NCBI GenBank assembly: GCA_018712385.1
Contig: DVHC01000065.1
Location: 1-33,422, forward strand
DNA from: Candidatus Onthousia excrementipullorum
GTDB taxonomy: Bacteria > Bacillota_I > Bacilli_A > RF39 > UBA660
Direction of reading: 5' to 3'
Length of the DNA stretch: 33,422 nt
Below the pieces are notes generated by a model. The model saw only the letters and a program-made list of their open reading frames with translations, had not been told where the DNA came from and did not search any database. The translations under genes and the position numbers were made by a program. This document shows positions 1-33,422 of this stretch, one piece after another. Within the stretch, counting starts at the first letter, position 1; each line of letters begins with the position of its first letter.

Positions 1-36
1 TGTACTAATATCTAGAATTTGTGGTAACATATACAT
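1..36 (-). CDS. 5' end of a divergent gene, product unknown (partial)
   Basis: On the minus strand an ATG at 36-34 opens a frame that stays open to the window edge and begins MYMLPQILDIST. It is preceded by an AGGAG ribosome site (minus strand, 50-46) nine bases before the ATG and by a good extended -10 box (TGGTATAAT, 84-76). Only 12 codons are visible, so no function can be given. It would be transcribed away from topA. Confidence 0.5.
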   Translation of the reverse strand, partial: MYMLPQILDIST

Positions 37-97
37 ATGAAAGAACTCCTTTATTTTATTGTTATTTATAGGTATATTATACCACGAGTTCTTTCAT
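37..97. repeat. 12-bp inverted repeat flanking the divergent promoter
   Basis: ATGAAAGAACTC at 37-48 is matched perfectly by GAGTTCTTTCAT at 86-97. One arm covers the ribosome site of the minus-strand gene and the other lies just upstream of its -10 box, so the pair brackets the promoter. This could be a two-site operator; it is not a transcribed hairpin if transcription starts near 69. Confidence 0.55.
76..84 (-). promoter_or_regulatory. Extended -10 promoter of the divergent gene
   Basis: The minus strand reads TGGTATAAT, a perfect extended -10 element, about 40 bases before the ATG at 36. No convincing -35 hexamer is seen, which is usual for TGn-type promoters. Confidence 0.55.
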
Positions 98-145
98 CTT
101 TTTTATTTTCCGATAAATTTAGACTCCGTCAGTGAATATTTAGAG

Positions 146-174
146 TTGACAAAGCAGTAATTCTCATGTATAAA
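146..174 (+). promoter_or_regulatory. Sigma-A-type promoter of topA
   Basis: TTGACA at 146-151 and TATAAA at 169-174 are separated by 17 bases, a near-consensus housekeeping promoter about 20 bases before the topA start codon. Confidence 0.75.
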
Positions 175-196
175 ATTGTATGAAAGAAGGGATTAG

Positions 197-2221
197 ATGT
201 CTAAAAACTTAGTGATAGTGGAAAGTCCTAGTAAAAGTAAGACTATTGAAAAATACTTAGGTAATGATTATAAAGTAGTAGCAAGCCAGGGTCATATTAG
301 AGATTTAGCGACAAGTGGACCTTTAGGACTTGGTGTTGATATAGAAAATGGTTTTAAACCTAATTATGTTCCTTTAAAGGGAAAGAAAAAGATAATTAGT
401 GCGTTAAAGAAAGATGTAAAAGATGCTAGCCATGTAATACTTGCAACCGACCCCGACCGTGAGGGAGAAGCGATTAGTTGGCACTTAAAAGAAGCTTTAG
501 GTATTAAAGATAAAGATTATGATAGAGTATTGTTTCATGAAATAACTAAAGATAAAGTACTTGATGCTATTAAACATCCAACTAAAATAGATGATAACTT
601 AGTTAAGAGTCAAGAGACAAGAAGAATACTTGATAGAATTATAGGTTTTAGACTATCAAAGCTCTTACAATCTAAAATAAAAGCGAAAAGTGCTGGTCGT
701 GTGCAAAGTGTTGCTTTAAAGCTTATTGTTGATAGGGAAAGAGAAATAGAGGCTTTTGTACCTGAAGAATACTTTACTATAACTGCTATCATCGAAGATG
801 TAGAGGCAAGTCTCTTTAAATATAAAGATGATGATATTAAACTTCATAATGCAAGCCAAGCTAACAAAGTGTTAGAAGCACTTGGAGATGATTATAACTT
901 AAGTAGTATAGAGAAAAAGAAAAGAAAGAAAGCTAGTCGTGCTCCTTTTATAACTTCAACCCTACAACAAGAAGCATCAACTAAATTAGGTTTTACGGCT
1001 AAAAAGACTATGTCTATCGCTCAGAAGTTATATGAAGGAATTGATTTAGGAACTGAGACAGTTGGTCTTATTACTTATATGAGAACTGACTCTATTAGAC
1101 TTTCTGATGAGTTTGTAGGTAGTGCTTTTCACTATATAGAAGAAAACTTTGGTAAAAAATATATTGGTTATACTAAACATGCTAAAAAAACAGAAAATGT
1201 TCAAGATGCTCATGAAGGAATTAGACCTACTAGTATCTTAAGAGAACCTTTAAAAGTAAAACAATATCTATCTACTGATGAGTTTAAACTTTATAGTCTA
1301 ATCTATAAAAGAGCCCTAGCTTCGCTTATGGCCGATGCTATTATGGACCAAACAACTTTAATCTTTAATAACAATGACTATAAATTTAAAGCGACTGGAA
1401 GTATTCTAAACTTTGATGGATATCTAAAAGTATATAGTGATTATGAGAAAAATGAAGATAAAATTATTCCAGAACTTGTAGAAGGTAATAATTATAAAGC
1501 TAGTGATATCTTATCAGAACAACATTTTACTAAACCACCGGCAAGATATACAGAAGCGAAACTAATTAAAGAGATGGAAGACTTAGGAATAGGACGTCCT
1601 TCTACTTATGCTAAGACTATTGATACTATTAAAGATCGTGGTTATGTTAAAATGGAAGATAAAAAGTTTGTGCCAACAGAAATTGGTATTGAAACTACTG
1701 ATAAACTACAAGAGTTCTTTAGTGACATAATAAACGTAGAATACACTAAAAATATGGAAGAAGAGCTTGACAAGATAGCAGAAGGTAACTTAGTATGGAA
1801 TGAAGTCTTAAAAGAGTTTTATGATGTCTTTGAACCTCGGGTTAAGAATGCCTTTAGTGATATGGAGAAAAAAGCTGATGAAGAAACAGGCGAGATGTGC
1901 CCAGAGTGTGGTAGTCCATTAGTTAAAAGACAGGGACGTTATGGAGAGTTTATCGCTTGTTCTAATTATCCTGAATGTAAATATGTAAAGAAGGAAGAAA
2001 AACAAATTGTAGAAGTATGTAACTGTCTTAAATGTGATGGTAAAATACTAGAAAGGAAGACACGAAAAGGGAAAATTTTCTATGGATGTAGTAACTTTCC
2101 TAAGTGTAAAGAAGCTTTTTGGGATAAACCAACAGGAGAGAAATGTCCAAAGTGTAGTGAGATGCTTGTTTCTAAAAATAATAAAATTAAATGTAGTAAA
2201 TGTGATTATGAAAAAGCCTAA
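197..2221 (+). CDS. topA: DNA topoisomerase I (type IA)
   Basis: This 674-residue protein is bacterial topoisomerase I, which relaxes negatively supercoiled DNA by cutting one strand through a 5'-phosphotyrosine. The N-terminal TOPRIM domain (about 1-115) shows VIVESPSKSKT and the metal-binding DPDREGE motif. The catalytic tyrosine is Y294 in LITYMRTDS. The C-terminus holds three four-cysteine zinc ribbons starting at C568, the usual low-G+C arrangement. The ATG at 197 has an AAGAAGGGA ribosome site and its own TTGACA/TATAAA promoter. A terminator overlaps the stop codon, so it looks monocistronic. Length and motifs are complete. Confidence 0.97.
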   Translation: MSKNLVIVESPSKSKTIEKYLGNDYKVVASQGHIRDLATSGPLGLGVDIENGFKPNYVPLKGKKKIISALKKDVKDASHVILATDPDREGEAISWHLKEALGIKDKDYDRVLFHEITKDKVLDAIKHPTKIDDNLVKSQETRRILDRIIGFRLSKLLQSKIKAKSAGRVQSVALKLIVDREREIEAFVPEEYFTITAIIEDVEASLFKYKDDDIKLHNASQANKVLEALGDDYNLSSIEKKKRKKASRAPFITSTLQQEASTKLGFTAKKTMSIAQKLYEGIDLGTETVGLITYMRTDSIRLSDEFVGSAFHYIEENFGKKYIGYTKHAKKTENVQDAHEGIRPTSILREPLKVKQYLSTDEFKLYSLIYKRALASLMADAIMDQTTLIFNNNDYKFKATGSILNFDGYLKVYSDYEKNEDKIIPELVEGNNYKASDILSEQHFTKPPARYTEAKLIKEMEDLGIGRPSTYAKTIDTIKDRGYVKMEDKKFVPTEIGIETTDKLQEFFSDIINVEYTKNMEEELDKIAEGNLVWNEVLKEFYDVFEPRVKNAFSDMEKKADEETGEMCPECGSPLVKRQGRYGEFIACSNYPECKYVKKEEKQIVEVCNCLKCDGKILERKTRKGKIFYGCSNFPKCKEAFWDKPTGEKCPKCSEMLVSKNNKIKCSKCDYEKA

Positions 2222-2234
2222 TAGGGCTTTTTTT
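2211..2234 (+). terminator. Rho-independent terminator of topA
   Basis: AAAAGCC, a TAATAG loop and GGCTTTT form a short hairpin that runs into a T tract. The stem includes the topA stop codon. Confidence 0.8.
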
Positions 2235-2245
2235 CTAAACCTTTT

Positions 2246-2256
2246 TGGTATATAAT
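2246..2256 (+). promoter_or_regulatory. Extended -10 promoter of the sortase gene
   Basis: TGGTATATAAT directly follows a T-rich run left by the topA terminator. The predicted transcript would start only about 15 bases before the ATG at 2277, leaving just enough leader for the ribosome site AAGGTGAT (2262-2269). Confidence 0.6.
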
Positions 2257-2276
2257 TGAGTAAGGTGATAAAAGAT

Positions 2277-3137
2277 ATGGAATCAAGAGTAACTTATCAA
2301 AAAAAGAAAAGGAAAAAGAAAAAGAAAAAACTAAGATTTAGAAAATGGGTAATAGTAGTTTTTTTAATATTTTTTCTATCTATATTTTTAGTATCTGCAA
2401 GTAAGGTATTTAATTGGTTTAATGATAATAATAAAGTAGATAATATTACAGAAGATATTTTAGAAAATGTAAAAGTTAAAGAAAAAAAAGATAATGAAAA
2501 TACTGAGAATATTAATCCTCCAGAAGATAAATGGAATGATTATTGGGACTATATAAAGATGAACTTACTAGAAATAGACTTTAATCAATTATTAAAAAGA
2601 AACTCTGATACAGTAGGATGGATTGAAGTAAAAGGAACTAATATAAATTATCCTATTGTTCAAACTACTGATAATAATTATTATTTAACTCATGCTTTTG
2701 ATAAAACAGAAAATGAAGCAGGTTGGGTATTTATGGACTATAGAAATGATCCTGTTAACTTTAATCAAAATACTATTATATATGCTCATAGTAGATTAAC
2801 AGGTTCTATGTTTGGAAGTCTAAAAAACATTTTAGATAGCTCTTGGTATACTAATAAAAATAATCATATTATAAGACTTTCTACTACAACAGAAAATACT
2901 ATGTGGCAAGTATTTAGTGTTTATACAATTCCTAAAGAAAGTTATTATATAACACCTAGTTTTAATAGTAATGAAGCTTATTTAGAATTTTTAAATACAA
3001 TTAAAAGTAGAAGTGAAGTAGATTTTTCTGGAACAGTTAATACTAATGATAAAATACTTACATTATCTACTTGTAAAGATAATTTTGGTAATAGAGTAGT
3101 AATGCATGCTAAACTTATTAAAAAGGAAGCCAGATAG
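2277..3137 (+). CDS. Class B sortase
   Basis: This 286-residue membrane-anchored cysteine transpeptidase would join secreted proteins to peptidoglycan. It has a lysine-rich N-terminus, one membrane segment (about 25-41) and an extracellular sortase domain. Catalytic residues are H171 (in IIYAHSRLTGSMFGSL), C266 (in TLSTC) and R273 (in NRVVMHAKL). The GSMFGSL segment after the histidine and the TLSTC motif are typical of class B. The ATG at 2277 is chosen over the in-frame TTG at 2256 because the TTG overlaps the -10 box, while AAGGTGAT lies seven bases before this ATG. Two proteins just downstream carry NPETS-type sorting tails, so they are likely its substrates. Confidence 0.9.
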   Translation: MESRVTYQKKKRKKKKKKLRFRKWVIVVFLIFFLSIFLVSASKVFNWFNDNNKVDNITEDILENVKVKEKKDNENTENINPPEDKWNDYWDYIKMNLLEIDFNQLLKRNSDTVGWIEVKGTNINYPIVQTTDNNYYLTHAFDKTENEAGWVFMDYRNDPVNFNQNTIIYAHSRLTGSMFGSLKNILDSSWYTNKNNHIIRLSTTTENTMWQVFSVYTIPKESYYITPSFNSNEAYLEFLNTIKSRSEVDFSGTVNTNDKILTLSTCKDNFGNRVVMHAKLIKKEAR

Positions 3138-3174
3138 TATATTTTTAAATGTTATTACATATATTAGTAATATA

Positions 3175-3221
3175 CTTGAATATTGACATATTATATATTC
3201 TAGTATATAGTCAATATCAAG
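3175..3221. repeat. Long imperfect palindrome upstream of the 50-bp repeats
   Basis: CTTGAATATTGAC at 3175-3187 pairs with GTCAATATCAAG at 3210-3221, with one bulged A; the centre is A/T only. It covers the predicted promoter at 3183-3209, so it could be an operator or cruciform. It has no T tract and is not a good sortase terminator. Confidence 0.5.
3183..3209 (+). promoter_or_regulatory. Putative promoter before the tandem repeats
   Basis: TTGACA at 3183-3188 is consensus. A TATATA box at 3204-3209 follows with a somewhat short 15-base spacer. Transcription would start near 3216 and run into the repeats and the strong terminator at 3327. Confidence 0.45.
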
Positions 3222-3321
3222 TAAATGTTCTCGCTTATGGTTGGTGCGAGTAATAAATCAGACCATTTCGTTAAATGTTCTCGCTTATGGTTGGTGCGAA
3301 TAATAAATCAGACCATTTTGT
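3222..3321 (+). repeat. Two direct tandem repeats of 50 bp
   Basis: Unit 1 is 3222-3271 and unit 2 is 3272-3321, both beginning TAAATGTTCTCGC. They differ at only two positions (G/A in the GCGA[G/A] stem and C/T near the end). There is no spacer between them. Confidence 0.95.
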
Positions 3322-3326
3322 AAATT

Positions 3327-3363
3327 AGTTCTTTATTTCTTTTTGAGAAATAAAGAACTTTTT
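3327..3363 (+). terminator. Strong rho-independent terminator after the repeats
   Basis: AGTTCTTTATTTCT (3327-3340) pairs perfectly with AGAAATAAAGAACT (3346-3359) over 14 bp across a TTTTG loop, followed by TTTT. Confidence 0.85.
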
Positions 3364-3443
3364 GTTTGACAAACAAAGAAAATGGAATAGTTTTTCCTGA
3401 TGTTGATAATATAAAGAATATATTAATAAATGAATGTAAATAG
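3354..3443 (+). pseudogene. Possible remnant of a lost gene (C-terminal fragment)
   Basis: A frame open from 3354 to a TAG at 3441-3443 ends ENGIVFPDVDNIKNILINECK-like, which reads like the tail of a real protein but has no ribosome site or ATG. It lies where the toxin of a type III system would be. No family is recognised and the fragment is short enough to be chance. A weak hairpin with T tract (about 3442-3472) follows it. Confidence 0.2.
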
Positions 3444-3476
3444 AGTGAAAAGTCGAAAAAACTACTCTTTTTAAGA

Positions 3477-3505
3477 TTGACTAAAACCTAAATTTTTAGT
3501 ATTCT
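3477..3505 (+). promoter_or_regulatory. Promoter of the first surface-protein gene
   Basis: TTGACT at 3477-3482 and TATTCT at 3500-3505 have a 17-base spacer. The gene follows after a ~45-base leader with a very strong AAGAAGGAGG ribosome site. Confidence 0.6.
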
Positions 3506-3556
3506 TAATATGAAGATAAGGCAAGACTACTTATCTATAAAGAAGGAGGATGTATA

Positions 3557-5143
3557 ATGAAAAAAATTAGTCTTTTTGCTACAATCTTTGTTGCTTTCTT
3601 TGCTTTTGGAGTAATGAATGTAGAGGCTGCGACATCTTTTGATGGCATGGAAGAAAATGGAGTAATTACTTTAACTGAAAATGTAGAGTTAGCTAGTAAA
3701 TATCAAATAGATGATGATAAAGAAATTACTATTGATTTGAATGGCTATACTTTAACAGGACCTACTGATAATTATTTAATTGATAACAGAGGTACAATTA
3801 AAATAATTGATAATGGAAGTTCTAAAGGAAAAATTAGTTGCCCATCATCTACTTCATCTTGTCTTCGTAATTTAGGAGAAATGACAATTGATGGGGTTAC
3901 AGTAGAAAGTGCTTTCGCTGCAGTTAAAAACGATGCAGAAAATAATTATTCTGGTAATTTAACTGTTAAAAATGCTACTTTAATTTCTACACGTACAGGT
4001 AGTACTAGTGTTGGTTTTACTGGTGTTCTTCAAAACTGGGGTAGTGCTATTATAGATAATACAACAATTACTGCTACTGAAAATGAATATGCTGTTTTTG
4101 CTAGAAGTGGTAGTGCTACTAATACTGATTCAACAATTACTATTTCTAATTCAACACTTACAGGAAGTTATTTTGTAGTTCAAGAAAGAGATGGCTCTAA
4201 TCAAACTACCCAAACTGTAAATATAAGTGATTCTACTTTAAATGGTCAAGCTAAAGGTAACAAGTCAAGTGGTGCTATTTCTAGTTATAGTGGTGATATT
4301 ACTGTAACTACTAATAAAGTTAGTGTAAATAATGTAGTAGTTGCTAATAGTAAACCTGGAACAAAAATTACTTTTGATATGGATTACAATACAACTTTAG
4401 CGATACCAGAAGGAGTTACCGTAATAATTCCTGAAGGAAGAGTTTTAACTGTAAAACTTAATGGTGTAAAAGTAGGAGATGGTAAACTAGAAGTACAAGG
4501 AAAAATGGAAGGAGCAGGAGCTTATTTAGAAAATGCTAATGCTTATTATCCTACATTACAAAATGCTATTAGATATGGGGTCTCTTCAAAAGGTACTGAT
4601 ACTATTAAGTTATTATCTAATATTAAAGAAACATCTAAGATTGATGTTAACTTAAATAAAAATATTACTATTGATTTAAATGGTTATACTGTTGATGGTA
4701 CAAATAGTGTTGTAATTGCTAATAATGGTACTTTAACTTTTGTAGATACTAGTAAAGATAAAGCAGGAGAATTTAATCCAACTATTACTAATAATGGTAG
4801 TTTAACAATTGAAGGTGGAACATTTGCAAATGCTCCAGTTACAAATGATGGTGCTACTACAACACTTAATGGTGGAACATATCCTATTGAAGATATTGAA
4901 AATGTAGTGATACCTGAAGATAAAGAAATTATTAAAAACGAAGATGGAAGTTATTCAATTGTACCAATTAATGAAGAAATTGAAGTAATTGATCCTGAAC
5001 CAACTACTCCAGAAACACCTGTTGAAGAAGTAAAAGAAGAAGCTAAAAACCCAGAAACTTCTGATGGTATTTTATTATTCTTAGGTCTTACTGTTGTTGG
5101 TATTACAGGTAGCGTCTTAACTTATAGAAGACTTCATAATTAA
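3557..5143 (+). CDS. Secreted cell-wall-anchored surface protein with beta-repeat ectodomain
   Basis: The 528-residue protein has a signal peptide (about 1-24, ending VEA), a Thr/Asn/Ser-rich ectodomain and a sorting tail. The tail starts with NPETS at 498-502, then a hydrophobic stretch and the basic end YRRLHN. The ITIDLNGYTL segment at 57-66 recurs at 370-379 with similar flanks, so the ectodomain is an internally repeated, probably parallel beta-helix fold; this is inferred from the repeats. The NPxTx motif is the class B sortase type and such a sortase is encoded just upstream. A paralogue with the same tail follows at 5241. The ligand is unknown. Confidence 0.85.
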   Translation: MKKISLFATIFVAFFAFGVMNVEAATSFDGMEENGVITLTENVELASKYQIDDDKEITIDLNGYTLTGPTDNYLIDNRGTIKIIDNGSSKGKISCPSSTSSCLRNLGEMTIDGVTVESAFAAVKNDAENNYSGNLTVKNATLISTRTGSTSVGFTGVLQNWGSAIIDNTTITATENEYAVFARSGSATNTDSTITISNSTLTGSYFVVQERDGSNQTTQTVNISDSTLNGQAKGNKSSGAISSYSGDITVTTNKVSVNNVVVANSKPGTKITFDMDYNTTLAIPEGVTVIIPEGRVLTVKLNGVKVGDGKLEVQGKMEGAGAYLENANAYYPTLQNAIRYGVSSKGTDTIKLLSNIKETSKIDVNLNKNITIDLNGYTVDGTNSVVIANNGTLTFVDTSKDKAGEFNPTITNNGSLTIEGGTFANAPVTNDGATTTLNGGTYPIEDIENVVIPEDKEIIKNEDGSYSIVPINEEIEVIDPEPTTPETPVEEVKEEAKNPETSDGILLFLGLTVVGITGSVLTYRRLHN

Positions 5144-5152
5144 AATGTAAAG

Positions 5153-5184
5153 GTACTGATTAATAAATTAATTAGTACTTTTTT
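5153..5184 (+). terminator. Terminator after the first surface-protein gene
   Basis: GTACTGATTAAT pairs with ATTAATTAGTAC (12 bp, one G-T pair), followed by six T. Confidence 0.8.
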
Positions 5185-5217
5185 GATGTTTACTTTTTTC
5201 TAATTATTTGCTATTCT

Positions 5218-5223
5218 TATAAT
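5218..5223 (+). promoter_or_regulatory. -10 box of the second surface-protein gene
   Basis: A perfect TATAAT lies just upstream of the GAAAGGAG ribosome site. The -35 region is T-rich without a clear hexamer, so the leader would be very short. Confidence 0.45.
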
Positions 5224-5240
5224 AGAAAGGAGAATAAGAA

Positions 5241-6158
5241 ATGAAAAATTTGAAAAAAGGATTATCTATTTTAACATTTGCATTTGTTATGGTTATATCA
5301 TTAAGTGTTGTTAATGTTAATGCTGAGGAAATTAAACTAGAAGATAAGCTTACTGAATTTCTTGGTGGAACAGCTTTAACTATTACAAAAGATGATACTC
5401 TAACATATGATGGTGAAACTTGGATTGGTGTAAATGGCCGTATTAGTTTAGTTAGTGGTGATGTAACATTAAAATATGAAAATAATGTAGTTAATATTAC
5501 AACTAATAATACTGAATCTATTGTTAATGGTGGTAAACAATTCATTATGCAAATTGATACTGGTAGTGATATTTTAACAGTAAAACTAACTAATAGTAAA
5601 GGCTCTACTCTAAATGTTGAAGGAACTCTTGCTATTCCAAAAGGTTCTAAAGGTGTTTTAATTAATGAAGGTACAGTTAATGTATATGGTAATTTAGAAA
5701 TTAGAAGTAGTGGAACATATACATCAACTGGTACTACTAATGTTTATGGTAATGTTGCTGTTTTAGCAGATGGTACTACTAGTGCTAATATTGGAGATTC
5801 TATCTTTACATTATATAAAAATGGAAATATCTACTCTGAAAAAGAAGATATATCTTCTAATATTGTAAATGGCTTAGAAGATACTTATGAAATCGTAAGT
5901 AATGATAAACATTATGTTGGTAATACAACAAAACCAGTTGAAGCTGATTGTGAATATGGTTATACATTACAAGCTAAAGAAGTAGAAGAAGTTCCTGTTG
6001 TACCAGGAGAAGATGAAAATGTTTCTGATAATCTTAAAGAAGAAGTTAGTGAAGAAGTAGCAAATCCTGAAACTAGTGATGGTATTTTACTATTCTTAGG
6101 TCTTACTGTTGTTGGCATTGCTGGTGTTGCTTTAACTTATAGAAGACTTCATAATTAA
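5241..6158 (+). CDS. Second secreted protein with the same cell-wall sorting tail
   Basis: The 305-residue protein has a signal peptide (about 1-28, ending VNA), a short repetitive beta-rich ectodomain (repeated VYGNL / VYGNV segments around residues 150-175) and an acidic linker before the tail. The tail begins NPETS at about 275 and ends YRRLHN; it differs from that of the protein encoded at 3557 by only a few residues while the ectodomains differ. Substrate anchoring by the upstream class B sortase is inferred from the shared motif and position. GAAAGGAG precedes the ATG. It ends at a UUCG-loop terminator. Confidence 0.85.
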   Translation: MKNLKKGLSILTFAFVMVISLSVVNVNAEEIKLEDKLTEFLGGTALTITKDDTLTYDGETWIGVNGRISLVSGDVTLKYENNVVNITTNNTESIVNGGKQFIMQIDTGSDILTVKLTNSKGSTLNVEGTLAIPKGSKGVLINEGTVNVYGNLEIRSSGTYTSTGTTNVYGNVAVLADGTTSANIGDSIFTLYKNGNIYSEKEDISSNIVNGLEDTYEIVSNDKHYVGNTTKPVEADCEYGYTLQAKEVEEVPVVPGEDENVSDNLKEEVSEEVANPETSDGILLFLGLTVVGIAGVALTYRRLHN

Positions 6159-6160
6159 TA

Positions 6161-6195
6161 AGAAAAATGGCTGCTTCGGCAGTCTTTTTCTTTTA
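6161..6195 (+). terminator. UUCG-loop terminator
   Basis: GGCTGC, TTCG and GCAGTC form a tight hairpin flanked by AGAAAAA and TTTTTCTTTT. Confidence 0.9.
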
Positions 6196-6222
6196 AAAAT
6201 AATTTATAAAAGGAGTGATTAG

Positions 6223-6843
6223 ATGGAATATTTAGATTATTATGATGAAGATTGGAACTATTTAGGTTATAAGAGTCGTGATGAAGTTCATAAAGAAGGA
6301 CTTTGGCATAATACAGTTCATTGTTGGTTATATGAGAAGGATGGAAGTATTTACTTTCAAATAAGAAGTGATAGCCATAAGTTTTATACTACGGCCTCAG
6401 GTCATGTTTTAAAAGGAGAGACTATTAAAGAAGCCTTTAGACGCGAAATAAAAGAAGAAATAGGGCTTGATATAGATAGTAGTGATGCTACACTTGTAAA
6501 TATTGATGTTTGGAAAATGGATAAACTTAAAAATGCTGTTCTTATAAAAGATAGAGCGAAAGCAAATATTTATATTGATTTATTTGAAGGAAATATTAAT
6601 AGTTTTAATTTTGATCCTAAAGAAGTCTTAGGTGTTGTTAAAGTTAAAGCAGATGAAGCCCTTAATTTATTTAGAAGTGGTAGTGGTAAAATAAAGGCAG
6701 AAATTATTACTACTAAAGATAATAAAAATATAAAAGAAAATAAAATGGTTAGTATAGATGATTTTCTTGTTATGAAAGATGAAAATGCTTATGATAAGTA
6801 TAAAGATGTGTTAAATAAAGTAATAGAAGTTACTAAACAGTAG
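6223..6843 (+). CDS. Nudix hydrolase
   Basis: A complete Nudix box spans residues 60-82: G60, E66, then REIKEEIGL with R74, E75, E78 and E79. The 206-residue protein would hydrolyse a nucleoside-diphosphate-linked substrate with a divalent metal. The N-terminal region (DEDWNYLGYKSRDEVHKEG, then HNTVHCWL) resembles the isopentenyl-diphosphate isomerase-like branch of Nudix proteins, but substrate cannot be told from sequence. The C-terminal ~80 residues, Lys-rich, are extra to the core fold. An AGGAG site precedes the ATG. No partner gene is obvious: the next gene has its own promoter. Confidence 0.88.
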   Translation: MEYLDYYDEDWNYLGYKSRDEVHKEGLWHNTVHCWLYEKDGSIYFQIRSDSHKFYTTASGHVLKGETIKEAFRREIKEEIGLDIDSSDATLVNIDVWKMDKLKNAVLIKDRAKANIYIDLFEGNINSFNFDPKEVLGVVKVKADEALNLFRSGSGKIKAEIITTKDNKNIKENKMVSIDDFLVMKDENAYDKYKDVLNKVIEVTKQ

Positions 6844-6860
6844 TAATTTCTTTTTATTTT

Positions 6861-6869
6861 TGGTATATT
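6861..6869 (+). promoter_or_regulatory. Extended -10 promoter of the Ca2+ ATPase gene
   Basis: TGGTATATT follows a T-rich stretch and lies about 30 bases before the ATG at 6897; same T-run plus TGGTATA layout as several other genes here. Confidence 0.5.
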
Positions 6870-6896
6870 ATTTTTAAGATAGGAGATAGGTATTAA

Positions 6897-9497
6897 ATGA
6901 AAGATGCTTATACTAAAAGTAGTGATGAAGTAGTTAAAATTTTAAATAGTTATATAGATGGATTAACTGCTAATGAAGTAAAGGCTAGATTAAATAAATA
7001 TGGTTATAATGAAATAGAGGCTAAGAAGCCTAAAACTATCTTAGAAATGATTTTAGAACAATTAAAAGATAGGATGATTCTAATACTTTTACTAGCTTCT
7101 ATTCTTTCATTTATTTTGGGAGAATATGCGGAAGGAATAGTTATTTTAATAATTATATTTATTAATACGTTAATTAGTATTATAGAGGAGAAAAAAGCTC
7201 TTGATGCGATAGAAGCATTAAGAAATATGAATGCTCCTCATACTACAGTTATAAGAGATGGTAAGAAGAAAAATATTTTAACTAAAGAGGTAGTTATTGG
7301 AGATATTGTTTATCTAGAAGATGGTAATATTGTACCTGCAGATATTAGATTAATAGAAGAGAATGGCTTAAAAGTAGATGAATCATCTTTAACTGGTGAA
7401 AGTGTTCCTGTAGAAAAAGATGCTAATATTATTTTAGATAAAAATACTACTTTAGCAGATAGAGTTAATATGGTTTATTCATCAACTATAATTTCTTATG
7501 GTACTGCTATTGGAGTTGTAGTTGGAACAGCTACTAATACAGAAGTAGGTTCTATTGCAACAATGTTAGAAGATACTGATAGTTTAGATACACCACTTAA
7601 AAGAAAACTTAATAAAGTAGGAGAAGTCTTAAGTATTATTGGTATTTTAGTCGCTATCCTTATATTTATAATAGGACTACTATATGATAAAGACTTTATC
7701 TCTTTATTAATGGTTTCTATATCTCTTGCTATTTCTGTAATACCAGAAGGATTACCTGCTACGGCAACTATTGTAATGGCTTTAGGTGTATCTCGTATGG
7801 CTAAGAAAAATGCTTTAGTAAAGAAGCTTCCTGCTGTTGAAGCTTTAGGTAGTGCTACTGTTATTTGTTCTGATAAGACTGGTACTCTTACTTTAAATAA
7901 AATGACAGTTGTAAAAAGTACTTTATATAGTGATATTATTAATAAAAATGATGAGAATACTTTTAGTGATGATTTGATAAAGTGTTCTCTCATCTGTAAT
8001 AATGCTTATATTGATAAAGATAAAGTAATAGGTGACCCTACAGAAGGATGCTTATTAACTTATGCTAAAAATAATGGTTATGATATTAAAGATATAAAAA
8101 GTAATAAAGTTTTATATGAACAAGCCTTTGATTCTATTAGAAAAAGAATGAGTGTTGTTATTAAAGATAAAAAAGAATATTTACTTTATTGTAAAGGCGC
8201 TCCTGAAGAGTTAATAGATGTATGTAGTTATGCTTGTGTTGATGATAAGTTAGTTAAACTTACTAATGAAGATAAGGATAAAATAAAAGATTACTGTGTT
8301 ACTATGTCTAGTAAGGGCTTAAGACTATTAGGCTTTGCCATGAAAAATATTAAGACTCTTCCTAAAGAAGGAGATATGATAGAAGAAGATTTAACTTTTA
8401 TTGGTATTATGGGAATAATTGATCCTCCTCGAGTTGAAGTAAAACACGCTATTAATACTTGTCATGAAGCAGGTATTAGAGTAATTATGATTACAGGAGA
8501 TCATAAATTAACTGCTACTGCTATTGCTAAAGACCTTGGTATCTATAAAAAAGGTGATTTAGTAGTAGATGGTGAAGAACTCAGTAGAATGAGTGATTTA
8601 AAGCTTCGTAATACCATTAAAGATATTTCTGTCTTTGCAAGAGTTACACCACAAGATAAACTTAGAATTGTTAATGCCTTAAAGAAAAAAAAAGAAATAG
8701 TTGCAATGACAGGGGATGGTGTTAATGATGCTCCTGCCTTAAAGAAAGCTGATATTGGTGTTGCCATGGGTATTACTGGTACAGATGTTGCAAAAGATGC
8801 CGCTGCTATGATTCTTTTAGATGATAACTTTACAACTATTGAAGCAGCAGTTAAAGAAGGTAGAAGAGTATATCGAAATATTCAAAAAGTAATACAATAC
8901 TTACTTGCAGGTAATATTGCTGAGGTATTAACTATATTTACATCTATGTTATTTAATTTACCAAGTCCGTTACTTGCAGTTCATATTTTATTTATCAATC
9001 TTGTAACTGATACTCTTCCATCCCTTGCTCTTGGAATAGATCCAGTAAGTCCTAATGTTATGAAACATAAACCAGTTAAAGAGGGTAGTCTATTTGAAAA
9101 AGGATTAGTCTTTAGAATAGGTTTCTATGGAATATTCCTTGCAATTATCACTTTAATCGCTTACTTAATAGGATCAAATGATAGTTATGATGTTGGTATG
9201 ACAATGGCCTTTACAGTTTTATGTTTATCACAGATATTCCACTCTCTAAATCAAAGTTCAAGTATAACATCTCTATTTAGTAAAGACTATCCAAGAAATA
9301 AAATGTTATTCCTTTCTATGGTAGGATCAATTATTTTCCTTTTAATTGTTTTATTTGTAACACCTATAAGAGAATTCTTCTCACTTAGTGTATTAAATGG
9401 AAATGAATGGTTAATAGTTATATTATTATCTTTATCACCAATTCTTATAGTAGAAATATTTAAAGCGATTAAAAGAAGCTTAGGAATGGATAGTTAG
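6897..9497 (+). CDS. P-type Ca2+-transporting ATPase (P2A, SERCA-like)
   Basis: This 866-residue integral membrane pump exports Ca2+ using ATP. Visible motifs in order are TGES (actuator domain), PEGLPA in membrane helix 4 (typical of Ca2+ pumps), the phosphorylated Asp D326 in SDKTGT, KGAPE in the nucleotide domain, [12 protein letters not shown] in the hinge and [13 protein letters not shown] in helix 6. The cation-transporter N-terminal domain (1-60) and a C-terminal set of helices are present, so all ten membrane segments are expected. It is followed after four bases by a transporter gene, so the two probably share a transcript. An AGGAG site 11 bases before the ATG supports the start. 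Confidence 0.95.
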
Positions 9498-9501
9498 TAT
9501 T

Positions 9502-10719
9502 ATGGTAGTAAATAAGAAGAGGATAGTTTTAAGTAATAAAATTTATCCTCTATTTGCAGGACTTTCAGGAGATTTAATTTTCTATATTGCAATCAATACT
9601 TTATTTTTAACAGAAGTAAAACATTTAAGTGCTTTAGAAATTAGTTCTCTTACTACAATTAGTATATTTGTTATGCTTATTTTAAATCCTTTAGTTATGA
9701 AGATAATTAATAAAATAGGTGCTTTAAACTCTGTAAGAGTAGGGGTTACCGTTCTTTTCTTAGGAGCATTTCTTATTACTGTTGGTAATAATTATTTTAC
9801 TATTTTAATAGGTTCTATTCTTTATGAATCATATTCTTACTTTAAGAAGATGGATACTGTAATATTAAGAAAAAACCTATCTTTCCTAAAAGAAGAAGAT
9901 AAACATTTAGAATATGAAAGCAAAGGTTCCTTAATTTATGCAATAGTTACAATGTTTACTTCCTTTGTATCTGGTTTTCTTTTTAATTTAAATAACTATT
10001 TACCTATGATATGTTGTCTAATTTTTTGTCTCATAAATCTTTTCTTAGTTAATTTTCTATATGAAGTTAAAACTCCTAATAATAAGGTAATTAAGAAAGA
10101 TAAGAGAAAAGTTAAAATAACTCATCTTGTGTTCTTAATTTTACTTCTTTTTGCAGTATGCTATGCAATTATAGATTTAGGACAAAATAATAGTAAGTTA
10201 TTTATTCAATATAAATTAGATAGTTTCTTATCTTTAGAAAATGTCTCTATCATATTAACTTTAATAGTTAGTGCTTCACGAATTGTTAGAGTAGTTGCAA
10301 ATTATTTCTTTATTACAATCTATGAAAAGTATAAAAGTAAGATATTATCTATTATAGGTTATAGTCTTCTTATATCATTTGTACTTATCTTAATAGGTAA
10401 CTTTATACCATTTAAAGTCTTTGGTATTATCTTAATGAGTATAGGCTTTTGTTTATTCTTTGCTATAAGAGATCCATTTGATAATTATATTAAAGAGTTA
10501 TTACTTAATAATACTAAACAAGAAGACCACGAGATTATGATAAATAAGTTAAACTTTACAAGAAAGTTAGGTAAGTTAATAATTAGTAGTTTAATTACTT
10601 TAATACTTTTAAAAGATATTCTTACTTATGTAATGATATTTTTATTAGGACTTTCTTGTTTTAGCTTAGTTATAGTTTATGAAATATATAAAATATTAAA
10701 GAAAAAGAAATATGCTTAA
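9502..10719 (+). CDS. Major facilitator-like transporter
   Basis: The 405-residue protein consists of about 10-12 hydrophobic segments in two halves joined by a charged central loop (around residues 190-205), the layout of an MFS permease. No substrate-diagnostic motif is recognisable. The ATG is only four bases after the stop of the Ca2+ ATPase gene and has a poor ribosome site of its own, so translation is probably coupled. A terminator follows at once. Role in ion or drug efflux is possible but not shown. Confidence 0.65.
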   Translation: MVVNKKRIVLSNKIYPLFAGLSGDLIFYIAINTLFLTEVKHLSALEISSLTTISIFVMLILNPLVMKIINKIGALNSVRVGVTVLFLGAFLITVGNNYFTILIGSILYESYSYFKKMDTVILRKNLSFLKEEDKHLEYESKGSLIYAIVTMFTSFVSGFLFNLNNYLPMICCLIFCLINLFLVNFLYEVKTPNNKVIKKDKRKVKITHLVFLILLLFAVCYAIIDLGQNNSKLFIQYKLDSFLSLENVSIILTLIVSASRIVRVVANYFFITIYEKYKSKILSIIGYSLLISFVLILIGNFIPFKVFGIILMSIGFCLFFAIRDPFDNYIKELLLNNTKQEDHEIMINKLNFTRKLGKLIISSLITLILLKDILTYVMIFLLGLSCFSLVIVYEIYKILKKKKYA

Positions 10720-10746
10720 AATATCTTGAAATATAGATATTTTTTA
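10718..10746 (+). terminator. Terminator after the transporter gene
   Basis: AAATATCT and AGATATTT form an 8-bp stem followed by T; the stem starts at the stop codon. Confidence 0.7.
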
Positions 10747-10883
10747 TTGATTTATGTTGCAAAAAAGCGGAAAAAATATAAAAAGTGCGAAAAAAAGCAA
10801 CAAAAGTTATTTACGTAAAAACACACACGAGTTAATATTGTTGTATGCTTTTACTTTAAAATATTTTATTCTATAAGAAATAT

Positions 10884-10946
10884 AGGTGCTTTACGCATTT
10901 ATGCATATTTTTTTTGCTTTTTGTGCATAAACGCGAAAAAATACCT
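10884..10946. promoter_or_regulatory. Imperfect 23-bp inverted repeat, likely AbiEi operator
   Basis: CGCATTTATGCA (10894-10905) faces TGCATAAACGCG (10924-10935), 11 of 12 positions matching, and the outer ends AGGT / ACCT also match. The arms lie just upstream of the -35 region. AbiEi antitoxins are known to repress their operon by binding inverted repeats of about this size, so this is the expected operator. Confidence 0.6.
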
Positions 10947-10975
10947 TTACCTTAATATAATACATATGCTACAAT
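10946..10975 (+). promoter_or_regulatory. Promoter of the AbiE operon
   Basis: TTTACC (10946-10951) and an extended -10, TGCTACAAT (10967-10975), are 18 bases apart. A second TATAAT lies at 10956-10961. The inverted repeat abuts the -35. Confidence 0.5.
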
Positions 10976-10995
10976 AATGATGTAGGTGGGATATC

Positions 10996-11589
10996 ATGGG
11001 AAAAAAAGAAAAAATTTTAAATGTTGTAAATAGAAATGGTGGTTATATCACAGCGAAAGAGTTGACTAAATATAATATAAACAGGCGTTTTTTAACATCT
11101 TTAGTTAAAGAAAAAAAACTTATTAGAGCATCTAGAGGTTACTATATTTTTCCAAATGTTTTTTCTGATGATTTCTATATTATTCTTTCAAAATGTAAGA
11201 AAGCTGTTTTTTCGGATGCTACCGCTCTATATCTTCATAATCTTTCTGATAGAATACCTTTAGTGTATGATATTACTTTGCCTTATGGGTATGGTAATTG
11301 TTATAAAGATATGTCTAATGTATCTCTTCATTATGTAAAAAAAGAGCTTATCGATTTAGGTATGATAGAAATAGAGTCTCCTTTTGGTATGAAAATTAAA
11401 ACTTATGATATAGAAAGAACTATTTGTGATATTATAAAAAATAAAAATAAAATGGATATTGAAGTTTTTACCAAAGCTTTAAAAGAATATTCAAGATTAA
11501 AAAATAAAGATTTATTTAAATTAATGAAATATGCAAAAAAATTAAATGTAGAAAAGAAAGTAAGAGAATATATGGAGGTGTTGTTATAA
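10996..11589 (+). CDS. abiEi: AbiEi-type antitoxin (type IV toxin-antitoxin, transcriptional repressor)
   Basis: The 197-residue protein has an N-terminal winged-helix domain (about 1-55; NGGYITAKELTKYNINRRFL, then the wing with RASRGYYIF) and a C-terminal domain with SDATALYLHNLSDR and the VTLP-like DITLPYGYG, the pattern of AbiEi antitoxins. These repress the operon and block the AbiEii nucleotidyltransferase by an indirect (type IV) mechanism. The toxin frame begins at its stop codon. An inverted-repeat operator lies upstream. The ATG at 10996 is supported by AGGTGGG. AbiE modules protect against phage and stabilise mobile DNA, so this is probably acquired. Confidence 0.87.
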   Translation: MGKKEKILNVVNRNGGYITAKELTKYNINRRFLTSLVKEKKLIRASRGYYIFPNVFSDDFYIILSKCKKAVFSDATALYLHNLSDRIPLVYDITLPYGYGNCYKDMSNVSLHYVKKELIDLGMIEIESPFGMKIKTYDIERTICDIIKNKNKMDIEVFTKALKEYSRLKNKDLFKLMKYAKKLNVEKKVREYMEVLL

Positions 11590-12440
11590 TTAATCAAGAC
11601 AAATTAAAAAGTTTAGTTGCCAAAAAAGCATTAGGTAGCACATATAAATCACAAATTTACTTTCAATTATTTTATTTTGAAAGATTATTAGAAAGAATTT
11701 CTAAAAGTAAATATAAAAACTATATTATATTAAAAGGTGGATTAGTTTTAACTTCAATTATTGGTAGTGATGATAGAACTACTAAAGATATGGATGCAAC
11801 GATAAAAGGTATTCCTCTTTCTGAAAATATAATTAAAGAAATATTTAAGGAAATATTTAGCATTGATTTGGATGATGGTGTTACTTTTGAACTTATTAGT
11901 ATTAAAGATATTAGGTTAGAAGATAAGTATGGTGGTTTTAGACTAAATATTTTATCAAAATTAGGCAATAATAAAACCTATATTACAGTTGAACTAACAA
12001 CTGGTGATGAAATAACTCCTAGAGAGATAAAATTTAGTTATAATTCAATTTTTGAAGATAAAAAAATACCTATTATGGCATATAACATTGAAACGATATT
12101 AGCTGAAAAGTTTCATTCTATTATTTCAAGAGGTATTTTAAATACTCGTTTAAAAGACTTTTACGATGTTTATATGTTATTTAATTTTAAAGAAGATATT
12201 ATAGATAAAAAATTATTGGTAAAAGCAATCGAGAACACTTTTAAAAAGAGAGATACTTTAATAGATATAGATGAATTTGTTAATCTTATAGACGATTTAT
12301 ACAATAATGATTCTCTTAAAAAGCTATGGAGTGAATATCAAAATAAAAATACATATGCTAAAGGTATAGATTTTGTTGATGTAATAGATTCTGTTAAAAT
12401 AATAGTTAATATACTAGAAGAAACATTAATTACTGTTTAA
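11586..12440 (+). CDS. abiEii: AbiEii-type nucleotidyltransferase toxin, apparent ATA start
   Basis: Motifs match the AbiEii/DUF1814 family: LKGG (G51 G52), the metal-binding D-x-D (D68, D70 in TKDMD), then ETILAEKFHSI and RLKDFYDVYML in the second half. The only nearby ATG (11790) falls inside the D-x-D motif, so it cannot be the natural start. The frame is open upstream and has no ATG, GTG or TTG, but has ATA at 11586 exactly seven bases after GGAGG (11574-11578), giving (M)INQDKLKSL and 284 residues. ATT at 11589 is the alternative. The ATA overlaps the antitoxin's TAA stop. A single G-to-A change from the usual ATGA overlap would give this. It may be weakly expressed or silenced. Confidence 0.8.
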   Translation: MINQDKLKSLVAKKALGSTYKSQIYFQLFYFERLLERISKSKYKNYIILKGGLVLTSIIGSDDRTTKDMDATIKGIPLSENIIKEIFKEIFSIDLDDGVTFELISIKDIRLEDKYGGFRLNILSKLGNNKTYITVELTTGDEITPREIKFSYNSIFEDKKIPIMAYNIETILAEKFHSIISRGILNTRLKDFYDVYMLFNFKEDIIDKKLLVKAIENTFKKRDTLIDIDEFVNLIDDLYNNDSLKKLWSEYQNKNTYAKGIDFVDVIDSVKIIVNILEETLITV

Positions 12441-12446
12441 AGAGTT

Positions 12447-12475
12447 TTGATAAAAATGAGCTTAAATAATAAATA
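12447..12475 (+). promoter_or_regulatory. Possible promoter of the cell-wall cluster
   Basis: TTGATA (12447-12452) and TAAATA (12470-12475) have a 17-base spacer and would read into the transpeptidase gene through the hairpin at 12492. Confidence 0.4.
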
Positions 12476-12491
12476 ATATTTTAAAAACATA

Positions 12492-12522
12492 AACTTACTA
12501 CTGGAAAGGTAGTGAGTTTTTT
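12492..12522 (+). terminator. Hairpin with T tract abutting the transpeptidase start codon
   Basis: AACTTACTAC and GTAGTGAGTT form a 10-bp stem (one G-T) with loop TGGAAAG, then six T directly before the ATG at 12523. It looks like a terminator for AbiE, but the loop and right arm also hold the only ribosome-like site (GGAAAGG). It could therefore act as an attenuator of the downstream gene. Confidence 0.6.
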
Positions 12523-14430
12523 ATGTTTACAAGAGGAATAGATAAGAGAATGAAAATTATTCTTTTAATATTTAGTAGTATTTTATTAGTAATAGTCTTA
12601 AGAGTGTTTTATGTTCAAGTAGTAGATTATAAAAAACTATCAACTCTTGCTAGTGATCTTTGGAGTAGAAATTTACCTATTGAGGCATCGCGTGGTAGGA
12701 TTCTTGATAGAAATGGAGTAGTTCTTGCTGATAATATTACAACAACATCTTTAGTTTTAATACCTAATCAGATTAAAAATAAAAAAGAAGTTACGACAAA
12801 ACTAGCAGAGATTTTAGGAGTAAGTTTTGATGAAATGAAAGAACATGTTTATAAAGAAACATCTATTGAAAGGGTTCATCCTGAAGGAAGAAGACTATCT
12901 TATGAAGTTGCCGATAAAATAGAAGCTTTAAACTTTGATGGAGTTTATTTAGTTAAAGAATCTAAAAGATATTATCCCTATGAAGAAATGTTATCTCATG
13001 TTCTAGGATATGTCGGAATAGATAATCAAGGTTTATCTGGTATAGAGTTACAGTATGATGACTATTTAACGGGTGAGAATGGAGCGATTAAGTATTTTAG
13101 TGATGCAAAGGGGAATAAACTAGAACTTACTGATTTATATATAGAACCACAGGATGGTATGGATTTACAACTTACTATTGATATAAATATTCAAAAGTCA
13201 GTAGAACGGGAACTTGATAATGTTGTCGATATGTTTAATCCAGATATGGCTCTTGCCGTTGTTATGGATCCTAAAACTGGAGAGATACTTGCAATGAGTT
13301 CTAGACCTAATTTTGATCCTAATAATTATCAGAATTACACTCAAGAAGAATTATCTCGTAATCTTCCTATATGGGCTAGTTATGAACCTGGTTCTACCCA
13401 AAAGATAGTAACAACGGCAGCGGCAGTAGAAGAAAAAGTGGTAGATTTATTTAAAGATGAGTTTACAGATACTGGTTCAGTTAGGGTAGATACTGCTAGA
13501 ATTAAATGTTGGAAAGCAGGAGGACATGGTCATCAAACATTTTTGCAGGTACTTCAGAACAGCTGTAACCCTGGTTTTGTTAAGATGGGGCAGTTACTTG
13601 GAAAAGAGAGATTATTTCACTATTTAGATTTATTTGGTTTTGGCTCTAAGACAGGAATAGATTTAAATGGAGAAGGAGAAGGAATTATCTTTCCTCTTGA
13701 TCAAGTTGGTAATATAGAACTTGCTACTACTGCCTTTGGACAAGGTATTAGTGTTACACCTATTCAACAGATAACAGCTATATCGGCAGTTATTAATGGG
13801 GGAGACTTATTAAAGCCTTTTGTCTTAAAAAATATCTTAGAGCCTGAGACTGGTAATGTAATGGAACATAATAGTAAGATTAAAGTAAGAAAAGTAATAA
13901 GTGAAGAGACTAGTGAAATTATGAGATATGCCCTAGAGACAGTAGTTGCCTTAGGAGGAGGTAAATCTGCTTATATAGATGGTTATAGAATAGGTGGTAA
14001 GACAGGTACGGCTCAGAAAGCTGTTAATGGTGCATATCTTGCAAACAACTACATAATGTCCTTTGTTGGAATAGTACCTTCAAATGACCCGGAAGCAGTA
14101 CTTTATATCGCTATAGATAATCCAAAAGATACTGCATTGTTATCTAGTTATACAACAACTCCTATTGCAAGAAGAATTCTTTTAGATATAATAGATGCTT
14201 TAGATATAGAAAAGCAAGAAGGTGGAGTAGAAAAAGACTATGAATGGACTGATAAAGTCTATTATGAGGTAGCAGATGTAGTAGGTAAAACTCCTGAAGA
14301 AGCGAAAAAGTTACTTGAACATTTTTCTGTAGAATATTCTGGTAGTGGAGAGAAAGTAGTAAGCCAGTCTCCAGAAGCAGGAACAAGGCTTGAAGATGGC
14401 AGTACTGTTAAATTAATGTTAGGTAATTAG
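12523..14430 (+). CDS. Class B penicillin-binding protein with PASTA domain (PBP2x/SpoVD/FtsI-like)
   Basis: The 635-residue protein is a peptidoglycan transpeptidase of septum or spore-cortex synthesis. It has an N-terminal membrane anchor (about 12-29), a PBP dimerisation domain (about 50-210) and a transpeptidase domain with S291-T-Q-K294 (SxxK), S347-C-N349 (SxN) and K493-T-G495. One PASTA domain (about 580-635, VADVVGKTPEEAKKLLEH) ends the protein. It heads a cluster with mraY and ftsW, so a division role is likely; SpoVD proteins have the same layout and cannot be excluded. An in-frame ATG at 12550 with AGAGGA upstream is an alternative start, giving MKIILLIF. Confidence 0.92.
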   Translation: MFTRGIDKRMKIILLIFSSILLVIVLRVFYVQVVDYKKLSTLASDLWSRNLPIEASRGRILDRNGVVLADNITTTSLVLIPNQIKNKKEVTTKLAEILGVSFDEMKEHVYKETSIERVHPEGRRLSYEVADKIEALNFDGVYLVKESKRYYPYEEMLSHVLGYVGIDNQGLSGIELQYDDYLTGENGAIKYFSDAKGNKLELTDLYIEPQDGMDLQLTIDINIQKSVERELDNVVDMFNPDMALAVVMDPKTGEILAMSSRPNFDPNNYQNYTQEELSRNLPIWASYEPGSTQKIVTTAAAVEEKVVDLFKDEFTDTGSVRVDTARIKCWKAGGHGHQTFLQVLQNSCNPGFVKMGQLLGKERLFHYLDLFGFGSKTGIDLNGEGEGIIFPLDQVGNIELATTAFGQGISVTPIQQITAISAVINGGDLLKPFVLKNILEPETGNVMEHNSKIKVRKVISEETSEIMRYALETVVALGGGKSAYIDGYRIGGKTGTAQKAVNGAYLANNYIMSFVGIVPSNDPEAVLYIAIDNPKDTALLSSYTTTPIARRILLDIIDALDIEKQEGGVEKDYEWTDKVYYEVADVVGKTPEEAKKLLEHFSVEYSGSGEKVVSQSPEAGTRLEDGSTVKLMLGN

Positions 14431-14513
14431 TCTAAATTGAAATAATAATCATAAAATTTAATGACAAGAGAAAGTCAAATGAAAAAATATATATAGAATA
14501 ACAAAAATACTTA

Positions 14514-14522
14514 TGCTATAAT
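14514..14522 (+). promoter_or_regulatory. Extended -10 promoter of mraY
   Basis: TGCTATAAT is a perfect extended -10 element 28 bases before the ATG; no good -35 is visible. A GAGAGGCGAT ribosome site follows. Confidence 0.65.
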
Positions 14523-14549
14523 ACTTAAAGAAACGAGAGGCGATAAGTC

Positions 14550-15530
14550 ATGTTATTACTTACAAAAGCAGTATTTGCAATTATGATTGGATTTTTATTT
14601 AGTGTAGTTTTAGGTCTTATTCTTTTACCTCTTTTAAGGAAATTAAAAGTAGGGCAGAGAATAAGTAGTTATGTAGGATACTCTCATAGACAGAAAGAAG
14701 GTACTCCTACAATGGGAGGATTAATCTTTATTATTCCTACTGTCTTAATTACTTTAGGTTTATTAATTACTGATAAGATACCTTATTCTGATAATATAGC
14801 GATAGTCTTAGTTGTCTTTTTGGGCTTTGCTATTATTGGATTTTTAGATGATTTCTTATCTTTAAAAAAACATAATAATGAAGGTCTTACTACATATCAA
14901 AAACTACTAGGACAAGTAATTATTTCTACAATATTTTTCTATATCTATATGAAAAATGGAGGACAGACTTCTTTTGTTGTTGGTACTCTTGGTATTGATA
15001 TAGAACTTACTTGGCTATATGGATTATTTATATTATTTATCTTAATAGGAGCATCTAATGCTGTTAATTTAACGGATGGTTTGGATGGTCTTGCAGGAAG
15101 TTTATCTGCTGTTGCTTTCATTGCCTTTGCCCTTATTTCCTTTGTCGTAGGCTTTGAAGATATTGGAATATTTTGTTTAGTATTAGTAGGTTCACTGATT
15201 GGATTCTTAGTTTTCAATACACATCCTGCTAAAGTATTTATGGGTGATACTGGTTCCCTTGCTCTTGGGGGTGTTATGGGTGCTGTTGCTATTCTTACTC
15301 ATAGAGAACTTACTTTACTTGTAGTAGCAGGGGTATTTGTAATAGAAACATTATCAGTTATTTTACAAGTATTTTGGTTAAGAGTTTTTCATAAAAAGTT
15401 ATTCTTAATGACACCTTTACATCATCATTTTGAAAAACTTGGTTGGCAAGAGACTGATATTGTTAAATTATTTGTAGTCTTTGGACTATTACTTGCCATG
15501 GGTGGAATTATATTTGGAGTATGGTTATAG
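14550..15530 (+). CDS. mraY: Phospho-N-acetylmuramoyl-pentapeptide transferase
   Basis: MraY moves phospho-MurNAc-pentapeptide from UDP to undecaprenyl phosphate, forming lipid I at the membrane. The 326-residue polytopic protein shows the family signatures: GTPTMGG near the N-terminus, DDFLSLKKHNNEGL with the paired Asp, NAVNLTDGLDGLAG, FMGDTGSLALGG and PLHHHFE near the end. About ten membrane helices are expected. It lies between the transpeptidase and ftsW genes, 14 bases before ftsW, and has its own promoter. Length is typical. Confidence 0.97.
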   Translation: MLLLTKAVFAIMIGFLFSVVLGLILLPLLRKLKVGQRISSYVGYSHRQKEGTPTMGGLIFIIPTVLITLGLLITDKIPYSDNIAIVLVVFLGFAIIGFLDDFLSLKKHNNEGLTTYQKLLGQVIISTIFFYIYMKNGGQTSFVVGTLGIDIELTWLYGLFILFILIGASNAVNLTDGLDGLAGSLSAVAFIAFALISFVVGFEDIGIFCLVLVGSLIGFLVFNTHPAKVFMGDTGSLALGGVMGAVAILTHRELTLLVVAGVFVIETLSVILQVFWLRVFHKKLFLMTPLHHHFEKLGWQETDIVKLFVVFGLLLAMGGIIFGVWL

Positions 15531-15544
15531 AAAAGAGTGATTGA

Positions 15545-16639
15545 ATGAAGAAGAAAGGTTATGGATTGCCTTTATTAATCACAGTAATACTCTTAGTAAC
15601 ATTTGGACTTATAATGATATATTCAGCTTCCAGTATTTGGGCAGAATATAGGTTTCACGATAGTTTTCACTATGTGAAACAACAAGCATTATTTACAGTA
15701 ATAGGATTTATAATAATGTATATAGTTAGTAAAATAGATTATAATATCTATTTTAAGAAGGCAAATATCATTTTAGGTATTTGCTTTTTATTATTAATTT
15801 TAGTTTTAATACCAGGAATAGGTAGTATTAGAAATGGTAGTCGTAGTTGGTTTGGAATAGGACCATTTGGAGTACAACCTAGTGAGTTTATAAAGCTAGC
15901 ATTAATAATATTTACAAGTAAATACTTAGTTAATAGTAATAAGTTTTTAAAAAGTTATAAGAAAGGAGTTATTCCGATACTTGGAATTGCAACTCTTGCT
16001 TTTGGGCTTATTATGTTACAACCAGATTTAGGTACTGGTTTAGTTTTAATGGTTTCAATTATTGCTATGCTTTTTATTGCAGGAGTTAATATGAAATTCT
16101 TTTATTTCTTAGGTGTGATAGGAGTAATTGGAGTAGTAATTTTAATAGCCATTGCCCCTTATCGAATGGATAGAATTACATCATTTTTAGATCCGTGGAG
16201 TGATCCTTTAGGAACAGGCTTTCAAATAATACAGTCTTTATATGCAATAGGACCAGGAGGACTACTTGGAACTGGTTTTCTTAATTCAAGACAAAAGCAT
16301 TTCTACTTACCAGAACCTCAAACAGACTTTATTTTTTCTATTATCTGTGAAGAGTTCGGAGTAGTAGGAGCGATATTTATTACAGTTCTTTTCTTTTTAC
16401 TTCTATACTTTGGTGTGAAGATAGCATTAAAGTCAAATGATTTATTTGCCAAGTACTTAGCTTTTGGACTTATCTTTCAAATGATTTTTCAAGCATTAAT
16501 GAATCTTGCAGTCGTTATAGGTTTAATTCCTGTAACTGGGGTCACTTTACCTTTCTTATCTTATGGAGGAAGTTCCTTATTAATAAGTTTATTAAGTATT
16601 GGAATTCTTCTTAATATTGCGAAAAAAAATAATCAGTAA
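15545..16639 (+). CDS. ftsW: FtsW-type SEDS peptidoglycan polymerase
   Basis: The 364-residue membrane protein belongs to the SEDS family, which polymerises lipid II together with a class B PBP. It has about ten membrane segments and the signatures NGSRSWFGIGPFGVQPSEF, QPDLGTG, GTGFLNSRQKHFYLPEPQ, TDFIF and LPFLSYGGSS. RodA and FtsW are hard to separate by motif; position after mraY and next to a PASTA PBP favours FtsW. It starts 14 bases after mraY with AAAAGAGTGAT upstream. In many Firmicutes murD and murG adjoin; both are absent here. Confidence 0.92.
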   Translation: MKKKGYGLPLLITVILLVTFGLIMIYSASSIWAEYRFHDSFHYVKQQALFTVIGFIIMYIVSKIDYNIYFKKANIILGICFLLLILVLIPGIGSIRNGSRSWFGIGPFGVQPSEFIKLALIIFTSKYLVNSNKFLKSYKKGVIPILGIATLAFGLIMLQPDLGTGLVLMVSIIAMLFIAGVNMKFFYFLGVIGVIGVVILIAIAPYRMDRITSFLDPWSDPLGTGFQIIQSLYAIGPGGLLGTGFLNSRQKHFYLPEPQTDFIFSIICEEFGVVGAIFITVLFFLLLYFGVKIALKSNDLFAKYLAFGLIFQMIFQALMNLAVVIGLIPVTGVTLPFLSYGGSSLLISLLSIGILLNIAKKNNQ

Positions 16640-16677
16640 CAGTATATTATATAGTAGAGATACCTGTTACATTTTTC
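16636..16677 (+). terminator. Terminator after ftsW
   Basis: GTAACAG (16636-16642) pairs with CTGTTAC (16664-16670), followed by ATTTTTCTTT. Confidence 0.65.
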
Positions 16678-16694
16678 TTTGAATTATAAGTTTT

Positions 16695-16713
16695 AGGTCA
16701 CATTTTGTGACCT
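16695..16713. repeat. Palindrome upstream of the first ORF6N gene
   Basis: AGGTCACATTTTGTGACCT is a perfect 8-bp inverted repeat around TTT. It has the same TCACAA-N-TTGTGA design (one base off) as the sites at 17235 and 18228 and the in-gene palindromes. Confidence 0.85.
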
Positions 16714-16766
16714 CGAAAGGTAATGGAATAGGTATTTAAAATAAGATATAGAGGGAGGTTATAGTT

Positions 16767-17208
16767 ATAAACGATTTAATAGAAAAAGAAGACATTAAAA
16801 TAGAAAATATGATATACGAGATTAGGGGTAAGCAAGTAATGTTAGATAGTGATTTGGCTAAACTCTATGAGTGTGCTAATGGAACTAAAACAATTAATCA
16901 AGCAGTTAAAAGACATATTAATAGATTTCCAGAGAGGTTTATGTTTAGGTTAACAGAAGAAGAAGTAAAGATATTTTCAAGGTCCCAACTTGGGACCTTG
17001 AAGGGCAGAGGACATAATATTAAATACTTACCATATGCTTTTACAGAAGAAGGAGTGGCAATGCTTGCTACTGTACTTAGAACACCTGTTGCTGAAGAAG
17101 TGAGTATAAGAATAATGGATGCTTTTGTGGCTAGGAAAGAAATGTTTTGCTATTACCAAGATAGAAAGTAAAGAGCTTTTAGATAGCTTGTTAGATAAGT
17201 TAGGATAA
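16767..17208 (+). pseudogene. Decayed ORF6N-domain gene (internal deletion and frameshift)
   Basis: This copy is closely related to the gene at 17331. Its ORF6N DNA-binding domain is intact from the MIYEIRGKQVMLDSDLAKLY segment (encoded from 16809) to IMDAFVA. Then the sequence jumps to the last ~20 codons of the intact copy, removing roughly 490 bp, and the join is out of frame: translation stops at 17171 as ...MFCYYQDRK. The original tail, CFAITKIESKELLDSLLDKL, is still legible in another frame up to 17208. The start is taken as ATA at 16767, eight bases after GGAGG and aligned with NDLI of the intact copy; the first ATG (16809) has no ribosome site. A truncated DNA-binding protein of about 120-135 residues could still be made. 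Confidence 0.8.
16976..17002. repeat. Perfect palindrome inside the first ORF6N copy
   Basis: TTCAAGGTCCCAA (16976-16988), one central C, then TTGGGACCTTGAA (16990-17002): a 13-bp perfect inverted repeat in coding sequence, translating as SRSQLGTLK. Confidence 0.97.
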
Positions 17209-17234
17209 CAACTTTAATTATAAAATATTGAAAG

Positions 17235-17258
17235 TCACAAATTGTGATATCCAATAAT
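17235..17258. repeat. Left 24-bp terminal inverted repeat of the ORF6N cassette
   Basis: The 24 bases are the exact reverse complement of 18218-18241. The outer 13 bases (TCACAAATTGTGA) are themselves a 6-bp palindrome around one base. The inner end supplies the first base of a TATAAT at 17258-17263 that may be the -10 box of the gene. Confidence 0.92.
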
Positions 17259-17278
17259 ATAATAGAAAACGGTTAATG

Positions 17279-17305
17279 TTCAAGGTTTCAAGTTGAAACT
17301 TTGAA
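17279..17305. promoter_or_regulatory. Palindromic candidate operator before the intact ORF6N gene
   Basis: TTCAAGGTTTCAA, central G, TTGAAACTTTGAA: a 13-bp inverted repeat with one mismatch. Its core AAGGTTTCAA-N-TTGAAAC is the same as that of the palindrome inside the gene (17543-17575). It lies between the possible -10 (17258-17263) and the ribosome site, where repressor binding would block expression. Confidence 0.65.
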
Positions 17306-17330
17306 AGAAAATATATAGTTGTAGGAGGTT

Positions 17331-18203
17331 ATGGTTATAAACGATTTAATAGTAAAAGAAAATAAAAAAATAGAGGACATGATATATGAAATAAGAGGAA
17401 AACAAGTGATGTTAGATAGTGATTTGGCTAAACTCTATGAATGTGCTAATGGAACTAAAACAATTAATTTAGCAGTTAAAAGACATATTAATAGATTTCC
17501 AGAAAGGTTTATGTTTCAGTTAACAAAAGATGAATATTATGAAATTCTAAGGTTTCAATTTGAAACCTTAGAATTAGAACAAGGGAAATATTCTAAATAT
17601 TTGCCATATGTTTTTACAGAGCAAGGAGTTGCAATGCTTGCTACTGTACTTAGAACACCTGTTGCCGAAGAAGTAAGTATAAGAATAATGGATGCCTTTG
17701 TGGCAATGAGAAAATACATATCAACTAATCTAATTGAACAAAAGTATATAAATGACTTAGTATTAAAAGATTCAAAAAGAATAGATTTATTAGAAGATGC
17801 ATTTTCTAGCTTTAAAGAACAAAATAATCATATATTCTTTGAAGGACAGATTTATGATGCTTATTCTCTTATGATAAAGATATTTGATAAAGCTAAAGAA
17901 AGTATTATTATAATAGATAATTATATAGATAAGAATATTTTAGACATATTATCTAAGACTAATAAGCAAGTAACATTAATTACTAATAAATACAAAATAC
18001 AAGACTATGAAAAGTATAAAGAACAATATAATAATGTTACTTTAGTAGTTAATAACTCTTTTCATGATAGATTTATTATTTTAGATAAGAAAGATTTATA
18101 TCACTCTGGTGCTAGTTTTAAAGATTTAGGAAATAAGTGTTTTGCTATTACTAAGATAGAAAGTAAAGAAATTTTAGATAGTTTGTTAGATAAGTTAGAA
18201 TAA
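17331..18203 (+). CDS. ORF6N-domain DNA-binding protein with PLD-like C-terminal domain
   Basis: The 290-residue protein has an N-terminal ORF6N domain (about 15-130: IYEIRGKQVMLDSDLAKLYE, FTEQGVAMLATVLRT, IRIMDAFVAMRK), a DNA-binding module found in phage and mobile-element genes. A helical linker follows, then a domain (about 155-290) with IIIIDNYID, FHDRFIILD and GASFKDLGNK, resembling one half of a phospholipase D/HKD fold; enzymatic activity is not shown. ATG 17331 is only two bases after GGAGG and is ATA in the sister copy, so initiation may be at ATA 17337, eight bases after GGAGG, giving (M)NDLIVKENKKIED. The gene holds a 16-bp perfect palindrome and sits inside 24-bp inverted repeats, suggesting a self-contained mobile or self-regulated cassette. 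Confidence 0.85.
   Translation: MVINDLIVKENKKIEDMIYEIRGKQVMLDSDLAKLYECANGTKTINLAVKRHINRFPERFMFQLTKDEYYEILRFQFETLELEQGKYSKYLPYVFTEQGVAMLATVLRTPVAEEVSIRIMDAFVAMRKYISTNLIEQKYINDLVLKDSKRIDLLEDAFSSFKEQNNHIFFEGQIYDAYSLMIKIFDKAKESIIIIDNYIDKNILDILSKTNKQVTLITNKYKIQDYEKYKEQYNNVTLVVNNSFHDRFIILDKKDLYHSGASFKDLGNKCFAITKIESKEILDSLLDKLE
17543..17575. repeat. 16-bp perfect palindrome inside the intact ORF6N gene
   Basis: AATTCTAAGGTTTCAA (17543-17558), one central T, then TTGAAACCTTAGAATT (17560-17575). It encodes the ILRFQFETLEL segment of the ORF6N domain. Confidence 0.97.
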
Positions 18204-18217
18204 TAACATTAATAGAA

Positions 18218-18241
18218 ATTATTGGATATCACAATTTGTGA
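18218..18241. repeat. Right 24-bp terminal inverted repeat of the ORF6N cassette
   Basis: Exact reverse complement of 17235-17258; its outer part, ATCACAATTTGTGAT (18228-18242), is itself a palindrome. Confidence 0.92.
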
Positions 18242-18277
18242 TTATGTTAAATAGAAGAGATTAGTCTATTCTTTTTC

Positions 18278-18307
18278 TTTACATTTTTATAGATATTATG
18301 GTAATCT
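18278..18307 (+). promoter_or_regulatory. Promoter of the gene at 18332
   Basis: TTTACA (18278-18283) and an extended -10, TGGTAATCT (18299-18307), 18 bases apart. Confidence 0.5.
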
Positions 18308-18331
18308 ATAACTCGTGAAAAGAGGGATTAT

Positions 18332-18790
18332 ATGATTAAATATTATTATGCAAGAATAACTGATAGGAATTTATATATAGATGATGTTAATCTTTTAGAA
18401 TATCTTAATAAATATTTTCCTAATATTTATGCATATTATCAAGAAATGGTTAAGAAAAATGATATAGTTGATTTTAATAAATATAAAGAATCTAGAACTT
18501 CTTTTAATAGGAAAGTTAAAGAAGAGGGATTGTCACCTTATTTATTATTAAAAAAAGAAAATGGAGAGTTAAGAGAACTTAATACTAATACACCTTTAGT
18601 AATTTCTAATATTAAGAAACCTAAGTTAAAAGAATTAACTAGGGAAGAGTTAGCAATTTTATTTACAGAAGATTATATAAAAAGAACTAATAAGTATATT
18701 TATTATCCCTCAGTTTTAGATAATAATCCTATCTTTGATTTAGATTATATAGAAGAAGAAAAATTTAAAATAATAAAGAAAACAAACTAG
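18332..18790 (+). CDS. Hypothetical protein, 152 residues
   Basis: No family is recognised. The protein is soluble, rich in Tyr, Lys and Asn, starts MIKYYYARITDRNLYIDDVN and has a central basic segment (residues 45-65). AAGAGGGAT precedes the ATG and a promoter with an extended -10 lies upstream. It ends at a two-way terminator shared with the minus-strand gene that follows; the two stop codons overlap by four bases (CTAG). It has no signal peptide or membrane segment. Confidence 0.7.
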   Translation: MIKYYYARITDRNLYIDDVNLLEYLNKYFPNIYAYYQEMVKKNDIVDFNKYKESRTSFNRKVKEEGLSPYLLLKKENGELRELNTNTPLVISNIKKPKLKELTREELAILFTEDYIKRTNKYIYYPSVLDNNPIFDLDYIEEEKFKIIKKTN

Positions 18791-18815
18791 GCTTTTTTGC
18801 TTAGTTTGTTTTTAA
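18777..18815. terminator. Bidirectional terminator between convergent genes
   Basis: AAACAAACTAGGC and GCTTAGTTTGTTT pair across a TTTTTT loop, with A runs on the left and T runs on the right, so it serves both the plus gene ending at 18790 and the minus gene ending at 18787. Confidence 0.85.
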
Positions 18816-19263
18816 ATAAATTAAAGATAAATCTAACAATTGATCCTGCGTAAAATAATTGAAAGCACATAGCCATAGGAAAACTTAAGACCATAGATTG
18901 TAACCAACTAGATATAAAGATATCAAGACTAGGTTTATTTATAAGAATAGTAGCAACTAAACTCATAATAGGACACATAAAAGTAACTATTACAATAGAT
19001 ATACCATAACTTATAAGAATACTAGGTGTTTTCTTAGGATCAAGAGCTTTAAAGGTTAATTTATGAGCAATTTTACCTATTAAGAAAAACTCTAAAATAA
19101 TAGCGATGGGCCACATATATATTAATTCATTAAAAGCTTCTAAAAATACAAAGTTACTTAATCCTCCAGTATGAATAGCAATATTATAACAAATCATTAC
19201 ATATACCATAACAAAAGCCATTATTAAAGTATAAATAAAGTCTTGTAATTTAGTCTCAGGCAT
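18787..19263 (-). CDS. DUF2798-type four-helix membrane protein
   Basis: The 158-residue protein has four hydrophobic helices (roughly 8-30, 43-65, 80-103 and 115-145) and the N-terminal pattern MPETKLQDFIYTLIMAF seen in DUF2798 proteins. Function of the family is not established. GGAAAGGAGG precedes the ATG. On its own strand a ~109-base leader with two hairpins lies between a predicted promoter and the gene, which suggests control by RNA structure. It is convergent with the gene at 18332. Confidence 0.72.
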   Translation of the reverse strand: MPETKLQDFIYTLIMAFVMVYVMICYNIAIHTGGLSNFVFLEAFNELIYMWPIAIILEFFLIGKIAHKLTFKALDPKKTPSILISYGISIVIVTFMCPIMSLVATILINKPSLDIFISSWLQSMVLSFPMAMCFQLFYAGSIVRFIFNLFKNKLSKKA

Positions 19264-19384
19264 AGTTAACCTCCTTTCCTACAATATAAAAACAGCATTG
19301 TTTAACCAATGTGTTGTTCGTTATCATCTTTAAAGATGTTTCGTTTCCAATTTAACCATCAAACCTGTTTCCTTAAAGATTTTA
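19264..19384 (-). promoter_or_regulatory. Structured leader and promoter of the DUF2798 gene
   Basis: On the minus strand, TGCTAAAAT (-10 hexamer at 19384-19379) would start transcription near 19372. The leader contains CATCTTTAAAGATG (19325-19338), a perfect 14-bp palindrome, preceded by another GATG that could pair with the CATC instead, and then a CATTG/CAATG hairpin followed by TGTTTTT, a weak terminator-like element, shortly before the ribosome site. Mutually exclusive GATG-CATC pairings are what a switch would need. No known riboswitch class is recognised. Confidence 0.4.
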
Positions 19385-19473
19385 GCATAATTTTAAAAAT
19401 TATGTAAGAAAAAGTTTATTTTTGTAGTATTTTTTTAAAAATTATAGTATATTTTAGGTAAGGAGGAAGTATT

Positions 19474-19899
19474 ATGACACTTTTTTGGTTAGTATTATTT
19501 GTTATTCTAGCATTATTTGAACTTGCAACAGTAAACTTAGTATCTATTTGGTTTGCCATAGGGGCAATAATTGCAACGTTTGTATCTTTAGTTACTGATA
19601 ACATTATGATACATCTTGCTGTTTTTACTATAACATCAATTCTTTTATTACTTTTAACAAAACCATTCGTTAAGAAAATAAAAAAGAAAGATGTAGTACC
19701 TACTAATTTAGATAGAGTTATTGGTAAAGTAGGAGTAGTTACAGAAAAGATAGAAAAAGATGGAATAGGTGAAGTTAAAGTTCTAGGTAAAAGATGGAGT
19801 GCATATAGTGATAAAGAGATAAAAGAAAACTGTAAAGTTAAAGTATTATCTATTAATGGAGTAAAACTAAAAGTAGAAGAATTTAAGGAGAGTGATTAA
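19474..19899 (+). CDS. NfeD-like membrane protein
   Basis: The 141-residue protein has two or three N-terminal membrane segments (about 3-75) and a C-terminal five-strand OB-like NfeD domain (about 80-138, LDRVIGKVGVVTEKI to VKVLSINGVKLKVEEF). NfeD proteins work with SPFH-domain proteins in membrane microdomains and quality control. The SPFH gene starts two bases after this stop codon, the conserved pair arrangement. AAGGAGGAAG precedes the ATG. The short form without a ClpP-like protease domain is the usual partner of QmcA/stomatin-like proteins. Confidence 0.9.
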   Translation: MTLFWLVLFVILALFELATVNLVSIWFAIGAIIATFVSLVTDNIMIHLAVFTITSILLLLLTKPFVKKIKKKDVVPTNLDRVIGKVGVVTEKIEKDGIGEVKVLGKRWSAYSDKEIKENCKVKVLSINGVKLKVEEFKESD

Positions 19900-19900
19900 A

Positions 19901-20785
19901 ATGTTTTGGATTATATTAATAGTAATTATAGTAATAGTTATTTTGGGAGTAAAAGTTATTCCCCAGTCACAAGCGAAAGTTGTTGAACGTCTTGGTACTT
20001 ATTACAAGACCCTTGGTACAGGGCCTCACTATGTAGTACCATTTATTGATAGAGTAGCATCTACTGTATCATTAAAGGAAATAGTTAAAGACTTTGCACC
20101 TCAACCAGTTATAACTAAAGATAATGTTACAATGCAAATAGATACAGTTGTTTATTTTCAAATAACTGATCCTAAACTTTATACATATGGTGTTGAGAAT
20201 CCTATTAATGCCATTGAAAATTTAACGGCAACAACACTTCGTAATATTATTGGTGAGTTAGAACTTGACCAAACTTTGACATCAAGAGATATTATTAATT
20301 CCAAGATGAGATCAATTCTTGATGAAGCGACTGATCCTTGGGGTATTAAAGTAAATAGAGTAGAAGTAAAAAATATTATCCCTCCTCATGATATTCAAGA
20401 AGCGATGGAAAAACAAATGAGAGCAGAACGTGAAAGACGTGAGAAGATATTACAAGCAGAAGGAGAGAAGAAAGCTGCAGTTCTAATCGCTGAAGGAGAA
20501 AAAGAAAGTACAGTTTTAAGAGCAGAAGCCCAGAAAGAAGCAGCCATTAAGAAAGCAGAAGGTGAAGCAGAAGCTATTATTAAGATTAAAAATGCGGAAG
20601 CTGAAGGTATTAGACTACTTAAAGATGCTAAAGCAGATGCTTCAGTCTTAAAACTAAAGAGCTATGATGCCATGGTAAAAGTTGCTAATGGACAGTCTAC
20701 TAAGATAATAGTTCCTAGTGATTTACAAAACTTAGTAACAGCAGGAACAGTCTTAAGTGAAACATTTAAAGAAGGAAAGAAGTAA
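19901..20785 (+). CDS. SPFH/stomatin-like membrane scaffold protein (QmcA family)
   Basis: The 294-residue protein has one N-terminal membrane segment (about 2-18), an SPFH/band-7 domain (about 20-190: VIPQSQAKVVERLG, GPHYVVPFIDRV, MQIDTVVYFQITDP, NLTATTLRNIIGELELD, WGIKVNRVEVKNI) and an Ala/Glu/Lys-rich coiled coil (about 175-255). It forms oligomeric membrane scaffolds with NfeD. The ATG at 19901 is used because AAGGAG (19885-19890) is ten bases away; the in-frame GTG at 19892 is too close to that site. A terminator follows that runs into the next gene's promoter. Confidence 0.93.
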   Translation: MFWIILIVIIVIVILGVKVIPQSQAKVVERLGTYYKTLGTGPHYVVPFIDRVASTVSLKEIVKDFAPQPVITKDNVTMQIDTVVYFQITDPKLYTYGVENPINAIENLTATTLRNIIGELELDQTLTSRDIINSKMRSILDEATDPWGIKVNRVEVKNIIPPHDIQEAMEKQMRAERERREKILQAEGEKKAAVLIAEGEKESTVLRAEAQKEAAIKKAEGEAEAIIKIKNAEAEGIRLLKDAKADASVLKLKSYDAMVKVANGQSTKIIVPSDLQNLVTAGTVLSETFKEGKK

Positions 20786-20806
20786 TTGATATTTCTTTCT
20801 TTTTTT
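20775..20806 (+). terminator. Terminator after the SPFH gene, fused to the next promoter
   Basis: GAAAGAA (20775-20781) pairs with TTCTTTC (20793-20799), followed by seven T that pass directly into TGGTATAAT. Confidence 0.65.
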
Positions 20807-20814
20807 GGTATAAT
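20806..20814 (+). promoter_or_regulatory. Extended -10 promoter of the kinase-like pair
   Basis: TGGTATAAT is a perfect extended -10 box, starting in the T tract of the preceding terminator and about 26 bases before the ATG at 20841. Confidence 0.65.
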
Positions 20815-20840
20815 ATGCCTCTAGAGAAAGGGGTATTACA

Positions 20841-21626
20841 ATGATAGATTTAACTAGTGATAAAATTAGAACTGATGTTATAAGAAGCAATTTCTTTAAT
20901 GAAGATAAATTATTTTTTGAAAAATTAAATATAACAAGAAAAAGTTATACTAGTCCTTTAGGGTTACACATTTATTTAAGAGAACTTAGTGATGGATATT
21001 ATTATGCTAAGGAAAAAGATGAAGATAAAATTTGTAATGAGATTGTAGGAAGATATCTATGCAACAAAATAGGCCTTGAAACCACGGATTTAGAATTATT
21101 ATTAGATGACGATAAGCTTAAGATAGTAACACCTAATTATAGAAAACAGAATTTAAAATATCAATGTCAAAAAGATGATGCTGATAAATTATTTAGACAT
21201 CAATATGATATTAGAAGACTAAGTATATTACCTAAAGCTTATCAAAAAGAACAATTCAAATTAATTTCTATCGATATGATGATGGAACAATGGGATAGAA
21301 GTGGTAAAAATATGGAAGAAGTTGTAATAGATGGAAAATTACATTTAACGCCAGTTATAGATTTTGAAAACAGTTTTTTATATAATAAATATTTTATTTA
21401 TGATAATCCTTATGTTAGTATCCCTAAAGACGTAGAAAACATAGATATGTTTTTAAATGATTTTCCAGAAGCTTATAAATATTTTTTAGAAATTTTTGAT
21501 ATAGAAGTAGAAGAACTTACAGAATGTATAGAATCTAATTATCCTATTAAAGTAGATAATGAAGTAAAAGAAGAATATAACCGAACAATTTCAAAAAATC
21601 AAAAAATATTAAAGGCAATTAGATAG
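20841..21626 (+). CDS. HipA-like minimal kinase-fold protein, first of a tandem pair
   Basis: The 261-residue protein is not a recognised named family, but its middle has a kinase-like pattern: a D-R-x-x-K-N catalytic-loop motif (D152, R153, K156, N157 in WDRSGKNME) followed 16 residues later by IDFEN (D174 F175 E176), placed as the metal-binding DFG-like site of HipA and related atypical kinases. An upstream segment, EIVGRYLCNKIGLETTDL, resembles the HipA-type helix leading into the catalytic core. The N-terminal half of true HipA is missing. The gene at 21637 is a paralogue, ten bases downstream, in the same transcript. A kinase role is inferred from motif spacing only. GAGAAAGGGG precedes the ATG. 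Confidence 0.6.
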   Translation: MIDLTSDKIRTDVIRSNFFNEDKLFFEKLNITRKSYTSPLGLHIYLRELSDGYYYAKEKDEDKICNEIVGRYLCNKIGLETTDLELLLDDDKLKIVTPNYRKQNLKYQCQKDDADKLFRHQYDIRRLSILPKAYQKEQFKLISIDMMMEQWDRSGKNMEEVVIDGKLHLTPVIDFENSFLYNKYFIYDNPYVSIPKDVENIDMFLNDFPEAYKYFLEIFDIEVEELTECIESNYPIKVDNEVKEEYNRTISKNQKILKAIR

Positions 21627-21636
21627 GAGATACAAC

Positions 21637-22407
21637 GTGTTTAAAGAAGAAAAAACAAATAAATTCTTAGATTATAGTGATGATGATTTTATTAAGGAAC
21701 TTGGCATTAGTAAATGGGAATATTCAAATCTTTATAAAAATTATCTTATAGAACAAGATAATAAATATTATTTTAGTAAAAAAATAGATAATGAGTTTTT
21801 ATATAATGAAATTATTGGTAGATATTTATGTAGTAAAATTAATCTTAATACTACAGATTTAATTATTAAACATAAAGGAATATTTAAAAGTAAAATATTA
21901 ACCCCAAACTATCATAATAAAGATTATATACATTTTAGACCAGAAGATAATTTTGAATATGGAAAGAAAACTAAACACTTTGATGATAGCTATTTTGCCT
22001 ATTTAGATGCTAGTCTACAAGATGATATTTTAAAGTTAATAGCGGTTGACTTAATGATGGAACAAATAGATAGATATGCTAGAAATATGGAAGTATTTGT
22101 TATTGATGATACTTTTAGATTAGCACCTATTATAGATTTTGAACTTTCCTTTTTTAATGATAGGAAGTCATTTATTTACTTTAATCCTTATATTTTAATA
22201 AGAAAAGATGTAAGAACTTTAGATAACTTCTATGATAAATATCCAGAAGGTTATAGTTATTTTAAAGAAATTTTTAGAACTAGTACTAAGGAATTAATAG
22301 ATTATATTAAAGATGAATATAATTTAGAAACAAAGAGATTAGTTAAAAAAGATATTAGTTGTACAGTTAGAAGAAATCATAATATATTAAGAGAACTACA
22401 AGGATAG
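21637..22407 (+). CDS. HipA-like minimal kinase-fold protein, second of a tandem pair
   Basis: The 256-residue paralogue of the preceding product keeps all marked positions: EIIGRYLCSKINLNTTDL, then D145-R-Y-A-R-N150, and IDFELS (D167 F168 E169). The lysine of the first copy's DRxxKN motif is arginine here. The start is GTG at 21637 with AGGAG seven bases upstream. Retention of the Asp/Asn/Asp positions in both copies while the rest has diverged suggests both are active and possibly work together. The substrate is unknown. Confidence 0.6.
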   Translation: MFKEEKTNKFLDYSDDDFIKELGISKWEYSNLYKNYLIEQDNKYYFSKKIDNEFLYNEIIGRYLCSKINLNTTDLIIKHKGIFKSKILTPNYHNKDYIHFRPEDNFEYGKKTKHFDDSYFAYLDASLQDDILKLIAVDLMMEQIDRYARNMEVFVIDDTFRLAPIIDFELSFFNDRKSFIYFNPYILIRKDVRTLDNFYDKYPEGYSYFKEIFRTSTKELIDYIKDEYNLETKRLVKKDISCTVRRNHNILRELQG

Positions 22408-22424
22408 ATAATAGTTCTTTTCTT
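22392..22424 (+). terminator. Terminator after the kinase-like pair
   Basis: AGAACTA (22392-22398) and TAGTTCT (22412-22418) pair, followed by TTTCTTTT; the stem includes the end of the coding sequence. Confidence 0.7.
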
Positions 22425-22460
22425 TTGCAAAAAACTATATATTTTTTAAGCTTTAAATAG

Positions 22461-22466
22461 TATAAT
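22461..22466 (+). promoter_or_regulatory. -10 box of the ABC transporter operon
   Basis: A perfect TATAAT lies 24 bases before the GTG start at 22490; the -35 region is A/T-rich with no clear hexamer. Confidence 0.5.
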
Positions 22467-22489
22467 GTAATCATAAGAGGGTGATACTT

Positions 22490-23191
22490 GTGTCTTATAT
22501 TAGTGTTAAGAATTTAACTAAAATCTATAAAATGGGAGAAGTTACTATTAAAGCCTTAGATAATGTTTCTTTTGATATTGATGAAGGAGAACTTACTGTT
22601 GTTTTAGGGCCTAGTGGGGCAGGGAAAACAACTATCTTAAATATTTTAGGAGGAATGGATAAAGCTACTAGTGGTAAAGTTATTATTGATAATAATGATA
22701 TCGCTAAATATAACAGTAGAAAACTAACTGATTATAGACGTTATGATATTGGTTTTGTCTTTCAATTTTATAACCTTGTAGGTAACTTAACTGCTTTAGA
22801 AAATGTATCACTTGCTAGCCAAATTTGTAAGCATCCTATGGATAGTGAAGAGGCTTTAAAAAGAGTAGGATTATTAGATAGAAAAGATCATTTTCCTGCC
22901 CAACTTTCAGGTGGAGAACAACAACGTGTTTCTATCGCTCGTGCTATCGCCAAAAATCCTAAACTATTACTTTGTGATGAACCAACAGGGGCTTTGGACT
23001 CTAAAACTGGTAAAAAGATAATCGAACTATTACAAGATACTTGTCATAAAACAAAAACCACAACTATAATTATTACCCATAATGCTGTTATCGCTGATAT
23101 TGCCGATAAAGTTATTAAAGTTAAAAATGGTAAGATAGAAAGTGTTACTATTAATGAACATCCTAAACTTGTTAAGGAGATTGATTGGTAA
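22490..23191 (+). CDS. ABC transporter ATP-binding protein (MacB/LolD/YtrE type)
   Basis: The 233-residue ATPase has Walker A ([10 protein letters not shown]40-T48), a Q-loop in [18 protein letters not shown], the signature LSGGEQQRV (from L139), Walker [13 protein letters not shown] and the switch histidine in IIITHN. The [11 protein letters not shown] segment is typical of the MacB/LolD subfamily that pairs with FtsX-type permeases and usually powers mechanical transmission or peptide/antibiotic efflux. GTG at 22490 is preferred to GTG at 22481 because the latter is part of the ribosome site (GAGGGTGAT). Its stop overlaps the permease ATG (TAATG), so the two are co-translated. Confidence 0.94.
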
Positions 23192-26100
23192 TGTTAATCT
23201 TTAAGAATAGTTTTAGAAAAATATGGAAGTCTAAAGGACGTTTCTTATCATTAATACTTATCGTCATTTTAGGTACATCTTTCTTTGCCGGTGTTAGAGA
23301 AACTGCAAGTGATATGATTAAGACTTTAGATAATTATTATGATGAGACTAATCTCTATGACTTTAAAATAGTTAGTACGATGGGCCTAACAGATGATGAT
23401 ATTACATCACTAAAAGATATAAAAGGAATAAAAGAAGTAGAAGGGACATATTCTTTTGATACTCTAATTGATGGTAATGCTGTTAAAGTAAGTGCTCTAT
23501 CAGATATTAGTAAACCAACCTTAGTTGATGGTAGAATGCCTAAAAGTAATAGTGAGTGTCTTGGTGAAGATGAGAAGTTTAAGATAGGAGATACTATTAA
23601 AGTAGATGATGATACTTATCTTAAGAATAATACTTGTAAAGTAGTAGGAACTGTTAATAGTAGTAGTTATATTTATGAAAATAAAGGTATATCGACAGTA
23701 GGTGATGGAAAACTTGATAGTTTAATATTTGTTCCTAAAGATAACTTTAAACTTGATTATTATACAGAAATATATTTAATAGCTTCAGATACTAAAGAAA
23801 AATTATCTTATAGTGATAGTTATGATGAAATAATAGATAAAGTTAATAAAAGACTTATGAAGTTGAAGCCTTTAAGAGAAACAGCAAGATATGAAGAGAT
23901 ACTTAAAGAGGCGATGGATAAAGTAACTGCAGCCCAAAATGAACTTAATAGGGTCAAAGAAGAAAATGAAACTAAGTTTAATGATGCTCTAACTGAGTTA
24001 AATTCTAATAAAATAAAACTTGATGAAGGACTAGAAGAATATAATAGTAATTTATACACATTAAATAAGACTAAAGAAGATACTGAGTCTCAAATTAATA
24101 ATGGCTTTAATGCTTTAGAAAGTGCTAAGACAGAGTTTAATAATGCTTTAAGTAGGGCAGGACTTACAGTAGAGAGCTTAGAGCCTACCCTTGATACCAT
24201 AAATACTAATATAAGTAGTCTTGAAGAACAATTAAAAGGACTTGATCCTAGTGATAGTTTATATGAAACATTAAATGCTACATTAAGTGAATTAAAGACT
24301 AATAAATCTAATATAGAAACATTAATTAGTACCAATAATACTTTAAAAGAGCAAGAAGCTACTTTAAATAATTCTTTAAGTACTTGGAATAGGGAATATA
24401 ATAATGCTCTAAAAGAATTAAATAGTGCTAAAAAAGAAATAGATGAGGGATATATTGAGTTAGAAGAAGGTTATGATGAATATAATACTAACTATAATCT
24501 ATATTTAGAAGAAATATCTAACTACGAGACGGAGATAAATGATGCTAAAGAAGAAATACAAAATATAGAGAAACCTGTTTGGTACTTATTAACAAGAAGT
24601 GATTTAACAGGATATACTAGTTTTTATGAAAGTGCTACTAAAGTAGATTCTATCGCTGCTGTATTTCCAATATTCTTCATTCTAATAGCATTTCTTATGG
24701 CCTTTAATACGATGAATAGAATGATAGAAGAAGAACGTAGTGAGATAGGGGCCTTTATCTCTTTAGGTATTAGAAAATCAACTATTTCCTTTAGTTATCT
24801 TTTATATGTATTTATCGCTTGTATTTTAGGACTTGTTATAGGTTTAAGTGTTGGATATACCTTAATACCAAGAATACTTTATACTGTCTATGCAGCATCC
24901 TTTACAATACCAAAATTATCTACTTATGCTAATCCATATGCTTGTCTAATCATTGTCTTAACTACCATTATCTTAATGAGTATAGTAGTCTTTATTACTC
25001 TTGCTAAGGACTTTAGATTAGCACCTGCTACCATTCTAAGACCAGCTTCTCCAAAAAATGGTAAAAAGATATTATTAGAGAGAATTAAACCATTCTGGAG
25101 ACATTTATCCTTTTCTTGGAAGATAACTTTACGTAACTTATTTAGATACAAGAAAAGAATCTTTATGACTGTCTTAGGTATAGCAGGATGTACTGCTTTG
25201 TTACTTACAGGTTTTGGTATTAAAGATAGTTTAAGTGACTTATTAGATATCCAATATGGAGAAATACAGCATTATGATGCTACGCTTGTCTTAAATGATG
25301 ATGTAAATAAAGATGATGTTACGAAGAGTTTATCTAATAATAATTTAACAAATTATACAACTACTAATATATCTAGTTTTACTTTTAAAGCGAATAATAA
25401 GAATTTGGATTTTACATTGATTGCCTTTATGAGTAATGACAAAATTAATGATTATGTCACTCTAAAATCACTTGATGGCAGTGCTTTAAACTTAAGTGAT
25501 GATGGAGTTATTATTACAGAGAAAATGGCAGAGTTGTTAGATGCTAAAGTAGGAGAGAATATTAGTATTAGAAATAGTGATAATGAACTATTTATCGTTA
25601 AAGTAAGTGGTATTACTGAAAACTATATAAGTAACTTTATGTATATGAATAGTACTTATTATGAAGAGATATTTAATGATGACGAGTTTAATAGTTATCT
25701 TGTTAATCTAGATGACTCTATTAATAAAGAAAAACTATCTAATAATTTATTAGATACAGGATACTTTGGAGCGATACAATATACAGAAGATAATATGGAT
25801 ATGTTTAATGATATTATCGCTGGTATGAATAATATAGTTTATCTAATAATCGCTTTCTCAAGTTTTCTTGCTATAACAGTTTTATACAATCTTACAATTA
25901 TTAATATTAATGAAAGAAAAAGGGAAATAGCGACCCTAAAAGTCTTAGGATTTAGGGATAAGGAAGTATCCAGTTATGTCTATAGAGAGACTATTATTTT
26001 AACTATAGTAGGTATAATTGTAGGAATATTCTTAGGTTTTTCTCTAAATACCTTCATCTTAATGATAGCAGAGACTGATGAGATTCTATTTATAAAAATA

Positions 26101-26226
26101 ATTAAACCATTAAGTTATGTTCTATCATTTATAATTATTATCGTATTTAGTATTATAGTCCAAGTAATAACATACTTTATCTTAAAAAGAGTAGATATGA
26201 TAGATTCTTTAAAATCAGTAGAGTAG
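23191..26226 (+). CDS. Large FtsX-type ABC permease with coiled-coil extracellular domain
   Basis: The ~1011-residue permease has an N-terminal membrane segment (about 12-32), a MacB-like periplasmic-type domain (about 40-215), a long Glu/Lys/Asn-rich coiled coil (about 215-450), three membrane helices of a first FtsX domain (about 485-610), a further helix near 655, a second extracellular domain (about 680-890) and a final FtsX domain. This is the layout of the large Firmicutes permeases of the YtrF/BceB-related superfamily; the substrate is not evident. ATG 23191 overlaps the ATPase stop; TTG 23185, five bases after GGAG, is an alternative. Confidence 0.9.
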   Translation: MLIFKNSFRKIWKSKGRFLSLILIVILGTSFFAGVRETASDMIKTLDNYYDETNLYDFKIVSTMGLTDDDITSLKDIKGIKEVEGTYSFDTLIDGNAVKVSALSDISKPTLVDGRMPKSNSECLGEDEKFKIGDTIKVDDDTYLKNNTCKVVGTVNSSSYIYENKGISTVGDGKLDSLIFVPKDNFKLDYYTEIYLIASDTKEKLSYSDSYDEIIDKVNKRLMKLKPLRETARYEEILKEAMDKVTAAQNELNRVKEENETKFNDALTELNSNKIKLDEGLEEYNSNLYTLNKTKEDTESQINNGFNALESAKTEFNNALSRAGLTVESLEPTLDTINTNISSLEEQLKGLDPSDSLYETLNATLSELKTNKSNIETLISTNNTLKEQEATLNNSLSTWNREYNNALKELNSAKKEIDEGYIELEEGYDEYNTNYNLYLEEISNYETEINDAKEEIQNIEKPVWYLLTRSDLTGYTSFYESATKVDSIAAVFPIFFILIAFLMAFNTMNRMIEEERSEIGAFISLGIRKSTISFSYLLYVFIACILGLVIGLSVGYTLIPRILYTVYAASFTIPKLSTYANPYACLIIVLTTIILMSIVVFITLAKDFRLAPATILRPASPKNGKKILLERIKPFWRHLSFSWKITLRNLFRYKKRIFMTVLGIAGCTALLLTGFGIKDSLSDLLDIQYGEIQHYDATLVLNDDVNKDDVTKSLSNNNLTNYTTTNISSFTFKANNKNLDFTLIAFMSNDKINDYVTLKSLDGSALNLSDDGVIITEKMAELLDAKVGENISIRNSDNELFIVKVSGITENYISNFMYMNSTYYEEIFNDDEFNSYLVNLDDSINKEKLSNNLLDTGYFGAIQYTEDNMDMFNDIIAGMNNIVYLIIAFSSFLAITVLYNLTIININERKREIATLKVLGFRDKEVSSYVYRETIILTIVGIIVGIFLGFSLNTFILMIAETDEILFIKIIKPLSYVLSFIIIIVFSIIVQVITYFILKRVDMIDSLKSVE

Positions 26227-26252
26227 AGAAGGTAGTTTTATCTTCTCTTTAA
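26225..26252 (+). terminator. Terminator after the ABC operon
   Basis: AGAGAAG and CTTCTCT form a 7-bp stem starting at the stop codon, followed by a T/A-rich run. Confidence 0.65.
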
Positions 26253-26293
26253 TTATTATTTTAAATAAAACTATTAAATTCTGTTGTTAAATA

Positions 26294-26302
26294 TGGTATA
26301 AT
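26294..26302 (+). promoter_or_regulatory. Extended -10 promoter of the gene at 26321
   Basis: TGGTATAAT, perfect extended -10, 19 bases before the ATG; TTGTTA at 26284-26289 is a possible but too close -35. Confidence 0.6.
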
Positions 26303-26320
26303 TTCTAATAGGGGGAATTT

Positions 26321-27259
26321 ATGGACAGATTTTTATTTTTTTGTATATTTGCAATAATAGAATATTTTTTTACTTCATTTTTTATAAATTGTATTAATAT
26401 TGTAAATTATGATTACATTTCTGTAAACTATACTAGTTTTAGATTTTCTATCTCAAAAGACTCACCAACAGGTTTAAATATTATAATAAAAATTTTTTCT
26501 CCTGCTATATATATTGTAATCTTATCTGGTATACTATATTGTTTAAATTTAAATTATTTAGTTACACACATATATATAGTTACAATAATTTATTATATCA
26601 TAAAATGGATTATAAGTAGTATTGTACTAAATAGAGCATTACTTATTGATTGGAAAAGTGAAATCATATGTTTTTTTATAGCATGTTTTTTTAGTTGGTT
26701 TATTTATTCTATTTTTATAAGTAAAACAACACAAATTTTCATTTCTATTGAAGAATTAAGGGATGGTATTTGGCTTGGAATAATTACATTTTTTCTAGGA
26801 ATAATAATAAAATCAATTTATAATTATGCACATTTGAATTATGATAAAGAAAAGGAAAAAATTAGAAAATATATAATAAAAAAATATAAAAAGTTCCAAA
26901 TGAAATATAGCAATATAGTAAAAACTAAAAATAAAAAAATAAAATTACTCACATATTCTATAATGATATATGAAAATTACAATAGACCAATAGTAATTAG
27001 AGTTTTTGAAAATATTAAATTTTTCATAACAGGTCAAGCAAGTCTTGGTATAATGCAAGTAACTACTCAAAAGTTTATTACTAATAAAGAGTCTGTTAAG
27101 ATGGGATATAAGATTATTAAAGATAACTATTTTTCAATAAGAAAGAAAATGAAGTTAGAAAACAAACTGAAAAAGGTAATATTTATGTACAATAAGACTA
27201 ATAAATATGTTGAAGAAGTTTTATATATATATCATTTGTTAGAAAATGAAAACAAATAA
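26321..27259 (+). CDS. Polytopic membrane protein with lytic-transglycosylase-like C-terminus
   Basis: The 312-residue protein has about five membrane helices in the first ~170 residues and a basic C-terminal domain. In that domain MIYENYNRP (E218) is followed 25 residues later by SLGIMQV (G243-Q246). In SLT/GH23 lytic transglycosylases a catalytic Glu is followed by a GxMQ motif at similar spacing, so a peptidoglycan-cleaving domain tethered to the membrane is a reasonable guess, not a firm call. The gene is strikingly A/T- and Ile/Tyr/Lys-rich, even for this genome, which hints at transfer. GGGGGAATTT precedes the ATG. It ends at a terminator shared with the minus-strand cotJ operon. Confidence 0.6.
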   Translation: MDRFLFFCIFAIIEYFFTSFFINCINIVNYDYISVNYTSFRFSISKDSPTGLNIIIKIFSPAIYIVILSGILYCLNLNYLVTHIYIVTIIYYIIKWIISSIVLNRALLIDWKSEIICFFIACFFSWFIYSIFISKTTQIFISIEELRDGIWLGIITFFLGIIIKSIYNYAHLNYDKEKEKIRKYIIKKYKKFQMKYSNIVKTKNKKIKLLTYSIMIYENYNRPIVIRVFENIKFFITGQASLGIMQVTTQKFITNKESVKMGYKIIKDNYFSIRKKMKLENKLKKVIFMYNKTNKYVEEVLYIYHLLENENK

Positions 27260-27292
27260 TAAGAGAAGACTTAGCTCATCTTCTCTTATTTA
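27256..27292. terminator. Bidirectional terminator
   Basis: AATAAGAGAAGA (27258-27269) and TCTTCTCTTATT (27279-27290) pair perfectly over 12 bp between the convergent gene at 26321 and cotJC. Confidence 0.85.
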
Positions 27293-27842
27293 ACATTTTA
27301 TCATAGTAATTAAATAAATCTTCAAAAGCATTATAATGAACTATTTCCCTTTGTCTTAACCATAATAGTGGTCCAATAACATCAGGGTCATCTGTAAGAT
27401 CTATTAAGTTTTCATATACTGCTCTTGCTTTTTGTTCTGCAGCCATATCTTCCATAATGTCTGCTAGTGGGTCTCCTGTAGTTGCAAAATAGGCAACTGT
27501 AAATGGGACTCCATTAGCATCCGTAGGATATAGAGCATTTTTATGTTCTGCATAATGAGGAGCAAGTCCTGCTGCTTTCATCTCTTCTACAGTGGCATCT
27601 TTTAATAATTGATATACCATTGTAGAGATCATTTCGACATGTGCTAGTTCCTCAGTTCCTATATCTGTAAGTAGGGCTTGTCCTTTTTGATCTGGCATAG
27701 TATATCTTTGATTAAGATATCTAAGTGCGGCAGCAAGTTCCCCATTACTACCTCCATACTGAGTAATTAATTGTTTAGCCATATTAATATCCTTTTTCTT
27801 AATATTAATAGGATATTGTAATCTCTTAGCATATTTAAACAT
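27276..27842 (-). CDS. cotJC: Spore coat manganese catalase-like protein CotJC
   Basis: The 188-residue protein belongs to the CotJC/manganese-catalase family, a ferritin-like four-helix bundle with a di-manganese site. Metal-ligand candidates are visible in TEELAHVEMI, EDMAAEQKARAVYENL and REIVHYNAFEDLF; the lead segment ITQYGGSNGELAAALRYLNQ is characteristic. It is translated from ATG 27842, which overlaps the end of the upstream CotJB-like frame by eight bases, so they form one operon. CotJ proteins are made in the mother cell and deposited in the inner spore coat, which implies that the organism or its recent ancestors sporulate. Confidence 0.95.
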   Translation of the reverse strand: MFKYAKRLQYPINIKKKDINMAKQLITQYGGSNGELAAALRYLNQRYTMPDQKGQALLTDIGTEELAHVEMISTMVYQLLKDATVEEMKAAGLAPHYAEHKNALYPTDANGVPFTVAYFATTGDPLADIMEDMAAEQKARAVYENLIDLTDDPDVIGPLLWLRQREIVHYNAFEDLFNYYDKMLNKRR

Positions 27843-28266
27843 TACTTAATCCCTCCATATTCCAAGGAAAGATTAATGTTTGCCATAAGAATGGACTAGT
27901 ATTTAGACTATCACTACTGATTAGAATAGGACCATATTTTTCTTCATATTCCATCATTAATCTATTCGCTTCTTTTCTATATTTATTAAATAAATCTAAA
28001 GCATTACCATCATTAGGATATAAATCTAAATATAAATTAAGGTCATGAGCAGCGAACTCTGCTTCAGACATTCTTAAAAACATCTCCTCTTGTTCATTAG
28101 TTGGTCTTAATACGGCAGGTTCATAATTCTTATACTGACTATATAAGTTTCTAAACATATTCCCTCTTAAATAACCTTCTCTTTCTGTAAAGAACTTAGG
28201 GTTATTCATATCTCTATCCATATTATTAGGATAGCAGTTATAGTTATAATTAAAATCTCTATTCAT
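27835..28266 (-). CDS. CotJA-CotJB-like spore coat fusion protein
   Basis: The 143-residue protein ends in a CotJB domain (about 60-143: FLRMSEAEFAAHDLNLYLDL, YPNDGNALDLFNKYRKEANRL, then a Trp/Pro tail FLWQTLIFPWNMEG). The first ~55 residues, Asn/Tyr-rich with EGYLRGNMFRNLYSQYKNYEP, look like the CotJA-type segment. In Bacillus these are two proteins; here they appear as one frame. GGGAAGGGAG precedes the ATG. It is the first gene of the cotJ operon, overlapping cotJC by eight bases. The CotJB call is firm, the CotJA part is inference. Confidence 0.82.
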   Translation of the reverse strand: MNRDFNYNYNCYPNNMDRDMNNPKFFTEREGYLRGNMFRNLYSQYKNYEPAVLRPTNEQEEMFLRMSEAEFAAHDLNLYLDLYPNDGNALDLFNKYRKEANRLMMEYEEKYGPILISSDSLNTSPFLWQTLIFPWNMEGLSNV

Positions 28267-28370
28267 AATTTTCTCCCTTCCCTTTATTCTATTCTAGATA
28301 GTAACCTAGGAAAGGGCTTTAACCTAAATAATGATGTAATTCTGAATATAAAAGAAAAATATAATTGTTT

Positions 28371-28414
28371 TTGACAAGTATATTGTCAGTTACTTTATCC
28401 TATGATAATATAAT
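28371..28414 (+). promoter_or_regulatory. Promoter and candidate operator of the DUF3800 gene
   Basis: TTGACA (28371-28376) is followed at once by a TGACA-N7-TGTCA inverted repeat (28372-28388), and TATAAT lies at 28409-28414. TTGTCA at 28383-28388 is the -35 better placed for that TATAAT (20 bases). Two overlapping promoters or a repressor site on the -35 are possible. Confidence 0.45.
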
Positions 28415-28441
28415 ACTAAATGTTATAGAGGAGGCTACAAT

Positions 28442-29161
28442 ATGAAAGAATATAATGTTTATATTGATGAGAGTGGAGATGAAGGAATAAATAAAGGTTC
28501 TAAATACTTCATATTGACTGCTATTATTGTAGAAAAGACTAAAGATTTAGAAAGTTCTAGAGTTGTAGATAAAATAAAAGAAAATTTAGAAATGGATAAA
28601 AAATCTCAATTACACTGGAAATTATTAAAAGGATTACCTAATAAAAGAATGATAATGTCTTTAGTAAGTACACTTGATATTAAGATTATAAACGTAATTA
28701 TTGATACTAGATGTATTAAAGTTATACCATCAAATAATATTTATAATTACTTTAGTGGTTATTTATATGAGAGAATATGTTGGTATATGAATGAAGTTAA
28801 TGGAATTGCAAATATAAATATAAGTTCAAGAGGAAATTTATCTAAAGCTAAATTAAGTGCTTATTTAAATAATAAAAATCATAAGAAGTTTAATATTGAT
28901 ACAAGTAGAATAAAAGAAATAAAAATAATACCTAATGTAAGAAAAAAATTATTACAATTAGCAGATTGCTGTTGTAGTGCTTTGTTTCAAGCATTAAAGT
29001 ATAACAATAAAACTTGTTATGAATATATAAATAAAATAAAGGACAAATTATATATAAAGAACAATAATTTATTAAGTTATGGATTAAAACTAGTACCTAG
29101 TAATAGTAAAGCAATTGAATTATATAATCTGATAGAATATTTAAACAAAGAAAAAAAGTGA
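28442..29161 (+). CDS. DUF3800 domain protein
   Basis: The 239-residue protein starts with YIDESGDEG (residues 6-14), the acidic signature of the DUF3800 family, and has the C-terminal LLQLADCCCSALFQAL segment with the conserved Ala-Asp. Together these are the putative RNase H-like catalytic positions. DUF3800 proteins are frequent in phage, plasmid and defence regions, but their biochemical role is not settled. GAGGAGG precedes the ATG and an inverted repeat overlaps the promoter. The 3' end overlaps, on the other strand, the terminator of a small RNA. Confidence 0.85.
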   Translation: MKEYNVYIDESGDEGINKGSKYFILTAIIVEKTKDLESSRVVDKIKENLEMDKKSQLHWKLLKGLPNKRMIMSLVSTLDIKIINVIIDTRCIKVIPSNNIYNYFSGYLYERICWYMNEVNGIANINISSRGNLSKAKLSAYLNNKNHKKFNIDTSRIKEIKIIPNVRKKLLQLADCCCSALFQALKYNNKTCYEYINKIKDKLYIKNNNLLSYGLKLVPSNSKAIELYNLIEYLNKEKK

Positions 29162-29251
29162 GCTTTCCCCTGACTAAAGGAACCCACAAGGCAAGCTTGC
29201 TGGTATGTATTAAACACACCCTTTAGTAACTCAGCGAACTACTCACTCACT
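29151..29251 (-). ncRNA. Unidentified ~100-nt structured RNA
   Basis: A consensus minus-strand promoter (29286-29258) places the 5' end near 29251. The transcript can close with GTGAG...CTCAC next to a TTTTTTT tract (29157-29151). Inside, ACTAAAG pairs with CTTTAGT (7 bp) and encloses two hairpins: GGTGTGT/ACATACC (7 bp, loop UUAAU, one G-U) and GCAAG/CUUGU. No ORF with a ribosome site is present. It lacks the conserved SRP RNA, tmRNA, RNase P and 6S signatures, so no class is assigned. Its terminator overlaps the end of the DUF3800 gene in antisense. Confidence 0.6.
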
Positions 29252-29257
29252 GACTAA

Positions 29258-29286
29258 ATAATATCATAAAATATATTATCTGTCAA
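29258..29286 (-). promoter_or_regulatory. Consensus promoter of the small RNA
   Basis: On the minus strand TTGACA (29286-29281), a 17-base spacer and TATTAT (29263-29258): one of the best sigma-A promoters in the window, with no coding gene downstream. Confidence 0.75.
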
Positions 29287-29337
29287 ATTTAGTATATGAA
29301 ATATTTTAAAAAGTATGTATATAACAGTAACAAATAC

Positions 29338-29365
29338 TTGAATTAATGATGAATTTATATATAAT
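29338..29365 (+). promoter_or_regulatory. Promoter of the gene at 29391
   Basis: TTGAAT (29338-29343) and TATAAT (29360-29365), spacer 16. Confidence 0.65.
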
Positions 29366-29390
29366 ATATTGCAAAGAAAGGAAGAAGTTT

Positions 29391-29915
29391 ATGGAAGAAG
29401 ATAAATATAAAACATTAGAATCATTAAGAGAAACAAAAAAATTTCTGAATGGCATAAAAGGATACTTAAAAGAGGATGAAGAATCTGTAGAACTTGATAC
29501 TCTTGCCACTATCGCTCTTTTAAGAAGACCAGAACTTGCTAAAAGAGGTGATGAGGCTTTAGGTGACAAATATGGTGATATAAATTTTACCGATTACATA
29601 TATGGCCGTGTTAATTCCACTTTAAATAGTAATTTAATAGTTAGACATACTATGGAGATGGAAGCTTTAATACGTTGCGTCGAAGCACATAATAAAGGTA
29701 TGAATAGTAATTATATTTATAAAAAGTACCTTGGCTTTGAAAACAGTGAAGATAGTCATGATAATTTATATCTTAACAAGAGGTTAGATGTTGTGCAAAA
29801 ACAGTTTGTCGCTATGCATTATGATGTTGCTTTTAAAGAAAATACTTTTTCACTTATGGTAGGAGATGAATTTTTAAAAACAGCGCAGGTAGTAGTAAAA
29901 AAGACTGTTAAGTAG
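29391..29915 (+). CDS. Hypothetical protein, 174 residues
   Basis: No family is recognised. The ATG at 29391 follows AAAGGAAGAAG at good distance, so the upstream in-frame ATGs (from 29346) are rejected. The protein starts MEEDKYKTLESLRETKKFL, is mostly helical by composition, acidic in the first third, and has HTMEMEALIRCVEAHNKG in the middle. It is soluble, without signal peptide. It has its own promoter and terminator and so is independent of the smc gene that follows. Confidence 0.75.
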   Translation: MEEDKYKTLESLRETKKFLNGIKGYLKEDEESVELDTLATIALLRRPELAKRGDEALGDKYGDINFTDYIYGRVNSTLNSNLIVRHTMEMEALIRCVEAHNKGMNSNYIYKKYLGFENSEDSHDNLYLNKRLDVVQKQFVAMHYDVAFKENTFSLMVGDEFLKTAQVVVKKTVK

Positions 29916-29937
29916 TAATTAAAGGTTACTACTTTTT
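29910..29937 (+). terminator. Terminator after the gene at 29391
   Basis: AAGTAGTAA (29910-29918) pairs perfectly with TTACTACTT (29926-29934), followed by TTT. Confidence 0.8.
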
Positions 29938-29959
29938 AAATGTCTAAAAATTCTAGTTC

Positions 29960-29988
29960 TTGTCTAAAACACTATTATTTGATAAAAT
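29960..29988 (+). promoter_or_regulatory. Promoter of smc
   Basis: TTGTCT (29960-29965), a 17-base spacer and TAAAAT (29983-29988). Confidence 0.6.
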
Positions 29989-30014
29989 GATAAGAGTAAA
30001 GAGTGGTGTTTTAA

Positions 30015-32960
30015 ATGTACTTGAAAGAAATTATAACAAATGGTTTTAAATCTTTCGCTGATAAAATGGAAATAAAATTAGATGATGAAGTTACTTGTAT
30101 TGTGGGACCTAATGGAAGTGGTAAGAGTAATATTGTCGATGCTGTTCGTTGGGTATTAGGAGAACAATCAGTTAAAAACTTACGTGGTGATGGAGGTATG
30201 AGTGATGTAATATTTGCAGGTAGTGCCTCTAGAAAAGCTAAGAATGTCGCTAGTGTTGAACTTATCTTTGATAATAGTGACCATTATCTAAAAGTAGATT
30301 ATAGTGAGGTTAGTATTAAAAGAAGAGTCTATCGTAGTGGAGAAAATGAATACTTTATTAATAATAATAAAGCAAGACTTAAAGATATAGTTAATCTCTT
30401 CTTAGATAGTGGTGTTGGAAAAGAGTCCTTTAATATTATTTCTCAAGGAGAAGTCTCTAAAATAATCAGTGAAAGTAATGACGATAGAAGAGTTGTTTTT
30501 GAAGAAGCAGCAGGGATATTGAAATATAAAAAACGTAAAGAAGAAGCTTTAAGAAAACTGGATAAGACAAATGATGCACTTGATAGAGTAGAAGATATTA
30601 TTAAAGAGTTAGAAGTACAAGTAGAGCCTTTAAAAGAACAAAGTGAGAAAGCAAGAGAATATAAAACTCTTAAAGAAGAATTGGAAAACCTTGAAATAGC
30701 TTTAATCGCTTATGATATTTATAATCTATCTACTAATGAAGAAATATTAAAGAAAGAAAAAGATGTTCTAGATAAAGAGATAGTAGATTTAGAGAGTACT
30801 GTTAATAAAGATAGTGGTGTCTCTTTAAAGAAAAAGACAGATTTATTCAATTTAGAGAAAGATTTAGAATTTACTCAGAAAGAGTTACTTAATAAAACAG
30901 AAGAGATAGGTAAACTAAACGTACAACTGAATATCTTAAAAGAACAAAGAAAGAATAAAGATACTACTAAAGTAGAAGAAGAGTTAAGAGCCTTAATAGA
31001 TGAGAAAGGTAAGATTAGTAAAGATATTAGTGTCTTAGAAGATGAGATAAATATTATTAATCAAGATATTACTAATATGAATGATGATATTAACTCTAGT
31101 AAGAATAATCTTAAAGGTCTTAGATTAACTCTAAAGAACTATGAACAGACACAGAGTAAGCAAGATAGAGATATCTTAACTAATAAACATAAAGTAGAGT
31201 TGTTAAAGTTAGAAGCAGAAAGAGGCAATAATTTACCTAATGCTATTAAGAAAGTCTTAGAAGAAGATAAATTACAAGGAATCTATGACATTATAGGTAA
31301 TGTTATTAAGACTAAAGATGAGTATGTAAGATGTTTAGATGTTGCAATTAGTAGTAGTAAAAACTTTGTTATAGTTAAAGATGAAGAAAGTGCTAAAGAA
31401 GCGATTAGATATTTAAAGAATAATAATCTAGGAAGAGCGACTTTCTTTCCTATTAATGTTATTAAGAAAAGATATATAGATGAAAATACCAAACACATAT
31501 TAGAAGGATTGGATGGATATATTGGTGTCCTAGCAGATTTGGTTACTACAGATAAAGAATATAAAAATATTGTCTATAATCAATTAGGACTTGTACTAGT
31601 AGCAGAAGATATGGACACTGCTTTAAGAATAAGTAGAAAGATAGATAGACGTTATAAAGTAATTACTCTAGCAGGTGATGTTATTAATGTAGGAGGATCG
31701 ATGACAGGAGGTGCTAACTATAAAGGTAGAAGTTCTGTTATGATTAATCAAGAGATTACTAACTATATTAATATAATTAGTAGTCTAGAAGAATCTAATA
31801 AGAAAATTAGTCTTGATATTAACGATACTAAAGAAGATATAAGAAAATTAGAAGATAAGATATATCTTAAAGAAAAGGACTTAAAACTATTAATAGATGA
31901 TGTTACTAATAAAAATCATGCTCTAATAAGTAATAAAGATACACTTAGTAGTATTAGTGATAATATTGATAATTTATCAAGTAATGAGAATACTCTAGAT
32001 ACTAAAGAAGAAGAGTTAGTAACTAGATTCTATGATTTAGAAAGTTTTAAAGAAAAATTAGAACTTAAACTAACTACCCTTAAGAAAGATATAAAAATAT
32101 TAAAAGACGAAATAGAAGAAGATGAAGAGAAGAGTAAATATAAGAATAATTTAATTAGAAAGACTGAAGAGAAAAGAAACAGTTTAGATCTTAAACTTAA
32201 AGAAATAGATGTAAAATTAGATAATTTACTTAATACTTTAAGTAGTGAATATTCTATTACATATGAAAAAGCTAGAAAAGATTATGAACTTGATGTAGAA
32301 GAAAAAGCTGCTAGAAATAAAGTAAGTAACTATAAAGCTAGAATTAAAAGTCTTGGTATGGTTAATTTAGCAGCGATAGATGAATATGAAAGAGTTAATA
32401 CTAGATATATGTTTTTATTACATCAAAAAGAAGATTTAAGTAAAGCAATTGCAACACTTCTTGAGATAATGAATGAGATGGATGAAGTTATGAAAGAAGA
32501 GTTCTTAAAGACTTTTGAGTTTATAAGAAAAGAGTTTAAAGAAGTCTTTAGAGCCTTATTCCATGGTGGAGAAGCAGATTTAAAATTAACTAGTGATGAT
32601 ATCTTAACAACAGGAATAGAAATAGTTGCTTGTCCTCCAGGTAAGAAGTTAACTACTATTAGTTTATTATCAGGAGGAGAGAAAACATTAACTGCTATTA
32701 GTCTTTTATTTGCAATTATTAATGTTAGAACAGTACCATTCTGTATATTTGATGAAGTAGAAGCAGCCTTAGATGAAGCGAATGTTATGGAGTTTGGTAA
32801 GTATTTAGCAAATTATAAACATAAAACTCAGTTTTTAATAATTACCCATAAGAAAAAGACAATGGAATATGCTGATACATTGTATGGTATTACGATGCAA
32901 GAGTCAGGGGTCTCTAAACTTGTTAGTGTAAAGTTAACAAATAATGAAGAATTGATATAG
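30015..32960 (+). CDS. smc: Chromosome segregation ATPase SMC (short-armed)
   Basis: SMC forms the ATP-driven DNA-loop-extruding condensin ring with ScpA and ScpB. The 981-residue protein has Walker A GPNGSGKSN (G31-N39), two coiled-coil arms, a hinge (about 410-555, from GIYDIIGNVI to GGSMTGGA), the signature LLSGGEKTL (S886-K890) and Walker B FCIFDEVEAALD. All ATPase parts are intact. Typical bacterial SMCs are close to 1,150-1,200 residues, so the arms are about 100 residues shorter on each side. The ATG at 30015 has a moderate GAGTGGTG site. Confidence 0.96.
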   Translation: MYLKEIITNGFKSFADKMEIKLDDEVTCIVGPNGSGKSNIVDAVRWVLGEQSVKNLRGDGGMSDVIFAGSASRKAKNVASVELIFDNSDHYLKVDYSEVSIKRRVYRSGENEYFINNNKARLKDIVNLFLDSGVGKESFNIISQGEVSKIISESNDDRRVVFEEAAGILKYKKRKEEALRKLDKTNDALDRVEDIIKELEVQVEPLKEQSEKAREYKTLKEELENLEIALIAYDIYNLSTNEEILKKEKDVLDKEIVDLESTVNKDSGVSLKKKTDLFNLEKDLEFTQKELLNKTEEIGKLNVQLNILKEQRKNKDTTKVEEELRALIDEKGKISKDISVLEDEINIINQDITNMNDDINSSKNNLKGLRLTLKNYEQTQSKQDRDILTNKHKVELLKLEAERGNNLPNAIKKVLEEDKLQGIYDIIGNVIKTKDEYVRCLDVAISSSKNFVIVKDEESAKEAIRYLKNNNLGRATFFPINVIKKRYIDENTKHILEGLDGYIGVLADLVTTDKEYKNIVYNQLGLVLVAEDMDTALRISRKIDRRYKVITLAGDVINVGGSMTGGANYKGRSSVMINQEITNYINIISSLEESNKKISLDINDTKEDIRKLEDKIYLKEKDLKLLIDDVTNKNHALISNKDTLSSISDNIDNLSSNENTLDTKEEELVTRFYDLESFKEKLELKLTTLKKDIKILKDEIEEDEEKSKYKNNLIRKTEEKRNSLDLKLKEIDVKLDNLLNTLSSEYSITYEKARKDYELDVEEKAARNKVSNYKARIKSLGMVNLAAIDEYERVNTRYMFLLHQKEDLSKAIATLLEIMNEMDEVMKEEFLKTFEFIRKEFKEVFRALFHGGEADLKLTSDDILTTGIEIVACPPGKKLTTISLLSGGEKTLTAISLLFAIINVRTVPFCIFDEVEAALDEANVMEFGKYLANYKHKTQFLIITHKKKTMEYADTLYGITMQESGVSKLVSVKLTNNEELI

Positions 32961-32977
32961 CATAAATTAATTTATTA

Positions 32978-32986
32978 TGTTAAAAT
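32978..32986 (+). promoter_or_regulatory. Possible extended -10 before the small gene at 33018
   Basis: TGTTAAAAT, TGn followed by TAAAAT, 31 bases before the ATG. Confidence 0.4.
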
Positions 32987-33017
32987 AATTTTAAGTAAAA
33001 CAATGGAGGGACGGTTT

Positions 33018-33236
33018 ATGGAAGATAAAAATGAAAGTTTAATAAAAAAATATCAGTTTATATTGGAAGAATTAAAAAATATTGGCGATATTTATAATGG
33101 TAGAGGTTATTTTCCAGATGCAGATATGCCTTTTTTTGAAGAAAAAGGTTGTGAAGTGACTAATTATGATTTTGGTATAGAAGAATTTGAAGTAAAAAAA
33201 GTTTCTGATGGACCAATAAAGAAGAAGAAAATTTAA
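33018..33236 (+). CDS. Small hypothetical protein, 72 residues
   Basis: GGAGGG (33005-33010) lies seven bases before the ATG at 33018, so the in-frame ATG at 33003, which is part of that site, is not the start. The product begins MEDKNESLIKKYQFILEELK, is acidic in the middle (DADMPFFEEKG) and ends in KKKKI. It has no recognised domain. It follows smc with a possible extended -10 of its own. Confidence 0.65.
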   Translation: MEDKNESLIKKYQFILEELKNIGDIYNGRGYFPDADMPFFEEKGCEVTNYDFGIEEFEVKKVSDGPIKKKKI

Positions 33237-33280
33237 ATTGTTTAAGAATAAAATATTATTATAAGAAAGAAGGTAAAAAA

Positions 33281-33331
33281 ATGAAAAAAATATGTAGAAT
33301 GACAAACTTCTTTCTACTAGAAATAGAATAA
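33281..33331 (+). CDS. Possible 16-residue peptide
   Basis: An ATG at 33281 preceded by AAGAAGG opens a 16-codon frame, MKKICRMTNFFLLEIE, ending TAA, about 40 bases before a strong terminator. It could be a leader or small peptide, or chance. Confidence 0.25.
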   Translation: MKKICRMTNFFLLEIE

Positions 33332-33369
33332 AATGACGAATTATTTTACCCTAGATTTATATATAAAAT

Positions 33370-33412
33370 AAAGAGATATATACAATTTGATATTGGTATA
33401 TATCTCTTTTTT
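33370..33412 (+). terminator. Strong terminator at the window's right end
   Basis: AAGAGATATATAC pairs perfectly with GTATATATCTCTT, followed by TTTT. Confidence 0.85.
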
Positions 33413-33422
33413 GTTTCATTTT

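What the first reader, a model, noticed from the sequence alone, without database searches (positions are those of the whole stretch)
29151..29286. Unclassified ~100-nt RNA with consensus promoter, multi-branch fold and terminator next to DUF3800
The minus strand has TTGACA-17-TATTAT, then a sequence with at least four helices (outer GTGAG/CTCAC, ACTAAAG/CTTTAGT, and two hairpins inside) and a T tract, but no gene. The order of pairings includes a G-U pair that keeps a helix. It is convergent with DUF3800, a family common in defence and mobile regions, and its terminator overlaps that gene's 3' end in antisense.
Basis: partly seen in the sequence, partly recalled or inferred. Interest (0 to 1): 0.65.

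Follow-up and report, generated by a model that had tools for sequence, protein, structure and literature searches.

The report
DUF3800-VII RNA beside its nuclease gene
The small structured RNA is real but belongs to a catalogued family, DUF3800-VII, that sits beside the gene for an RNase H-like protein; what the pair does is still unknown, and in this survey the protein gene was never found intact without the RNA.

Summary
The minus strand 29286..29152 carries a near-consensus promoter and a ~96-nt multi-branch RNA whose T tract overlaps the 3' end of a convergent DUF3800 gene. It is not unclassified: it matches Rfam RF02967 (DUF3800-VII) end to end, 72.8 bits against a gathering score of 36.2. 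The structure covaries in relatives.

New here:
- All 37 intact DUF3800 genes of this clade that were checked have the RNA, convergent. A home-made covariance model found it beside ten distant relatives where Rfam's cut-off caught one.
- RNAs without an intact gene are common; the reverse was not seen.
- DUF3800 models as an RNase HII-like fold.
- The pair lies near tRNA genes more often than flank density predicts, always on the tRNA 3' side.
- The RNA has no guide-length variable segment.
- In four distinct distant relatives the gene has a conserved extra C in its catalytic motif, creating a very rare CGG codon; selection on both sides suggests a programmed +1 frameshift.

Best mechanism (inferred): the RNA binds the nuclease as an obligate partner, most likely holding it in check. 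Sequence alone does not separate antitoxin, cofactor and antisense roles.

The parts
29152..29247 (-). DUF3800-VII RNA (Rfam RF02967), multi-branch structured sRNA
   Evidence: 72.8 bits vs gathering 36.2, E 1.7e-13, model 1-90/90; fold z -3.2; covariation in 22 relatives
29258..29286 (-). sigma-70-type promoter of the RNA, TTGACA-17-TATTAT, with an inverted repeat between and around the two hexamers
   Evidence: conserved in all aligned loci; matched arms beat permuted arms
29152..29158 (-). T tract ending the RNA, directly after the outer helix
   Evidence: conserved in most intact loci
28442..29161 (+). DUF3800 gene (239 aa), RNase HII-like fold, convergent with the RNA; its stop codon lies inside the base of the RNA gene
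   Evidence: PF12686 E 1.7e-15; AlphaFold model pTM 0.78, VIA Z 11.5 to RNase H2
28383..28411 (+). candidate promoter of the DUF3800 gene, TTGTCA-17-TAATAT
   Evidence: 9 of 12 matches; weak, consensus match only; present in near relatives L032-L034

Best explanation
This is a member of the known RNA family DUF3800-VII. The RNA is made from its own strong promoter, folds into a four-helix structure closed by the helix that also serves its terminator, and most likely binds the RNase HII-like DUF3800 protein encoded on the other strand, forming an obligate RNA-protein pair. The most likely role of the RNA in that pair is to hold the nuclease in check until some trigger, as a folded RNA antitoxin would. 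Shown: family identity, conserved structure, conserved promoter, invariable pairing with intact genes, fold of the protein. Inferred: binding, inhibition, trigger and biological role.
For: Identity. Structure under selection: 95.2% of cells paired, 10 pairs changed on both sides, slid controls 31-52%. Obligate partnership: 37 of 37 intact genes of the clade carry the RNA, convergent, 3' ends between 26 nt overlapping and 8 nt apart, down to ~40% protein identity. Protein is an RNase H-type nuclease fold closest to RNase HII, as reported for DUF3800 by Altae-Tran et al. (PMC10910872). Unpaired stretches such as GUUCGC and UGUGG are almost invariant, as expected of a protein-binding RNA. The RNA outlives the gene: 13 of 23 RNA-bearing genomes from the Rfam searches have no intact neighbour, while no intact gene lacks the RNA.
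Against: No binding, toxicity or expression data. The one-sided loss is also what chance gives: the gene is ~6 times the larger target, and with ~11 independent losses all hitting the gene the probability is about 0.16. Convergent orientation and single-copy RNA differ from known type III toxin-antitoxin pairs. D88 of the presumed active site is Asn in the distant clade.
Confidence: 0.45

Rival explanations
1. The RNA is an activating cofactor or scaffold: DUF3800 is inactive alone and the RNA-protein complex is the working nuclease, for instance in defence against phages or plasmids.
For: Explains the 37 of 37 pairing equally well. DUF3800 proteins are attached to some Cas12a2/Cas13-type loci as presumed accessory nucleases. 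Pair lies in variable sites near tRNA genes, as mobile defence genes often do.
Against: No variable guide-length segment in the RNA (longest run of columns under 70% conserved is 4), so a programmable guide is unlikely. No PADLOC hit for the protein. RNAs persist after the gene is broken.
Confidence: 0.3
2. The RNA acts by base pairing as an antisense regulator of the DUF3800 mRNA (type I toxin-antitoxin-like), through the overlapping convergent 3' ends.
For: Convergent genes whose 3' ends overlap by 1-26 nt in 35 of 36 measured intact loci or lie within 8 nt; no obvious terminator for the gene before the RNA, so its mRNA may run through the complement of the RNA.
Against: Antisense pairing alone does not require compensatory changes in the RNA's own helices, which are plain, nor invariant unpaired bases.
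Confidence: 0.15
3. The RNA is only a structured bidirectional terminator or 3' UTR element of the gene.
For: It ends exactly at the gene's 3' end.
Against: It has its own conserved -35/-10 promoter pointing at the gene, a far larger and more conserved fold than a terminator needs, and the T tract serves the minus strand only.
Confidence: 0.05

Closest known systems
Rfam RF02967, DUF3800-VII RNA (candidate RNA of Weinberg et al. 2017, known to me from memory; paper not held)
   Same: Whole-length model match, secondary structure, neighbouring DUF3800 gene
   Different: Low-GC members from small-genome gut Bacilli; about ten distant clostridial members fall below or near Rfam's cut-off and were found only with a model built here
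Type III toxin-antitoxin systems (ToxIN, CptIN, TenpIN)
   Same: A folded small RNA paired with an endoribonuclease gene; would work alike if the RNA inhibits DUF3800
   Different: Type III antitoxin RNAs are tandem repeats upstream of the toxin on the same strand (PMC8860590 abstract, for the repeats; orientation from memory); here one copy, convergent, different protein fold
RNase HII / HIII
   Same: Fold of the DUF3800 model, Z 9-11.5 over 150-170 residues; a DE pair in the first strand (DESGD vs DEAGRG, the latter from memory)
   Different: 6-14% identity; D88 replaced by N in distant members; linked to a dedicated RNA
DUF3800 accessory proteins of Cas12a2-type CRISPR loci
   Same: Same protein family and RNase H-type fold
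   Different: No CRISPR-Cas gene recognised in the window ORFs scanned; RNA partner is DUF3800-VII

Membership tests
Rfam RF02967 DUF3800-VII | Covariance-model score above the curated gathering score | tested here: met
   72.8 vs 36.2 bits, model positions 1-90 of 90
Rfam RF02967 DUF3800-VII | Consensus secondary structure kept by compensatory change | tested here: met
   10 of 24 pairs with changes on both sides, 0 of 500 shuffles as high
Rfam RF02967 DUF3800-VII | Neighbouring DUF3800 gene | tested here: met
   PF12686 at 28442-29161, E 1.7e-15
Rfam RF02967 DUF3800-VII | Expressed as an RNA | not testable with these tools
   No transcript data; promoter is predicted only
Type III toxin-antitoxin system | Antitoxin RNA of tandem repeats | tested here: not met
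   Only a low-score AT-rich repeat inside the gene; no repeat in the RNA
Type III toxin-antitoxin system | RNA encoded upstream of the toxin on the same strand | tested here: not met
   RNA is convergent, downstream of the gene
Type III toxin-antitoxin system | Protein toxic alone, neutralised by the RNA | not testable with these tools
   Needs expression experiment
RNA-guided nuclease (TnpB/IscB-like) | Variable guide segment next to a conserved scaffold | tested here: not met
   Longest run of columns under 70% conserved is 4; four genomes carry an identical RNA
RNase HII | RNase HII fold | tested here: met
   Foldseek E 5.9e-5 to 1eke; VIA Z 11.5, rmsd 4.0, 161 residues to 3puf; model mean pLDDT 72.5
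RNase HII | Four acidic active-site residues D-E-D-D | tested here: inconclusive
   D9, E10, D88, D175 invariant in 7 near relatives, but D88 is N in the distant clade; no residue-level superposition was made

The most novel reading that the evidence does not exclude
DUF3800 and DUF3800-VII RNA form a new kind of two-part RNA-protein system in which a folded, convergently encoded RNA restrains an RNase HII-like nuclease, and in one clostridial lineage the nuclease is made only through a programmed +1 frameshift at a rare CGG codon inside its active-site motif.
Probability: 0.25. Interest if true: 0.75.

Novelty: new member of a known kind. Interest (0 to 1): 0.38.

Why it matters
The RNA itself needs only annotation. 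What would matter is the function: DUF3800 RNAs have been catalogued without a known role, and the strict pairing shown here makes the DUF3800-VII pair small and simple to test. The conserved frameshift in relatives, if confirmed, would show that production of this nuclease is under special translational control.

Tried and rejected
(1) tRNA, tmRNA or another Rfam family: only RF02967 passes; PutA thermometer, mir-507 and STnc350 are far below cut-off. (2) Phage or plasmid cassette: no viral contig relative; plasmid and phage matches are 25-27% identical. (3) Integration by a tyrosine recombinase at tRNA 3' ends: no copy of the tRNA 3' end was found beyond the cassette in nine loci, so the tRNA link is kept as an observation only. 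(4) One-sided loss as proof of an antitoxin: rejected as proof because target size alone gives about 0.16. (5) A guide RNA: rejected, no variable segment. (6) Known solved relatives by sequence: none. (7) L051 was first counted as an intact gene; it is broken after 47 codons and is not in the 37. (8) Held papers give no function for DUF3800 RNAs; the original paper is not held.

Full report
What is there. The minus strand from 29286 to 29152 holds a promoter TTGACA-17-TATTAT, a 96-nt structured sequence at 29247..29152, and a T tract. Rfam names it at once: RF02967, DUF3800-VII, 72.8 bits against a curated cut-off of 36.2, whole model matched. The nearest competitors in a permissive search are far below their cut-offs. 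The single-sequence fold is -35.5 kcal/mol, z -3.2. The neighbour at 28442-29161 (+) is PF12686, DUF3800. The gene's stop codon (29159-29161) lies within the base of the RNA gene.

Where it occurs. The window's genome has one copy. In its genus 8 of 35 genomes have a match, 7 over the cut-off; in a sample of its order 16 of 288; in a sample of its phylum only the window's own genome among 392. So the element is patchy and shared mostly among small-genome gut Bacilli, with a second group in records titled Clostridia or Clostridium.

The structure is under selection. On 22 aligned RNAs the Rfam helices (24 pairs counted, first hairpin mostly left out because its length varies) keep standard pairs in 95.2% of cells, with 10 pairs changed on both sides; sliding the partner by 1 to 3 columns leaves 31 to 52%. 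RNAalifold alone finds 27 pairs, 9 with double changes. The first hairpin, listed unaligned, keeps complementary arms with different sequences (GGGTGTG..CATACC, GGGTATA..TATACC, GGGGATTG..CATTCCC). Unpaired positions such as GTTCGC and TGTGG are nearly invariant. The longest run of weakly conserved columns is four, so there is no guide-like variable segment.

The RNA and the gene. A scan of 84,980 species genomes with an alignment of the window clade found 40 loci. Of the 27 at 57-100% identity (L032-L058), all have the Rfam RNA; one of them, L051, has a broken gene, which leaves 26 intact. Ten further loci at 41-45% identity (L060-L069) have the RNA by a model built here from 22 sequences, one of which, L066, comes from that group; Rfam's cut-off caught only L066. 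One more intact locus, L137, was found later. Total 37 of 37 intact genes, counting five that carry the +1 offset described below. In the 36 measured intact loci the RNA 3' end lies between 26 nt inside the gene and 8 nt beyond it. More distant DUF3800 proteins (L088-L099, about a quarter identical in the profile search) have no such RNA. L059 is a truncated gene near a contig end without RNA.

The converse is different. Of 23 RNA-bearing genomes, 10 have an intact neighbour; in the others the gene is broken (G003, G193, G263), a remnant (G062, G186) or absent (G011, G020, G025, G219, G232, G244, G307), with G244 holding an unrelated reading frame there (G013 was searched only as a control). 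I count G119, G129, G141, G171, G230, G245, G305, G000, G007, G009 and G029 as intact, which are 11 genomes, so 12 lack an intact neighbour. Three orphans (G011, G020, G025) share one rearrangement: the catalase-cotJB segment is inverted next to the RNA and DUF3800 is gone. G015 and G369 hold further RNAs without an intact gene. This fits an RNA that is harmless alone and a protein that is not, but the gene is the larger target and chance alone gives roughly 0.16, so it is suggestive only.

The protein. AlphaFold2 on seven sequences gives pTM 0.78, mean pLDDT 72.5. Foldseek's best solved match is RNase HII 1eke, E 5.9e-5; VIA-align puts RNase H2/HII/HIII chains in the first 18 places, Z 8.8-11.5, RNase HI near 7. 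This agrees with the RNase H-type fold reported for DUF3800 in Cas12-linked systems (PMC10910872) and in the CRISPR classification update (PMC12669027). D9, E10, D88 and D175 are invariant in near relatives; D88 is Asn in distant ones.

Promoter dyad. Between and around the -35 and -10 hexamers lies an inverted repeat whose sequence differs among loci while the arms stay matched (AATGTTA..TAACATT, AATGCTA..TAGCATT, AGTACC..GGTACT). In 18 distinct intact promoters own arms score 7.72 against 6.51 +- 0.20 when arms are exchanged between loci. Relatedness of loci inflates that test, and the -10 itself contributes, so an operator is a suggestion.

tRNA neighbours. In 29 loci with the RNA, tRNA clusters lie within 500 bp of the pair in 9 and beyond that in 5, although the near zone is under a fifth of the flanking sequence (p 1.8e-4; two of the nine are near-identical loci). 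Every tRNA seen in these and in the distant and orphan loci points its 3' end to the pair. No att-like repeat was found. Insertion after tRNA genes may simply be the tolerated place.

Frameshift in relatives. In L065-L069 (four distinct sequences) the gene reads GAY GAR AGY C GGA GAT GAR: an extra C makes the upstream frame run into CGG AGA TGA, and the rest of the protein is in +1. Downstream the reading frame is whole and dN/dS between these loci is 0.05-0.14 at dS 0.77-1.31, apart from the near-identical pair L068/L069; upstream the nine codons EYNVYIDES differ only at silent positions. CGG is used 0.13-0.40 times per thousand codons in long stretches of three of these genomes. The best reading is a programmed +1 frameshift at a starved codon; start at the internal ATG (MKVGDEG) is the rival and does not explain the upstream conservation. 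The window's own gene has no extra base.

Mechanism and confidence. Family identity is near certain (0.97). That the RNA and protein act together is likely (about 0.75). That the RNA restrains the protein rather than activating it is a modest preference (about 0.45 against 0.3), because the RNA has the clearly stronger predicted promoter and survives loss of the gene. None of binding, activity or expression is shown.

Noticed in passing
L065:2991-3008, L066:2991-3008, L067:2991-3008, L068:887-904, L069:2997-3014: Conserved extra C in the DUF3800 catalytic motif (GAY GAR AGY C GGA GAT GA), giving CGG AGA TGA in the upstream frame; both sides under purifying selection and CGG very rare: probable programmed +1 frameshift.
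   Followed up: partly
window 29258-29286 and homologous promoters: Inverted repeat in the RNA promoter whose arms differ among loci but stay matched; possible operator.
   Followed up: partly
L040, L042, L043, L044, L048, L049, L051, L056, L058 and others: tRNA genes close to the DUF3800-RNA pair, all with the 3' end towards it, no att-like repeat.
   Followed up: partly
L005, L006, L008: RNA kept without DUF3800, with the catalase-cotJB segment inverted relative to the window.
   Followed up: partly
window 10996-12440: AbiEi/AbiEii type IV toxin-antitoxin pair; the listed AbiEii frame (216 aa) matches only from about position 75 of a 294-position model, so its start may be broken.
   Followed up: no
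window 16809-18203: Two adjacent ORF6N-domain genes with near-identical N-termini, matching the PADLOC candidate PDC-S05; the first is short (120 aa).
   Followed up: no
window 29391-29915 and L002-L004: ORF next to the RNA promoter with no Pfam family whose C-terminal end differs between close relatives while its start is nearly constant.
   Followed up: no
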